DNA of 64,000 nucleotides, from NCBI GenBank assembly GCA_902579605.1, contig CACHHD010000001.1:1-64000 (forward strand), given 5' to 3'. This stretch comes from an uncultured Pelagibacteraceae bacterium (lineage in GTDB: Bacteria; Pseudomonadota; Alphaproteobacteria; Pelagibacterales; Pelagibacteraceae). Below are positions 1 to 64,000 of this stretch, one piece after another. How positions within the stretch are numbered: the stretch's first letter is position 1; each line of letters begins with the position of its first letter. Position numbers and translations under genes: made by a program. The notes below the pieces were generated by a model that saw only the letters and a program-made list of their open reading frames with translations, was not told the DNA's origin and did no database searches.

Positions 1-1
1 A

Positions 2-187
2 GATAATAAATTGGAAGAATTAATTGAAGAAAAATATTTAGACTCATACGTTATAATTAGAGAAATTAAGAATAAAAACGCTTTTAAAAACTACTACATC
101 TTGACAAGTATTATATCGCAGATTTTAACACTCTTATTTCTTTTGATATTATTTAAAATAATTTTACTTAATTTTAATAAAGTTTAA
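2..187 (+). CDS. C-terminal fragment of a membrane protein (5' end outside window)
   Basis: An open frame runs from the window edge to a TAA at 185-187 and encodes 61 residues. The first ~35 are charged (EELIEEKYLDSY, then REIKNKNAF). The remainder is a hydrophobic stretch rich in Leu/Ile that looks like one transmembrane helix, ending in a short Asn/Lys tail. The layout of a charged region followed by a terminal helix resembles the end of Wzz-like chain-length proteins, but too little is visible for a family call. Its stop codon overlaps the stop of the convergent gene at 184-1197 in a TTAA. Confidence 0.5.
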   Translation, partial: DNKLEELIEEKYLDSYVIIREIKNKNAFKNYYILTSIISQILTLLFLLILFKIILLNFNKV

Positions 188-1197
188 ATTCCTTTAATAA
201 CTCTGAGTACTAACCTAATGAATGAGAGTACAATTAGCACATAAGTAGTATATCCCCATATTGCAGATTGTTTTTTTTTAAGTTTCATTGAAATGTATTT
301 ACCAGCACTTCTCCAACACCCAACATAAGCAATAACCAAATAAATAAAGAAGAAAATTAAATAAACACTGTATGCCAAAAGTGAGGCTCCGGACATAGTG
401 TCAAAATATGCATCTCCTTTGCTTAATAGAATAAAATTAGGAATTTGAAAAATAATAATTCCAACTGTACTCACACCCCAAAAACTAAAAGCTAACGAGT
501 CATCACCAGCCCAGTATTTTGCTATACGTCCTCTCTGTTTAGATTTCTTTTTTTTCATAAAATTGATTTTTGGTTTTTTTACAGTCATTGTGTAAAGAAA
601 AAATGTCCCTAAGGCTAGTAAGACTACTACCCACCAATAATCTTTATATTCTATTTTTTTCTTTGATGGGACTTTGATTTTCTTTTTTACTTCTTTTTTT
701 GGTTTATTAAACTGTGCATTATAAGTAACTATATCTGCGGGCCAAATTCTAGTAAACGACTGGATGCCAAGCTCGTAATCTTTAAAAACTGAGTTAAATG
801 AATTACTAGAACTATATAAGTTTGCTGTACCTGTTTTAGTTTCATAATCTTTATAGGTGTACCAAATTCTTGAAAAAAAATCATACTGACCACCTCCCCT
901 GTAAAAGTAAGTTGCTTCCCATGTTCCGCTATATTTTTTTGCAGTTCCTTGCCCTTGAACTATATAAAGTTTGAAAATATCTTGATCAATTTTATCTCTA
1001 AAAATTGCAACTGTTCCTAAATCTTCTTCAAACCAGATACCTTCTATTGAATTAATTTTTTTTCCTTTTAGTTTATCAATATAAAATTGAGTATTTGTTG
1101 ATCCGTCTTTTATATTTGACCAGAATTGTTCTGCAAAAGAAAAGGAGATTAAACTTAGATAAACAATTATCGTTAAGCTAAATAATTTTTTCTTCAT
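184..1197 (-). CDS. Unknown multi-pass membrane protein with signal peptide
   Basis: 337 aa, family not recognised. Residues 1-22 form a signal peptide (KKK, hydrophobic core, SFA|EQF). About 165 soluble residues rich in Tyr/Trp/Gly follow, probably exported. Then come a Lys-rich linker and about four hydrophobic helices near 190-208, 238-262, 270-298 and 315-334, separated by Lys/Arg-rich loops. The start lies 20 bp inside the end of the upstream PrsW-like protease gene, so the two are probably translationally coupled. It could be a substrate or partner of that protease; this is inferred from position only. Confidence 0.65.
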   Translation of the reverse strand: MKKKLFSLTIIVYLSLISFSFAEQFWSNIKDGSTNTQFYIDKLKGKKINSIEGIWFEEDLGTVAIFRDKIDQDIFKLYIVQGQGTAKKYSGTWEATYFYRGGGQYDFFSRIWYTYKDYETKTGTANLYSSSNSFNSVFKDYELGIQSFTRIWPADIVTYNAQFNKPKKEVKKKIKVPSKKKIEYKDYWWVVVLLALGTFFLYTMTVKKPKINFMKKKKSKQRGRIAKYWAGDDSLAFSFWGVSTVGIIIFQIPNFILLSKGDAYFDTMSGASLLAYSVYLIFFFIYLVIAYVGCWRSAGKYISMKLKKKQSAIWGYTTYVLIVLSFIRLVLRVIKGI

Positions 1198-1861
1198 GCT
1201 CTCTTTTTTTTATTTTTTGTGTTTCCTTTACGTTTTTATGTAAGAAATAACTAAATACTAAAAGTATAAAAACTACAAATATATAATATGGAGGAAAATA
1301 ACATAAAAAATTATACGTACCGTGAAATATATAAGGCACAATTAAAGCTAAACCTAAATTTTTACCTCCAGATACAAATGCATACATTCCAAAATAAAAA
1401 CCCATTATCACTCCACAAAGAGCATGCATTGGTACAGCTGTGAAGGCTCTTGTTAATGCCAAATCCATTGGTTGCATTTTGTACTGCTCAGCTAATCGGA
1501 AGACGTAGTCATAATTTTCTAAAGTTGCAAATCCTAGTGACACTACTACCCCGTACACAATAGCATCCATAGGTTCATTAAATGCTTTTTCTTTTAAAAC
1601 ATATAAATATAAAACTAAAAATTTTAAAGTTTCTTCAACTAGTCCTCCTGCAAAGAAGCCTCCGAGCAGAGCATTATTAATTTTATTTTTATTTGAAAAA
1701 ACTTCTAATATATAATCATTTAAATATCCTGCTGGGATTGTTATTAATATTCCAAATAAAAAAGTTATAATTATAATTTTTCTAGGTTCTCTAAATTTAT
1801 CTGAAAAAATGAAATATAATAATATTGCTATGGAAGGTATGATTGTAATTAGAAGCGTCAT
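1178..1861 (-). CDS. PrsW-like intramembrane metalloprotease
   Basis: 227 aa, polytopic. PrsW-family hallmarks are in the expected order: EETLK at residues 76-80, a second motif EPMDAIVYG at 96-104, EN at 115-116, and His146 and His180 within hydrophobic segments (MHALCG, FHGTYNF). These residues are the presumed metal and active-site ligands. The founding member, Bacillus PrsW, cuts an anti-sigma factor in the membrane; the wider family is often of unknown substrate. The gene follows the ATPase zeta gene by 6 bp and overlaps the next membrane-protein gene. Family assignment is good, substrate unknown. Confidence 0.8.
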   Translation of the reverse strand: MTLLITIIPSIAILLYFIFSDKFREPRKIIIITFLFGILITIPAGYLNDYILEVFSNKNKINNALLGGFFAGGLVEETLKFLVLYLYVLKEKAFNEPMDAIVYGVVVSLGFATLENYDYVFRLAEQYKMQPMDLALTRAFTAVPMHALCGVIMGFYFGMYAFVSGGKNLGLALIVPYIFHGTYNFLCYFPPYYIFVVFILLVFSYFLHKNVKETQKIKKREHEEKII

Positions 1862-1867
1862 TACCCT

Positions 1868-2182
1868 TTATTGAAAATCAACTTTTGCTTTTTCAAAGAA
1901 TTCATCAAGCTTAGATTTAATTTCGTCTTCTGAAATATTAGAGTTTGATGCTTTAAAATCTTGCTTGACCTTATCTACCAGATCCATATCACCTGGTTTT
2001 TTCAAGTCTGCTTTGATAACTTCGTCAATATAGTTTTCAATTTCTTGTTCTTTTTTTCCAAGTTTATCAGCTGCCCATTGACCAAAATATTTATTTCTGC
2101 GTCCTTTAATTTTGAATTGCAACTCTTGATCGTTCGCAAATTTATTTTCAAAAGATTTTTTTCTATCGTCAAATGAACTCAT
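1868..2182 (-). CDS. ATP synthase inhibitor zeta subunit (DUF1476)
   Basis: 104 aa, small, charged and helical, with the typical DUF1476 opening (SSFDDRKKSFENKFA) and an internal RRNKYFGQWAADKLG. In alphaproteobacteria such as Paracoccus this family binds the F1 sector and inhibits ATP hydrolysis, acting like mitochondrial IF1. The length matches the family. It is the first gene of a short minus-strand run with the PrsW-like protease and an unknown membrane protein. About 145 bp without a recognisable gene separate it from tRNA-Leu. Confidence 0.88.
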   Translation of the reverse strand: MSSFDDRKKSFENKFANDQELQFKIKGRRNKYFGQWAADKLGKKEQEIENYIDEVIKADLKKPGDMDLVDKVKQDFKASNSNISEDEIKSKLDEFFEKAKVDFQ

Positions 2183-2327
2183 AAAATCAATATACTGGAT
2201 TTATCTTCTCCCGTGCAAATAAAAACTTTATCTACACATCTGAACACAGTGACGAGCACAATTCCAGCACAGTGAATCTAAAAAAGACGTGTTTTTTTAA
2301 AAATTTATTTAGGTTTTCTTTACGTTT

Positions 2328-2412
2328 TGGTGCGGTCGGAGAGACTCGAACTCTCACGGGAAAACCCACACGCCCCTCAAGCGTGCCTGTCTACCAATTT
2401 CAGCACGACCGC
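2328..2412 (-). tRNA. tRNA-Leu (GAG)
   Basis: On the minus strand, acceptor GCGGTCG pairs with CGACCGC, followed by A and an encoded CCA (2328-2330). The anticodon stem CACGC/GCGTG closes the loop TTGAGGG, giving anticodon GAG. A long variable arm is present (GTGGGTTTTCCCGT), as expected for a class II leucine tRNA. A possible promoter (TTGAAC, 17 bp, TATTGT) lies just upstream in the gap before nadA, but it is weak. Confidence 0.95.
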
Positions 2413-2473
2413 ATAATTTATGCGACAATAAATGAATGACAATTATTGTTCAAGTTGATAGACTAGAATTAGT

Positions 2474-3463
2474 ATGTCTGTACAGCAAGAAAATATAAAA
2501 AGTTCCGAAGAGATCTATAAAAAAATCTCAAAATTTGTGCCAGATGTCGAATGGAAGATACATCAGCCTCTTATAGAAAAAATAAATAAACTCAAAAAAG
2601 AAAAAAACGCTATAATTTTAGCTCATAATTATCAGACGCCAGAAATTTATCATGGAGTGGCTGATATTGCAGCAGACTCTCTGGCGCTTGCGGTAGAAGC
2701 TTCGAAAACTACAGCAGATAAAATAATTATGTGTGGAGTTCATTTTATGGCTGAAACAGCAAAACTTATGAGCCCAAACAAAAAGGTTTTTCTACCAGAT
2801 ATGAAAGCTGGTTGTTCACTATCTACATCAATAACTGGAGAAGATGTGAGAATGTTAAAACAAAAGTATCCTGGAGTGCCTGTGGTTTCGTATGTAAATA
2901 CATCTGCAGATGTTAAAGCAGAGACTGACGTGTGTTGTACATCTGCTAACGCTGTTAAAGTTGTGGAGTCTTTAAATGTCGATAGAGTAATTTTTTTACC
3001 AGATCAATATTTAGCTGACTATGTTTCAAAAAATACAAAAGTAAAAATTATTTCTTGGAAAGGGACATGTATAGTTCATGAACAATTTAGTGCGAAAGAA
3101 ATCGAAGATATTAAGAAACAAAATCCAGGAATTAAAGTAATTGCCCACCCAGAGTGTCCTCCAGATGTGATTAAAGCATCTGATTTTACAGGGTCAACTT
3201 CTGGGATGATAAATTATGTAAAAGATAAGCAACCAAAAAAGGTTATGTTGGTAACTGAATGTTCGATGAGCGATAATGTTGAGGCAGACAATCCAAATGT
3301 TAGTTTCGTTAAACCTTGTAACCTATGCCCTTACATGAAGAAAATAGATTTAAAGAAAATTCTTGATTGTTTAGAAAATGAAACAAATGAAATATTATTA
3401 GATGATAAAACAATTGAAGCTGCAAGAAAATCTGTAATTAGAATGACTGAAATTGGTCGTTAG
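2474..3463 (+). CDS. nadA: Quinolinate synthase A
   Basis: 329 aa. It condenses iminoaspartate with dihydroxyacetone phosphate to quinolinate, the first committed part of NAD synthesis. It is a [4Fe-4S] enzyme: the conserved cysteines are visible at Cys87 (MCGVHFMAE), Cys199 (GTCIVH) and in PCNLCPYM near 282-285. Also seen are HNYQ near residue 51, HPECPP and STSGM. It is followed directly by nadC, so the two form an operon. The usual third gene, nadB (L-aspartate oxidase), is not in the window, so the iminoaspartate source must be encoded elsewhere or be another enzyme. Confidence 0.96.
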   Translation: MSVQQENIKSSEEIYKKISKFVPDVEWKIHQPLIEKINKLKKEKNAIILAHNYQTPEIYHGVADIAADSLALAVEASKTTADKIIMCGVHFMAETAKLMSPNKKVFLPDMKAGCSLSTSITGEDVRMLKQKYPGVPVVSYVNTSADVKAETDVCCTSANAVKVVESLNVDRVIFLPDQYLADYVSKNTKVKIISWKGTCIVHEQFSAKEIEDIKKQNPGIKVIAHPECPPDVIKASDFTGSTSGMINYVKDKQPKKVMLVTECSMSDNVEADNPNVSFVKPCNLCPYMKKIDLKKILDCLENETNEILLDDKTIEAARKSVIRMTEIGR

Positions 3464-3467
3464 ATCA

Positions 3468-4298
3468 ATGCAAAAAATAAATCAAAAGTATATTAATTCT
3501 GTAGTTAAAAAAGCCTTAAAAGAAGATCTCAAGCCAATGGGTGATATCACTACTAGACTTGTAAAATTTAGTAATAAAAAAATTACAGCCAAAATAATAG
3601 CCAAGCAGAATGGAGTAATAGCAGGGATAGAATTTTGCAAACAAGCGTTTAAATTGATTGGAAAAGAGTCAATTTTTAAATCTAAAATAAAAGATGGTAA
3701 GTTTATCAAAAAAAATAAAGTTATAGCTGAAATTTTAGCAAATACAAAAACTATACTTACAGCTGAAAGAACGGCTTTAAATTTTTTAAACCATGCCTCA
3801 GGAATAGCTACTACAACTAATAATTTTGTTAAAAAAGTTGGCAAAAAAACTAAAATTTGTTGTACAAGAAAAACAACTCCAAATTTAAGGTTATTAGAAA
3901 AATATGCAGTAAAACAAGGTGGGGGTTTTAATCATAGGTACAATTTAAGCGATGAAATTTTAATAAAAGATAATCATATAAAGGCTGCTAAAGATTTGAA
4001 AAAACTTGTTTCTAGAGCCTCTAAATCTAAAAAAGTTGTTACGGTTGAAATTGAAAACGTAAGTCAATTAAAAAAAATATTGGGACTAAAATTCAAAAGA
4101 GTTCTATTTGACAATATGAATATTGTTCAACTAAAAAAATGTCTTAAAATTTGTAATAGAAAATACGAAACTGAGTATTCTGGCAACGCTAATTTAGGAA
4201 ATATAAGAAAAATAGCTAGAACTGGAATAAATAGGATTTCTGTGGGTGCTATAACTCATAGCGCTAAAGCTTTTGACACAAGTTTGTTACTTGGATAA
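3468..4298 (+). CDS. nadC: Nicotinate-nucleotide pyrophosphorylase (carboxylating)
   Basis: About 276 aa. It converts quinolinate plus PRPP to nicotinate mononucleotide, following NadA. Family motifs: GDITTRL, ERTALNFLNHASGIAT, TRKTTPNLR, KQGGGFNHR and IKDNHI, which provide quinolinate and phosphate-binding Arg/Lys/His residues. I chose the ATG at 3468, four bases after the nadA stop. The frame can be extended to a TTG at 3453 inside nadA, but that adds five residues without family support. Its 3' end overlaps the convergent ppdK gene by 12 bp. Confidence 0.95.
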   Translation: MQKINQKYINSVVKKALKEDLKPMGDITTRLVKFSNKKITAKIIAKQNGVIAGIEFCKQAFKLIGKESIFKSKIKDGKFIKKNKVIAEILANTKTILTAERTALNFLNHASGIATTTNNFVKKVGKKTKICCTRKTTPNLRLLEKYAVKQGGGFNHRYNLSDEILIKDNHIKAAKDLKKLVSRASKSKKVVTVEIENVSQLKKILGLKFKRVLFDNMNIVQLKKCLKICNRKYETEYSGNANLGNIRKIARTGINRISVGAITHSAKAFDTSLLLG

Positions 4299-6947
4299 TT
4301 CTGCTTGAGCTGCAGCTAATCTCGCTACCGGTACCCTAAAAGGAGAACAAGACACATAATCCAAACCGGTCTTAGAACAAAATTCTATACTTTTAGGATC
4401 TCCGCCGTGTTCACCACAAATACCAAGTTTAATATTTTTATTTGTTTTTTTACCTCTTAATGAGGCTATCTCGACTAATTCTCCTACTCCATTTTGATCA
4501 ATGCTCACAAACGGGTCTACATCAAAAATTTTGTTATCAATATAATCATTTAAAAATTTACCCGAGTCATCTCTGCTTATACCAAATGTTGTTTGGGTTA
4601 AATCGTTAGTACCAAAACTAAAAAAATCTGCGTGTTTAGAGATATCTTTTGCCTGTAGCGCTGCTCTGGGTAATTCGATCATTGTGCCAACAGTGTAATC
4701 TAATTTTACTTTATTTTTTGTTTCAATTTCTTTAGCTACTTGATTTACCAATGATCGCATTATTTTTAATTCAGATTCAACTGAAACCAATGGAATCATA
4801 ATTTCAACAAAAGCAGATTTTATTTTTTCTTTTTTAAGTTCTATTATTGCCTCAAAAATAGCTCTGCACTGCATTTCATAAATCTCTGGGAAAGATATAC
4901 CTAGTCTACAACCTCTGTGGCCAAGCATAGGATTTTCCTCATGTAGTTCTGATATTCTATCTCGAATTTCTTTAGATGCTAAATTTAAAGATCTCGCTAC
5001 TTCGTCTAAATCTTTATCAGCTTTTGGTAAAAATTCATGTAATGGTGGATCTAATAATCTTACAGTCACAGGAAGACCAGACATTACTTTAAAGATTTTT
5101 TTAAAGTCTTCTTTTTGGTAGGGCAAAAGTTTTGATAATGCATGATTTCTATCCTCATTTGATCTAGAAAGTATCATTTGCCTTACTGATAATATCCTAT
5201 CCTCGTCAAAGAACATATGTTCAGTTCTACAAAGTCCTATTCCCTCAGCTCCAAAATCTCTTGCGGTTTTACTATCTTGCTCTGTTTCAGCATTTGTCCT
5301 AATTTTTAATTTTCTAAACTCATCAGACCATTTCATTATTGTCGAAAAATATCCAGAAATTTCTGGTTTTACTGTTGGAACCAAGCCTTTCATAACCTTG
5401 CCGCTTCCCCCGTCTATTGTTATGATTTCACCTTCTTTAATAATTTCGTTGCCTGCTTTAAATTGTTTGTTCTCATAATCAATCGTTATCTCACTTGATC
5501 CCGAAACACATGGTCGACCCATTCCCCTTGCGACTACAGCAGCATGACTGGTCATTCCACCTCTAGCAGTCAAAATACCTTTTGCAGCATGCATTCCGTG
5601 AATATCCTCTGGTGATGTTTCTAATCTAACCAAAATTGTATCTTGCATCATATTATTTAATTTTTCTGCTTCATCCGCAGTAAAAACAACTTTACCACTC
5701 GCTGCACCAGGTGATGCGGGTAAACCAGATGCTATTATCTCTTTTTTAACTTTGTCATCTAAAGTAGGATGTAAAAGTGTATCAATAGTATTTGGATCTA
5801 TTCTTAGTATTGCTTCTTTCCTTGAAATTAATTTTTCCTTTACCATATCAACAGCAATTTTAATTCCTGCTTTAGCAGTTCTTTTTCCGGATCTTGTTTG
5901 AAGCATCCATAATTTATTGTTTTCAACTGTAAATTCAATGTCTTGCATATCTCTATAATGTTTTTCTAATTTTATAAAAACTTTTTCTAATTCTTTATAA
6001 GCGTGGGGCATTGCTTCTTGCATTGACAGTTCTTTTGAACCTGATTCTTTTTTTGATTTTTTTGTAATATATTGTGGTGTTCTTGTGCCAGCAACGACAT
6101 CCTCACCTTGAGCATTAATTAAATATTCTCCAAAGAAAGAATTCTCGCCTGTAGATGGGTTTCTTGTAAAAGCTACTCCAGTAGCACAGTCACTACCCAT
6201 GTTTCCAAAGACCATAGCTTGAACATTTACAGCTGTTCCCCATTCATCAGGTATTCTATTAAGTTTTCTGTAAGTTTTTGCTCTTTGACTGTCCCAAGAT
6301 CTAAATACTGAGCTAATTGCCTCAATTAATTGTTCATTAACATCTTGAGGAAAATTTTTCCCAGTTTTTTTTTTTACTAATTTTTTAAAATTTTCAATTA
6401 ATCCATCCCAATCAGAAGCATCAATTTCTGTATCTTGCAGAACGCCTTTTGTAAGTTTGAAATTGTCTATCATTTCTTCAAATAGGTGGCCTTCCACTCC
6501 CATTACTACATTGCCGAACATTTGAATAAATCTTCTATAACTATCTTTTGCAAAGCGAGGATTGTTTGATTTTGTGGCTAGTGCATTTGCTGTTTTATCA
6601 TTTAAACCTAAATTTAAAATAGTGTCCATCATCCCTGGCATTGAGATTCTTGCGCCAGACCTAACAGAAACTAAAAGTGGATTTTTCAAATCTCCAAATT
6701 TTTTTAATGTTTTTTTTTCAATTTTTTTTATCTCAGCCTTAATTTGAGATAAAATTTTAGTGGGCAATTTTTTTTTATTTGAATAAAAAATATCACAGAC
6801 TTCTGTGGTAATCGTAAAGCCAGGAGGCACAGGTAGGCCAAGCTTTCCCATTTCAGCTAAATTAGCTCCTTTACCACCTAACAAGTTTTTTTTATTTTTA
6901 AGTTTACTAATCTTTTTATCATCAAAACTGAAAATAAATTGTTTCAT
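4287..6947 (-). CDS. ppdK: Pyruvate, phosphate dikinase
   Basis: 886 aa, the usual length. It interconverts pyruvate + ATP + Pi with PEP + AMP + PPi. Domain order is intact: an N-terminal ATP-grasp domain (GGKGANLAEM, SVRSGARISMPGMMDT), the phosphohistidine domain with catalytic His468 in GGMTSHAAVVARG, and the C-terminal PEP/pyruvate TIM barrel with Cys844 in GICGEHGGDP. It can make PEP reversibly from pyruvate, suiting a gluconeogenic or PPi-saving metabolism. It overlaps the upstream glyS by 4 bp (ATGA), so it belongs to the S49 peptidase-glyQ-glyS-ppdK operon. Confidence 0.97.
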   Translation of the reverse strand: MKQFIFSFDDKKISKLKNKKNLLGGKGANLAEMGKLGLPVPPGFTITTEVCDIFYSNKKKLPTKILSQIKAEIKKIEKKTLKKFGDLKNPLLVSVRSGARISMPGMMDTILNLGLNDKTANALATKSNNPRFAKDSYRRFIQMFGNVVMGVEGHLFEEMIDNFKLTKGVLQDTEIDASDWDGLIENFKKLVKKKTGKNFPQDVNEQLIEAISSVFRSWDSQRAKTYRKLNRIPDEWGTAVNVQAMVFGNMGSDCATGVAFTRNPSTGENSFFGEYLINAQGEDVVAGTRTPQYITKKSKKESGSKELSMQEAMPHAYKELEKVFIKLEKHYRDMQDIEFTVENNKLWMLQTRSGKRTAKAGIKIAVDMVKEKLISRKEAILRIDPNTIDTLLHPTLDDKVKKEIIASGLPASPGAASGKVVFTADEAEKLNNMMQDTILVRLETSPEDIHGMHAAKGILTARGGMTSHAAVVARGMGRPCVSGSSEITIDYENKQFKAGNEIIKEGEIITIDGGSGKVMKGLVPTVKPEISGYFSTIMKWSDEFRKLKIRTNAETEQDSKTARDFGAEGIGLCRTEHMFFDEDRILSVRQMILSRSNEDRNHALSKLLPYQKEDFKKIFKVMSGLPVTVRLLDPPLHEFLPKADKDLDEVARSLNLASKEIRDRISELHEENPMLGHRGCRLGISFPEIYEMQCRAIFEAIIELKKEKIKSAFVEIMIPLVSVESELKIMRSLVNQVAKEIETKNKVKLDYTVGTMIELPRAALQAKDISKHADFFSFGTNDLTQTTFGISRDDSGKFLNDYIDNKIFDVDPFVSIDQNGVGELVEIASLRGKKTNKNIKLGICGEHGGDPKSIEFCSKTGLDYVSCSPFRVPVARLAAAQAELSK

Positions 6948-9001
6948 GATATTCCTTCTAGTTTAGAAAAATTAATAAAATTATTAAATGTATTACAAAA
7001 CATTTTTAATAACTCCAACCTGTTATTTTTAATATCACTATTGTCATCATTTACAATAACATTATCAAAAAATTTATCGGTGAATATCTTAATTTCTGAT
7101 AGGCTTAAAAGTAATTTTTCATAATCTTTATCTTGTTCGTTAACTGTTAGAAATTTTCGAATTTCATTCAACTTTTCAAATAAATGTTTTTCTTCATCTT
7201 TTCTAAATAACACAGCGTCAGGCCTACCTAACAGATTTCCTTTAGCGCTTTCTACGATATTGAATGCTCTTTTATAAGAACTTATCGCATTTATTCCCAC
7301 TTCTTTATTAATATATTTATTCATCAATTTGTTTTTTTTATAAAGGTCAAAGTAATTGTCACTAAAGTACGAACTTATAGATGCTTCAATAATGTCATTT
7401 TTGATATTTTTCTCTTTCAAAATATTTTTCATTCTGTCTTTTAAAAAATTTAAAATTTCATTTTCAGAATTTTCATTAATTTTTTTTACACCTTGTTCCT
7501 CCAGCAATTTTATATTGTAGCTTATTAAATTTCTAAGTTTTAAATTTAATTTGTTATCAATGATAGTTCGCAATAGTCCAATAGCAGATCTTCTTAAAGC
7601 AAAAGGATCTTTTGAACTTGTTGGTTTTTCATTTATCAAAAAAAATCCCACTAATGTGTCAATTTTATCTGCAATTGCTACCACATAACTGATTGGCTTT
7701 TTTGAAGTCGTAGAGTTATTTCCTAATGGAAGATAATGATCACTTATTGCGTTTGAAACGTCTTCCTCAAAGCCCTGACTTACGGCAAAATATTTTCCCA
7801 TGAGTCCTTGAAGATCAGGATATTCATTAACCAAATCTGAACATAAATCAGATTTAGATATTGAGGCTGCTATCTCCGCTTTCTCTTTATTTAAATTAAA
7901 CTCATCAGATAACATGCCACTTAGTTTCCTTAGTCTTAGTGTTTTATCATAAATAGTTCCAAGACCCTCATAAAATTTAATATTTTGAAGTTTTGCAATT
8001 TGTTTAATTAAATTTTTTGATTTATCTTTGTCCCAGAAAAATTTGGCGTCTGCTAATCTTGCTTCTACTACTCTTTTATTTCCATCTTTAATAATGTGAT
8101 TTGTATCCTTTTTATTTGCAACTACTAAAAAAAAGTTGGTGATTTCACCTTTTTTATCAAAAATAGGAAAATATCTTTGATGATTTTGTAACGTAGAAAT
8201 AATGATTTCTTTTGGTAATTCAAGATATCTTTTATCAAAATCAATTAACAATACATGGGGATCTTCTACGATATTTGTTACCTCTTTTAAAAGTTTACCA
8301 TCAAAATGGCTCTTAAAATTTTTAATTTTATAAAAATTTTCAAATTTTTTAATTATTATTTTCTCTCTATCCTCATGATCAAGTATTATATTATTATTTA
8401 ATAATAATTTTTGATAATCCTTAAAATTTGTTACTTTTTTTATTTTAACATCCAAGTCTTTTTCTATAATAGTGCAATCACTTGCTTTAAGATGGCCATA
8501 ACTAAAAGCAAGTATTTTCTTATTATATACCGCTAAAATAGATCTCAAAGGTCTTCCCCATAATAAGTCTGTTCCAGCCCATCTCATTGATTTTTTCCAC
8601 TTGATTGAAGCTATACTGTTTACAACTATTCTTTTTAATATATCGGAGGTTAAAACTTCTTTGCTTTTAGTTTTTACATAATAGAAATTTCCTTTTTCAT
8701 TCTGTTTTTCCATAAGGTCTTTTCGAGATGAATCATGCGCTTTTAAAAAATTATTTACGATGTCTTCCATGACACCTACTTTCGGGCCCCTAATTTCTTT
8801 AGATGGAATTTTAATTTTATCGGAAAAGTCTTTTAATAATAATGTTAGTCTCGTTGGTGATGAAAATACATTCAAATAACCAAATTTTAAGTTTTCCTCT
8901 ACTAGAGAACTTTTAATTTTTTCTTTAAGATCATTTCTTGCATTAATTTGTAAATTCGGTGGTATTTCCTCACTATAAAGCTCTAATATTAATTCTGACA
9001 T
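6944..9001 (-). CDS. glyS: Glycine--tRNA ligase beta subunit
   Basis: 685 aa. Beta chain of the heterotetrameric (alpha2beta2) bacterial glycyl-tRNA synthetase, which carries tRNA recognition. N-terminal family signature LILELYSEEIPP, then SPTRLTLLL, EIRGPKVG and RWAGTDLLWGRPLRSI. It follows glyQ with a 4-bp gap and overlaps ppdK by 4 bp, indicating coupled translation of the synthetase subunits. The C-terminal anticodon-binding region is present (KRAFNIVESAKG). Confidence 0.96.
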   Translation of the reverse strand: MSELILELYSEEIPPNLQINARNDLKEKIKSSLVEENLKFGYLNVFSSPTRLTLLLKDFSDKIKIPSKEIRGPKVGVMEDIVNNFLKAHDSSRKDLMEKQNEKGNFYYVKTKSKEVLTSDILKRIVVNSIASIKWKKSMRWAGTDLLWGRPLRSILAVYNKKILAFSYGHLKASDCTIIEKDLDVKIKKVTNFKDYQKLLLNNNIILDHEDREKIIIKKFENFYKIKNFKSHFDGKLLKEVTNIVEDPHVLLIDFDKRYLELPKEIIISTLQNHQRYFPIFDKKGEITNFFLVVANKKDTNHIIKDGNKRVVEARLADAKFFWDKDKSKNLIKQIAKLQNIKFYEGLGTIYDKTLRLRKLSGMLSDEFNLNKEKAEIAASISKSDLCSDLVNEYPDLQGLMGKYFAVSQGFEEDVSNAISDHYLPLGNNSTTSKKPISYVVAIADKIDTLVGFFLINEKPTSSKDPFALRRSAIGLLRTIIDNKLNLKLRNLISYNIKLLEEQGVKKINENSENEILNFLKDRMKNILKEKNIKNDIIEASISSYFSDNYFDLYKKNKLMNKYINKEVGINAISSYKRAFNIVESAKGNLLGRPDAVLFRKDEEKHLFEKLNEIRKFLTVNEQDKDYEKLLLSLSEIKIFTDKFFDNVIVNDDNSDIKNNRLELLKMFCNTFNNFINFSKLEGIS

Positions 9002-9005
9002 AATG

Positions 9006-9884
9006 TTACTGGCTTTCTAACCATAATTTTCCAGAGCTTTTGGATAATTCTCTTATTCGATCAATATAGTTTGCTCTTTCTGCCACTCCTATAACTCCTC
9101 TAGCGTCTAATAAATTAAATATATGGCTTGCTTTTAAGCATTGATCATAGGCTGGAAGTGCAAGTTTTTTATTTAAAAGAGATTTACATTCTTTTTCAGC
9201 TGACTCAAAATTTGATAGTAAAATTTTAGTGTCAGCGTATTCAAAATTGTAAGCTGAAAATTCTTTTTCCGATTGGTGAAATACATCCTTATATTTTACC
9301 CCTTCTTTGTTCAAATCAATGTCAAAAATATTTTTTTTACCTTGTACAAACATACATAATCTTTCTATACCATACGTAAGTTCTACCGGAACAGGTTTGC
9401 AATCTATCCCTGTCATCTGTTGAAAATAAGTAAACTGAGTTATTTCCATACCATCACACCAAACTTCCCATCCTAAACCAGTTGCTCCAAGAGTTGGACT
9501 TTCCCAGTCATCTTCTACAAATCTTACGTCATGCTTTTTGACGTCTATCCCAATCGCTGACAAACTTTTCAAATAAACATTTTTAATATTTTTTGGTGAA
9601 GGTTTAATAATAACTTGAAATTGAAAATAATGTTGTAATCTGTTAGGATTTTCTCCGTAACGCCCATCTGTAGGTCTTCTAGATGGTTGAACATAAGCGG
9701 CTTTCCATGGTTTGGGTCCCAAAGATCTCAATGTAGTTGCAGGATGAAAAGTTCCTGCGCCAACTTCTAAATCATAAGGCTGAAGTAATACACAACCATA
9801 TTTACTCCAAAATTTTTGCAGACTCATTATTATTTCCTGAAATGTCTGTCCTTTAGAATTGTCGTTTTTATTCTTTTTAGGCAT
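9006..9884 (-). CDS. glyQ: Glycine--tRNA ligase alpha subunit
   Basis: 292 aa, full length. Catalytic class II chain that forms glycyl-adenylate. Clear family sequence: [50 protein letters not shown], and [12 protein letters not shown]. The start follows the upstream S49 peptidase stop directly (9884/9885). The short Lys/Asn-rich N-terminal leader (about 12 residues) precedes the conserved [10 protein letters not shown] and may be longer than in other species. Confidence 0.96.
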
Positions 9885-10697
9885 TTATAAGCCGAATCTT
9901 TGCCATAAACTTTTTTCTTCAAGATTTTCAAGAATTCCCTCAACTTGATTATCAATTGATGAGGATAATTTTTTCGCCAAAAATCCTTTGCTCTTTTCAA
10001 ATTTTTTAATAATTACTTTTTCACCAAATTTTTCTCTTAAAACTTGCTCTGCATTTCCTATTCCATCGATTAATCCAAGCTTGAGAGCTACTGAGCCAGC
10101 CCAAAATTCACCTGTATATATATTGTTTTTTTCTGGATCTTTGATTTTTTCTCCCCTACTTTGTTTTACAATTTTAATGAAGTCAGAGTGTAAATCTAAT
10201 TGTATTTTTTTTAACCTTTCAACATCCTCTTGTTTTTCCTCTACGAATGGGTCAAGTGTGCTTTTGTTTTTTCCTGCGGTATAGATTCTTCTCTCTACAC
10301 CAATTTTCTTTATAAGATCTTTAAAACCAAATGAAGCAGATATAACACCTATTGAACCAATTATTGAACTTGAATTAGCATAAATTTCGTCTCCGGCACA
10401 TGCAATAAAATAACCGCCGGATGCCGCAACATCTTCAGCAAATATTATAACTTTAGTTTTATTTTTATCAGCTAGTTGTCTTATATAGCTGTAAATTAAA
10501 TGTGATTGAACTGGTGATCCTCCAGGTGAGTTTATTGAAATAGCTACAGTTTTAGCTTTCTTGTAAGAAAATGCTTTTTTAAGAATTTCCTGCTGGTTAG
10601 CTAAATCTATACCTTGTTTAAATCTACCTACAGACCCTATCACTCCAGTCATCCTGACATGAGGTATAATTATTTTTTTTTTAAATAATGAAAACAT
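9885..10697 (-). CDS. S49 family signal peptide peptidase-like protease
   Basis: 270 aa. ClpP-fold serine protease of the SppA/SohB type, expected to degrade signal peptides or membrane-associated peptides. Motifs: SINSPGGSP at 55-63, the nucleophile Ser93 in VAASGGYF, SIIGSIGVI, and a probable catalytic Lys145 in GKNKSTLDPF. It is a short single-domain form close to the bacterial SppA core. A cleavable signal is not obvious; the first residues (FSLFKKKIII) are only weakly hydrophobic. First gene of the operon with glyQ, glyS and ppdK. Confidence 0.88.
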   Translation of the reverse strand: MFSLFKKKIIIPHVRMTGVIGSVGRFKQGIDLANQQEILKKAFSYKKAKTVAISINSPGGSPVQSHLIYSYIRQLADKNKTKVIIFAEDVAASGGYFIACAGDEIYANSSSIIGSIGVISASFGFKDLIKKIGVERRIYTAGKNKSTLDPFVEEKQEDVERLKKIQLDLHSDFIKIVKQSRGEKIKDPEKNNIYTGEFWAGSVALKLGLIDGIGNAEQVLREKFGEKVIIKKFEKSKGFLAKKLSSSIDNQVEGILENLEEKSLWQRFGL

Positions 10698-10839
10698 AAA
10701 TGAGTATTAATATTTTACTTATATCAATACTATAAAAAATTTTAATCAATTATTACGCTACTCCTAGTTGAATTGAAGGTGCGGCAACTGGTTTTAAATA
10801 AGAATATTATATTTCGGTTAGGTTGTGTAAAAACTAAGT

Positions 10840-11853
10840 ATGGGATCAGTAATACCACTTAAAAATTCGGCTAATTCTGCTTACCTTGATTTGAGAAATC
10901 TAGTAGCTAATAAACTAGATAAAGTAGAGGAATTAATAAATCATAAACTTGAGAGTAAGGTTGATCTTATTCAGAAAATGACAAAACATCATTTAAATTC
11001 AGGTGGCAAAAGATTAAGAGCTCTTTTAACTTTAGGCTCAGCTAAATTAGCTGGTTATGATTTGGGCGACAGAGATATTAATCTGGCTAGCTGTGTTGAA
11101 TTAATTCACTCTGCAACTTTATTGCACGATGACGTGATTGACGAGAGTGATTTAAGAAGAGGAAATAAAACTACAAATAATATTTGGGGTAATCAATCTT
11201 CAATTTTGACTGGAGACTATCTGTTGAGCAGATGTTTCGAAATTATGGTAGATGATGGAGATTTAGAAATATTAAAATTATTATCTTCTACTTCTTCTAA
11301 AATTGCACAGGGAGAGGTTTTACAATTACAACACAAAGGTGAAGCAGATCTTTTGGAGGAGACATATACGAAAATTATCAATTTAAAAACAGCTGCTTTA
11401 TTTTCTGCGGCAACTAAAACGGGTGCCTGTTTAGGTAAACTTGATACTAAGGAAAAGGAAGCATTAGCTTCTTACGGAAAAAATTTGGGTTTAGCTTTTC
11501 AAATTGCTGATGATGCTTTAGATTATTTTGCAAAAGAAATTTTGTTTGGGAAAGAAATTGGAAAAGATTTTTATGAAGGTAAAACAACTTTGCCATTGAT
11601 AATTATTTTTCAAAGAGCTAATGATGAAGAAAAAAATTTTTTAAAAGAGATATTTAAAAAAGAAAAAAGAACTGAAGATGATTTCAGTGAAGTATTATCA
11701 CTTATTAACAAGTATAAAGCCGTAGAAGAAAGTTTAAAGAGAGCTGAATATTTTGTGAATGTATCAAGAGATGCTCTGGCTATTTTTCCAAATAACAAGG
11801 AAAAGAATATATTACAAAACTTATCAAGTTTTAGTTTAAATAGATCTTTCTAA
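10840..11853 (+). CDS. ispB: Long-chain polyprenyl diphosphate synthase
   Basis: 337 aa trans-isoprenyl diphosphate synthase. First aspartate motif DDVID at 97-101 inside LLHDDVIDESDLRRG, second motif in QIADDALDYF near residue 226, plus GGKRLRAL near 55-62. It is probably the octaprenyl or decaprenyl enzyme that makes the ubiquinone side chain; chain length cannot be read from sequence here. It is divergent from the S49 peptidase, with about 140 bp of non-coding sequence upstream that holds its promoter. Its stop overlaps the convergent pdxH stop by 4 bp (CTAA). Confidence 0.9.
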   Translation: MGSVIPLKNSANSAYLDLRNLVANKLDKVEELINHKLESKVDLIQKMTKHHLNSGGKRLRALLTLGSAKLAGYDLGDRDINLASCVELIHSATLLHDDVIDESDLRRGNKTTNNIWGNQSSILTGDYLLSRCFEIMVDDGDLEILKLLSSTSSKIAQGEVLQLQHKGEADLLEETYTKIINLKTAALFSAATKTGACLGKLDTKEKEALASYGKNLGLAFQIADDALDYFAKEILFGKEIGKDFYEGKTTLPLIIIFQRANDEEKNFLKEIFKKEKRTEDDFSEVLSLINKYKAVEESLKRAEYFVNVSRDALAIFPNNKEKNILQNLSSFSLNRSF

Positions 11854-12479
11854 GGATATAAAAGTTCTTTTTTCCAACTTCCGTTTTCTTTTTTATAATT
11901 TAATCTTTCGTGTATTCGGCCCTCTCCATCTAACCAAAATTCAATTTGCGATGGCATTAATCTCCATCCGGACCAATGCGGAGGTCTAGGCACGTTATTA
12001 GAAGGATATTTTTTTTCATAAGTTTTAATTTTTTTTATAAAATCATCTCTTTTATCTAAAATTTCAGATTGTGAGGAAGCCCATGCGCCAATCTTATTTT
12101 TATATGGTCTTGAGTTATAATAATCATCTGCCTCTTTATCTGTTACTTTTTCAACTCTTCCAACTATTCTTACTTGTCTTCTAATACTTTTCCAATGAAA
12201 ACACATAGATGATTTTTTATTAATCTTTAAATCACTTCCTTTTTTACTATTAAAATTTGTATAAAAAACAAAACCTTTATCACTCAACCCTTTAAGCAGT
12301 ACCATTCTTACACTTGGTTGGTTATCATCATCCACTGTAGCTACCGCAACAGCATTTGGGTCATTAATTTCAGTCTCTTCGGCTTTAGCGAACCATTTTT
12401 TGAATAATTCTATTGGATTATTGGCTTCTTCAAAGCATTTATCCAAACCAAGAGAGTTTTTGCCATTATTTTGATTCAT
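11850..12479 (-). CDS. pdxH: Pyridoxamine 5'-phosphate oxidase
   Basis: 209 aa. FMN-dependent oxidase making pyridoxal 5'-phosphate from PNP/PMP. Family features: AVATVDDDNQPSVRMVLLKG, GFVFYTNFNSKKG, and a substrate/FMN-binding C-terminus PPHWSGWRLMPSQIEFW and RIHERL ending in LYP. The length is typical. Only 34 bp separate its start from the divergent aroC start, so both promoters must lie within or overlap the coding ends. Confidence 0.95.
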   Translation of the reverse strand: MNQNNGKNSLGLDKCFEEANNPIELFKKWFAKAEETEINDPNAVAVATVDDDNQPSVRMVLLKGLSDKGFVFYTNFNSKKGSDLKINKKSSMCFHWKSIRRQVRIVGRVEKVTDKEADDYYNSRPYKNKIGAWASSQSEILDKRDDFIKKIKTYEKKYPSNNVPRPPHWSGWRLMPSQIEFWLDGEGRIHERLNYKKENGSWKKELLYP

Positions 12480-12513
12480 AATTTATTTAAAATAATTTAT
12501 ACATTAAATAACT

Positions 12514-13596
12514 ATGTCTTTTAATACTTTTGGAAAAATTTTTAGGTTCACTACTTGGGGAGAGTCCCACGGGCCAGCTATAGGCTGTATAGTTGACGGT
12601 TGTCCGCCAAATATCCCTATTTCAGAGAAAGAGATTCAAAAAGATATGGACAAGAGAAGGCCTGGACAGTCAAAATTTACAACACAAAGGAAAGAGAGTG
12701 ATAAGGTTTCCATCTTATCAGGTGTATTTCAAGGTAAGACTACAGGAACTCCAATTTCAATGATTATTTATAATGAGGATAAAAGATCTAGAGATTATGA
12801 GTCTATAAAAGATAAGTTTAGGCCGGGTCATGCTGATTTTACTTATTTTAAAAAATACGGAATAAGAGATTATAGAGGTGGAGGTCGTCAATCTGCGAGA
12901 GAAACTGCAAGCAGAGTGGCTGCGGGCGCGATAGCCAAAATTGTTCTTAAAAAAATTATTGGTAAAAAATTTAGTATAGTTGGAGCTGTAACCCAATTAG
13001 GTATAATGGAATGCAATAGTTCAAAATGGAATGATAAAGAAATAAGAAAAAATCCATTCTTCTGTCCAGATAAGTCGTCGGTAAAATTATGGGAAAAATA
13101 TTTATTGGGAATAAGAAAGTCAGGTTCATCTTGTGGAGCTATAATAGAACTTAGGGCAAGAGGTGTTCCAGTTGGATTAGGTTCTCCAATTTACTCAAAA
13201 CTAGATGCAGATATAGCTTCGGCGCTTATGAGTATTAACGCAGTTAAGGGAGTTAATATTGGAGCTGGGATGGGATCCGCATACTTAACTGGAGAAGAAA
13301 ATTCTGATGAAATTCGAGGTGGTGCAGGAAAAATAAGTTTTAAAAGTAATAAAGCTGGAGGAATTTTAGGCGGTATTTCATCAGGCCAAGAAATTATTGC
13401 ATCATTTGCAGTTAAACCTACTTCCTCTATTTTAAATAGAAGGGAAACTATAAATAAAAAAGGAAAAAATACAAAAATTTCTGTCAAAGGCAGGCATGAC
13501 CCATGCGTAGGAATTAGAGCTGTGCCGATAGGTGAAGCTATGCTGGCGTGCGTTATATTAGATCAATATATGATGAATAAAGCTCAGTGTAGCTAA
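12514..13596 (+). CDS. aroC: Chorismate synthase
   Basis: 360 aa. Last step of the shikimate pathway, converting EPSP to chorismate with reduced FMN. Signatures: [56 protein letters not shown] and the C-terminal [18 protein letters not shown]. Full length. The stop codon overlaps the stop of convergent dxs in a 4-bp CTAA. Confidence 0.97.
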
Positions 13597-15512
13597 TTTG
13601 AAAATTTATTTTTATTTTTTGCAAATATAATATTTGATTTAAGAGCTTCTTCAATTTTTTCAACGATAGAATTAAAGTTTAAACCAGCTTTCTCGTACAT
13701 TTTTTCAGGAGTATCTTGGTCTATAAAAATATCTGGTAAAAACATTGATCTAAACTTAAGTCCTTTGTCAAAAACACCTCTATCAGAGAGAAGTTTCATA
13801 ACATGAGAACCAAATCCTCCTATAGAGCCCTCTTCTATTGTTAAAATTAATTCATGGTTTGAGGCTAATTCAAGAATTAATTTTTTATCTAATGGTTTAG
13901 CAAATCTAGCATCAATTATTGATATATTGATTCCTTTTTTTTCTAAAATTTCCTTAGCTTTTTTGCACTCATCTAACCTAGCTCCAAAATTTAATATTGC
14001 GGCTTGTTTTCCCTCACAAACTATCTTTCCTTTACCTATTTCTAAAATTTCATCTATTCCTGGCAGCTCTACACCAACACCATTTCCTCTTGGATATCTA
14101 AAAGCAGATGGCCTATCATTAATGTGGACCGAAGTATTTATCATTTTGACTAGTTCTGACTCGTCACTTGCAGCCATGACAACAAAATTTGGTAAAGTAG
14201 ATAAATAAGTTATATCGAAAGAGCCAGCATGAGTTGGTCCATCCGCTCCTACTAATCCTGCTCTGTCTATAGCAAATCTTACTGGGAGAGATTGCAAAGC
14301 AACATCATGAACAACTTGATCATAAGCTCTTTGTAAAAATGTTGAATAAATAGCAGCATAGGGCTTATATCCTTCTGTAGCTAAACCAGCTGCAAATGTT
14401 ACTGCATGTTGTTCAGCTATACCTACATCAAACATTCTATCAGGAAATCTTTTCTCAAATAAATTAAGACCAGTTCCAGAGGGCATAGCTCCAGTAATAC
14501 CAATAATTTTAGTATCTTTCTCAGCATGTTTTATTAAAGTTTCTGAGAATACTTTTGTATATGAGGGCACATTAGATTTTGATTTACTCTGTTGACCTGT
14601 AGAAATATTAAATTTTGAAACTCCATGATATTTATCTCCAGAGTCCTCTGCAGGTTTGTAACCTTTTCCTTTTTGGGTTATAGCATGAATTAAAATTGGG
14701 CCTTCATGTTTGGACTTTTTTACATTTTCTAAAATTTGAACTAAATAATTAACATCGTGTCCATCAATTGGTCCTATATAGTAAAATCCTAGCTCGCTGA
14801 ACAACGTGCCTCCTGTCACAATTCCTCTCAAAATGTCTTCGGCTTTCCCGGCTTTTTGGCTAAACCTTTTTGAAAATGCTGAGGTAATTAATTTAATTGT
14901 CTCTCTTAAACTAAAATATAACTTTCCGGATAGTAATTTTGCTAAATATTTACTCATCGCTCCGACAGGTTTAGCGATGGACATTTCGTTATCATTTAAA
15001 ATCACAATTAACTTAGATTTTAATGCTCCAGCGTTATTCATTGCTTCATAGGCCATTCCAGCGCTCATAGCACCGTCTCCTATTACTGCTATAACATTGT
15101 TATTGTCATTTGACAGTTTCTTCGCAACTGACATTCCTAAAGTTGAAGAAATTGAAGTTGAACTGTGGGCTGCACCGAATGGATCGTACTCACTTTCTTC
15201 TCTTTTAGTGAAGCCTGATAATCCTCCACCTTTTCTTAAAGTTCTAATTTCTTTTTTCCTGCCTGTTATAATTTTATGAGGATAGCATTGGTGACTTACA
15301 TCCCAAACTAATTTGTCTTTTGGAGTATTAAAAACATAGTGTAATGCAATGGTTAACTCTACTACACCAAGGCCAGCTCCTAAATGACCACCTGTTTCTG
15401 AAACCACATCTATTAGCTCTGTTCTCAGCTCTTCAGAAATTTGTTTTAAGTCCTTTTTCTCAAATTTTCTAAGATCTGAAGGATAATTAATTTTATCTAG
15501 TAATTTTGCCAT
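13593..15512 (-). CDS. dxs: 1-deoxy-D-xylulose-5-phosphate synthase
   Basis: 639 aa TPP enzyme that joins pyruvate and glyceraldehyde 3-phosphate, entering the MEP isoprenoid pathway. Seen: [16 protein letters not shown]/Mg motif [13 protein letters not shown]...N, HDVNYLV, and the pyrimidine-domain [18 protein letters not shown]. Third gene of the classic xseB-ispA-dxs operon; its start shares one base with the ispA stop. Length is normal and no motif is missing. Confidence 0.97.
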
Positions 15513-16387
15513 TAATATTTTCTTTCTAAAATAAAATTTACAATATTTTTCAAGTCGTTCGCTTTATTTCCATGTTTTTCAAGTTTTCTCAATATATTTT
15601 TTTTTAATTTAATAGCATAATCATAAGCTTTATTATATCCTACTAAATTAACAATAGTAGATTTTCCTTTTTTTTTATCTTTGTTTACTGTTTTACCGGT
15701 ATATTTCGATTTTCCTTTTACGTCTAAAAAATCATCAGCTAATTGAAATAATAATCCAATATCCTCTCCTAATGTGATCAAATCTTTATTTGCTTTATCG
15801 CTTTTACCAGCGATTTGACCAGCAGCAAAGCAACAAAAACTGAACAATTTTCCTGTTTTTTTTCTTTGCATATTTATTATGTCTTTAAAATTCTTTCTTT
15901 TTTTTTCATATTTTAAGTCTAATTCTTGGCCTCCTGCTATACCTGTATGGCCAGAGCATTCTGCTAATTTTTTAATAAGTAAAATTTTATTTTTATCTTT
16001 AATGTTAAATCTATAATCAGAAATCATTTCAAATGCTAAAGTTAATAGAGAATTTCCTGCTAATACCGCTGTAGACTCTCCATACTTAATATGTGCTGTG
16101 GCTTTTCCTCGTCTAAGTTTATCATTATCCATACAAGGTAAATCGTCATGAATTAATGAGTATGAATGAATACATTCAACAGCACCACAAATATTTAATA
16201 ATTTATTTGATTTAAGGTTATATAATTTTCCAGTGGCTAAAATAACGCTTGACCTAATTTTTTTTCCTCCAGATAAGACTCCATAGTTCATTGGATTAAT
16301 TAGTAAAGTTCTTTTTTGACCTTTAAAATATTTTTTTAAAAACAAATCAATTTTTTTTGCATTTGATTTTAATCTACTTTTTAGCAT
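15512..16387 (-). CDS. ispA: Short-chain polyprenyl (farnesyl/geranylgeranyl) diphosphate synthase
   Basis: 291 aa. First aspartate-rich motif DDLPCMD at 81-87 (within [18 protein letters not shown]) has the two-residue insertion typical of bacterial FPP synthases; second motif [18 protein letters not shown] near 40-45. It makes FPP or GGPP from IPP/DMAPP, feeding quinone, undecaprenyl and possibly carotenoid synthesis. It sits between xseB (14-bp overlap) and dxs (1-bp overlap). Product chain length is not certain. Confidence 0.92.
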
Positions 16388-16598
16388 TTTTTTTACCTAA
16401 TGAATTAATCTCTTTTAATTTTTTTTTAAAAAGATCATCCATATGTTTGTTCAATTTAAGAAGTATGTCATAGTCGTCAGTATGATTTTCAAGATTTGTC
16501 TCGCCTTTCTCAATTTTATCCAAAATTTTATTGATTTCTTCTTTAGTCTCTTTTATTGATTTGTTCTTAATATCTGCTGGAATATTTTTACTAGTCAT
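16374..16598 (-). CDS. xseB: Exodeoxyribonuclease VII small subunit
   Basis: 74 aa helical protein, the small partner of XseA in exonuclease VII. The core is ISEL-type: KEEINKILDKIEKGETNLE followed by a second helix ending FKKKLKEIN. The sequence is diverged, so identity rests partly on the position upstream of ispA-dxs, where xseB is normally found. It starts only 21 bp from the divergent Sua5 gene. Confidence 0.8.
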   Translation of the reverse strand: MTSKNIPADIKNKSIKETKEEINKILDKIEKGETNLENHTDDYDILLKLNKHMDDLFKKKLKEINSLGKKNAKK

Positions 16599-16604
16599 TT
16601 ATTG

Positions 16605-16610
16605 TATAAT
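16605..16610 (+). promoter_or_regulatory. Possible -10 box in a 21-bp divergent gap
   Basis: TATAAT lies in the 21-bp space (16599-16619) between the xseB start and the Sua5 start. It ends nine bases before the Sua5 ATG, so an RNA initiated from it would be almost leaderless. No convincing -35 element was found inside xseB. This is a sequence match only. Confidence 0.35.
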
Positions 16611-16619
16611 AAATAAATT

Positions 16620-17570
16620 ATGAAGAATATCTATTCAAATATAATCAAATTTAATTCAAAGAATTTAATTAAAATTATTAATATTCTCAAAAAAGATGGC
16701 ATAATTGGTTTACCAACAGAAACTGTATATGGTTTAGCTGGCAATGCATATTCTAATAGTGCAATTAAAAGAATTTTTAAAGAAAAGAAAAGATTAAAAA
16801 AAAATCCCCTTATTGTTCATTATTATAATTTGAGTCGCGCCAAAAAAGATGTGTTACTAGAGGGAAAATTTAATAAAATTTACAAAAAATTTAGTCCAGG
16901 GCCAATTACTTATGTTGTAAAGAAAAAAAACAATTCCAAAATTAAACCTCTGGCTTGTGGAAATTTAAAAACGGTAGGTATTAGATTTCCAAAAAATAAA
17001 ATAATGAGAAAATTATTAAAAAAACTTGAATTTCCTTTAGCAATGCCAAGCGCCAATAAGTCATCAGGTGTAAGCCCAGTAAAGCCTTTAGATGTAATTG
17101 AAGAATTCAATAATAAAATTAAAGTAGTTGATGGCGGTATTTCAAAAATTGGAATAGAATCAACTGTTTTAAATTTAGTTGGTAAAATATATATTTTAAG
17201 GCCAGGAATAATCACCCCAAAACAAATTGAGAATGTTTTAAAAACAAAATTAAAAATTTTAACAAATCAAACAATTCTTAAATCGCCGGGATTGTTAAAA
17301 AAACATTATTCACCAGGCATACCTATGTATTTAAATAAAAATAAATGTCCTGATAAATACGCATTTATAACTTTTGGAAAAAAATACCCTGTGACAAGAA
17401 ACTCTTTTAATTTAAGTAGAAAATCTAATTTAAATGAGGCTGCTAAAAACTTATATAAGTTTTTTAGAAGTGTTAAAAAAAAAGGATATAAAAAAATTTA
17501 TGTTGCAAAAATTCCTAACACAGGAGTTGGGATTGCAATCAATGATAGACTAAAAAGGGCTTCAAAATAA
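16620..17570 (+). CDS. L-threonylcarbamoyladenylate synthase (Sua5 type)
   Basis: 316 aa. Makes threonylcarbamoyl-AMP for the universal t6A37 tRNA modification. The YrdC/TsaC domain covers about residues 1-200: GIIGLPTETVYGLAGNA, KNPLIVHYYN, AMPSANKSSGVSP and IESTVLNL. A C-terminal Sua5 domain follows a linker beginning SPGLLKKHYSPG and runs to the end, so this is the long form rather than short TsaC. The ABC ATPase gene begins on its last base (17570), so it appears to lead a + strand operon. Confidence 0.93.
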   Translation: MKNIYSNIIKFNSKNLIKIINILKKDGIIGLPTETVYGLAGNAYSNSAIKRIFKEKKRLKKNPLIVHYYNLSRAKKDVLLEGKFNKIYKKFSPGPITYVVKKKNNSKIKPLACGNLKTVGIRFPKNKIMRKLLKKLEFPLAMPSANKSSGVSPVKPLDVIEEFNNKIKVVDGGISKIGIESTVLNLVGKIYILRPGIITPKQIENVLKTKLKILTNQTILKSPGLLKKHYSPGIPMYLNKNKCPDKYAFITFGKKYPVTRNSFNLSRKSNLNEAAKNLYKFFRSVKKKGYKKIYVAKIPNTGVGIAINDRLKRASK

Positions 17571-18304
17571 TGAAACTAGAAGTTAAAAATTTAGAAAAAA
17601 AATTTAAAAATTTCACTGCAGTAAAAAATATAAACTTTCATATTGATAGTGGGCAGACATTAGGAGTTTTGGGACCAAATGGATGTGGAAAAACAACCAC
17701 GATAGGAATGCTTCTTGGATTAATTAAACCTTCGAACGGTAAAATTCTTATAGATGATGAAAATTTTGAAAATTTAAATAGAGAAAAAATATTAAGTAAA
17801 TTTAATTTTGCATCTCCATATGTTGAGTTACCCAAAAAATTAACTGTTAAAGAAAATTTAGAGATATACGGTAGACTATATGGTGTAAAAGATTTTACTA
17901 GAAGAATACAAGAAGTTTCTAATGACTTAAATTTAAGTAAATTTTTAAACAAAAAAACAGGGGAGTTATCATCTGGACAAAAAAACAGAGTTTCTTTGGC
18001 GAAATCACTTATTAACAATCCTAAAATTTTATTTTTAGACGAACCAACTGCTAGTCTAGATCCTGATATTGGAGATTTTGTAAGAAACTACATAGAGGAT
18101 TATAAGTCAAAAAATAAAGTTTCAATACTGTTAGCATCTCATAACATGAAAGAGGTGGAAAGACTCTGTGACCAGGTCATAATGATGAAAGAGGGTGAAA
18201 TAGTTGATAGAGGAACATGTCAATCTTTAATTGATAAACACGGTAGAAACAATTTAGAGGATACTTTTTTAAAATTAGCGAGAAACAAAAATGAATTGGA
18301 ATAA
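17570..18304 (+). CDS. ABC transporter ATP-binding protein (ABC-2 type exporter)
   Basis: 244 aa nucleotide-binding subunit. Walker A GPNGCGKTTT at 35-44, Q-loop region, signature LSSGQKNR, Walker B LFLDEPTASLDPD, and H-loop LLASHNM. The closest recognised style is the DrrA/NodI group that powers export of drugs, lipids or polysaccharides. It overlaps the permease gene by 14 bp, so the two form one transporter. The cargo is unknown; glycan-related genes follow in the same run. Confidence 0.9.
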   Translation: MKLEVKNLEKKFKNFTAVKNINFHIDSGQTLGVLGPNGCGKTTTIGMLLGLIKPSNGKILIDDENFENLNREKILSKFNFASPYVELPKKLTVKENLEIYGRLYGVKDFTRRIQEVSNDLNLSKFLNKKTGELSSGQKNRVSLAKSLINNPKILFLDEPTASLDPDIGDFVRNYIEDYKSKNKVSILLASHNMKEVERLCDQVIMMKEGEIVDRGTCQSLIDKHGRNNLEDTFLKLARNKNELE

Positions 18305-19082
18305 AATTTACGGTCTAAGTTTAAGGCATTTTTATTTAATCAAAAGTTCATTTCCAAGAATTTTAGATTTAATTTATTGGCCAAGTATTCAAATATTTTT
18401 GTGGGGTTTCATATCAAAGTTTTTCACTTTAAGTTCATCTTATTATAATAATACTGTTGGTGTAATTTTATCAGCAGCTATACTTTACGATTTTCTTTTT
18501 AGATCCAGTATAAGCTATAACATGATGTTTTTGGAGGAGATATGGAGTAGAAATTTTACAAATTTATTTATTTCACCAATAAAAATTAAAGAAATAATTG
18601 CTGCCTTGACATTAACGGCAATTGTTAGAACGCTGATAGGTATGGTGCCAGCTGCATTACTTGCCATACCTTTGTTTGGAGTTTCTATTTTTAAAATTGG
18701 TTTGCCACTAATATCATTATTACTAAGTCTTTATATTTTTGGAATTACTTTAGGTTTATTAGTAACATCTGGGTTAATAAGATTTGGTCCCTCATTTGAA
18801 AATATAGCCTGGGCAAGTCTATTTTTTTTAGCACCGTTAGGATGCATATATTACCCCATAGAAATCTTACCTGAATGGTTACAGATAATTGCAAAAATAC
18901 TACCTTTAGTTCATATTTTTGAAGAAATGAGAAACATTTTAATTAATGATATTATAAGTTATACTCAAATATTTTTAGCGATAACCATTTCTATTTTTTA
19001 CTTCATGCTAGGGGTTGCAGTTTTTTATATTTCATACGCAGGGGCAAAAATTAGAGGAACTTTGATAAATGTCGGAGAATAA
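18291..19082 (+). CDS. ABC-2 type transporter permease
   Basis: 263 aa integral membrane protein with about six helices, matching the ABC-2 permease layout (RILDLIYWPSIQIFLWGFI at the start, a conserved central segment around SGLIRFGPSFENIAW, and IYYPIEILPEWLQ before the last helices). Partner of the ATPase encoded immediately upstream. The next gene starts on the base after its stop. Substrate unknown. Confidence 0.88.
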   Translation: MNWNKIYGLSLRHFYLIKSSFPRILDLIYWPSIQIFLWGFISKFFTLSSSYYNNTVGVILSAAILYDFLFRSSISYNMMFLEEIWSRNFTNLFISPIKIKEIIAALTLTAIVRTLIGMVPAALLAIPLFGVSIFKIGLPLISLLLSLYIFGITLGLLVTSGLIRFGPSFENIAWASLFFLAPLGCIYYPIEILPEWLQIIAKILPLVHIFEEMRNILINDIISYTQIFLAITISIFYFMLGVAVFYISYAGAKIRGTLINVGE

Positions 19083-19790
19083 ATGCATAACAAAATTGAT
19101 GAAATAAAAAAAAATGAAAGCCCTCCTAAGGTAATTAAAAATTTATTTAGTAAAGATGAAATTAAAAAGTTTTTAATTCTTTATGAACAACTACCTACTA
19201 CTGTTCATAATAAAAAGCAAAATGTTGTAAAAAAAAGGTGGCTTAAAGAATACGGAAAAGAGTTAGAGGAATTATTTTATAGTAGATTAAAAAATGAAAT
19301 TGGTGAATTCAAATATGACAATTTAAAAACCGATACTGGAGAAGAAATTATTGGACTTTTTCAAGAAAGCTACAATCCAATAGGTCTTCATATTGATGGG
19401 GGTTTTAATTTTGAAGATTTAATTTTTAAACAAAGTTTAATTCCTCTTACTCCAGTAGGGAGTACTGTCATTTTTAAGAACAGATATTACGGAAAGTCTA
19501 CAAATTTTACAATTGATAAAAATGAACTTGAAATAACTAAATTAAATTATGGTCAAAATATAAGATCAAACAAACATATTGGAATGTTTGGAAATAGACC
19601 TTTTAATACAGAAGACCACAAAAATTATTTGATGCATGAAAAAATAGATAATCTAGTGGGGCTTGAAATTGATCTAGTTTATGAGTGGGAATTGGGATCA
19701 ATGTTGATTTTTGATAGAACTAACCTACATTGTTCTTCATCAAAAATTGAAGGTAAAAAAATAGGATTAACTACTTTTACAAAAAAATAA
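19083..19790 (+). CDS. 2-oxoglutarate/Fe(II) oxygenase-like protein
   Basis: 235 aa, not a named family that I recognise. It has a plausible facial triad: H103-x-D105 in GLHIDGG and a distal His216 in DRTNLHCSSS, with Lys225/226 placed where the 2-oxoglutarate-binding basic residue would be. The N-terminal half is Lys-rich and helical. It lies directly after the ABC permease with no gap and 3 bp before a GT17-like glycosyltransferase, so it may hydroxylate the exported or glycosylated product. The function is inferred. Confidence 0.55.
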   Translation: MHNKIDEIKKNESPPKVIKNLFSKDEIKKFLILYEQLPTTVHNKKQNVVKKRWLKEYGKELEELFYSRLKNEIGEFKYDNLKTDTGEEIIGLFQESYNPIGLHIDGGFNFEDLIFKQSLIPLTPVGSTVIFKNRYYGKSTNFTIDKNELEITKLNYGQNIRSNKHIGMFGNRPFNTEDHKNYLMHEKIDNLVGLEIDLVYEWELGSMLIFDRTNLHCSSSKIEGKKIGLTTFTKK

Positions 19791-19793
19791 ATT

Positions 19794-20600
19794 ATGGCAA
19801 TATATGATTGCTTTCAGTATTTCAACGAAGAACATATAGCAGACTTAAGATTTAATATTTTAAATGAGTTTGTTGATTATTTTGTGATTGTTGAGTCAAC
19901 AGTCAATCATCAAGGAGAAGAAAAAAAACTACAATTTGACATAAATAAATATCAAAAATTTAAAAATAAAATTAAGTATATTGTTGTTGATGATACACCA
20001 GAAAATATAAAAAAACCTCATCAGGGAGGAGAGTCTTTAGTTGAACAACATCAAAGAAACTCACTGATGAAAATTTTGAATAAAGCAGAAGATGAAGATT
20101 TAATTATTCTATCTGACGTTGATGAAATTCCAAATTTAAAAAAACTTAATTTATTTCAGAAAGAAAATTTTGCCGTTTTTTCTCAGAAAATGTTTATGTA
20201 TAAACTAAATTTTTTAAACTTAGATGAAAATAATTGGCATGGCTCAAAAATTTGCTTAAGAAAGAATTTAAAGTCTCCCCAATGGCTTAGAAATCTAAAA
20301 TTTAAAAAATATCCATTTTGGAGAATAGATAAACCAAAAAATATTCAAATTATTGAAAATGGGGGATGGCACTTTGCATATTTACAAAGCGCTGAAAATA
20401 TTTCAAAAAAAATTAAATCTTTTGCACATGGAGAATTCAACAAAAAACATTTAGCTGATAAGGCAAAAATTCAAGATAGAATTGAAAAAGGAGTAGATAT
20501 ATTTGAACGTGGTTTTAAAATGAAGAAAATTAATATTGATGAGACTTTTCCAGATTATATTCAACAAAATCAAAATTTATTGAAAAAGTGGATTGCTTAA
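19794..20600 (+). CDS. Glycosyltransferase family 17-like protein
   Basis: 268 aa. It resembles the GT17 group (beta-1,4-N-acetylglucosaminyltransferase type): opening MAIYDCFQYFNEEHIADLR, VIVESTVNHQG, and a DxD-like ILSDVDEIPN near residue 105-114, followed by GGWHFAYLQSAENISKKI. Such bacterial members sit in polysaccharide or modification clusters. It is the last gene of the sua5-ABC-oxygenase run and ends 5 bp before the convergent tRNA-Arg. Acceptor and sugar are unknown. Confidence 0.8.
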   Translation: MAIYDCFQYFNEEHIADLRFNILNEFVDYFVIVESTVNHQGEEKKLQFDINKYQKFKNKIKYIVVDDTPENIKKPHQGGESLVEQHQRNSLMKILNKAEDEDLIILSDVDEIPNLKKLNLFQKENFAVFSQKMFMYKLNFLNLDENNWHGSKICLRKNLKSPQWLRNLKFKKYPFWRIDKPKNIQIIENGGWHFAYLQSAENISKKIKSFAHGEFNKKHLADKAKIQDRIEKGVDIFERGFKMKKINIDETFPDYIQQNQNLLKKWIA

Positions 20601-20605
20601 TATTA

Positions 20606-20679
20606 TGCGCCCGGAAGGATTTGAACCCTCAACCTTCTGATCCGAAGTCAGACGCTCTATCCAGTTGAGCTACGAACGC
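20606..20679 (-). tRNA. tRNA-Arg (TCG)
   Basis: On the minus strand the acceptor arm is GCGTTCG with CGGGCGC (two G-U pairs), discriminator A, no encoded CCA. D arm GCTC/GAGC, anticodon stem TCTGA/TCAGA with loop CTTCGGA, giving anticodon TCG. T arm GAGGG TTCAAAT CCTTC has one G-T pair. It lies 5 bp past the convergent glycosyltransferase gene and divergent from the pseudouridine synthase gene. Confidence 0.95.
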
Positions 20680-20700
20680 ACAAGTAGTAATTTAAAACAA

Positions 20701-21684
20701 ATGAAAAATAAAACAATTGAAATCTTATCTACTTCTTCAGACATTGGAAAAAGAGTAGATGTTTTTATATCTGAAAAGTTAAAAGATTATACAAGATCAA
20801 ATATCAAAAAAATAATTAACTCAAAAAAGGTAACTATCAATAATGTTTTGGTTATATCACAATCAAAGAAAATTAAAGATAAAGATCTAGTTAAAATGAC
20901 ACTCCAAGAAGAGGTCAATAAAAAAATTAAACCATTTAAAAAAACCATTGATATTATTTATGAAGATAAAGACTTAATAATTATAAACAAACCTCAAGGA
21001 TTGGTGGTGCACCCTGGAGCTGGAAACAAAAATAACACATTGGTAAATATTTTAGTTGGAAGTTATAAAAGAAAATTATCTAACTTAAGTGGATCAGTGA
21101 GGCCAGGAATAGTTCATAGAATTGATAAAGAAACAAGTGGATTAGTAGTAGTAGCAAAAAATAATTTTACTCATGCGAGTCTTGGAAAACAATTTAGTGA
21201 TCACTCCATTACAAGAAAATATACTGCACTTGTCTGGGGAATTTTAAGACCTTTAAATGGAACTATTGAAACATTTATAACTAGAAGTAAAAAAAATAGA
21301 CAACTCATGACTGCTCATGAGTTTAAAGGAAAAAAAGCAATTACAAAATATTCGGTAATAAAAGTTTTTAACAAAAAAGATATTCCTAAACTTAGTCTTG
21401 TAGAGTTTGAGTTGAAAACTGGAAGAACACATCAAATCAGAGTACACATGATTTATAAAGGCACTAGTTTACTTGGAGATCAAAAATATCGAAAAAGAAA
21501 TATGAATTTTAAAAAAATAAATAAAAAATTTGAAGAAATTTTGAGTTCTTTTGAAGGTCAAGCCTTGCACGCATCTACGTTGGGATTTTGTCATCCAAGA
21601 AATTTAAAAAAAGTTGAATTTAAAACAAAATTACCCTTTAAATTTAAAAAACTGGTTGAATATCTTGAAAATTTAAAGAATTAA
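20701..21684 (+). CDS. rluD: RluA/RluD family 23S rRNA pseudouridine synthase
   Basis: About 327 aa. An S4 RNA-binding domain spans roughly residues 18-65, then the catalytic domain with Asp142 in HRIDKETSGLVV, plus INKPQGLVVHPGAG and GRTHQIRVH. It isomerises uridines in 23S rRNA; RluD (positions 1911/1915/1917) is the best guess from the S4 domain and length. The frame opens earlier, at 20665, but that start lies inside tRNA-Arg; the ATG at 20701 is the sensible start. It precedes rpoH, as is common in alphaproteobacteria. Confidence 0.9.
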   Translation: MKNKTIEILSTSSDIGKRVDVFISEKLKDYTRSNIKKIINSKKVTINNVLVISQSKKIKDKDLVKMTLQEEVNKKIKPFKKTIDIIYEDKDLIIINKPQGLVVHPGAGNKNNTLVNILVGSYKRKLSNLSGSVRPGIVHRIDKETSGLVVVAKNNFTHASLGKQFSDHSITRKYTALVWGILRPLNGTIETFITRSKKNRQLMTAHEFKGKKAITKYSVIKVFNKKDIPKLSLVEFELKTGRTHQIRVHMIYKGTSLLGDQKYRKRNMNFKKINKKFEEILSSFEGQALHASTLGFCHPRNLKKVEFKTKLPFKFKKLVEYLENLKN

Positions 21685-21706
21685 AATTATATATACTTAT
21701 TAATTA

Positions 21707-22603
21707 ATGACAAAAGAAAAAGAAATAACCAACTTACCTTCTCCTGCATCGGGAAGTTTATCTTTATATTTAGCTCAGATTAAAAAATTTCCAATGTTAG
21801 ACGCTGAGGAAGAATATATGCTTGCGAAGAATTGGAAGGAAAGAGGAAATTTAAAAGCTGCACACAAATTGGTTACAAGTCACCTACGACTTGTAGCTAA
21901 AATTGCAATGGGATACAGAGGATATGGTTTGCCTGTTAATGAACTTATTTCTGAGGGAAATATAGGTTTAATGCAAGCAGTAAAAAAATTTGATCCAGAC
22001 AAAGGATTTAGGCTCGCAACTTATGCTATGTGGTGGATTAAAGCAGCTATTCAAGAATATGTTTTAAGATCTTGGAGTCTTGTAAAAATGGGGACAACAA
22101 CAGCGCAAAAAAAACTTTTTTTCAATTTAAAAAAAATTAAAAACCAGATTGCACCAGGGCAAGAAGGTGATTTAAGAGATAGTCAGGTAAGTGAAATTTC
22201 AAAAAGATTAGATGTAGACTCTCAAGAGGTAGTTAATATGAATAGAAGAATGATGGGACAAGAAAAGTCTCTTAATAGTCCAATTAAAGCAGGTGATACA
22301 GATGAGTGGCAAGATTGGCTAGTAGACGAAAATTTAGATCAAGAACTTCTCTTATCTCAAAAACAAGAGTTTGAAGATAGAAAGGAGTTGCTTAAAAATG
22401 CAATGAGTATACTTGATAAAAGAGAGGCAGATATATTAGAAGCAAGAAGATTAAATGAAAATCCAAAAACACTGGAAGAATTAAGTAATAAATTTAAAAT
22501 TAGCAGAGAAAGAGTGAGACAAATTGAGACTAAAGCTTTTGAAAAATTACAAAAATCAATGATTAACGCCAGTAAATCAAAAAATTTACTACCTAAAAAC
22601 TAA
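21707..22603 (+). CDS. rpoH: RNA polymerase sigma-32 factor
   Basis: 298 aa. Heat-shock sigma factor. Region 2: HLRLVAKIAMGYRGYGLP, NEGNIGL-type SEGNIGLMQAVKKFDPDKGFRLATYAMWWIKAAIQ (quoted in parts); the diagnostic RpoH box QKKLFFNLKK follows; region 4.2 carries the helix-turn-helix with SRERVRQIE. The length is full. Its stop is one base from the convergent purA stop. Confidence 0.96.
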   Translation: MTKEKEITNLPSPASGSLSLYLAQIKKFPMLDAEEEYMLAKNWKERGNLKAAHKLVTSHLRLVAKIAMGYRGYGLPVNELISEGNIGLMQAVKKFDPDKGFRLATYAMWWIKAAIQEYVLRSWSLVKMGTTTAQKKLFFNLKKIKNQIAPGQEGDLRDSQVSEISKRLDVDSQEVVNMNRRMMGQEKSLNSPIKAGDTDEWQDWLVDENLDQELLLSQKQEFEDRKELLKNAMSILDKREADILEARRLNENPKTLEELSNKFKISRERVRQIETKAFEKLQKSMINASKSKNLLPKN

Positions 22604-22604
22604 A

Positions 22605-24709
<2,105 letters not shown>

Positions 24710-26041
24710 TTATTTTATTGAACTTTTAATTATTTTAATACATTTTAAAATTAAATTCTTATCATATGACTCGGCCATAATCCTTATTTTTGGTTCAGTT
24801 CCTGATTTTCTAACAAGAATTCTTCCTTTTTTACCCATAAGTTTATTAGCTTTTTTTACGGCAATTTTGCACTTGGTCTTATTAACAATACTTTTGTCTT
24901 TAACAACAACATTTTCCAAAATTTGCGGCAAGGGTTTAAAAACATTAAGTAAATTACTAGCTCTTTTACCTTTTCTTAAAGAGAACAAGACCTCAAGAGC
25001 TACAAGCAGCCCATCCCCAGTTGTAGCAAATTTTCCCAAGATAATATGTCCAGACTGTTCTCCTCCAAGATTAAAATTAAATTTTTTCATTTTTTCTTTA
25101 ACATATCTATCACCTACTTTAGATCTCAAAAATTTTATTTTATTTTTCTTTAAAAATTTTTCTAAACCATAATTTGACATCAAAGTTCCAACTACCCCGC
25201 CTTTTAAAATTTTTTTAAATTTCCATCTTCGAGCTAACATTGCAATGATTTGATCTCCATCTATGGTTTTTCCATTTTCATCGCACATGATTATCCTATC
25301 TGCATCACCATCAAAAGAAATGCCAACATGAGCTTTGACCCTTTTCACAGTATTTGTAATTTTTGATGGGTTTGTAGAACCACAATTTCTATTGATATTT
25401 AAACCGTCTGGTTTAATTCCAATTGAAATAACTTTAGCTCCAAGTTCTTCCAAAAGCTTTGGAGCAGCTTTATAGCAAGCTCCATTAGCACAATCTAAAA
25501 CTATTTTAGTACCTTTTAAGTTAAAATTTTTTGGAAAATTATTTTTTAATATTTTAATATACTTCTCGTTACCGTCTTCAAGTCTTTTTACTCTTCCTAA
25601 TAATTTTGGATTTGTAAGTTGTTTAGTATTTTTTGCATCAATTAGTTTTTCTATTTTTTTTTCTATTTTATCAGATAATTTCATTCCGTCAGGGCCAAAT
25701 AATTTTAAGCCATTGTCATAGTAAGGATTATGTGATGCCGTTATCATTATCCCCATATTGGCTCGCATTGATTTAGTTAACATAGCGAGGCCGTTGGTCG
25801 GTAATGGTCCTAGGGTAAAGACATGCATTCCGCCAGATACTAAACCAGATACTAAAGCAGGTTCTAAAGTATATCCCGACAATCTTGTGTCTTTAGCAAT
25901 AATTGCAATTTGTTTTGTTTTTTTTTGGTTTTTAAAATAAGTTCCAGATGCTAAGCCAAATTTAAAAAATTTTTCACCAGTTATGTTTCCTTGGTTTACG
26001 GTACCTCTTATACCATCTGTCCCAAAATATTTATTTCTCAT
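24710..26041 (-). CDS. glmM: Phosphoglucosamine mutase
   Basis: 443 aa. Converts glucosamine 6-phosphate to the 1-phosphate for UDP-GlcNAc, needed for peptidoglycan and LPS. N-terminal KYFGTDGIRGTVN, the phosphoserine Ser103 in TASHNPYYDNG, the metal loop DGDADRI, substrate loop GGEQSGH, and C-terminal phosphate-binding VRKSGTEPKIRIM. It overlaps folP by 4 bp. The ftsH-folP-glmM order is conserved in proteobacteria. Confidence 0.96.
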   Translation of the reverse strand: MRNKYFGTDGIRGTVNQGNITGEKFFKFGLASGTYFKNQKKTKQIAIIAKDTRLSGYTLEPALVSGLVSGGMHVFTLGPLPTNGLAMLTKSMRANMGIMITASHNPYYDNGLKLFGPDGMKLSDKIEKKIEKLIDAKNTKQLTNPKLLGRVKRLEDGNEKYIKILKNNFPKNFNLKGTKIVLDCANGACYKAAPKLLEELGAKVISIGIKPDGLNINRNCGSTNPSKITNTVKRVKAHVGISFDGDADRIIMCDENGKTIDGDQIIAMLARRWKFKKILKGGVVGTLMSNYGLEKFLKKNKIKFLRSKVGDRYVKEKMKKFNFNLGGEQSGHIILGKFATTGDGLLVALEVLFSLRKGKRASNLLNVFKPLPQILENVVVKDKSIVNKTKCKIAVKKANKLMGKKGRILVRKSGTEPKIRIMAESYDKNLILKCIKIIKSSIK

Positions 26042-27099
26042 GAATTTAATAATCTTTTATAAACCAAAATTCCTTGTTTTACTTCATTTACATTGTGCAC
26101 TCTAAAAATTTGTACTCCTTGAGATAATAAAAAAAGGACTGATGCTATTGTACCACCAGTTCTATCTTTGCTATCAAATTTCCCCGATATTTCATTAATA
26201 AATCTTTTTCTAGAAGTACCAACTAAAATTGGAAAACCAAGACTATGAAACAAAGATATATTGGAAATTAAAGTCAAATTATGTTTCAAATTTTTACCGA
26301 AACCTATACCTGGATCTAAAATAATTTTATCATTATTGAATTTTTTATTTATATTTTTTTCAAAGAAGTCGTAAATATCTAACAAAACATTTTTATACTT
26401 AGGATTTTTTTGCATTGTATTTGGTTCTCCTTGCATATGATGAAGTACTTTTGCAACATTATACTTTTTAAGTTTGCCCAGTGAGGTTTTATCAAAATTG
26501 AAACCAGAAACATCATTAATTAGATCTGCCCCATATTTAATGCTCTCGGTCATTAAATCAGATTTCCTAGTATCTATTGATAAACATGTTTTTTTATATC
26601 TTTTTTTAAATCTTTCTATTACAAATTTAACTCTTTTCCACTCAATTTCTGGATTTACACTCTTCGATCCTGGCCTAGTGGACTCTCCTCCAATATCAAT
26701 AATATTGGCACCCGAATTAATCATTTTTTCAATATGTTTTAATGATTTATTTTTTTTATTGTACTTTCCTCCATCTGAAAAACTATCTGGAGTTAGATTT
26801 AAAATACCCATTATAGATGGAACAAAAAAATCTACATGTTTTAAAAAGTTTTTCCTTTTTTTTGTAATTAATTTTAAATCTTTTCTAATTTTATTTTTTT
26901 GAAATCTGCTAAGTGTTTTTATTTTTTTTAAATCAATTATTTTAGAGCTAAATTTCCTATTAGTCCTTGTAATTATCTCAATTTCTTCAAAAGATATATT
27001 TATATTTCCGCACAAAGGCAAAGCAACCTTATTTTTAATAAGCCTTCTTGCTATTGAACCATATTTGAAATTACACGCTCTAGTGTAATATTTGATCAT
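26038..27099 (-). CDS. folP: Dihydropteroate synthase
   Basis: 353 aa. Condenses pABA with hydroxymethyl-dihydropterin pyrophosphate in folate synthesis. The TIM-barrel core starts near residue 92: IMGILNLTPDSFSDGG, INSGANIIDIGGESTRPGS, DPGIGFGK, and VGTSRKRFI. A roughly 90-residue Lys-rich N-terminal extension precedes the core; similar extensions occur in alphaproteobacterial FolP. It lies between ftsH and glmM with 3-bp gap and 4-bp overlap. Confidence 0.95.
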   Translation of the reverse strand: MIKYYTRACNFKYGSIARRLIKNKVALPLCGNINISFEEIEIITRTNRKFSSKIIDLKKIKTLSRFQKNKIRKDLKLITKKRKNFLKHVDFFVPSIMGILNLTPDSFSDGGKYNKKNKSLKHIEKMINSGANIIDIGGESTRPGSKSVNPEIEWKRVKFVIERFKKRYKKTCLSIDTRKSDLMTESIKYGADLINDVSGFNFDKTSLGKLKKYNVAKVLHHMQGEPNTMQKNPKYKNVLLDIYDFFEKNINKKFNNDKIILDPGIGFGKNLKHNLTLISNISLFHSLGFPILVGTSRKRFINEISGKFDSKDRTGGTIASVLFLLSQGVQIFRVHNVNEVKQGILVYKRLLNS

Positions 27100-27102
27100 T
27101 AA

Positions 27103-28998
27103 TTAAATAACGGGCTTTGGTTTTAAACCGATTGTACCTAGTGCAGAAGTTTCTTTTGAACTCTCATTTGAATCATTTTCAAATGATCTTGTTGGTTTTA
27201 TATCTTTAAGTATTAAATCCCTTATTTCGTCACCTGACAAAGTTTCATAAACTAATAAAGCTTTAGCTATCTTATGCAAATCATCAATTTTTTCTGTTAG
27301 AATTGCTCTAGCTCTATCGTATCCTTTATCGACTATTTTTTTTACCTCTAAGTCAACTTTTTTAGCAGTTTCCTCGGACATATTTTGCTGTTTGGTTACA
27401 GATCTACCTAAAAAAACTTCCTCCTCATTTTCTCCGTAAGCAATAGTTCCTAATTCTTTACTCATTCCATATTTGGTTACCATATTTTTTGCCATTTTAG
27501 TCACCATATCGATATCAGAAGATGCTCCTGATGTAACTTTATCGTGTCCAAAAATAATCTCTTCGGCTATTCTTCCTCCCATAGCAACAGCTATATCTGA
27601 ATGCATTTTTTCTCTTGTAACTGATAACTGATCTCTTTCTGGTAGTCTCATTACCATTCCTAATGCTCGACCTCTAGGAATAATTGTTGCTTTGTGGATA
27701 GGATCTGATGCTTTTTCATTAAGAGCAACTATTGCATGACCCCCTTCATGGTAAGCGGTAAGTTTCTTTTCATCCTCACTCATAACCATCGATCTTCTCT
27801 CTGCGCCCATCATAACTTTATCTTTGGCTTCTTCAACATCTGACATTGTTACTACTCTTTTGTTTTTCCTTGCAGCTAAAAGAGCCGACTCATTTACTAA
27901 GTTAGCTAAATCTGCTCCAGAAAATCCTGGTGTTCCTCTGGCTATGGTCCTTAATTTTACATCTGGACCAGTATTAATTTTTTTGATGTGAACTTTTAGT
28001 ATCGCCTCTCTACCTATAATATCAGGATTACCTACAACAACCTGTCTGTCAAATCTCCCTGGTCTTAATAAAGCTGGATCTAGAACGTCTGGTCTGTTAG
28101 TGGCTGCGATTAATATTATTCCCTCATTTGTATCAAATCCGTCCATTTCAACTAACAATTGGTTTAAAGTTTGCTCTCTTTCATCATTGCCGCCACCAAG
28201 TCCTGCACCTCTGCTTCTACCTACAGCGTCAATTTCATCTATGAATATTATACAAGGAGAATTTTTTTTACCTTGATCAAACATGTCCCTAACCCTAGAC
28301 GCTCCAACACCAACAAACATTTCAACAAAGTCAGAACCGGATATAGAAAAAAAAGGTACATTTGCTTCACCGGCAATAGCTTTAGCTAAAAGAGTTTTTC
28401 CAGTTCCTGGTGGACCAATTAATAATGCTCCTTTAGGAATTTTACCACCTAACCTGCTAAATTTTTTTGGGTCTCTTAAAAATTCCACTATTTCTTCAAC
28501 TTCCTCTTTTGCTTCCTCTACTCCAGCAACATCGTTGAACGTAACTTTGCCTGTGGCCTCATTCAATAATTTCGCCTTTGATCTTCCGAATCCCATAGCA
28601 CCACCTTTTCCCCCTTGCATTTGACGCATGAAGAAGATCCAGACACCAATTAATAATAACATTGGAAACCAAGACAGAAGTATTCCTAACAAAGAAGGCA
28701 TTTTATCTTCTTTTGGTGTTGCAGTAATATTTACTCCTTTTTCTGATAGTTTTTCTACAAGATTTGGGTAATTTGGTGAAAATGTAGAAAAATTATTTCC
28801 ATCAGCCAGTGTACCTGAAATATTGTTTCCTTGTATTTTAACTTCGACAACTCTACCAGAGTCAACTTCAGTTAAAAATTTTGAAAAAGCGATTTGATTA
28901 TTACTTGAATTTACTTTGTCAGGGTCTTTAAACATGTTAAATAAACCTATCGACAGGAATATTATTAAAAACCACATTAAAAGATTTTTTAAATTCAT
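27103..28998 (-). CDS. ftsH: ATP-dependent zinc metalloprotease FtsH
   Basis: 631 aa membrane AAA+ protease. Two N-terminal helices (about 4-22 and 108-126) flank a periplasmic domain. The AAA module has Walker A GPPGTGKT, Walker [12 protein letters not shown] and [23 protein letters not shown]. The zinc site is AYHEGGHAI. It degrades membrane proteins and short-lived regulators, classically including sigma-32, whose gene is about 5 kb away. About 95 bp separate it from tilS and contain two copies of AAGTATTATT. Confidence 0.97.
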
Positions 28999-29095
28999 AA
29001 TTACTAAATAAGTATTATTTTATAATAAACAAGTATTATTTGAAAAGAAAAGGGTTGTAAATAAGGCAAAATAACTTGATTAAATCCTTTAAATG

Positions 29096-30115
29096 CTAAG
29101 CTTTTTGAATAACAACCTTATTATTTCTGCTTATAAGAGCGCACCCTCCAAGTTTATATTTCTTTTCTTTGTGTAAATCTAAGAAATTTAATGCAGTAAA
29201 AATTTTTTTGGACCTTGGAGGGTAATCTAATTTATTTACTTTTTTTATCAAAAATCCTAAAATTTTCAATTGCAGTTCAGAATTAAAAGAAAACAACACT
29301 TTCCTATCAATCATATACTTTTTGTTATGTCTCTTTACTGTCTTTTTAATAAGATCATTTATGTAAAGATTTAGCGTTTCACTTGATGATCTTAGATTAT
29401 CAATTGATTTAATTATTTGGTTTTCATTAATTCCAAATTTTTTTATTAGTGGTAAAAGGTTTCGAATTTTTGTTCTTAAATATCTTTTATTCTTATTGCT
29501 TGGATCTTTGATAAAAGAGCCAAATATCTTTTTTGCAATAAATATGAGTTCCTTTTTACTTATGTCTAATAGAGGTCTAAAAATTTTAGTATTAGTATTT
29601 AATGAGGATAATGTTCTCATGCCTGATAGTCCTTGAACTCCACTTCCTCTTGAAAGTCTAATTAAAAAAGTTTCGATCTGATCATCTTTATGATGTCCAG
29701 TCAAAATTAACTTAATTTTTTTTTTTTTACATTCTTGATTTAAAAGATCATACCTAACTTTTCTAGCGTTATGTTGTATATTGTTTAAAAATTTATTTTT
29801 ATTTTTAATAACCTTAAGTGAAATAAATTGTTTTTTAAGAAGATTTTGAACTCTTTTGGACTCATTTAAAGAATTTTTTCTTATTCCATGATTAATATGT
29901 ACGTAATAAAAAGTTTTTTTTTGGTTTTTTAATTGAAATACTTTACACATTGCTGCTAGTGCTAAACTATCAGCTCCTCCAGAGACAGCTACTAAAAATT
30001 TTTTAAATTTTAGTTTTGATATTTTTTTTTCAAAAACTAAATAAGAATTTAGTATTTTCTCAGATTTAGAGAAACATTTTTTATGATTTAGAACAATTGA
30101 ATTTTTTTTGCTCAT
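29096..30115 (-). CDS. tilS: tRNA(Ile)-lysidine synthase
   Basis: 339 aa. N-type ATP pyrophosphatase that adds lysine to C34 of tRNA-Ile(CAU), allowing AUA decoding. PP-loop AVSGGADSLAL at 43-53, HINHGIR, LTGHHKDDQIETFLIRLSRGSG, and a C-terminal domain. AUA codons are abundant in this AT-rich genome, so the enzyme should be heavily used. The start lies 35 bp inside cpoB; a later start would cut into the PP-loop region. Confidence 0.94.
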   Translation of the reverse strand: MSKKNSIVLNHKKCFSKSEKILNSYLVFEKKISKLKFKKFLVAVSGGADSLALAAMCKVFQLKNQKKTFYYVHINHGIRKNSLNESKRVQNLLKKQFISLKVIKNKNKFLNNIQHNARKVRYDLLNQECKKKKIKLILTGHHKDDQIETFLIRLSRGSGVQGLSGMRTLSSLNTNTKIFRPLLDISKKELIFIAKKIFGSFIKDPSNKNKRYLRTKIRNLLPLIKKFGINENQIIKSIDNLRSSSETLNLYINDLIKKTVKRHNKKYMIDRKVLFSFNSELQLKILGFLIKKVNKLDYPPRSKKIFTALNFLDLHKEKKYKLGGCALISRNNKVVIQKA

Positions 30116-31031
30116 ACTGAGCTTTTTGTAACACAGACTTACTCGCTTTTGGATATTGTTTTTTTATACCAGTTATCATTGTACATCCTTGTTCTTTTTC
30201 ACCAAGTTGAACCATTGTTATCCCTAGTTTAAGAAGATTGTCTGGTGCCTTATCACTTTTAGGATAGTTTTGATAACCATCCAGATAAGCCGTGGCAGCA
30301 TCAGAATATAACTGTCTTATTCTAAATGTCTCACCGTACCAATATTGTGCGCTTCCAGCTAAATCATGATCTTTATTTTTTTCTATAAACTCTTTTAATG
30401 CAAACTCAGCAGTTTCATAATCTCCAATTTTCATAAAGCTAATTGCAAAATCATATTGTTCTTTTGGGGACTTGTCAGGAAGTAGTGAAGATCTTTCAGT
30501 CTCAGAAGTAGCTACAGATGCAGTAGTACCTACAGAAATAGTTTCTTGTTTCTCCGGAAGTTCTTTAAGTGAATATCCTGGCGTTGCTCCAAAATCTTGG
30601 GGCTTGCTTGTTCCAGGAAGCTTTGCTTTTTTTTTATTGGTATTTGGTTTTATTTCACTATTTTCTAAATCAGAAAATCTTAACTGTGTATCAGATTGAA
30701 TCTTTGTTACCCTTGAAGACAATTTATCCATTTTAAAATTTATCTCCTCAAACTTGTTTGTAAGTGCTCTAAATTGTTCTTCAATTTCATTAAGGCGAAG
30801 AAGATGTTTAGTAAGAACATCTTCATTTAAATTATTTATGTTAGTAGTTTTACTTGTTTCTAAAATATCTGATTTTTTGTAAAACGCCTTTTCAAGGGTT
30901 TTCAAATCTTGATTAATAATTTGTATTTGGTCAATTACAGCTTCTATTCTTTCATCAGAGTACAAATTGTTTGTATTAAACATTAGTAATAAGATAAAAA
31001 AAATAGAAAATTTATTATTTTTAGTAATCAT
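30081..31031 (-). CDS. cpoB: Tol-Pal system protein CpoB (YbgF)
   Basis: About 316 aa. Periplasmic protein that links Tol-Pal to peptidoglycan synthesis in enterobacteria. Residues 1-23 make a signal peptide (FSIFFILLLMF), then a coiled coil (about 30-110), a Pro/Ser/Thr linker, and C-terminal TPR repeats (KEQYDFAISFMKIGDYETAE onward in similar units). The frame stays open to 31085, but that start would fall within the terminator hairpin, so ATG 31031 is preferred. Last gene of the tol cluster and overlapping tilS. Confidence 0.88.
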   Translation of the reverse strand: MITKNNKFSIFFILLLMFNTNNLYSDERIEAVIDQIQIINQDLKTLEKAFYKKSDILETSKTTNINNLNEDVLTKHLLRLNEIEEQFRALTNKFEEINFKMDKLSSRVTKIQSDTQLRFSDLENSEIKPNTNKKKAKLPGTSKPQDFGATPGYSLKELPEKQETISVGTTASVATSETERSSLLPDKSPKEQYDFAISFMKIGDYETAEFALKEFIEKNKDHDLAGSAQYWYGETFRIRQLYSDAATAYLDGYQNYPKSDKAPDNLLKLGITMVQLGEKEQGCTMITGIKKQYPKASKSVLQKAQYEQKKFNCSKS

Positions 31032-31057
31032 AGTTTTTTTTAATTCTATATAATGGC

Positions 31058-31093
31058 AAAAAAAAGACCCTTTGTAATTAAACAAAGGGTCTT
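31058..31093 (-). terminator. Rho-independent terminator after pal
   Basis: Read on the minus strand: an 11-bp perfect stem, AAGACCCTTTG with CAAAGGGTCTT, around an 8-base loop, followed directly by a run of Ts. It lies 21 bp past the pal stop and just before the cpoB start. It is the clearest intrinsic terminator in the window and probably reduces transcription from tol-pal into cpoB-tilS. Confidence 0.9.
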
Positions 31094-31114
31094 AATTAAA
31101 AATTATATAATTTG

Positions 31115-31588
31115 CTATTTAACTTTTACTGTTACTGATCTTCTGTTTTGAGACCAAGCTAAAGGTGTGGACTCTGAGTTCACAGGTCTCTCTTTTCCGT
31201 AGCTTATTACTGAAATCCTTTTACCAGAAATTCCATAAGTCATTAAATAATCTTTGACTGCATTAGCTCTTCTTTCACCTAATGCTAAGTTGTACTCTCT
31301 AGTACCTCTTTCATCGGCATGGCCTTCAATTGTAACATTAAGTTTTTTATTTTTTCTTAAAAATGTTGCTTGCTTTCTTAATGTTTCTCTTGATGCTGAA
31401 GTTAATGAAGATTTATTAGTTGCAAAAAACACTCTATCTTTTACTCCACTAGCTAAATATTCAACAGTATCTGTTCCAGTATAAACATCACCTGATGTTT
31501 GTGATTTCTTTGCAGTCGAACATGCGCTTAGCGCTAGCGTCGCAAATATTATTAATAAAACGTTTTTCAAATTCTTGTTAAATTTCAT
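31115..31588 (-). CDS. pal: Peptidoglycan-associated lipoprotein
   Basis: 157 aa. Lipoprotein signal with lipobox LSAC and Cys23 as the acylated residue. The C-terminal OmpA-like domain binds peptidoglycan: VEGHADERGTREYNLALGERRANAVKDYL is recognisable in parts (GHADERGTREYN and ALGERRA). It anchors the outer membrane to the cell wall and is the outer partner of TolB. It is followed by a strong terminator. A 76-bp gap separates it from tolB. Confidence 0.96.
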   Translation of the reverse strand: MKFNKNLKNVLLIIFATLALSACSTAKKSQTSGDVYTGTDTVEYLASGVKDRVFFATNKSSLTSASRETLRKQATFLRKNKKLNVTIEGHADERGTREYNLALGERRANAVKDYLMTYGISGKRISVISYGKERPVNSESTPLAWSQNRRSVTVKVK

Positions 31589-31664
31589 AGTATCCCCTAA
31601 GTTGTTGTTAGCAATATTTCAAATTATCCTACATTATTCAAGCCTTAATTACACAATAAATACC

Positions 31665-33002
31665 TCACTTTGAAAGCAATGAGGACCAAGATGGGTCTGA
31701 AGCATCTGTTTCTGTCTGGATTTTTCTCTCATTGTAACCTGTTATATCAATAGACCATAACTTTGCGCTAAAACCTTTGCCATCTGGTCCAGATTTTGTC
31801 TCTCTATAAAAAACTAAAACCCGACCATTTGGTGACCATGACGGCGCTTCTTGATAAAAATTTTCTGTTAATAATCTCTCGCCTGATCCATCAGACCTCA
31901 TTACTCCAATATAAAATTTTCCTTTTCTCATTTTAGTAAATGCTATCAAATCACCTCGTGGAGACCATACTGGAGTACCATAAATTCCATTTCCAAAAGT
32001 TATTCTTTTAACGTTACTACCATCACTTTTCATGACGTAAATTTGTTGAAGTCCACTTCTATCAGAGTTGAAAGAAATGTATTTTCCATCTGGAGAGTAT
32101 GAAGGAGAGGTATCAATAGATGAGTGATCTGTTATTCTCTCTACTATTCTAGTTTCAAGATCCATTGTATAAATATCTGAATTTCCGTCTTTAGCAAAAC
32201 TCATAATTATTTTTTTTCCATCTGGTGAAAATCTAGGAGCAAACGTCATACCGGGAAAGTTACCTACAACCTCTTGTTTTCCAGTTTCGATGTCAAGCAG
32301 ATAGACACGAGGTAAATTTCTAAAGTAGGATAAATAAGTGACCATTTGGTTACTAGGATTAAATCTTGGAGTTAAAACTAATTCATTGCCCAAGGTTAAA
32401 TATTTAGTTCTAGATCCGTCTTGGTCCATAATAGCTAATTTTTTTACCCTTTGATTTTTCGGTCCACTTTCTGCAACATAAATAATTCTAGTATCGAAAT
32501 AACCATCTTCGCCAGTTAACCTCTCATATATTTTATCTGAAATAATATGTGCAACTCTTCTCCAATTAGATGGTGTTGTCGTAAAAGCTAAAGCTACCAT
32601 TTCTTTCGAGGCGGTAAGATCCCATAATCTAAACTCTACTTTTAATTTATTTCCATTTATAGATAGTTTACCTGTTACTAGAGCTTGTGCTTTGATTAGT
32701 CGCCAGTCTTCAAATCTTGGTTTTAAATGAGCTATATCAGGTTTTTGAACAAAAGCCTCTTTTTTAAGAGGATTAAAAAGACCTGTAGATTTAAAATTTT
32801 TTTCAATAATTGATGAGATACTTGCACCTAAATTTTTTACCTCTAACTCTTTTATATTTTCTGATTTGTCATCTACATGTAAGGGAGAAACAGCTATTGG
32901 AAGTGGATCTAGGTTTCCTCTCGTAATATCAACTTTAATTAAAGCGTAAGAGTAAGAGTTAAATATAAAAAATATTATAAATAATATAGCTATTTTTTTC
33001 AT
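31665..33002 (-). CDS. tolB: Tol-Pal system protein TolB
   Basis: 445 aa periplasmic protein. N-terminal signal peptide ([17 protein letters not shown]), an N-terminal alpha/beta domain with the TolA-box region, then a six-bladed beta-propeller shown by repeats of the form [25 protein letters not shown] and WSPNGRVL. It binds Pal and relays TolA energy. It lies 4 bp after tolA. Confidence 0.96.
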
Positions 33003-33006
33003 ATAT

Positions 33007-33816
33007 TTATCCTTTTAACATTTCAGTAGGATCAAAATTTAATTGAATATTTTTCCATTTTTCATAGCCTGTCGGCGGTACTCTAAGCGGTTGACACAAC
33101 CTTACAGCTCTTAAAGCGCTCTCTGCAAGAATTTTATAAAATTTTTGTCCTGGCATATTCATTCTTTGGTGGTCAACTATTTCAGATTTTAAAATTGTCC
33201 CATCTTTTTTCAATTCTAATTTTAATTTTACTAAAAGGTTTTCATCATAAGGTAATCCCAGAGGAACGCTCCAACAACCAAATATTTGTGCTCTTAATGC
33301 ATCCTCTTCAGAAAGCGTCAAACCTGTTGCAAAGCTATTCTTAACACTGCTTTGTGTTAATTTCTTGTTCTCAATACTTTCTTTCAAAGCTTTTTCCTCT
33401 TTAGCTTTGTCTATCAATGCTGCAATTTCGTTAGTATTAATCAACTCCTCTTTTTCAAACTCAGATGACTGTCTTATTTGGGGTTTTATTTCTTCAGGAT
33501 TTTGTTTTTTTTTAACGATTTCTTTTTTTTCTTTTTTCTCGTTTGGAAGAGGAATTCTATCTGGTTTTTCTTTAGCTTTAGCAGATGGAGGTGCTTGCTC
33601 TGAAACTACTCTTTTTTCCTCCTTTTTTACTTTATCTATAATTTTTCTTGCTTTTGGAGCAAAAGGGATATTAGTTTTATCTGTAATTTGAATTAATTCT
33701 ACTGAAACAATTGGTGGAAGTGAAATAGGTTCTCTAGTCATGAATGGCAGTGATAAGGCTGTTATAACGATCATCACCACATGAAATGAGATAGATAATA
33801 ATAAACTTTTTGTCAT
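33007..33816 (-). CDS. tolA: Tol-Pal system protein TolA
   Basis: 269 aa. One N-terminal inner-membrane helix (about 4-24), a middle region rich in Lys/Glu/Pro (about 55-150, with [19 protein letters not shown] in part), and a C-terminal TonB/TolA-like domain containing [18 protein letters not shown] and [10 protein letters not shown]. It transmits proton-motive energy from TolQR to TolB/Pal. Shorter than enterobacterial TolA, since the long helical domain is reduced. Identity is secure from position between tolR and tolB. Confidence 0.92.
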
Positions 33817-33823
33817 AAATCAT

Positions 33824-34237
33824 TTAATTTTTGTATGGCTCTGAAATAAGAGCTACTTTAGAAAATCCAGCTCCGGAAAGTGTTCCCATAACTTCTAACA
33901 CCCTGCCATAATTAATATTTTTATCCCCTCTTACATAAATTCTTGTATCTGTTCTATTTTTTGCAATTGCAAGAAGTTTAGGAATAATTTTATTATAGCT
34001 TACCTTATGTTCTTGAATAAATACTTCTCCTTTAGAGTTAATTGATAAAGTTAAAGGCTCTTGGTCATCAGGTAACGAGTCTGCTGCGGACTCAGGTAAG
34101 TCAACTTGAACTCCAACTGTTAGCAATGGAGCTGTAACCATAAATATAATTAGCAGGACCAACATAACATCAACAAACGGTGTTACATTTATTTCGCTCA
34201 TTGGTTCATTTTTAGAGCGTTTAAAATTAATTGACAT
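33824..34237 (-). CDS. tolR: Tol-Pal system protein TolR (ExbD family)
   Basis: 137 aa. A single N-terminal helix preceded by the family motif MSEINVTPFVDVMLVLLIIFMV, with the proton-path Asp in FVDV. The periplasmic part includes GDKNINYGRVLEVMGTL. With TolQ it forms the proton-driven motor for outer-membrane constriction. Gaps of 3 and 7 bp to its neighbours show one operon. Confidence 0.96.
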   Translation of the reverse strand: MSINFKRSKNEPMSEINVTPFVDVMLVLLIIFMVTAPLLTVGVQVDLPESAADSLPDDQEPLTLSINSKGEVFIQEHKVSYNKIIPKLLAIAKNRTDTRIYVRGDKNINYGRVLEVMGTLSGAGFSKVALISEPYKN

Positions 34238-34240
34238 AAT

Positions 34241-34921
34241 TTAAATGATTGAGATAAATCTTTTTGAAAAATTATCTAAACGAGAAATATATCTTTTCAT
34301 ATCACTATTAAATTTATTATAAGCTATTACAGCAGGTATCGCTGCTAACAAGCCCAATGCTGTTGCAAACAAAGCTTCTGCAATTCCGGGTGCAACAATC
34401 GCTAGACTAGTATTTCTGGAGATGGCTATCGATTGAAAAGAATTCATAATTCCCCATACAGTTCCAAATAATCCAATAAATGGCGCAGTTGCTCCAACAG
34501 TTGCAAGAAAAGTAAAATTTTTTTCAATAATTTTTATTTGATTGTCAGTGTTTATCTCTAAAACTCTTTCAACTCTAGCAATTTGAACTGCTGATGATTT
34601 CGAACGAGTTTTTCTCAGCTCATTCATAGCTGAACGAAATATTAAAACTGCAGGATCGCTCGATTTGGATGGTAAATTATTATCAAAACTTTCAGCGGAT
34701 TTTGCTTTCCAGAATTTATTTTCAAATTCTAAAATAGACTGATTAATCTTTTTAAAAAGTCTATATTTATCAAAAATTAAAGCCCACGAGTAAATGGATG
34801 CAGCAATTAAAATTACTATAACTGACTTGACTACAAAGTCGGCTCTAAGGAATAAGCTTAAAAGTGAAAAATCAGTGCTTCCTCCCAATCCAACAACTTG
34901 TGACGCAATTTCTTGTTCCAT
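34241..34921 (-). CDS. tolQ: Tol-Pal system protein TolQ (ExbB family)
   Basis: 226 aa with three helices (about 27-46, 136-158 and 169-195). Family motifs include ATVGATAPFIGLFGTVWGIM and APGIAEALFATALGLLAAIPA. Inner-membrane motor subunit with TolR. It is the first tol gene, and 58 bp separate it from the RuvC-like gene; the ybgC thioesterase that often precedes tolQ is absent. Confidence 0.96.
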   Translation of the reverse strand: MEQEIASQVVGLGGSTDFSLLSLFLRADFVVKSVIVILIAASIYSWALIFDKYRLFKKINQSILEFENKFWKAKSAESFDNNLPSKSSDPAVLIFRSAMNELRKTRSKSSAVQIARVERVLEINTDNQIKIIEKNFTFLATVGATAPFIGLFGTVWGIMNSFQSIAISRNTSLAIVAPGIAEALFATALGLLAAIPAVIAYNKFNSDMKRYISRLDNFSKRFISII

Positions 34922-34979
34922 TATAGTTCAATACTTTTAGATTGTGTCATGAATTTGTCTTATAGATTAAAACTTGGCC

Positions 34980-35474
34980 TTATTTTAAGTCATCTTTCAA
35001 GCTGGTTTCATTAAAAAATCTTGCGATTAAAATGGCATCTGACTTGTTTACATCCTTTTTTTTTGATAATTTTTCGGCAAACGATGGGTACATTTCTATC
35101 ACTTTAGTACGGCTCGCGTCTTTTGATGAATTAATTAATTCAAAATGCTTTTTCCATTTAGAGGGCCTAACAAAAAAAATCGGGATTTTAAGAGTTGCGC
35201 TTATACCTTTTATTGCACCAAATGTTTGGCCAAAATTAAACATACTTGTTACACCTTGACCTGGCATTGCATTAACTTGTTCAACTACAACAACAGTTTT
35301 ATTAATATCAATTATATTGTTTGAAATATATTGAGACAAGTGAGCGCTATTTAATTGCCTCTTATTTTTCTTCCCCTCTGACATTGTGGGAAGATCAATC
35401 ACATCAACTATTTCTTTTTTATCTAGAATAGCTATAGCCCCAGCTATTCCAGGATCAATTCCAAATATTCTCAT
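34980..35474 (-). CDS. ruvC: RuvC-like Holliday junction resolvase, phage-type
   Basis: 164 aa RNase H-fold nuclease. Acidic residues fit a RuvC active site: Asp7 in FGIDPG, Glu in VVVEQVNAMPG, and Asp in NKSDAILIARFF. The central motif MPGQGVTSMFNFGQTFG and the shape of the C-terminus resemble the RuvC-like enzymes of tailed phages more than E. coli RuvC. It occupies the normal ruvC place between yebC and tolQ, but ruvA and ruvB do not follow it. It probably resolves recombination junctions; its partner helicase is unknown. Confidence 0.82.
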   Translation of the reverse strand: MRIFGIDPGIAGAIAILDKKEIVDVIDLPTMSEGKKNKRQLNSAHLSQYISNNIIDINKTVVVVEQVNAMPGQGVTSMFNFGQTFGAIKGISATLKIPIFFVRPSKWKKHFELINSSKDASRTKVIEMYPSFAEKLSKKKDVNKSDAILIARFFNETSLKDDLK

Positions 35475-35488
35475 TACAAGTTTTTATT

Positions 35489-36205
35489 TTAAAATTCACA
35501 ATTTATAAAAATTTTTTGAATATCATCAATTTCATCCAAACTTTCTAACATAACAACAACTTTATCCTTTTGTTCATTTGATAGCTTTAAAGTATTATGA
35601 GCTCTCCACTCTATACCAGAGTAAATAAAATTACTTATTTTTTTTTCAAGGCTATTTTTAACTTTATAAAAGTCTTTCTTTTCACATATTATTTCGTGAT
35701 AATTTTCAAAACTTTCACATTCATTCGCTCCAGAATTTATTGTTACTTCAAGTACCTCATCATTGCTTAAATTTTTTTTATTTATTCTAATAACACCACA
35801 GTTATAGAAAAGATGTGAGGTCGATCCATTTTCCCCTAGCCTTCCACCATTTTTTTGTAAAATTGTTCTTATTGTTGATGCTGTTCTATTTTTATTTTCA
35901 GTTAAAGTTTCAATAATCAAAGCAGTATTAAAAGCTCCATATCCCTCGTATTGTAAATTTTCATAATTTTCATTTGAATTGGAGTCTGATTTGTTTATAG
36001 CTCGATTAATATTTTCTTTAGGCATATTAGATTGTTTTGCTGCTTGAATTGCTGATCTTAATCTTGGATTCATGTCTGGGTTTTTATCTCCAAGTTTAGC
36101 CGCAACTGTAATTTCCCTGGATAATTTTGAAAATAATTTGGACCGTACTTTATCTTGTCTTCCTTTTTTATGTTTAATACCTGCCCAATGTGAATGTCCG
36201 GCCAT
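35489..36205 (-). CDS. YebC/PmpR family protein (TACO1-like)
   Basis: 238 aa. Opening MAGHSHWAGIKHKKGRQD is diagnostic, followed by LFSKLSREITVAAKLG and RSAIQAAKQSNMPKENI. Members were first described as DNA-binding regulators and, for the mitochondrial and some bacterial proteins, as translation factors that help with difficult sequences. It lies upstream of the ruvC-like gene with a 14-bp gap, the standard proteobacterial arrangement. Confidence 0.95.
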   Translation of the reverse strand: MAGHSHWAGIKHKKGRQDKVRSKLFSKLSREITVAAKLGDKNPDMNPRLRSAIQAAKQSNMPKENINRAINKSDSNSNENYENLQYEGYGAFNTALIIETLTENKNRTASTIRTILQKNGGRLGENGSTSHLFYNCGVIRINKKNLSNDEVLEVTINSGANECESFENYHEIICEKKDFYKVKNSLEKKISNFIYSGIEWRAHNTLKLSNEQKDKVVVMLESLDEIDDIQKIFINCEF

Positions 36206-36206
36206 T

Positions 36207-37013
36207 TTAAATTATTTGTTTTAAATTTCCACCAAGAATTATCTGATTAATATTACTGGCTAATCCTGTATGGTCATCTGCGTCTACAATTACTCCACTC
36301 ATAGAAGCTTGACCTTTAGCTGGGAAATGGATTTCTGCAGAAGGATCCTTTTTAAACTTCTTAATTGAGTTTTCTTTATTCATACCAATTACCGAGTCAT
36401 AATCACCACACATACCAAGATCAGTTTGATAAGCTGTTCCATTTTTCAAAATTTTTGTGTCTGATGTTGGCACATGTGTATGAGTACCAACAACACTTGT
36501 AACTTTTCCATCGAGGAAATGTCCTAAAGCCATTTTTTCGCTTGTAATTTCACCATGAATATCAACTACAATAAAATCAGCATCTTTCTTTAACACAATT
36601 TTTTTAATTATTCTTTCGGTAAATAAAAATAAATCTTGGCTTTTTTTCATAAATACATTTCCAATTAAATTAATAACTGCAATTTTTTTGTTTTTAATTT
36701 TATAAATTCCATAACCATTACCTGGTTGACCTTCTAACAAATTAGCTGGCCTAATTAAATTTTTCTCTTTATCTATTATCTCCACAATTTCTTTTTGATC
36801 CCAAATATGATTTCCTGAAGTGATTACGTCAACACCTGAGTCTATTAAATCTTTAAAGTTTTTTTTTGTAATTCCTTTTCCATTATCTGCAGCATTTTCT
36901 CCATTAGCAATTGTAAAATCAATTTTTTTCTCTTTAATTACATCTTTCAATTTTGACTTTAAAATTTTTATTCCTGCAGGACCACACACATCACCTAATA
37001 TAAGAATTTTCAT
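36207..37013 (-). CDS. YmdB-family metallophosphoesterase
   Basis: 268 aa. Motifs: ILGDVCGPAG (metal Asp), NGENAADNGKGIT, SGNHIWDQKEI, VDIHGEITSEK and VGTHTHVPTSD, giving a full dimetal site. The Bacillus homologue acts on 2',3'-cyclic nucleotides and affects global RNA levels and biofilm choice; the role in alphaproteobacteria is unstudied. It overlaps the formyl-THF cyclo-ligase gene by 4 bp and ends one base before yebC begins. Confidence 0.92.
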   Translation of the reverse strand: MKILILGDVCGPAGIKILKSKLKDVIKEKKIDFTIANGENAADNGKGITKKNFKDLIDSGVDVITSGNHIWDQKEIVEIIDKEKNLIRPANLLEGQPGNGYGIYKIKNKKIAVINLIGNVFMKKSQDLFLFTERIIKKIVLKKDADFIVVDIHGEITSEKMALGHFLDGKVTSVVGTHTHVPTSDTKILKNGTAYQTDLGMCGDYDSVIGMNKENSIKKFKKDPSAEIHFPAKGQASMSGVIVDADDHTGLASNINQIILGGNLKQII

Positions 37014-37570
37014 TTTGAAAATCCTTTCTCAGTAAAAATATTTGATAGTTGAAAGTCAAATTTTGATGTTGGTATTTTTTTACAATTCTGAAATGAAAAA
37101 GCTACACCTATAGCTTCTATTTTTTTGTTTTGTTTTTTTAGATTATTTAAATATCTATCGTAAAAACCTTTACCATAACCAAGTCTATTTTTGTTGTTAT
37201 CATAAGCTAGTAAAGGAACCAACACAACATCAGGTAAGTGACTTCTTTGTTTTTTGACAGGCTCAGGTATGCCAAATTTGTTTACTAATAAAACATCTCT
37301 TCTATTCCACTCAATAAATTCCAATGAATTTCCATCCTGAATTTTGGGTAAAAGAAGAACAGATTTAGAACTTTTAAAATTATTTAGAGTTTGAAAAATA
37401 TTGATTTCAAAATTAGATGGGTAATATAAAGCAACAAATATTTTTTTTTTGAACTTATATTTTTTTTTTATATAATTTATAAGTTCATTAAATTTATCAC
37501 TTGATACCTCATAATACTTTTTCTTTCTTAAAGCTAAAAATTTTTTTCTTAATTGATCTTTTGTTATCAT
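37010..37570 (-). CDS. 5-formyltetrahydrofolate cyclo-ligase
   Basis: 186 aa. Converts 5-formyl-THF to methenyl-THF with ATP, returning stored folate to one-carbon flux, a prominent pathway in SAR11. Signatures: RKKFLALRKKKY at the N-terminus, VLLPKIQDGN, VPLLAYDNNKNRLGYGKGFYDRYL. It is in the common zapA-ygfA pair; start and stop overlap zapA and the YmdB gene by 4 bp each. No 6S RNA fits between it and zapA. Confidence 0.94.
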   Translation of the reverse strand: MITKDQLRKKFLALRKKKYYEVSSDKFNELINYIKKKYKFKKKIFVALYYPSNFEINIFQTLNNFKSSKSVLLLPKIQDGNSLEFIEWNRRDVLLVNKFGIPEPVKKQRSHLPDVVLVPLLAYDNNKNRLGYGKGFYDRYLNNLKKQNKKIEAIGVAFSFQNCKKIPTSKFDFQLSNIFTEKGFSK

Positions 37571-38016
37571 TGCTGAATATTAGACGATGTTTCAGCATTT
37601 TTAATTATTTTTTCCAAAGATTCTGTTGTCTTATCTAGCATATTTTCATACATAGTATTTGCTTGTTCTATTTTCTTTTTTATTTTGTAAAGCTCTATAT
37701 TCAACTCTTTTATTTCCACTTCTTTAACATCTTTAAATTTAATTGCTAATGATTTTAATTCCTTAAATTTATTTGATAAGTCTTCTAATTTATTTTTCTG
37801 AGCACTTATACGTTTTCTTAAGTCATAATGTTCATCTATTAGTTTGATGGAAGTAATTAACAAAAGTTTATTTTCACCAATATTTCCGAGCTCTTTTTTT
37901 AGCTGTAGATATTTTTCATCCAATAAAGATGTTAATTTTTTTAAGGACTCCTCTTGTCCATCATCACATGAAAGAAGATAATCTTTGCCATTAAATTTAA
38001 TATTTACATTTGCCAT
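37567..38016 (-). CDS. zapA: Cell division protein ZapA
   Basis: 149 aa. The N-terminal ~95 residues match ZapA (NVNIKFNGKDYLLSCDDGQE, LLDEKYLQLKKELG, LLLITSIKLIDEHYDLRKR), followed by a long coiled coil that extends beyond the usual ~100 residues. It binds and bundles FtsZ at the Z ring. A 4-bp overlap with the cyclo-ligase gene and a 13-bp overlap with the upstream coiled-coil gene show translational coupling. Confidence 0.9.
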   Translation of the reverse strand: MANVNIKFNGKDYLLSCDDGQEESLKKLTSLLDEKYLQLKKELGNIGENKLLLITSIKLIDEHYDLRKRISAQKNKLEDLSNKFKELKSLAIKFKDVKEVEIKELNIELYKIKKKIEQANTMYENMLDKTTESLEKIIKNAETSSNIQQ

Positions 38017-38327
38017 TTTTCAATTTCTTCCACTAAACTTTGAGTTTCTTGGTTTAAATCATTAATATCTTGATTAAATTTTTTCTCAAGTTCTTTCTTT
38101 AATTTAAGTTCATGCTCAAGTTTTTTTATTCTTTCATTTAAATATTTGTGTTCTCTTAAAATTTCTTGATTTTTCTTTTCTAGCTCATCCTTCTCAGATT
38201 TTATTATGTCTCTTTCTCTTTCGATTGATTTATTGTCAAAACTAAATTGTGAATAACTTGTATTTAATTTTCCTAGTTTTTTAATTAACTGATTTAAATT
38301 TGTTTCTTTTTTCTCAAAATTTTTCAT
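38004..38327 (-). CDS. Short coiled-coil protein coupled to ZapA
   Basis: 107 aa, almost entirely heptad-like charged sequence (about residues 30-105), no membrane segment and no recognised enzyme motif. It resembles the DUF4164-type small coiled-coil proteins found just upstream of zapA in other alphaproteobacteria, but I cannot confirm the family. The overlap of 13 bp with zapA suggests a cell-division partner role; that is inference. Confidence 0.6.
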   Translation of the reverse strand: MKNFEKKETNLNQLIKKLGKLNTSYSQFSFDNKSIERERDIIKSEKDELEKKNQEILREHKYLNERIKKLEHELKLKKELEKKFNQDINDLNQETQSLVEEIEKWQM

Positions 38328-38386
38328 CGTGTTAATGTATCATAATATTGATATACTTACTCTAAGTCTATATAGGTAAATTAATA

Positions 38387-40369
38387 GTGAAAATAAAAGT
38401 TAATCAATTAGCAAACGCAATTAGATTTTTATCTATTGATGCAGTTCAAAAAGCCAATTCAGGTCATCCTGGAATGCCTATGGGTATGGCGGATGTTGCA
38501 ACGGTCTTGTTTAAATTCCACCTGAGGTTTAATCCTAAAAATCCGTCATGGATAAATAGAGATAGATTTATTTTGTCAGCTGGTCACGGCTCCATGCTTT
38601 TATATTCATTACTATACTTAACTGGGTATGAAAAAATAAAACTAGAGGATATTAAAAATTTTAGACAATTAAACTCTATTTGCGCCGGACACCCAGAATA
38701 TGTTTACAACTCAGGTATAGAAACTACTACTGGCCCTTTAGGTCAAGGTCTAGCAAATTCTGTGGGTTTAGCAATAGCATCAGAAATTTATAAAAAAAAA
38801 TTTGGCTCTAAAATTATTAATCATAAAACATATGTCATAGCAAGTGATGGGGATTTAATGGAAGGAATAAGCCATGAGTCAATGAGTTTAGCGGGCCACC
38901 TAAAATTAAAAAATTTAATTGTTTTTTTTGATAATAATAAAATTTCAATTGATGGTTCAACTTCATTAAGCGTTTCTGATAACTACAAAAAAAGATTCGA
39001 GTCTTATGGATGGAATTTTTTAGAAATTAATGGTCACAATGAAAAACAAATTGATACTGCAATTAAGAAAGCGCAAAAGTCTAACAAACCAACTTTAATT
39101 TCTTGTAAAACAATTATTGGATACGGTTCGCCAAATAAATCTGGAAAGTCGTCATCTCATGGCGCACCTTTAGGAGACGAAGAGATAAATTTAGTAAGAA
39201 AAAAACTAAATTGGTCACATCAACCTTTTGAGATACCTGAAGAAATTTTAAAAGAGTGGAGACTAATTGGAGCCAAAGGAGAAGAGCTTGAAAAAAATTG
39301 GTTAGATAATCTTAATAAATCTAAAAGTGAGATTAAGGAAAATTTTAATCATTTTAATAACACAATTTTGAGAGATAGATTAAATAATTTAATAAATTCT
39401 GAAAAAGAAAAATATTTTAAAGATAAACCCGCAATGGCTACTAGACAATCCTCGATGAAAGTAATCGAAGCATTAAATGGTTTGATGCCAAATTTAATAG
39501 GTGGTTCAGCAGACTTAAGTGGTTCAAATAACACGAAAACCTCAAATTCAATAATCATAAATTCAAAAAATTACGGAGGTAATTACATACATTATGGAGT
39601 TAGAGAACATGGCATGGCTGCTGCTATGAATGGTATTGCACTTTATCATAATCTTGTTCCCTACGGCGGAACATTTTTAATTTTTTCTGATTATTGTAAG
39701 CCCGCAATAAGACTATCAGCGCTTATGGGACTTCGTGTTATATATATTTTTTCTCATGACTCAATTGGTTTAGGCGAAGATGGACCAACTCACCAACCTA
39801 TTGAGCATTTGTCAGGGTTAAGAGCTATACCCAATTTGAATGTTTTCAGACCAGCTGATGTTAACGAAACTTTAGAATGTTGGGAAGCATCTCTTAACAA
39901 TGATAAAGGACCAAGTGCTATTGTACTCTCAAGACAAAAATTAAATTACGTAAGTAAAATTCCTGATAAAAATAATAGATGTCTTATGGGTGCCTACGAA
40001 CTAAATATTTCTTCACATGATAATAAGGTTACATTAGTGGCCTCGGGATCTGAGGTTGAATTAGCTCTTTCAACACAAGAATTATTAAAAAGTTCTGGCA
40101 TAGAGTCAAAAGTTGTTTCTATGCCATGTCAGGAATTATTTGATAAGCAAAGTGAAGAATACAAAGATAAAATTTTGGAAAAGGATAATCTTATCGTTTC
40201 TATTGAGGCTGGCACTATCAGCTGTTGGCATAAATACTTAAAAAAAGGTGATGTTGCAATTGGAATTGATGAGTTTGGTAAAAGTGCACCCTACAAAGAA
40301 ATTTACGAAGAGATGAACCTGACCTCTAATAAAGTGACTTCACTCATTCAAAGAAAATTAAGAAAATAA
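38387..40369 (+). CDS. tkt: Transketolase
   Basis: 660 aa TPP enzyme of the pentose phosphate pathway. Motifs: KANSGHPGMPMGMADV, the TPP/Mg loop SDGDLMEGISHE, and GEDGPTHQPIEHLSGLR. The start is a GTG at 38387, preceded by an in-frame stop; it gives the expected VNQLANAIR N-terminus. It heads a + strand run with pgk 14 bp downstream; gap, which usually sits between the two, is missing. Confidence 0.97.
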   Translation: MKIKVNQLANAIRFLSIDAVQKANSGHPGMPMGMADVATVLFKFHLRFNPKNPSWINRDRFILSAGHGSMLLYSLLYLTGYEKIKLEDIKNFRQLNSICAGHPEYVYNSGIETTTGPLGQGLANSVGLAIASEIYKKKFGSKIINHKTYVIASDGDLMEGISHESMSLAGHLKLKNLIVFFDNNKISIDGSTSLSVSDNYKKRFESYGWNFLEINGHNEKQIDTAIKKAQKSNKPTLISCKTIIGYGSPNKSGKSSSHGAPLGDEEINLVRKKLNWSHQPFEIPEEILKEWRLIGAKGEELEKNWLDNLNKSKSEIKENFNHFNNTILRDRLNNLINSEKEKYFKDKPAMATRQSSMKVIEALNGLMPNLIGGSADLSGSNNTKTSNSIIINSKNYGGNYIHYGVREHGMAAAMNGIALYHNLVPYGGTFLIFSDYCKPAIRLSALMGLRVIYIFSHDSIGLGEDGPTHQPIEHLSGLRAIPNLNVFRPADVNETLECWEASLNNDKGPSAIVLSRQKLNYVSKIPDKNNRCLMGAYELNISSHDNKVTLVASGSEVELALSTQELLKSSGIESKVVSMPCQELFDKQSEEYKDKILEKDNLIVSIEAGTISCWHKYLKKGDVAIGIDEFGKSAPYKEIYEEMNLTSNKVTSLIQRKLRK

Positions 40370-40383
40370 TTAACTGAAAATTT

Positions 40384-41574
40384 ATGGAAAAAATAAGAAG
40401 TTTTAGTGAAAGTATAGATGTTACAAATAAAAGAATAATACTTAGAGCGGACTTTAATGTTCCTATATTAAATGAAATAATTCAAGATAAAACAAGAATA
40501 GATTTGAGCATACCATTTATTCAAAATTTATTAAAAAAAAAAGCCAAAGTAATTATAATTTCTCATCTTGGAAGACCTAAAAATTTAAAAGACAAGAGTT
40601 TGTCTTTAAAATCTGTGTTTAATTATTTAAAAGAGAAAATTGACAGCAAGATATTTTTTTATTCCGATAAGGTTACTAATGAAACACAAAAAAAAATATC
40701 ATTTTTAAATGCAAATGAAGTAATTTTTTTTGAAAACATTAGGTTTAATGAGGGAGAGGTAAAAAATGATGATGAGTTTGCTAAAAATTTGTCATCTATT
40801 GGAGATATATACATTAATGATGCTTTTTCCTGTTCACATAGAAAACAAGCTTCTATTCATAAAATTACAAAATATATCGGAAACTCTTATGCTGGACCTT
40901 TGTTTATGAAAGAAATACTCTCTATAAATTCTATTTTAGATGATAAAAAAAATCCTACTACTTGTATTGTTGGTGGTTCTAAAATTTCAACTAAAATCGG
41001 GGTCATCACCTCTTTAATAAAAAAAGTTGATAACTTGATAATAGTAGGTGCCATGGCAAATAACTTTATAAAATTTAAAGGAAATAAAATTGGAAAATCT
41101 TTAATTGAACCTGGATCAGAAAAATTTATCAAAGAAATATATGATACTGCACATAAAAATAATTGTGAGATTGTAATACCTTTTGATTTCGCGGTTTCAG
41201 AAACAACCGATGGAAATGCAAATTTTAAGGGCCTTAAAGATGTTGCAGATCAAGATATTATTTTAGACATTGGTCCTAGAACAATCGAGAAAATTAAAAA
41301 AATTATAGATGTTTCAAAAACAGTTCTCTGGAACGGGCCTGCTGGGTACTTTGAAAATCAAAATTTTATGAAAGGAACAATTTCAATAGCTGAAAAAATT
41401 TCAAGTAATACTAGATTGAAATCTTTAATATCAATTGTAGGTGGTGGAGACACTATTTCTGCCATAAAGAATAATGCTTTAGACGTAAATTTTACTCACT
41501 TATCAACAGCGGGAGGTGCATTTTTAGAATATATTGAGGGAAAAAACTTGCCTGGTGTAGAAGTTTTAAAATAA
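40384..41574 (+). CDS. pgk: Phosphoglycerate kinase
   Basis: 396 aa. Reversible phosphate transfer between 1,3-bisphosphoglycerate and ATP. Motifs: RADFNVPILN, IISHLGRPKN, FENIRFNEGE, NDAFSCSHR, GGSKISTKIGV, LWNGPAGYFE and VGGGDTISAI. Full length with both Rossmann lobes. In a triosephosphate cluster with tkt and fba that fits gluconeogenesis together with ppdK. Confidence 0.97.
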   Translation: MEKIRSFSESIDVTNKRIILRADFNVPILNEIIQDKTRIDLSIPFIQNLLKKKAKVIIISHLGRPKNLKDKSLSLKSVFNYLKEKIDSKIFFYSDKVTNETQKKISFLNANEVIFFENIRFNEGEVKNDDEFAKNLSSIGDIYINDAFSCSHRKQASIHKITKYIGNSYAGPLFMKEILSINSILDDKKNPTTCIVGGSKISTKIGVITSLIKKVDNLIIVGAMANNFIKFKGNKIGKSLIEPGSEKFIKEIYDTAHKNNCEIVIPFDFAVSETTDGNANFKGLKDVADQDIILDIGPRTIEKIKKIIDVSKTVLWNGPAGYFENQNFMKGTISIAEKISSNTRLKSLISIVGGGDTISAIKNNALDVNFTHLSTAGGAFLEYIEGKNLPGVEVLK

Positions 41575-41583
41575 AAAACATTT

Positions 41584-42600
41584 ATGAATATTGAAGATAT
41601 AGCAAAAAAGATGTGCGCTAAAGGCAAAGGAATATTAGCAGCGGATGAAAGCACTGGTACCATCGCTAAAAGATTTAAAAGTATTAATGTAGAAAACTTA
41701 GAAAAAAATAGATTAATTTTTAGACAAACTTTATTTAATTCAAGTGGGATGAAAGATTATATAGGAGGGGTAATTCTCTTCGATGAAACCATTAAACAGA
41801 AAACTACTTTAGGACTTACAATACCTGAATTAATCCTAGAACATGGTGCAATTCCAGGGATAAAAGTAGACAAAGGAGCTAAGTCTTTAGCAGGTTCAAG
41901 TGAGGAAACAGTCACTGAAGGTCTAGATGGTTTAAGGGAAAGATTAAAGGAATACTATAGCCTAGGTGCAAGATTTACAAAATGGAGAGCGGTATATAAA
42001 ATTACAGATAAATATCCATCATCTCAATCAATAAAATCAAACGCCCACGCGTTAGCGAGATACGCTGCTTTAGTTCAAGAAGCTAAAATGGTTCCGATAA
42101 TAGAACCAGAAGTTTTGATGGACGGATCTCACGATATAAAAAAATGTTATCAAGTAACTTCAAATGTTTTAAACGAATGTTATAATGAGCTCTCAATTCA
42201 TAAAATTAATCTTAAAGGAACTGTTTTAAAGCCAAATATGATTATACCAGGGTCAGAGTGTAAAAAAAAATCTAGCGCAAAAGAAATAGCTAAAGAAACT
42301 TTGCATTGTCTTAAAAAAAACGTTCCAAGTGAAGTTCCTAGCATAGCCTTTTTATCTGGTGGTCAGTCTGAAATAGAAGCTAGCAAAAATTTAAATGAGA
42401 TTAATAAAATTAATAATACAAATTTTCTAATAACTTTCTCTTATGGGAGGGGATTGCAAGCTAGTGCATTAAAAGAATTTGGTAAAAACCAGGAAAATAT
42501 TGAGAATATCCAAAAAGCGTTTAATCACAGGGCTAGGATGAATGGTCTTTCCTCAAAAGGAGAGTGGGCAGAGAATTTAGAAAAAGAATCGGCAGCTTAA
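41584..42600 (+). CDS. Class I fructose-bisphosphate aldolase
   Basis: 338 aa. Schiff-base aldolase of the animal/plant-like class I type: GKGILAADESTGTIAKRF near the N-terminus, KTTLGLTIPELIL, and the catalytic Lys216 in GTVLKPNMI; C-terminal FSYGRGLQASALK. It cleaves or makes fructose 1,6-bisphosphate without metal. It lies 9 bp after pgk in the position where many alphaproteobacteria keep an aldolase gene. Confidence 0.95.
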   Translation: MNIEDIAKKMCAKGKGILAADESTGTIAKRFKSINVENLEKNRLIFRQTLFNSSGMKDYIGGVILFDETIKQKTTLGLTIPELILEHGAIPGIKVDKGAKSLAGSSEETVTEGLDGLRERLKEYYSLGARFTKWRAVYKITDKYPSSQSIKSNAHALARYAALVQEAKMVPIIEPEVLMDGSHDIKKCYQVTSNVLNECYNELSIHKINLKGTVLKPNMIIPGSECKKKSSAKEIAKETLHCLKKNVPSEVPSIAFLSGGQSEIEASKNLNEINKINNTNFLITFSYGRGLQASALKEFGKNQENIENIQKAFNHRARMNGLSSKGEWAENLEKESAA

Positions 42601-42605
42601 TTAAA

Positions 42606-43208
42606 TTGAATAAAATAGTATATTTAATTTCCCCAAAAGAGATTAATAAAAGTTTTTACAGTGACCTGGAGAAAGTTTTGTCATACGGAAATGTAAAATT
42701 CTTTCAACTAAGAATAAAAGATAAAAAAAAAAATAATATTATAAAAATTGCAAAAAAAATTAAGGCAATTACCAATAAATATAAAATAAAATTTATAATT
42801 AATGATAATTATAAATTAGTTTCAAAAATTAATGCTGATGGCTGTCACATGGGTCAATTTGATGGTTCAATTAAAATTGCTAGAAAAAAACTAAAAAAAA
42901 AGATTTTAGGTGTCACATGTCATAATTCATTATCACTTGCAAAGAAGGCAGTCGAATATAAAGCAGATTATTTAGCATTTGGCTCATTTTACAAATCTAA
43001 ACTTAAACCAAATGCTTCAAGGGCAAATTTTAAAGTTTTAAATCAAGTTAAAAAAAAAATTAATAAACCTGTTGTCGTAATTGGTGGGATTAATAATTTA
43101 AACTATAAAAAATTAATGAAATTAGGTGCTAAATATATTGCAATATCAAGTTTTATTTGGGATAACCCCAAATTAAAACCAGAGTTTGCAATAAAAAAAT
43201 TTAAATGA
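42606..43208 (+). CDS. thiE: Thiamine phosphate synthase-like protein
   Basis: About 200 aa TIM-barrel protein. ThiE features: FQLRIKD, FIINDNYKLVSKINADGCHMGQFDGS, GVTCHNS, ADYLAFGSFYKS and VVVIGGINN. It would join HMP-PP and thiazole phosphate to thiamine phosphate. I place the start at TTG 42606, six bases after the fba stop, where homology begins. A GTG at 42564 inside fba is an alternative; its AAGGAG is only one base away, too close to act as a ribosome site. Very Lys-rich, so substrate details could differ. Confidence 0.8.
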   Translation: MNKIVYLISPKEINKSFYSDLEKVLSYGNVKFFQLRIKDKKKNNIIKIAKKIKAITNKYKIKFIINDNYKLVSKINADGCHMGQFDGSIKIARKKLKKKILGVTCHNSLSLAKKAVEYKADYLAFGSFYKSKLKPNASRANFKVLNQVKKKINKPVVVIGGINNLNYKKLMKLGAKYIAISSFIWDNPKLKPEFAIKKFK

Positions 43209-43768
43209 AAATCACAGCTAACGAGATAAAAATAGGAATGATAATTGAACATAAAGATGATTTGTGGAATGTATTAAAAATCCAACATGTAAAACCTGGT
43301 AAGGGTGGAGCTTTCAATCAAGTTGAACTAAAAAGTATAATGAAAGGTACAAAGTTGAATGAGAGATTTAGATCAAGTGAAAATATAGAAAAGGCAGAAG
43401 TTGATGAAAAAAAATTTAATTTTTTATATTCTGATGACAATAACTCTTTCTTCATGGATAATGTAAATTTTGAACAAATTTCGATGCCAAATAAATTAAT
43501 AAATGAAAAAGCTAAGTTGCTTAAAGAAAATTTGGAAGTAACAATTTCTTTATTAGATGACAAACCGATAGCTATCGAGTTGCCAAAAAATCTTCAGTGT
43601 GTTGTTGAGTCAACTGATGCAGTAGTTAAGGGTCAAACTGCAGCGTCCTCGTACAAGCCAGCAAAATTAGACAATGGACTTAAAATCTCTGTTCCACCAT
43701 TCATAGCTAGTGGAGATAAGATAATTATAGATACTAGAAGTTTAGAATACGTGAAAAAAATTAATTAG
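43205..43768 (+). CDS. efp: Elongation factor P
   Basis: 187 aa, three OB-like domains. Relieves ribosome stalling at polyproline. The tip loop is HVKPGKGGAF with Lys33 at the site that is beta-lysylated in many bacteria; the modification genes (epmA/epmB) are not in the window. It overlaps the thiE stop by 4 bp (ATGA) and ends directly before suhB. Confidence 0.96.
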   Translation: MKITANEIKIGMIIEHKDDLWNVLKIQHVKPGKGGAFNQVELKSIMKGTKLNERFRSSENIEKAEVDEKKFNFLYSDDNNSFFMDNVNFEQISMPNKLINEKAKLLKENLEVTISLLDDKPIAIELPKNLQCVVESTDAVVKGQTAASSYKPAKLDNGLKISVPPFIASGDKIIIDTRSLEYVKKIN

Positions 43769-44578
43769 ATGAGAATTAACTCACCAAAGCTAAATATTAT
43801 GCATAGAGCCTGCATGAAAGCTTCCAAATCCTTAATTCGAGACTTTGGGGAAATTGAAAAATTACAAGTTTCTGCAAAAGGGCCGGGTGATTTTGTTTCA
43901 TCGGCTGATAAAAGAACTGAAAAAATTTTGATAGAAGAGTTGCTTAAATCTTACCCTGAATATGGAATATTTAGTGAGGAAGCAGGAAAAATAAATGAAA
44001 AAAATAAAATTAATAGATGGATTATAGATCCTATAGACGGAACAAGTAATTTTTTAAATGGAATACCTCAATTTGCTATCTCTATAGGTTATGAGGAAAA
44101 TGGTAAAATTTTAACAGGATTAACTTATGATCCAATTAAGAATGAACTTTTTTTCGCTGAAAGTGGTAGTGGAGCTTTTTTGAATAACACAAGGATAAGA
44201 GTATCTAAAAAAAAAAATTTAAAAAATTCAATTATCGGTACTGGAGGACCAAAAAGTAATAGTAAAATTAAAAACGAGATATTTGATGAATTTCTTAGTG
44301 TTTCAAAGAATGTTGATATTCCATTAAGAAGGTTTGGGAGCGCATCTTTAGACCTTGCAAACGTTGCTTGTGGAAGATTCGACGGGTTTTGGCAAAGGGA
44401 ACTAAATTATTGGGATATAGCAGCTGGCATAGTTATAATAAAAGAAGCTGGGGGATTTGTGGATTATCTAGACAATGATCCAAATAACAATAAAAAATAT
44501 AGTTTAATTGCGTCTAATTCTTTAATTCATAGAGAATTGCATGATTTGATATCTAAAAAAAATATTGAGAATAATTAA
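43769..44578 (+). CDS. suhB: Inositol monophosphatase family protein (SuhB-like)
   Basis: 269 aa Mg-dependent phosphatase. Metal ligands: Glu70/Glu71 in FSEEAG, DPIDGTSNF at 87-95, and WDIAAG near the C-terminus. It may hydrolyse inositol 1-phosphate or similar phosphates; E. coli SuhB also acts in rRNA antitermination. The efp-suhB-rpmE order is common in alphaproteobacteria. It starts on the base after the efp stop. Confidence 0.9.
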   Translation: MRINSPKLNIMHRACMKASKSLIRDFGEIEKLQVSAKGPGDFVSSADKRTEKILIEELLKSYPEYGIFSEEAGKINEKNKINRWIIDPIDGTSNFLNGIPQFAISIGYEENGKILTGLTYDPIKNELFFAESGSGAFLNNTRIRVSKKKNLKNSIIGTGGPKSNSKIKNEIFDEFLSVSKNVDIPLRRFGSASLDLANVACGRFDGFWQRELNYWDIAAGIVIIKEAGGFVDYLDNDPNNNKKYSLIASNSLIHRELHDLISKKNIENN

Positions 44579-44600
44579 TTTATAAGATAATAGTCTCCCA

Positions 44601-44822
44601 ATGAAAAAGAAAATACATCCAAACTATCACAAAATAAAAGTAGTTATGACAGATGGTTCAGAGTTTGAAACTATGTCCACTTGGGGTAAAGAGAATGATG
44701 TTTTAAAGCTGGATATTGATCCAAAATCCCATTTTGCTTGGACTGGCGGTTCTCAAAAAGTTTTAGATAAAGGTAGAGTGAGTCGTTATAATAAAAAGTT
44801 TAGCAATCTAAGAAAAAAATAA
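44601..44822 (+). CDS. rpmE: 50S ribosomal protein L31
   Basis: 73 aa. Matches alphaproteobacterial L31: [41 protein letters not shown] and [10 protein letters not shown]. It has no zinc-binding cysteines, so it is the Cys-less form usual in this class. It lies 2 bp from the TrcR-like gene. Confidence 0.96.
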
Positions 44823-44824
44823 TC

Positions 44825-45427
44825 ATGCAAGAATATCCTTTTATGCCCAAAGCTACAGCTGTTTGGTTGGTAGAAAATACTAATTTAACATTTAAGCAAA
44901 TAGCAAAATTTTGTAACTTGCATGAACTAGAAGTTAAAGGAATAGCCGATGGTGATGTTGCAAAGGGTATTAAAGCATATAATCCGATTTTAGCGGGTCA
45001 ACTTTCTAGGGATGAAATTGATGAATGCTCTAAAGATCCAGAAAGAAATTTAAATCTTATAAAAAAAGACACTAACATTCAAATTAAAGAAAGAAAAAAA
45101 CCAAAATATACTCCATTATCAAAAAGACAAGACAGACCGGATGCAATACTTTGGTTATGTAAGAATGCTCCTGAATTAACAGATGGTCAAATTTCAAAGT
45201 TGGTAGGGAGTACTAAAGGGACTGTCTCTTTAATAAGAAAAAGAAGTTATTGGAATTTTTCAAACCTTAAACCCAGAGATCCTGTAATTTTAGCACTATG
45301 TTCACAGGAGTCATTTCAACTAGCGTGGGACAAGGCCAAAAGAAGGGTTGTAAGAGAAAAAAAAAGATTATTAAGAGAGGAAAAAAAGCTTAAAAAAGAA
45401 AAATCTGAAACAAAAGAAGTTGGATAA
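44825..45427 (+). CDS. DUF1013 family regulator (TrcR-like)
   Basis: 200 aa. Typical DUF1013 sequence: PFMPKATAVWLVENTNLTF, FCNLHELEVKGIADGDVA and a second helix-turn-helix-like unit (RPDAILWLCKNAPELTDGQISKLVGSTKGTV, seen in parts). The family is restricted to alphaproteobacteria; one member, TrcR, was named a cell-cycle transcriptional regulator. The C-terminal 40 residues are a Lys/Arg/Glu tail. No clear Shine-Dalgarno precedes it. Confidence 0.88.
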   Translation: MQEYPFMPKATAVWLVENTNLTFKQIAKFCNLHELEVKGIADGDVAKGIKAYNPILAGQLSRDEIDECSKDPERNLNLIKKDTNIQIKERKKPKYTPLSKRQDRPDAILWLCKNAPELTDGQISKLVGSTKGTVSLIRKRSYWNFSNLKPRDPVILALCSQESFQLAWDKAKRRVVREKKRLLREEKKLKKEKSETKEVG

Positions 45428-45465
45428 TTTAAGGAATTAACTAATAAGAAATATAGACAATTGTC

Positions 45466-45475
45466 CACTTAAGTG
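45466..45475. repeat. Perfect 10-bp palindrome upstream of rpsU
   Basis: CACTTAAGTG is a perfect inverted repeat 20 bases upstream of the rpsU ribosome site. It could be an operator or chance; no partner site was found. Confidence 0.3.
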
Positions 45476-45494
45476 CTAACTACCATCAAAAAAC

Positions 45495-45500
45495 AGGAGG
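45495..45500 (+). promoter_or_regulatory. Perfect Shine-Dalgarno that sets an AUU start for rpsU
   Basis: AGGAGG is fully complementary to the usual anti-Shine-Dalgarno and is followed by five Ts and then ATT at 45506. Five bases is ideal spacing. Neighbouring genes (efp, suhB, rpmE, trcR) have weak or no such site, so this one stands out. Confidence 0.8.
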
Positions 45501-45505
45501 TTTTT

Positions 45506-45700
45506 ATTAAAATAGAAGTTAAAGATAATAACGTTGAACAAGCTATAAGAGTTTTAAAAAGAAAACTTCAAAAAGAGGGTTTTTTTAAAGTAATGAAAAT
45601 GAAAAGTACCTATGAAAAACCATCTGAAAAGAAAAAAAGAATTAAGACTGAGAACTTAAAAAGAATAAAAAAACAACAAAAATTAAGAAATAGATACTAA
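45506..45700 (+). CDS. rpsU: 30S ribosomal protein S21, probable AUU start
   Basis: 64 aa if translated from ATT at 45506. Alignment with alphaproteobacterial S21 (M-x-V-x-V-x-DNNV) puts residue 1 exactly at this ATT: IKIEVKDNNVEQAIRVLKRK, then EGFFKVMK and YEKPSEKKKR. No ATG is available at this end. The only upstream in-frame start, GTG 45473, would add 11 residues that read through the AGGAGG site and has no ribosome site of its own. S21 sits by the anti-Shine-Dalgarno on the ribosome, so a strong site with a weak start suggests autoregulation. Confidence 0.88.
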   Translation: MKIEVKDNNVEQAIRVLKRKLQKEGFFKVMKMKSTYEKPSEKKKRIKTENLKRIKKQQKLRNRY

Positions 45701-45718
45701 TTTATTTATGAGGATTAT

Positions 45719-45922
45719 ATGCCACAAGGTAAAGTTAAATGGTTTAGCGCTAAAAAAGGGTATGGGTTTATAAGAGAAGACAACAAAGAAAGAGATATTT
45801 TTTTACATATTTCAGAATTAGAAAATTCTAAACTAAGAGTGTTAAAAGAAAACCAGAGTTTAAAGTTTGATATAAAGGAAGATAAAGAAAAACTTCAAGC
45901 TATCAACCTCAAAAAAATTTAG
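45719..45922 (+). CDS. Cold-shock domain protein
   Basis: 67 aa single CSD. RNP1 KKGYGFIRED and RNP2 DIFLHISEL are both visible, with opening PQGKVKWFSAKKG. Binds single-stranded RNA/DNA and melts structure. A GAGGA lies six bases before the ATG. It is 18 bp after rpsU, and tRNA-fMet starts 5 bp after its stop. Confidence 0.94.
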   Translation: MPQGKVKWFSAKKGYGFIREDNKERDIFLHISELENSKLRVLKENQSLKFDIKEDKEKLQAINLKKI

Positions 45923-45927
45923 TCTAT

Positions 45928-45989
<62 letters not shown>

Positions 45990-46004
<15 letters not shown>

Positions 46005-47207
46005 ATCATTAAGTTTTTTTTCGTTAAAAACATTAAGAAATTCTTTGCTCATTTTTTCTGAATTAAAATTATTTATAATTAATTTTTTTCCTCTTTTCAC
46101 TTTTTTTTTCCAGCTATTTTCGTTAGACAAAAAATCCCTTAATAATTTTGTAACTGACTCCCTGTCACCACTTTTAATTATATTAGCTACTTTATTATTT
46201 AAATACTCTTTCACACCGCCAACACTAGTTGCAATAACTGGTGTCTCAACGTACAGAGACTCGGCTATAGAATAACCAAACCCCTCAAAATCCTTCGTAA
46301 GTGATAGTGTCAGATCTAAGTTTTTAAGAATAGTATAACTTTCATTATTTATAAAATTTATTATTTTAAAATATTTTTTTAATTTTTTTTCAAGAATCAA
46401 TTTATTTAATTTATTCAAAAATTTATTATCCCCGCCTCCAATAAAAAAGACTTTAAATTTTTCTTTTTCTTTGTTTTTAAGATTACTAAATGAATGTACT
46501 AAATCTAAATGTCCTTTGTATTCCTCAATTCTAGCGAGAATACCGATTTTTTTTACTCCTCTTTTTGTTTTTAATTGTTTTAAGTTTTGAGTCTTAATTT
46601 TTTTAATATTTAGTCCATTATAAATTATTTTACATTTTGTTTTTTTTCCTATTAAATTTGTATTCTCTTTAATAGAATTTTTAGTTGATTTAGATACAAA
46701 TATAATAGTGATAAATAATGTTGATATAATTTTATTTATTAAATTTATTAAAAAGTTCCAAACTTTTGCTTTTGTATAACAGTGGTGAATTAATAAAAAT
46801 ATTTTTTTTTTCTCTAAAAATTTTAATGATATAGCGGCAGCCATCTCTGATCTAAAATCACCATACCCACCACAGTTTAACAAAACAACCTCAGATTTTA
46901 TATTTTTTAAAATAATAAACATTTGTATTATAGAAAGAAAAAATAAAATTGGTTTAAATAAAAAAAATAATACTTTTAGAATAATGGATTTTAGTTCTAA
47001 ACAATTTAAGGATTGATATTCAATTACACTTATTTGTTTCTTATCACACGACTTTTTAATAGTATCAATTGCAGAATTATTTTTATTGGTTATTATTTTA
47101 AATTTATAATCTTTGCAAGATTTGCTGTTAATAAAGTTTATTAGATGAGTTGTAGTTCCACCATACAAGATGTTTTCTATAACTATTGTAATATTTTTAT
47201 TTTTCAT
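45990..47207 (-). CDS. Glycosyltransferase family 4-like
   Basis: 405 aa, GT-B fold. N-terminal VIENILYGGTTTHLINF is the acceptor-side glycine loop; C-terminal half has the GT4 donor-site pattern: ILARIEEYKGHLDLV, FIGGGDNKFL and EGFGYSIAESLYVETPVIA. A membrane-associated segment lies near 85-105. Very Lys/Asn/Ile-rich like other island genes. The final codons and stop lie in the 3' end of tRNA-fMet. Sugar and acceptor unknown; probably surface glycan. Confidence 0.85.
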
Positions 47208-47235
47208 TTTTTTAGAAAGCTAAACTCAGGTTAAA

Positions 47236-47979
47236 TTAAAAAACTAACTTTATTTCCTCTTTTTCAGGATCGCAGGGTTGATCTAAATTATTAGGTAAAA
47301 TATTTTTTCCTGCTTCAAAAACTGGTTTTTTTTCAAATGTCATTTCAATAACATTTGGATTGCCAGATTTATCTGTTGAACCATAATTGTTAGGATGAAT
47401 GTGAGAAAGCGATAAGTTAAATTTCTCTATAAATTCACTTATCTTATCTAAATTTAAATCAACGTCATGAAATTCAATTATAAGCCCACTTAAATAATTC
47501 TGATTAGAAATAATTTCATCTAGTAACCTATACTCTGAGCCCTCGATATCAATTTTTAAAAGGAATGGTTTTTCAATTTTGTCAAAATCTTTTATAATTT
47601 CATTTAAACTTCCACTAGTTATAAATTTTTTAAATAGATAATTTGAATCATCTTTAAAAAATTTTTTAAACAGAAAATATTTAGATAGTGTTTTTTTTAA
47701 AAAAGGATAATTTAAATTAAAAATTGCAGCACCCAAATCATTATAAATTCTTTTTAACCAGAAAGTTTTATAATTGATTTGATCGAAACAAATAACATTG
47801 GTTTTGTTTTTTTCTTTAAAATCTTTTTCAAAAGAACAATCATCTAATATTCCAAAAGAAACTAGCGTTTTTGTATCATTTATAGTCTGGTTGCCTATTA
47901 AATAACCACCATCATTATTACTTCCAAGTCTTATAAGTTTAAAGTTTTTGTTTGGTTTAAATGAGATAGGTAAACTCAT
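47236..47979 (-). CDS. FkbM-family methyltransferase-like protein
   Basis: 247 aa. The SAM-methyltransferase FkbM pattern is partial: GSNNDGGYLIG near the start, LVSFGILDDCSFE, KIDIEGSEYRLLDEII and LIIEFHDVD. Members O-methylate sugars or lipids in surface polysaccharides. It is in an islet with a GT4, a GT2 and a GNAT-like gene, all minus strand. Substrate unknown. Confidence 0.75.
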   Translation of the reverse strand: MSLPISFKPNKNFKLIRLGSNNDGGYLIGNQTINDTKTLVSFGILDDCSFEKDFKEKNKTNVICFDQINYKTFWLKRIYNDLGAAIFNLNYPFLKKTLSKYFLFKKFFKDDSNYLFKKFITSGSLNEIIKDFDKIEKPFLLKIDIEGSEYRLLDEIISNQNYLSGLIIEFHDVDLNLDKISEFIEKFNLSLSHIHPNNYGSTDKSGNPNVIEMTFEKKPVFEAGKNILPNNLDQPCDPEKEEIKLVF

Positions 47980-47994
47980 ATGTAATTTTCTAAT

Positions 47995-48900
47995 TTATTT
48001 TATCAATTCACTATATAATAAATCGAACTGATAACAATCCGGATTATTTTTATAAAATAATTTGTAACTTGATGTTCTATTAAAGATACTTTTTTTAAAA
48101 GTATTATGTTCAATATTTGCAGATAGATGAATTCTAATAAAAAAAGTCTTTAATTCTCTCGCAATATTATTATGAATTAAATTGTTATGATTAAAATATT
48201 TTTTATGATCTGAGATATATAGTATATCTATGATTTTTAGAAAACCATACATTTGAATTTTTTTTCCTACAAAGTAGATATAATCCTTTGGATCGTCATT
48301 TATGTAGCAAAAAAAATTAAATAAATTTTTGTGCTCATGGTCTTTCATAATTTTTTTGTCCTTTTCAGATAAAAATTTAAAAAAAAATTCTTTATTTTGA
48401 TAAAATTTAGTAGTTTTTCCAAAAAGACTATTAAAATTAAAAATAGGAAAAATAATTGACTTACATTCAACTTGGTAAAAATTAAACTTTTTATAAAGCC
48501 CCTCTAAGGATTTAATAGGTGAAAAGGTAGTTATAAAAATATTTTTTTCTAATAAAGGCAATATTAATCTGAAAGATTGCAATCTGAATTTTTTTTCCAC
48601 AATCCAACTATGTAAATAACAGTGATCACTAAAATCTTTTTTATAATATCTTTTAGAAAAAATTGTTCCCAAAAAACCCAAAATATTTTTTTTCTTGTCC
48701 ATTAATGCGTATCCGATTGGTGCTTCTTGTAAAAATTTAATTTTTAAAATAGATAAAACTTTTTTATTATCTAAGTATTTTTGATTTTTTAAAAATTTTT
48801 CAACAGCAAAATAATCACCCCCTTGATCATAAAAAATTGGTTTTACTTCAATTTCAGGATTTTTTATTTTATTTAATTTGGTAATAAAATCACTAGACAT
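47995..48900 (-). CDS. Possible GNAT-like N-acetyltransferase
   Basis: 301 aa, weakly recognised. The stretch GYALMDKKKNILGFLGTIFSKR, followed by LHSWIVEKKFRLQSFRLILPLLE, looks like beta4 and the acetyl-CoA loop/helix of the GNAT fold. The C-terminal half is divergent and aromatic-rich. Similar proteins occur in polysaccharide clusters, where they may acylate amino sugars. It ends and starts tightly against its neighbours (stop of GT2 at 48901). Function is a guess from fold-like features. Confidence 0.4.
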   Translation of the reverse strand: MSSDFITKLNKIKNPEIEVKPIFYDQGGDYFAVEKFLKNQKYLDNKKVLSILKIKFLQEAPIGYALMDKKKNILGFLGTIFSKRYYKKDFSDHCYLHSWIVEKKFRLQSFRLILPLLEKNIFITTFSPIKSLEGLYKKFNFYQVECKSIIFPIFNFNSLFGKTTKFYQNKEFFFKFLSEKDKKIMKDHEHKNLFNFFCYINDDPKDYIYFVGKKIQMYGFLKIIDILYISDHKKYFNHNNLIHNNIARELKTFFIRIHLSANIEHNTFKKSIFNRTSSYKLFYKNNPDCYQFDLLYSELIK

Positions 48901-49785
48901 TTATTTCAAATATTTATCGATTATTTTTTTTGGAAGAAATAGAAAAAATAAAAATTTGTATTTTTGTAAATTGGATGGTTGTTTAAAAAATAATTTAATT
49001 ACCTTCAATTTATTTCCCTCAATTAAATACTTTTTTATTAATAATGTTTCTAGGAACATTTTTAACTTAGAAAATGATAAATGGCTAAATTTTTTCTTTT
49101 TTTCATGCTCTTTAATCCAACTTTTAATCTCATTAATATTTAAATCTAACCTTTTCCTTGTTAAATTTGACTCATGCAACCGATAATATGCTAATGGCTC
49201 CTGCATTGAATAAATTTTTTCTTTCAAACTTAGTTTTACAAATAAATCAAAATCTCCAATGATGTTGTATTTTTTATTAAAGCTAATTTTTTTAAAAATT
49301 TTCTTTTTAATTAAAGTTGTTAATATAGGCATTTTAAAGTCGTTCAATAAAGATTGCGTAATCATTCCATTGTACAAGGTGTCCCTAGAAAATAATTTAA
49401 TTTTTTTTTCATTTTCATAAAATAGATATAAATTTGAATAAATTATGTTTGATTTTTTTCTTTTTATAAAAGCAACTTGCTTTGTGAGTTTTTCTTTATG
49501 CCACCAGTCATCAGCGTCTAAAAAAGCTAAATACTTACCCCTGCTTTTTTTAATTGCTTGATTTCTAGCATTATATAAATTTAAGAATGATTTTGATTTA
49601 AAGTATTTTATTCTTTTATCTTTCAAAAAGTTTTTTATTTTAAAAAACGTTTCATCCCTTGAAAAATTGTCATATATGATAAGTTCCCAATTCGTATAAG
49701 ATTGGTTTAAAGCACTTTTAACACTATCAGAAATGTAATTTGATGCGTTGTGACAATTACAGATTATGCTTACAAAAGGTTTCAA
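48901..49785 (-). CDS. Glycosyltransferase family 2
   Basis: 294 aa GT-A enzyme. SIICNCHNASNYISDSVKSAL at the start, then LNQSYTNWELIIYDNFSRDET and the DxD-type LAFLDADDWWHKEKL near 90-105; acceptor-side GDFDLFVKLSL and YYRLHESNLT. It transfers a sugar to a surface glycan. Divergent from the deacetylase-like gene by 46 bp. Confidence 0.9.
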   Translation of the reverse strand: MKPFVSIICNCHNASNYISDSVKSALNQSYTNWELIIYDNFSRDETFFKIKNFLKDKRIKYFKSKSFLNLYNARNQAIKKSRGKYLAFLDADDWWHKEKLTKQVAFIKRKKSNIIYSNLYLFYENEKKIKLFSRDTLYNGMITQSLLNDFKMPILTTLIKKKIFKKISFNKKYNIIGDFDLFVKLSLKEKIYSMQEPLAYYRLHESNLTRKRLDLNINEIKSWIKEHEKKKKFSHLSFSKLKMFLETLLIKKYLIEGNKLKVIKLFFKQPSNLQKYKFLFFLFLPKKIIDKYLK

Positions 49786-49831
49786 AGTTATTTTTTTTAT
49801 TTTTATTTAAATTTTTTGTAAATATTTATAT

Positions 49832-50569
49832 ATGTTACATATGAAAATTTTAATTAGATTCGATGACATAGCTGAAAATATGAATTGGCATTTAATGAAT
49901 AAGTGTGAAGCACTTTTTGATGAATTAAACATAAAACCAGTAATGGGGGTCATTCCAAATAACAAAGACAGTGAACTACTCTCTTATCCAAAAAATGATA
50001 ATTTTTGGAGAATTGTAGCAAATTGGCAAACTAAAGGCTGGGAAATTTCTATGCATGGATATAATCATATTTATGATCAAGAAACTAATAAGAATGATTT
50101 TTTCAAATACGGAGGTAAATCAGAATTTTTCGGTCACTCTCTAGAAAATCAATTGTCAAAAATTAAAAAGGGCTTAGAAATTTTTAATAAAAAAAAAATT
50201 AAAATTAGATCTTTTTTTTCACCAAACCATACGTACGATCATAATACTTTCAAGGCTTTAAAATTGTCAGGGATAAATCAAATTATCGATGGTTATGGTT
50301 TAAAACCTTATTTAGAAAATGATATAAAATTTATACCTCAACTCTTTTATAAACCATTTTTTTTACCCTTTGGGCTTCAAACTACTCAGATTCATCTGAA
50401 CTACTGGTCTGAAAAAGATTTTAACAATTTTTCAAAGTTAATTAAAAAACACTCAAATAAAGTAGTCTCATATGATGAGGCTTTACGCCTAACCTCAGAT
50501 AATTTGAGAGATAAAATATTTAATTTTTTTATAAAAAAAATTCTTATCTTTAAGAGAGTAATATTTTAA
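49832..50569 (+). CDS. DUF2334-type polysaccharide deacetylase-like protein
   Basis: 245 aa. NodB-like fold suggested by RFDDIAENMNW (metal Asp pair), VMGVIPNNKD, EISMHGYNHIYDQ (metal His) and FFSPNHTYDHNTFKAL. Similar proteins occur in glycan clusters and are assumed to deacetylate or deacylate sugars. An ATG at 49841 begins directly at KILIRFDD and may be the real start rather than 49832. Only + strand gene of this islet; its stop overlaps the transaldolase stop in TTAA. Confidence 0.78.
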   Translation: MLHMKILIRFDDIAENMNWHLMNKCEALFDELNIKPVMGVIPNNKDSELLSYPKNDNFWRIVANWQTKGWEISMHGYNHIYDQETNKNDFFKYGGKSEFFGHSLENQLSKIKKGLEIFNKKKIKIRSFFSPNHTYDHNTFKALKLSGINQIIDGYGLKPYLENDIKFIPQLFYKPFFLPFGLQTTQIHLNYWSEKDFNNFSKLIKKHSNKVVSYDEALRLTSDNLRDKIFNFFIKKILIFKRVIF

Positions 50570-51264
50570 ATTTTAAAATTTGATTTTCGGCTGTCAGCTA
50601 AAAATCCCTTTACAGTATCAATTGTCATCAGTTCAAAACTTTTACCAAATGAGCCAATTTGTTGAATTATCTTTGGTGGCATCGTTATAATATTGCATTT
50701 AATCTGCTTAGCTTGAATATAATTATATGCTTCTCTTGTACTTGCCCACAAAATCTCGATGTTTCTTTTTTTTTTGGTCAAAGAAATACTTTTTTTAAAA
50801 ATCGGTAGCGGATCTTTTCCTTTATCAGACATTCGACCTGCAAATATAGATATAATTGATTTTGTATTTTTATTCAGTTTTTTATAAACTTTTTTTGTTT
50901 GTTCGAAAGTATAAACTGCAGTAATATTTAACTTGATACCATTATCACTAAGTTCTTTAATTATTTTGCCCATAAATTGACCTTTTGAATTTACAACTGG
51001 AATTTTCACGTACACATTCTTTCCCCATTTATTAATTTTATAAGCTTGTTTCAACATTTCTTTAGGATTATCCGCAAATACTTCAAATGAAATAGGTTTT
51101 TTTTTACATACTTTAAGAATTTTGAGCGAATATTTTTTGTAATCTTTGGCACCTGCTAATCTCATTAAACTTGGGTTTGTTGTAAAACCGTCAACAATAG
51201 ATTTTTTGTTAAAAAATTTTATAGTTTTAAAGTCTGCTATGTCACAAAATATCTTTGTTTTCAT
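50566..51264 (-). CDS. Transaldolase (small, FSA/TalC-like)
   Basis: 232 aa. Short-type transaldolase: DIADFKTIKFF, GFTTNPSLM, Schiff-base Lys87 in VYVKIPV, NITAVYTFEQ, SIFAGRMSDKG and ASTREAYN. It links sedoheptulose and fructose phosphates in the pentose phosphate pathway, complementing the tkt gene. Its start shares a base with the pntB stop, so it is in the same operon as the transhydrogenase genes. Confidence 0.92.
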   Translation of the reverse strand: MKTKIFCDIADFKTIKFFNKKSIVDGFTTNPSLMRLAGAKDYKKYSLKILKVCKKKPISFEVFADNPKEMLKQAYKINKWGKNVYVKIPVVNSKGQFMGKIIKELSDNGIKLNITAVYTFEQTKKVYKKLNKNTKSIISIFAGRMSDKGKDPLPIFKKSISLTKKKRNIEILWASTREAYNYIQAKQIKCNIITMPPKIIQQIGSFGKSFELMTIDTVKGFLADSRKSNFKI

Positions 51265-52664
51265 TAATCTAAATTTTTAACAATATCTTCTGTCATTTTC
51301 TTCGCATCAGCAAATAGCATTAAAGTATTATCTCTATAAAATAATTCATTATCTATTCCGGCATATCCAGGGGACAAACTTCTTTTTACAAATAAAACAG
51401 ATTTACTTTTTTCAACATCTAGCACTGGCATCCCAAATATAGGACTTTTTGGATCAGTTTTTGCAATTGGATTCGTTACATCGTTGGCCCCTATAACAAA
51501 TGCTACATCGGAATTAGCAAAATCATTATTAATATCCTCAAGTTCAAATACTTCATCATAAGGTACATTGGCTTCTGCTAGGAGTACGTTCATATGACCA
51601 GGCATTCTTCCAGCGACTGGATGAATTGCGTAAGTAACTTTAATATCTTTTTTTTTTAATTTATCTACCATTTCTCTTAGCGCATGTTGAGCTTGTGCCA
51701 CAGCCATTCCGTAACCTGGTACAATAATTACTGAAGAAGCATTCTTCATTAAAAAAGCAGCATCTTCTGCGTTACCATTTTTAACTGGTTTTTGATCTCT
51801 CTTTTCCTTATTGTCTGAGGAGCTATCAGCACCAAATCCTCCAAGTATGACACTTATGAAAGATCTATTCATCGCTTTACACATTATATAAGATAATATT
51901 GCGCCTGAAGAACCAACAAGAGCTCCGGTAATAATCAAAGCAGTATTTTCCAGAGTGAAACCGATACCAGCGGCAGCCCAGCCTGAATAAGAGTTAAGCA
52001 TAGAGATTACAACAGGCATATCTGCTCCACCTATAGGTATTATTAGTAATACACCAACTAGAAATGAAATTATTATTATTGTCCAAAAAATGTTTTCAAA
52101 TTGAGTTTTGCTTAAATAAAATACTAAGGCAAAAATTGTTATCCCCAATAGCAAATTTAAATAATGCTGTCCGTAAAAAACAATTGGCGCGCCAGACATT
52201 ATTCCTCTGAGTTTTAAAAATGCTATTATTGATCCTGAGAAAGTTATTGCACCAACCGCAGCTCCGATGGACATTTCAATTAAGCTTGCTAGTTTTATAT
52301 TTCCTACCATTCCAAGACCAAATGCTTCGGGATTTAAAAAGGCTGCAATTGCCACAAAAACTGCAGCTAATCCTACTAAACTGTGGAAACCAGCAACTAA
52401 TTCTGGCATTGCAGTCATTGGTATTTTGAATGCTATGAATGCACCTACAGCCCCTCCAATCAGTAAGAAAAAAATTACGTATATCATTGATGAAGAAAAA
52501 TTTTCTAAAGATAAAAATGTTACAACAATGGCAATTATCATTCCTGCAATACCAAAATAATTACCTTGTCTTGAAGTATCGGGAGAAGATAGTCCTCTGA
52601 GAGCAAGAATAAATAAAATCCCAGAAATTAAATAGAACATTGCTGAAAGGTTAGCTGATAACAT
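51264..52664 (-). CDS. pntB: NAD(P) transhydrogenase subunit beta
   Basis: 466 aa. About nine N-terminal helices, then the NADP-binding dIII domain: VIIVPGYGMAVAQAQHALREM, HPVAGRMPGHMNVLLAEA, GANDVTNPIA and KRSLSPGYAGIDNELF. Uses the proton gradient to make NADPH from NADH. Start shares one base with the pntA2 stop. SAR11-type oceanic heterotrophs use it for NADPH supply. Confidence 0.96.
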   Translation of the reverse strand: MLSANLSAMFYLISGILFILALRGLSSPDTSRQGNYFGIAGMIIAIVVTFLSLENFSSSMIYVIFFLLIGGAVGAFIAFKIPMTAMPELVAGFHSLVGLAAVFVAIAAFLNPEAFGLGMVGNIKLASLIEMSIGAAVGAITFSGSIIAFLKLRGIMSGAPIVFYGQHYLNLLLGITIFALVFYLSKTQFENIFWTIIIISFLVGVLLIIPIGGADMPVVISMLNSYSGWAAAGIGFTLENTALIITGALVGSSGAILSYIMCKAMNRSFISVILGGFGADSSSDNKEKRDQKPVKNGNAEDAAFLMKNASSVIIVPGYGMAVAQAQHALREMVDKLKKKDIKVTYAIHPVAGRMPGHMNVLLAEANVPYDEVFELEDINNDFANSDVAFVIGANDVTNPIAKTDPKSPIFGMPVLDVEKSKSVLFVKRSLSPGYAGIDNELFYRDNTLMLFADAKKMTEDIVKNLD

Positions 52665-52972
52665 TATTTTTTACCTTTCTTTTTTTTGTACATTTGAAGC
52701 ATTCTTTGAGTAACTAGAAAACCTCCAAAAATATTAATTGCAGCTAAAATGATAGCAACATATCCGAAAACACTAGAGTTATTAAATATATTTTCTGAAG
52801 ATCCTGCTAAAGCTGCTATGATTGCTCCAACAATTATTACAGATGAAATTGCATTAGTCACTGACATTAAAGGGGTATGTAATGAAGGCGTAACGCTCCA
52901 AACTACATAATAGCCAACAAAAATTGATAATATAAAAATACTTAGTCTAAAAATAAACGGGTCAATTTCCAT
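52664..52972 (-). CDS. pntA2: NAD(P) transhydrogenase subunit alpha part 2
   Basis: 102 aa membrane segment of the alpha chain with about three helices: FILSIFVGYYVVWSVTPSLHTPLMSVTNAIS is the recognisable core (quoted in parts: VTPSLHTPLMSVTNAIS). In alphaproteobacteria PntA is split in two genes, as here. Gap to pntA1 is 2 bp. Confidence 0.95.
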   Translation of the reverse strand: MEIDPFIFRLSIFILSIFVGYYVVWSVTPSLHTPLMSVTNAISSVIIVGAIIAALAGSSENIFNNSSVFGYVAIILAAINIFGGFLVTQRMLQMYKKKKGKK

Positions 52973-52974
52973 AA

Positions 52975-54069
52975 TTATACTTTCTTAATTAATGTCTTAT
53001 TAATTATTTCATCTTCTAAATTAATATTAAAATCCTTTTTTTCTCTACTATATAAATTCCTTAAAAAACTAAATAAATTTTTTGCATACAAATTTGAGGC
53101 GGTCAGGGGCAATCTATTCATTAAGCTCTTCACTCCTATTATTTTTATTCCCTTAAATAAATTAATTTTTCCGACCTCTGAAAAGGCAGAGTTTCCTCCT
53201 TGTTCCACTGCAAGATCGTAAATTATTGATCCTGGCTTCATTAATTGAACTAAATCTTCAGTTAAAATTCTAGGCGCCTGTTTGCCTGGAATTAGAGCAG
53301 TACAAATCACAATATCATTTTTCTTTAAGGCATCTCGCATCATGTCTGCTTGTTTTTTTTTATAATCATCGCTTGTTTCCTTCGCATATCCTCCAGATGT
53401 TTCCATGTTTTCAGATTGCTCTACTGTTAAAAATTTTCCGCCAAGACTCTCTACTTGCTCTTTAGATGCTGCTCTCACATCTGTTGCAGAAACTATTGCT
53501 CCTAATCTTTTAGCTGTAGCTATCGCTTGAAGACCCGCTACCCCTGCACCTATTACCAAAACTTTTGCTGCTGGAACTGTTCCTGCAGCTGTCATCATCA
53601 TAGGAATCGCTTTTTCAAACTCAAATATACAATCAACTACGGCCCTATAACCAGCTAAATTTGATTGAGATGATAATACGTCCATTGATTGTGCCCTGGT
53701 GATCCTAGGCAACAATTCCAATGAAAATAAATTTATCTTTTTTTTTGTAATTTCATTCAATTGTTTTTGGTTTTTTGTGGGATTGAGCATACCAATTATA
53801 ATAGTATTTTCTTTAAGATTTTTAATTTCACTATCTGTAGGACAATTTACTTTAATTAATAGTGAACTAGATTTAATAACTTCATCAGAGTTTTCTTTAA
53901 TTTCAACTCCGACATTTGTGTATTCTTTATCTTCTATTCCTAGATGGGTAGCATAATTTTTTTCAATAAATACTTTTAACCCTAATCCAATAATATTTTT
54001 AGAGGTTTCTGGAGTTAAAGAAACTCTTTTTTCTACTGCTAAGTCTTCTTTTGTTGAACCAACAATCAT
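52975..54069 (-). CDS. pntA1: NAD(P) transhydrogenase subunit alpha part 1
   Basis: 364 aa soluble NAD-binding dI domain (AlaDH/PNT fold). KRVSLTPETSKNI, MLNPTKNQ, SLELLPRITRAQSMDVLSSQ, GAGVAGLQAIATAKRLGA and DLAVEQGGN are family landmarks. Pairs with PntA2 and PntB in the inner membrane. The tiny oxidase subunit IV gene is directly upstream. Confidence 0.96.
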   Translation of the reverse strand: MIVGSTKEDLAVEKRVSLTPETSKNIIGLGLKVFIEKNYATHLGIEDKEYTNVGVEIKENSDEVIKSSSLLIKVNCPTDSEIKNLKENTIIIGMLNPTKNQKQLNEITKKKINLFSLELLPRITRAQSMDVLSSQSNLAGYRAVVDCIFEFEKAIPMMMTAAGTVPAAKVLVIGAGVAGLQAIATAKRLGAIVSATDVRAASKEQVESLGGKFLTVEQSENMETSGGYAKETSDDYKKKQADMMRDALKKNDIVICTALIPGKQAPRILTEDLVQLMKPGSIIYDLAVEQGGNSAFSEVGKINLFKGIKIIGVKSLMNRLPLTASNLYAKNLFSFLRNLYSREKKDFNINLEDEIINKTLIKKV

Positions 54070-54084
54070 AAAATTTCAATTATT

Positions 54085-54195
54085 TTAAAGTAAAGTTATA
54101 GCAAGAATCACCAGAATAGCTATTACCGCTATCGTCCCCCAAAGTACAAATTTGGTAAAGCCTTCCCAGGTACTTTTGTGATTGTTGTCATTCAT
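54085..54195 (-). CDS. aa3-type cytochrome c oxidase subunit IV (36 aa)
   Basis: A 36-residue frame: hydrophilic N-terminus with His/Asp, then WEGFTKFVLWG and one helix of about 18 residues ending in ITLL. This matches the small bacterial aa3 oxidase subunit IV (typically ~44 aa, with FEGFIKFTTW), which in alphaproteobacteria often sits directly upstream of pntA. Short and easily missed by gene callers. Start ATG at 54195. Confidence 0.78.
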   Translation of the reverse strand: MNDNNHKSTWEGFTKFVLWGTIAVIAILVILAITLL

Positions 54196-54202
54196 AAAAT
54201 TA

Positions 54203-54328
54203 TTAACCTTGGCGAGCTTTAAACTTTGGGTTTTTTTTATTGATTATATAGACCTTACCACGTCTCTTAACTAATTTAGAATTAAGATCTCTTTTTTTTA
54301 ATGATTTAAGTGAACTTGCTACTTTCAT
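54203..54328 (-). CDS. rpmJ: 50S ribosomal protein L36
   Basis: 41 aa: [28 protein letters not shown] and the invariant end NPKFKARQG. This is the proteobacterial longer form; the single cysteine common in this form is absent (LNSKL in place of a DCQ-type motif), so no zinc site. Starts 8 bp after the 5S gene on the same strand, suggesting co-transcription. Confidence 0.93.
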
Positions 54329-54335
54329 AATTTAT

Positions 54336-54454
54336 AAGCCTGGCAACGACCTACTCTCCCGTGCCTTAAGACAAAGTACCATCGGCGCTGAAGGACTTGA
54401 CTTCCGAGTTCGGAATGGAATCGGGTATTGCCCCTTCGCAATAATTACCAGGCA
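54336..54454 (-). rRNA. rrf: 5S rRNA, separated from 16S-23S
   Basis: On the minus strand: TGCCTGG at the 5' end pairs with GCCAGGC at the 3' end. Conserved internal blocks are present: CCCGATTCCATTCCGAAC, CTCGGAAGT, CGCCGATGG and GGGAGAGTAGG. No 23S or tRNA precedes it; the gene to its right is an O-antigen ligase. This fits the SAR11 arrangement in which HVR2 separates 23S from 5S. Ends are approximate by one or two bases. Confidence 0.93.
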
Positions 54455-54458
54455 GAGT

Positions 54459-54487
54459 TTTATATTATTTTATAAGTTACTTGTAAA
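54459..54487 (-). promoter_or_regulatory. Probable sigma-70 promoter for 5S rRNA
   Basis: On the minus strand, TTTACA, 17 bp, TATAAA, then 4 bases to the mature 5S end. Spacing is ideal and the position places the start at or near the 5S 5' end. It would let 5S be transcribed independently of the distant rRNA operon and possibly drive rpmJ and pnt. Confidence 0.55.
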
Positions 54488-54523
54488 TAGACCAAAAAAG
54501 ATTTTTGAGCAAAAAAAACGCTA

Positions 54524-55918
54524 TTATTTATCCCTTTGATATCTTATTTCGTTTAATCCTATCAAAAAACCTAAAATTAAAAATGTATAAGCTGAGTTAT
54601 ATGTTGAAAAAAAGCTTCCTGTGCTTTTGAATGGAAAAAAATTTATAATTACAGACAATATTACAGCTAAATAAATCCAATTAGATAAATTATTTTTTCT
54701 ACCATCCCCTTTAAGATATTCTCTGTAAACTTTATAAACTAATATTAAAACTGGAAATATTAACAAAGCAAGTCCAATTAAACCCGAGTCATTAGTAATA
54801 TCCAAAAAGAAATTATGAGGGTGACTCTCACAAACTCTATTAGGTAAATGCATTTTTTCTGAACAATTATTTCTAAAAGATTTTATGCCTTTTCCAATTA
54901 GGGGCTTATCTTTAATTAAATCTATAGAAGTAATAAATATTTGTATATGTCCAGTAAAAAAAGGTAGATGAGTATAATTTTCTTTATTTTCTAACTCCGT
55001 AATATTGCTAAAAATCAATCCAGAATTCTTATATTTTTCTAATTGTGGGTACTCTTTTTTTACTTCATTAAGAATTGTTATTGGATTAGGAACACCGGCA
55101 AAAAAAGTTTTAAACCTTTTGTTAATCATTTCTGATTTATAAATAATTGAAATCCCTATAATTAAAATTAAAAAACTTAAGATGAAAAAAATCTTTTTAT
55201 GTTCTTTTTTTTTAATTATAATTGCTAACAATGTTACAAACACTATTAACATGATGATTGGCATTCTATTACCCGCGAGAAATAATGAAATTAAAAATAA
55301 AATTAAAGATACAATAAAAGCAAAAAACAAATAAAATTTTTTTTGATTTTTCAATAAAATTGGAATGGCAAATATTCCTAGAGTTAAGAACATCAATAAA
55401 AAACCTCCTGCTATTAACTCTTTTCCAAAAAAACCAGTATAATAAATCATTGTATGTCTAATTTTAAAAAAGACAATTGGCAGATTTCCAATTATATTTT
55501 TACCAAAAAAAAATTGAAGAAAAATATCAATTGAAACAAAAGATGTTATTAAAAAACAAGAAATCAAAAAATAATTTAAATTTATAATTTTTTTTGTAAT
55601 CATAGTTTTTATTACAATCAATAATAATAAAAATCTAAAATATAATATTGATTTAAACCAGTCAGAGTAGTTTTCAACAGAGTAGAATTGGATTAAAGTC
55701 GACGCAAGTAAAAATAAGAAAAAAGAGCATATTAAATAAATTAATATTTTGTCATTCCATAAAAATAACTCTTTGTTGAATAATAAAATACCTATTAAAG
55801 AAATAAGCAGTATAAAAATATTTGTAGCTAAATTTCCTAAAATAAATGTAGCTGGAAAAATGTACACTAACACTGGCAAAAAATTTGTTAAAATATTGTT
55901 TATTTTATTCATTCTCAA
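54524..55918 (-). CDS. O-antigen ligase/polymerase family protein (Wzy_C)
   Basis: 464 aa, about 12 membrane helices. The Wzy_C signature has FLAGNRMPIIMLIVFV in the central helix pair; the large periplasmic loop holds HPHNFFLDITNDSGLIGLAL with the conserved His, and PLIGKGIKSFRNNC. It ligates polysaccharide to lipid A core or polymerises repeats. First gene beyond the 5S rRNA, opening the surface-polysaccharide block. Confidence 0.88.
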   Translation of the reverse strand: MRMNKINNILTNFLPVLVYIFPATFILGNLATNIFILLISLIGILLFNKELFLWNDKILIYLICSFFLFLLASTLIQFYSVENYSDWFKSILYFRFLLLLIVIKTMITKKIINLNYFLISCFLITSFVSIDIFLQFFFGKNIIGNLPIVFFKIRHTMIYYTGFFGKELIAGGFLLMFLTLGIFAIPILLKNQKKFYLFFAFIVSLILFLISLFLAGNRMPIIMLIVFVTLLAIIIKKKEHKKIFFILSFLILIIGISIIYKSEMINKRFKTFFAGVPNPITILNEVKKEYPQLEKYKNSGLIFSNITELENKENYTHLPFFTGHIQIFITSIDLIKDKPLIGKGIKSFRNNCSEKMHLPNRVCESHPHNFFLDITNDSGLIGLALLIFPVLILVYKVYREYLKGDGRKNNLSNWIYLAVILSVIINFFPFKSTGSFFSTYNSAYTFLILGFLIGLNEIRYQRDK

Positions 55919-55975
55919 AATTTTCGTTTATATGAACTTTTAAAATGTTGTATCATTAATTGTTAGAAATTTTAA

Positions 55976-56050
55976 GGGTGTGTAGTTCAGTGGTAGAACG
56001 CTACGTTGACATCGTAGAGGTCATAAGTTCAATTCTTATCACACCCACCA
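55976..56050 (+). tRNA. tRNA-Val (GAC)
   Basis: 75 nt with encoded CCA. Acceptor GGGTGTG/CACACCC, D arm GTTC/GAAC, anticodon stem CTACG/CGTAG with loop TTGACAT (anticodon GAC), T arm ATAAG TTCAATT CTTAT. It lies on the + strand, opposite all surrounding polysaccharide genes, and ends 10 bp from the stop of the epimerase gene. Confidence 0.96.
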
Positions 56051-56060
56051 AATTTAATAT

Positions 56061-56963
56061 TTAGGCATTTTGTTTATAAAATTTAATCGTTTTATCTAAA
56101 CCTTTTTTCAAAGAAAATTTTGGTTTTAATAAGAGTTTTTTTGATATCTTTTTTAAGTTTGGAAAGTATTCCATAACCTCATCATTTCTCATTTTCATTT
56201 TACCAAATTCCGGATGTCCTTTTTTTATTTTATTTCTAATCATTGTAATTACTTCCCTTACTTTGACAGGGTTATTTGAGCCAATATTAAAAACTCCGTT
56301 AATTTTTTTTTTGGATAAAATTATTTTTTTTATCAGATTAGTCAAATCATCTACGAATAGAAAATCCCTAATTTGTAAACCTGATGAACATTTGAATTTT
56401 CTATTTTTAAGACAAGCTGCTATAGTAATTGGTATTAGTCTGTTAGTGCTCTGATTAGGACCATATATCTGGTACAACCTTAAAACGATCGCAGGAAAAC
56501 TAAATTTTTTTTGTGTTCTTAAAATGTATTCAGTAGATTTTAGTTTAGATTTTCCATATGTGGCTATGGGCCGACACTTTGATCTTTCATTATGGGGAGA
56601 GTTTTGTCTTCCGTATTCTAAACTACTTCCAATTTGAATGAATAATTTTATATTTTTTGAACGATAATAATCAACTAAATTTTTACATCCATAAAAATGA
56701 CTTTTTAAAGTTTTAATTTTATTAGAGTGATCTACGTAACCTGCGAGATTTATAACAAAATCAATTTTAAAAGAATTTAATTTATTAATTAAAGATTTTT
56801 TTTTGATTATATCACATTTAATATAATTTATACCTGCAATTTTTCTAATTTTTTTAGGTCTATTTGAAGATATAGAAATGATATTAAAATCTTTTTTTAA
56901 TTTTGTAATTAGATGAAATCCTATAAAGCCAGTCCCCCCAGCAATTAAAATATTTTTTTTCAT
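56061..56963 (-). CDS. NAD-dependent epimerase/dehydratase (nucleotide sugar)
   Basis: 300 aa extended SDR. Nucleotide-binding GGTGFIGFHLI, catalytic YGKSK (Tyr-x-x-x-Lys) near 147-151, and FLFVDDLTNLIKKI. The gene follows a CDP-glucose pathway (RfbF, RfbG) in the same direction, so a CDP-sugar reductase or epimerase acting after RfbG is likely. The specific product is not readable from sequence. Confidence 0.85.
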   Translation of the reverse strand: MKKNILIAGGTGFIGFHLITKLKKDFNIISISSNRPKKIRKIAGINYIKCDIIKKKSLINKLNSFKIDFVINLAGYVDHSNKIKTLKSHFYGCKNLVDYYRSKNIKLFIQIGSSLEYGRQNSPHNERSKCRPIATYGKSKLKSTEYILRTQKKFSFPAIVLRLYQIYGPNQSTNRLIPITIAACLKNRKFKCSSGLQIRDFLFVDDLTNLIKKIILSKKKINGVFNIGSNNPVKVREVITMIRNKIKKGHPEFGKMKMRNDEVMEYFPNLKKISKKLLLKPKFSLKKGLDKTIKFYKQNA

Positions 56964-56964
56964 T

Positions 56965-57648
56965 TCAATTTTTTTTTAATTTTTTTTCAAGAATTTCTTT
57001 GTCTCTTACGGTATCAACACATTGCCAAAAGTCATAATGTTTGAAAGCTACAAGTTGTTTTTTTTTGCTTATGTTTTCCATCGGTTCTCTTTCCAAAAAA
57101 GTATTGTCTCCTTTTAAATATTTAAAAATTTCAGGTTCTACTACAAAAAATCCTCCATTTATCCACCCCGAATCTGTTTTTGATTTTTCCTTAAAATAAG
57201 AAACCTTATTTCCCTTTAGTTTGATGGCTCCAAATCTAGCTGGAGGTCTTACAGCGGTTAAAGTTAAAATTTTGTTATTCAGTTGATGGAACTTTATTAA
57301 TTTTTTAAGATTTACATTTGAAACACCGTCTCCATAGGTAAGCAAAAAGGTGTCTTTTTCTAAATACTTTTTTAATCTTTTTAGACGACCTCCAGTCATT
57401 GTTTTTTGACCAGTTTCAATTAAATTAATGTTCCATCCTAAATTTTTTTTGTTTTTAAAATATTTTTTAATAATCTCTCCTTTGTAACCAATAGCAATGT
57501 AAAAATCTTTAAATCCATATTTTGCATAATGTTCCATTATTAATAATATTAATGGTTTATTATTTATTTTTATCATTGGTTTCGGAATTGTTTTTGTATA
57601 CTCAGAAATTCTTGTGCCAAAACCACCTGCTAAAATTACTACTTTCAT
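56965..57648 (-). CDS. rfbF: Glucose-1-phosphate cytidylyltransferase-like (RfbF)
   Basis: 227 aa, shorter than typical RfbF (about 257). Opens KVVILAGGFGTRISEYT and continues PKPMIKINNKPLI, FLLTYGDGVSNVN and ARFGAIKLKGNKV. Makes CDP-glucose from CTP and glucose 1-phosphate. Next to RfbG (CDP-glucose 4,6-dehydratase), which supports the cytidylyl assignment over UDP or dTDP enzymes. The insert that marks some RfbF proteins is reduced. Confidence 0.85.
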   Translation of the reverse strand: MKVVILAGGFGTRISEYTKTIPKPMIKINNKPLILLIMEHYAKYGFKDFYIAIGYKGEIIKKYFKNKKNLGWNINLIETGQKTMTGGRLKRLKKYLEKDTFLLTYGDGVSNVNLKKLIKFHQLNNKILTLTAVRPPARFGAIKLKGNKVSYFKEKSKTDSGWINGGFFVVEPEIFKYLKGDNTFLEREPMENISKKKQLVAFKHYDFWQCVDTVRDKEILEKKLKKN

Positions 57649-57664
57649 GTTACTATTTTTTCAA

Positions 57665-58411
57665 TTAAAGTTGATAAAGTTGAGTATTTAAAAAACCTTC
57701 AATAGATTTAGAGTAAACTTTACAAATATTTTGTTCATGTTTAAATTGTAGGTTAAATGGTGCTTTAGTCAAATCTACAGCACTTTTAAATTTAAGTCTT
57801 ATGTTTGGGCCTGATACAATATCGTGATTGGCTAAAAAATTAATTTCGTTTGGATAGTGTTCGGTAACTAGTAAGTATTTAAATTTTCCCTCAATTTGCT
57901 GAAGGAAATTATTTATCATCTTATTTGAAAGATGCTGTAATACACACCGTATAATACAGACATCTGCTTTTGGTAATTCATCTTTGGTAATGTCTAAAAC
58001 CATAAATTTTAATTTTTTATCAACAAATTTCTTTTTATTTAACTCAATTAAATCCTCAAAAATATCGCAGGCAATAAAACTATTGGAGAATTTGACTAGA
58101 TTAGATGATACTTTAAAATCACCACAGCCCAATTCAATTATATCTGGAGCTCTATCTAAAGATTTGAGAAAATTTTTCGTTTTTATAAGATACTCAGATA
58201 TGAACTCTGATTTATGGGATCCAAGACCTGAGTAAAATGTGAAATTTTTTTTTTCATCTTCAGGTGTCCATAACTTGTCATTGTAAATAGTTTCAAAAGT
58301 TTCCTTCAAAGAAAGTTTTTTAAATTTTTGAAACTCAATTTTGTCCCTTATATTTTTTATAAAACTGATGATAAAATTTGGAATTATGCTTTTGATAATT
58401 TTTTTATACAT
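57665..58411 (-). CDS. SAM-dependent methyltransferase
   Basis: 248 aa class I methyltransferase. Motif I is DIIELGCGDFKVSSNLVK, followed by FIACDIFEDLIELNKKK, and motif IV-like ADVCIIRCVLQHLSNKMI. It lies between the CDP-glucose synthesis genes, so it probably methylates a CDP-sugar or the finished sugar. Precise target unknown. Confidence 0.82.
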   Translation of the reverse strand: MYKKIIKSIIPNFIISFIKNIRDKIEFQKFKKLSLKETFETIYNDKLWTPEDEKKNFTFYSGLGSHKSEFISEYLIKTKNFLKSLDRAPDIIELGCGDFKVSSNLVKFSNSFIACDIFEDLIELNKKKFVDKKLKFMVLDITKDELPKADVCIIRCVLQHLSNKMINNFLQQIEGKFKYLLVTEHYPNEINFLANHDIVSGPNIRLKFKSAVDLTKAPFNLQFKHEQNICKVYSKSIEGFLNTQLYQL

Positions 58412-58429
58412 TTAATATTTTAATAGGGT

Positions 58430-59512
58430 TTAAAATAATTTTTTCAATTTTTTTTCGTAAAATAAGATTTGATTTTTTGATAATAAATAACATTTTTTTT
58501 TACCAATATAATATTGTTTATACCATAACGATGTAAGCTCCACTGTCTTATTAAAGTTTAAAATTGGTTCCCATTTTAGTATTTTTTTAGCTTTGAAAGA
58601 ATTTAGTTTTAGTAATTTTGACTCTTTTTTTCTTCCTTTTTCTCTCTTAATTTGCCACTTAACTTTTGACCAATTTTTTCTCATTTCTTTTACCAATTCT
58701 TTGACACTTTTATTTTGATTTATTCGGGGGCCAAAATTAAATACTTCTCCATTAATTTTTTTACTATATTTTTTTCCTAAAACTGCACATTGTAAATATC
58801 CCCTTATGACCTCGAGAACATGTTGCCAGGGACGAGTTGAATTAGGGTTCCTAATTTTTACAACTTTATTTTTTGACCATGATTTTACACAGTCCGGAAT
58901 TACTCTATCTTTTGACCAATCCCCTCCCCCAATAACATTTCCTGCCCTAGCTATATTTATTGAAAGATTTTTTTTAAATTTAATAATTGATTTATAATAC
59001 GAATTAATGATTAATTCAGCAGCTCCCTTTGAGCCACTATAAGGATCATCACCTCCTAGCAGATCATCTTCTTTGTAGCCTCTATTTATTTCTAAGTTCT
59101 TATAACTTTTATCACTAGTTATTATCACAGCATGGCATCTTTTTTTAAGTATTAATAAAGCATTTAAAATATTTAAAGTGCCTATAGTATTACTCGAGAA
59201 TGTTTCTAATGGTTTTTCAAAAGACCTTTTAACTAAAGACTGAGCAGCAAGATGAAATACATAATCTGGTTGAATTTTAGTAAAAACTTTTTTTAATTTT
59301 TTTAAATTTCTAATATCAACATTATAATTTTTCATATTTTTTTTTAAATTAAGATTTTTAAAATGTGAAGGTTCGCTTACATAACTATTTGAAATGCCAA
59401 ATACTCTTGCTCCAGATAAAATACACCATAGTGTCAACCAAGATCCTTTAAATCCTGTATGCCCAGTTATTATTACTTTTTTGTTTAATAAATATTTTTT
59501 AAAGAGTGACAT
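58430..59512 (-). CDS. rfbG: CDP-glucose 4,6-dehydratase
   Basis: 360 aa SDR enzyme that makes CDP-4-keto-6-deoxyglucose. Diagnostic opening GHTGFKGSWLTLWCILSGA with the FKGSWL variant of the Rossmann loop, then FHLAAQSLVKRSF, YSGSKGAAELI (Tyr-x-x-x-Lys) and RAGNVIGGGDWSKDRVIPDC. Expected length. It is the branch point to CDP-3,6-dideoxyhexoses and branched sugars. Confidence 0.92.
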   Translation of the reverse strand: MSLFKKYLLNKKVIITGHTGFKGSWLTLWCILSGARVFGISNSYVSEPSHFKNLNLKKNMKNYNVDIRNLKKLKKVFTKIQPDYVFHLAAQSLVKRSFEKPLETFSSNTIGTLNILNALLILKKRCHAVIITSDKSYKNLEINRGYKEDDLLGGDDPYSGSKGAAELIINSYYKSIIKFKKNLSINIARAGNVIGGGDWSKDRVIPDCVKSWSKNKVVKIRNPNSTRPWQHVLEVIRGYLQCAVLGKKYSKKINGEVFNFGPRINQNKSVKELVKEMRKNWSKVKWQIKREKGRKKESKLLKLNSFKAKKILKWEPILNFNKTVELTSLWYKQYYIGKKKCYLLSKNQILFYEKKLKKLF

Positions 59513-59530
59513 ATATTTGTTAAAATTAAT

Positions 59531-60640
59531 TTACTCTATAAATTCCTTTGTACCTGAGCCAAGAGATTTAGGTAATTTAATATCTTTACTTAAACTTAAA
59601 TTTAAATTCCATATTCTTTTAAAATAATAATACGGTATCAATAAAATATGTTTAAATCTAAAATTTTTAAAAGTGTTCAACCAAGTAATATATTCACATT
59701 TTAAAGGAAAAAGATGGTGACTAAAAGAACTTGTTGAAATTTTTTTGTACTTATATTTTTTAAATTTATTTTGAAATATATTATTAATTAAATTTATATC
59801 CCTTTCAAAAAAAATATTTAAATCATAAGAAACTTTAAAATTTTTATTTACCCCATTTAGATCTTTACCACTAATTTTATCACCCCACCATTTTAAGTTG
59901 TGGAAAGTCGATCTTTTAAGTGAGCTTGAAAATTTAATTTTATATATTTTGCAAAATTCTCTCATAACTGAGTGAAGGTTTTGATGTAAATTTTCTAACT
60001 GAATTATATAAATTTTTTTTTTAAGCTTAAGTAAATTCTTTATTCCAAAAAATATTAATTCAAGATTGTAATACAGCTCTTTAGGTGTGAAAAAGTATCC
60101 ATTCTTATATTTTATCCAGTTTTTTGTAGCCGAGGAAATGGAGGATAATGGATGTCTAATTGTATGAATAATATCATAATTAACATTTTTAAAGTAGAGA
60201 TCAAAATTTAAAACATAAGGTAAGATGTGAGCATTAACGATAAAAATTTTTTCAGATTTATTTATACTCTTAAAATTGTATGCCTTATGAATTAAATAAA
60301 GATTATCAAATAAATGATTTTTAAATTTTCTTTTCTTTTTTGACAATTTTAAAAAATTTTTAACAAATTTTTTTTTTTCTACTTTATAAAATTTTTTTTT
60401 ATTTGACCCCAACATATAATGTCTCTCAATATCTGATTTTCTTGAGTCAAAAAAATTTGGGTATTGATTAATAAATTCTTTTGCTAAACTTTCTTTAGAT
60501 TTAATGGAGAGAATTTTAATAAGGTTTGCATCGATGTACAGTATGCCTGGCAATTGGAGAACCTCTTCATGACTATCCAACAAGCTTTGAAAAAACTCCA
60601 ATCCTGCTCTTGAACCAGCCATTAAAACGATAACTTTCAT
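59531..60640 (-). CDS. Sulfotransferase-like protein
   Basis: 369 aa. The 5' phosphosulfate-binding type loop is MAGSRAGLEFFQSLLDSH at the N-terminus, and the 3' phosphate-binding motif is IIHTIRHPLSSISSATKNW near residue 170-190; both are features of PAPS-dependent sulfotransferases. A bulky Lys-rich middle separates them. It may sulfate a surface sugar. The loop is a variant of the standard GxxRSGTT, so substrate and activity are not assured. Confidence 0.7.
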   Translation of the reverse strand: MKVIVLMAGSRAGLEFFQSLLDSHEEVLQLPGILYIDANLIKILSIKSKESLAKEFINQYPNFFDSRKSDIERHYMLGSNKKKFYKVEKKKFVKNFLKLSKKKRKFKNHLFDNLYLIHKAYNFKSINKSEKIFIVNAHILPYVLNFDLYFKNVNYDIIHTIRHPLSSISSATKNWIKYKNGYFFTPKELYYNLELIFFGIKNLLKLKKKIYIIQLENLHQNLHSVMREFCKIYKIKFSSSLKRSTFHNLKWWGDKISGKDLNGVNKNFKVSYDLNIFFERDINLINNIFQNKFKKYKYKKISTSSFSHHLFPLKCEYITWLNTFKNFRFKHILLIPYYYFKRIWNLNLSLSKDIKLPKSLGSGTKEFIE

Positions 60641-60659
60641 TAATTTTTAAAGAAAATTT

Positions 60660-61520
60660 TTATCTTTTCCAAATTTGATTATCTTCACGTCTTGAAACTA
60701 AATTAAATTTAAACTTTTTAAGAAATTCACTAACTTTTTGCTCAGTATTTTTTCTTGTCTCAATAAGAAGTGACATTTTTTTTTGTTTTCTTAGAGTTTT
60801 TTTCAAGCCCTTTAATATATTAAACTCATTTCCATCTACATCAATCTTTATTAAATTTGGTAATGGTAAAATATTCTTTTCGATCAAATTATCAATAGAG
60901 ATACCATATGTTTGAAAAGATGATGTTTTCTTCTCTTGAAATTTTTGATTAGACATTCTCTTTTTTGTTACGTTTGAGTCGAAAGTTGCCCCTGCATTTC
61001 CTCCCCTATAATCTAATTGAAAAAATTCACTTATTTTATCCTCGTTATAAAGTGGATTAGAAAAAACTGTTATATTTTTTTCAAGACTATTTAAAGTTAT
61101 GTTTCGTGTTAATAAATCAAGATTTCTAATTGAGGGCTCGAACGCGAAAACTTTACTATTAAACTTTTTTGCATAAAATATTGAATAAACTCCCATATTA
61201 GCCCCGATATCAAACATTACTTTGTTTTTTTTTCCATTTTTAACCATCCAATTTATTGTGTCTGGCTCTTTATAAAAAAAAGTTTTCACTCTATATGATG
61301 AGGTTTTAGAGGGTTTGTAGAATTTTATAAATTTTTTATCGTCGATAAAAATTTTTTTTGAAATTTTATTATCTAATATATTTTGTAAATACTCTTCGAA
61401 AAATGAGTTATGGTTTTTAAAATCTAAACTTAAAAGAATAAAATTATAAATTTTTAATATCTCAAGTAAAGTTATAATTGGAATTGAAGCTATAAATCTT
61501 AAAACTCGAATTAAGTACAT
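60660..61520 (-). CDS. FkbM-family methyltransferase
   Basis: 286 aa. An N-terminal hydrophobic segment (about 5-30) suggests membrane attachment. The methyltransferase core is MFDIGANMGVYSIFYAKK, VFAFEPSIRNLDLL, and the FkbM motif LIKIDVDGNEFNILKGL. Typically O-methylates sugars in surface glycans. Second FkbM-type gene in the window and better conserved than the one at 47.2 kb. Confidence 0.87.
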   Translation of the reverse strand: MYLIRVLRFIASIPIITLLEILKIYNFILLSLDFKNHNSFFEEYLQNILDNKISKKIFIDDKKFIKFYKPSKTSSYRVKTFFYKEPDTINWMVKNGKKNKVMFDIGANMGVYSIFYAKKFNSKVFAFEPSIRNLDLLTRNITLNSLEKNITVFSNPLYNEDKISEFFQLDYRGGNAGATFDSNVTKKRMSNQKFQEKKTSSFQTYGISIDNLIEKNILPLPNLIKIDVDGNEFNILKGLKKTLRKQKKMSLLIETRKNTEQKVSEFLKKFKFNLVSRREDNQIWKR

Positions 61521-61542
61521 AAAATAAAATTAAAATTTGGAA

Positions 61543-62361
61543 TTATATTTTTGATCTTCTATAAAAAAAACGTAGAACAAGTCTACTAGATTTACTTGGC
61601 ATAGATCCTCTATGAACTCCAAATTCATCAAATACAACCATTCCACCTTTATTCATTTCAAGGTCAAATTTAAAAGTATCTTTTCTTTTATCTTCAATAA
61701 ATTCAGAACTATTAAGGAAATTATTCAATATTTCTTCTCCTACAATATCTTTTATAAGTTGTTTATTGTTTTCTTTAGAAATAGTTTGTCTAAGATCTTC
61801 TAATTTCCAGTAAGGCTTGTATTCAATTTTATTTGCCTTGATTAAGTTTGCGAGTGCTTTAACTATATGTTGGCTGTATGGAATGTAACCTAAACATCCA
61901 TTTTCACTTTTTACATCTGACATGTAAAAGAAAAACTTAATTGAAGCCTTGTTTAAGTTTAAATCTTTAGGTTGAACTAATCCTCCGTGTGCCATGTCAC
62001 AATGCCAATCAATTACATTTTTATTTGACTTAGCATTAAAATAACTGTCAATCATATGTAGCTCAGCTTTTTGATCAAAAATATCCTCAGCAATCTCTTT
62101 TAATTTTAGATCTTTAGCAATTTTTTTTAAAATTTGGCCTCTTTTAATTTGACTAAACTGAAGTTTTGCAAATTTTATCAAGTAATTTTTTAAAGAAACT
62201 GGATAAACTCCTTTATAATCTCCCTTAGTAACTCCATTATTTAAAACAGGTGCAACTGCTTCGTTGGCCAAGTCTAAATTTTTATCATTTAAAAAATTCT
62301 TAACAGACGTTACTCCAGCAGTTTTTACCTTAATTGAAATATTGTTTAAATTTTCACTCAT
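61543..62361 (-). CDS. Phytanoyl-CoA dioxygenase (PhyH) family protein
   Basis: 272 aa Fe(II)/2-oxoglutarate oxygenase. Metal triad His120-x-Asp122 in DWHCDMAHGG and His250 in GVHRGS, with Arg260 for 2-oxoglutarate. Its start overlaps the end of the PtmE-like nucleotidyltransferase by 4 bp, so it likely acts in the same sugar pathway, for instance hydroxylating a sugar precursor. Substrate unknown. Confidence 0.8.
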   Translation of the reverse strand: MSENLNNISIKVKTAGVTSVKNFLNDKNLDLANEAVAPVLNNGVTKGDYKGVYPVSLKNYLIKFAKLQFSQIKRGQILKKIAKDLKLKEIAEDIFDQKAELHMIDSYFNAKSNKNVIDWHCDMAHGGLVQPKDLNLNKASIKFFFYMSDVKSENGCLGYIPYSQHIVKALANLIKANKIEYKPYWKLEDLRQTISKENNKQLIKDIVGEEILNNFLNSSEFIEDKRKDTFKFDLEMNKGGMVVFDEFGVHRGSMPSKSSRLVLRFFYRRSKI

Positions 62362-63416
62362 AACTTTTTCTCTTCCTGGCCAGTATCATGCCAATTTTCC
62401 TCATCTATGGGGAAAACCCCTACAGACCCTCTTGCTTTTTGTATTTTTTTTATAAGCGTATCCATTTCAAAAAATTTATTATTAGGGACTAAATTAATAA
62501 TTTCAGGTTTAATCAAATATAAACCTACATTTACAAGATAATTCATGTCTGGTTTTTCAGTAATCCTTTTTAATTGACCATTACTTTTAATCTCACATGA
62601 GCCATAAGGCAAGTTAAAATTTTTTGATGCTGCGGCAAGAGTTATTTTATAATTATTTTTCCTATGATAGTCATAAAATTTCTTTAAATTAATTGATAAA
62701 ATAGTGTCACAGTTTATAACAAAAAAATCAGATTTTACCTTTCCTCTTAACATTCTAATAGCCCCAGCTGTACCAAGTAAATTTTTTTCTTCTAAGAAGT
62801 TTAAATTTTTCACTTTGTTTTCTTTTAAATAAGATTTTATTAGATTTTTTTTATAATTTAAGCTTATAAAGAACTTTGATGTTCCTGCCATTTTAAACAT
62901 ATTTATAATATATTCTAATGCTGTAGTGTTTTGTATCGGTACTAGAGGTTTTGGAAAATAATTGGTGAATTGTTTTAATCTTTTTCCTTTACCTCCTGCC
63001 ATAATTAATAATGGGATTTTTTTTAAGCCTTCTGCATTTTCAAAATATTTATTTAAATTTTTTTTGTAGATTATTTTTTTAACCTTTTTTTTCTTATCAA
63101 TTACCGGAATTATATCAATGTGATCATCGTTAATTCGCTTGAACACTTTTTTTACTTTTAAATTTTTATTCAAATTTTTTGTATCTTTTTCAATATCAGC
63201 TTCTTTTAAAAATATTGGATTATTTTTTACATATTTACTTATACTTGAGTTTATGTTTGCTCCTTTAAGTATTGCTCTTCTTATATCTCCATCGGTTAAA
63301 GTGCCAATTAAAATATTCTCAGAACGAATGATCACAAGGCATTTTTCATGATTACTCTCAAGTTTTTTGAGAGCCTCTTTTAATGTTTTGTTTTTATCTA
63401 ATAAATATTCTTTCAT
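62358..63416 (-). CDS. CBS-domain sugar nucleotidyltransferase (PtmE-like)
   Basis: 352 aa. Two CBS repeats fill residues 1-125 (LIGTLTDGDIRRAIL and IIPVIDKKKKVKKII), then a nucleotidyltransferase domain with LLIMAGGKGKRLKQFT, FPKPLVPIQN, FVINCDTIL and DTGQ near the end. This architecture is typical of PtmE-type enzymes that activate glucosamine 1-phosphate as GDP-sugar for legionaminic acid in Campylobacter. The LegB-like gene upstream supports this. Confidence 0.82.
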   Translation of the reverse strand: MKEYLLDKNKTLKEALKKLESNHEKCLVIIRSENILIGTLTDGDIRRAILKGANINSSISKYVKNNPIFLKEADIEKDTKNLNKNLKVKKVFKRINDDHIDIIPVIDKKKKVKKIIYKKNLNKYFENAEGLKKIPLLIMAGGKGKRLKQFTNYFPKPLVPIQNTTALEYIINMFKMAGTSKFFISLNYKKNLIKSYLKENKVKNLNFLEEKNLLGTAGAIRMLRGKVKSDFFVINCDTILSINLKKFYDYHRKNNYKITLAAASKNFNLPYGSCEIKSNGQLKRITEKPDMNYLVNVGLYLIKPEIINLVPNNKFFEMDTLIKKIQKARGSVGVFPIDEENWHDTGQEEKKL

Positions 63417-64000
63417 TTAAACTCTATAATCGTTTATAAAATTTTCTTCTTTTTGATTATTTCGTATCCATTTAATGGTTTTTTCTAAACCTTCTTCAAA
63501 TTTGATACGTGGTTTCCAATTTGTTTTTCTAGTAATTAATCTATTATCACATTTTAATCTATCAACCTCACTATCATTTGGTCTTACCCTTTTCTTATCA
63601 ATTTTTATCTTTAAATTCGGATTAATTTTTTTAATAATTTTTTTAGCTATATTTTCTATTTTAAATTCATTATTTGACCCAACGTTAATTGGTTCTCCAA
63701 AAATTTTTTTAGATTTAATGATTTCTAAATAAGCTTCACAGATATCTGTTACATAAGTATAGTCTCTAGTAGTTTTGACATTGCCTAAACTTATATTTTT
63801 ATTTTTTAAAGCTTGATTTATTATAGTCGGTATAACTGCTCTATTAGATTGCCTAGGTCCAAATGTATTAAATGGTCTTATAATTTTTACTGGTAGTTTA
63901 AAGGATCTCCAATAACTAATTGCTATTTGGTCAGCAGAAATTTTTGAAGCTGAATAAGGTGATTGACCGATTAGTCTATGATTTTCCTTAATAGGAACTT
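63417..64000 (-). CDS. LegB-like NAD-dependent 4,6-dehydratase, 5' end outside window
   Basis: C-terminal 193 residues visible; the 5' part lies beyond the right edge. Seen: IGQSPYSASKISADQIA with Tyr-x-x-x-Lys, RPFNTFGPRQSNRAVIP, TRDYTYVTDICEAYLEI and VGSNNEF. The PFNTFGPRQS-AVIP pattern matches LegB, the GDP-GlcNAc 4,6-dehydratase of legionaminic acid synthesis, but UDP-sugar dehydratases are similar. The stop overlaps no gene; PtmE-like starts right after it (one base gives adjacent ends). Confidence 0.8.
   Translation of the reverse strand, partial: VPIKENHRLIGQSPYSASKISADQIAISYWRSFKLPVKIIRPFNTFGPRQSNRAVIPTIINQALKNKNISLGNVKTTRDYTYVTDICEAYLEIIKSKKIFGEPINVGSNNEFKIENIAKKIIKKINPNLKIKIDKKRVRPNDSEVDRLKCDNRLITRKTNWKPRIKFEEGLEKTIKWIRNNQKEENFINDYRV

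Follow-up and report, generated by a model that had tools for sequence, protein, structure and literature searches.

Where does translation of rpsU, the gene for ribosomal protein bS21, begin in a Pelagibacteraceae genome in which its reading frame contains no ATG upstream of the conserved protein, and what might such a start do for the cell? Few genes are known to start with AUU, and rpsU appears to be one of them.

The start position of rpsU

The window, a stretch of 64,000 nucleotides, carries a 64-aa rpsU gene on its + strand (45506-45700, with the stop codon ending at 45700). Its identity was established in profile searches, in which it scored above the curated cut-offs of both TIGR00030 (57 bits vs a cut-off of 28.95, 1.3e-15) and PF01165 (58.2 bits vs 27, 6.6e-16). 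The reading frame extends 5' only as far as a GTG (45473-45475, + strand) directly after a TAA, and reads TAA GTG CTA ACT ACC ATC AAA AAA CAG GAG GTT TTT ATT AAA ATA GAA GTT AAA GAT AAT AAC. A preliminary description placed the start at the ATT (45506-45508, + strand), pointed to an AGGAGG 5 nt before it, and named the GTG as the only alternative. Each of these readings held: the AGGAGG occupies 45495-45500 with a TTTTT spacer, and the GTG is the sole in-frame canonical start in the window.

Evidence for the AUU start comes from conservation. Alignment of rpsU and its upstream region across Pelagibacterales, the check that the description had proposed, found an AUH codon (AUU, AUC, or AUA) together with a strong Shine-Dalgarno (SD) sequence in 113/119 Pelagibacteraceae loci and in 33/33 loci of the other (sister) family of the order. 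The 119 family loci, counted after removal of duplicates, have ATT (110), ATC (2), ATA (1), or ATG (6) at the start codon, and the sister-family loci have ATA (32) or ATC (1). Within the window's genus (n=27), ATT occurs in 25 loci, ATA in L018, and ATC in L025; the 80 named Pelagibacteraceae loci have ATT save for an ATC in L091. GTG or TTG was found at this codon in 0/119 family loci, and the 113 non-AUG loci vary only among AUU, AUC, and AUA. The six ATG variants, all in Pelagibacter, fall at exactly the same codon. In other words, the codon and its site are kept in nearly all relatives examined, with no usable AUG, GUG, or UUG and with AUU, AUA, or AUC at conserved residue 1, which is the sequence signature of an AUH-start gene.

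Could a canonical codon further upstream (the GTG at 45473 here, a TTG in Pelagibacter) be the true start, leaving the ATT as an internal isoleucine codon? Such an in-frame codon is present upstream in 56/119 loci; however, no in-frame ATG, GTG, or TTG exists there in the other 63/119. The TTG common to many Pelagibacter overlaps the SD and is replaced by CTG or TCG in five loci (L060, L063, L080, L090, and L106). In four others (L170, L171, L174, and L033), an in-frame stop codon lies between the SD and the ATT, 1-3 codons before the latter, so any start in these loci has to be non-canonical. The description had named one finding that would speak against the AUU, an ATG or GTG upstream in relatives along with a conserved N-terminal extension. 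This was sought and not found; some relatives have stops there instead. The GTG of the window is itself unconserved and lacks an SD (duplex energy 0.2).

The position of the GTG relative to the promoter argues against it as well. A -35-like motif of the TAGACA/TGGACA type sits 17 nt before a hexamer beginning with TA, which is preceded by the TG of an extended -10 element, in 119/119 distinct family loci. The predicted elements of the window are TAGACA (45454-45459, + strand) and the extended -10 element TGC-TAACTA (45474-45482, + strand), whose TGn recurs at this spacing in 119/119 loci. The GTG overlaps the conserved extended -10 element and falls inside the predicted promoter. An upstream canonical start is thus extremely improbable. 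The transcript would begin near 45489, giving rpsU a leader of ~17-18 nt. The leader showed no sign of structure (folding z 0.71), and a search of the locus for known RNA families gave no Rfam match except a tRNA.

Two further candidates were rejected. A sequencing or assembly error as the source of the ATT was ruled out, because the same codon is seen in single-contig genomes, in single-cell genomes, and in metagenome assemblies. Initiation at the third codon, ATA, would imply a spacing of 11 nt, and the ATG variants fall at codon 1. One Pelagibacter rpsU (L182, G150:C6) gave two overlapping partial matches with internal stops, and is for that reason taken to be frameshifted or mis-assembled. 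Taken together, rpsU of the window is almost certainly translated from AUU. Across Pelagibacterales, the comparison of loci shows a gene whose predicted start is AUU, or AUA in the sister family.

Shine-Dalgarno strength and the start codon

The SD of rpsU (AGGAGGT, 45495-45501, + strand) matches the 16S rRNA tail of its own genome (TGGATTACCTCCTTTCT, L470) over 7 nt. The tail was found to be GGATTACCTCC, not GGATCACCTCC, in 7/7 Pelagibacteraceae genomes matched (L466-L472). Pairing energies, calculated as ViennaRNA duplexes with an 11-nt 16S tail, gave -11.4 kcal/mol for rpsU vs -6.7 kcal/mol or weaker for 51 other conserved window genes tested, which bears out the earlier view of a weak start codon behind the locally strongest site. 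The mean pairing of these 51 genes was no better than that of mock windows. The conserved window genes besides rpsU start nearly all with ATG, and a few with GTG or TTG. When 208 and 263 ORFs were called in parts of two genomes (198 kb and 260 kb), the SD of rpsU again proved to be one of the strongest, with few coming near. Statements of genome-wide scope are based on these parts.

A search for other AUH-start genes covered 198 kb of this contig and 260 kb from a relative. The candidates that it gave besides rpsU were all short, antisense, or internal-looking, and were partly followed up. An AGGAGG-ATT (AGGAGGTTTTTTATT) at ~55.4 kb was rejected as a chance occurrence inside another coding sequence; hence the motif alone is no proof of the rpsU start, and conservation is. 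A second candidate, tilS (29096-30163), was set aside because the stretch conserved at its 5' side coincides in part with the end of the ybgF coding sequence.

An outstanding SD on rpsU has a precedent. In Flavobacterium johnsoniae, ribosomes lacking S21 favour the strong-SD rpsU, which amounts to autoregulation (PMC9976891). The same gene has an outstanding SD in SAR11, in a genome that is likewise SD-poor where examined, and this likeness favours a similar loop: 30S subunits without S21 would expose the anti-SD and prefer rpsU, with the AUU only making initiation wholly SD-dependent. The published loop, however, relies on a bS21-bS18-bS6 pocket peculiar to Bacteroidia, with Tyr54 of bS21, that hides the anti-SD, and the SD there extends over 9-13 bp vs 7 bp in SAR11, with no AUU start in the accessible text (PMC9976891). 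The SAR11 S21 aligns to 7jil over residues 3-44 only, so that such a pocket would be hypothetical in SAR11. The value of -11.4 kcal/mol (family-locus mean -11.3) also misses the -13 kcal/mol used in that report (PMC9976891), although the calculation differs. A loop of the Flavobacterium type is unlikely in SAR11.

Evidence on how codon and site are related comes from the six ATG loci. A GGAG, GAGG, or GGGG was present upstream of rpsU in 113/113 AUH loci vs 0/6 ATG loci, and the mean pairing energy was about -11.3 kcal/mol for the AUH loci of the family vs about +1 for the ATG loci (duplicates included). All six ATG loci group in a single clade (support 0.97) and so represent one event rather than six. 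As far as sequence can tell, this clade pins down the start position of rpsU and shows that codon and site offset one another: the consensus SD would compensate for the poor codon, and where AUG replaces AUU the site is gone.

Neighbouring genes and the class-wide survey

A TrcR-like gene, named a transcriptional cell cycle regulator, lies directly upstream of rpsU (44825-45427; PF06242, 3.2e-57). Downstream, rpsU (from 45506), a cspA-type cold shock gene (45719-45922, + strand, with an ATG start), and an initiator-type tRNA-Met (CAU) (45928-46004, + strand; ARAGORN, Rfam RF00005) stand in a row up to 46004. In Pelagibacter, the tRNA comes directly after rpsU. Initiator tRNAs typically carry three G-C pairs in the anticodon stem, as in E. 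coli fMet. The stem of the window tRNA, read by eye, is CAGG/CCTG, so one of these pairs is replaced by A-U.

Does the poor start couple S21 to the supply of initiator tRNA, whose gene is adjacent? In every family locus whose flanks are long enough, the tRNA-Met(CAU) stands either within ~10 nt after rpsU, as in Pelagibacter, or after cspA, as in the window's genus. However, it is absent beside rpsU in the sister family, which also uses AUA, and no tRNA-Met was found near rpsU in 29 loci of the class with flanks. Such coupling is accordingly improbable.

The weak rpsU start extends well beyond the order. In a survey of one genome per family of Alphaproteobacteria, 122 classified rpsU loci had GTG (57), ATG (23), TTG (18), ATC (11), ATA (7), CTG (4), or ATT (2). 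The start was thus non-AUG in 99/122 families, 20 of which have AUC, AUA, or AUU. For 8/24 AUH or CTG cases, no canonical start exists from the upstream stop to the conserved core; the other cases do have a canonical codon, either further 5' or among the first residues, and taken one at a time are less certain. Controls behaved differently. The gene for L27 has ATG in 30/30 loci of a chosen subset of the survey genomes, and rpsU outside Alphaproteobacteria has ATG in 20/21 readable Pseudomonadota loci. Fisher tests of rpsU in the class against these controls gave 1e-17 and 1e-11, values that ignore relatedness and the choice of the L27 subset. As an internal control, cspA beside rpsU starts with ATG wherever the gene was located. 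Among S21 genes of phages and viral contigs, those with a clear start site use ATG or TTG. The recurrence of a weak start across Alphaproteobacteria suggests that start-codon choice may help to set the amount of S21.

The main rival to a regulatory role is that a weak codon and a strong SD, under the gene's own promoter, balance to a constant S21 output that involves no feedback. Loss of the SD together with the codon change in the ATG clade is what would be expected if only combined strength were selected, and the weak codon of the class is most often a plain GTG. However, other window genes are set with neither a strong SD nor a near-cognate codon, and drift in the non-AUG family loci stays within the AUH codons, never reaching GUG or UUG. 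Fixed tuning of this kind is a serious alternative, though less likely than a regulatory role.

Possible control of S21 synthesis

How might an AUH codon behind a consensus SD regulate its gene? IF3 represses non-canonical starts, and infC, which encodes IF3 and starts with AUU in Escherichia coli and ATC in Streptomyces, is regulated in this manner, as is Streptomyces sigR with its GTC start (PMC5472188). The rpsU of SAR11 resembles infC in having a near-cognate AUH start on a translation gene, which IF3 would be expected to reject. It differs in that its product is S21, not IF3, and the gene could limit itself only if S21 influenced start selection. It resembles sigR in its non-canonical start, in a misleading GTG at the site, and in being missed by start-codon prediction (PMC5472188); unlike sigR, a stress sigma factor, it is a ribosomal protein gene with such starts over a whole order and weak starts over the class. 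Operon leaders with structured operators likewise control ribosomal proteins at the level of translation, whereas the rpsU leader is very short and unstructured.

One model is that the consensus SD on the short leader recruits the 30S subunit to the rpsU mRNA, where IF3 would reject AUU, AUA, or AUC, so that S21 synthesis would be held down while subunits are fully equipped. Synthesis would rise when subunits discriminate less, either because IF3 is limiting or because S21 itself is missing. Such a loop would act homeostatically, in the manner of infC. We take this infC-like account to be the best explanation of the rpsU start, with a probability of roughly 60%, and on the same reading the start codon is probably a regulatory gate.

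Observations on infC and the class bear on the gate from both sides. The infC start, read by eye in L306-L323, is AUA or AUC in the sister family, which thereby shares the device between infC and rpsU, and is AUU in genus g7. Within the order, AUH starts thus appear to occur on two translation genes, though the two do not always coincide. However, infC starts with GTG in the window's genus and in Pelagibacter, so the level of IF3 may not be set there as in E. coli. AUH codons are also infrequent elsewhere in the class, where the weak start of rpsU is mostly a plain GTG or TTG, codons that are tolerated by IF3.

A true feedback of S21 on its own gene is more doubtful. It is favoured indirectly, because conservation is restricted to AUH codons, because site and codon compensate for each other, and because AUG is avoided throughout the class. 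It is weakened because one Pelagibacter clade dropped the weak codon and the SD together, which indicates that regulation through AUU is dispensable in that clade. In E. coli, S21 reportedly helps SD pairing (PMC10931766), and this activity by itself would make feedback on an SD-dependent message positive rather than negative. A wider and still more tentative proposal is that, throughout Alphaproteobacteria, 30S subunits deficient in S21 or poor in IF3 accept AUU, AUA, or AUC (and GUG or UUG) on rpsU, while replete subunits do so less, and S21 stoichiometry would correct itself. If true, a ribosomal protein would here be running a loop of the infC kind, and phage-borne S21 genes would bypass it with AUG or UUG.

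A literature search, largely outside the subscription journals, found no report of AUU on rpsU or of a weak rpsU start across Alphaproteobacteria, which is no proof of novelty. One practical consequence of AUU and other weak starts is that the N-terminus of S21 is likely mis-annotated where software allows only ATG, GTG, and TTG. For the organisms, the comparison points to an AUU fixed in a ribosomal protein gene of SAR11, among the most abundant bacteria of the ocean, and to weak starts in most families of the class. It ties start-codon choice to S21, the sole ribosomal protein at the anti-Shine-Dalgarno and one that is carried by marine phages, and how the level of S21 is set becomes a simple reporter question.
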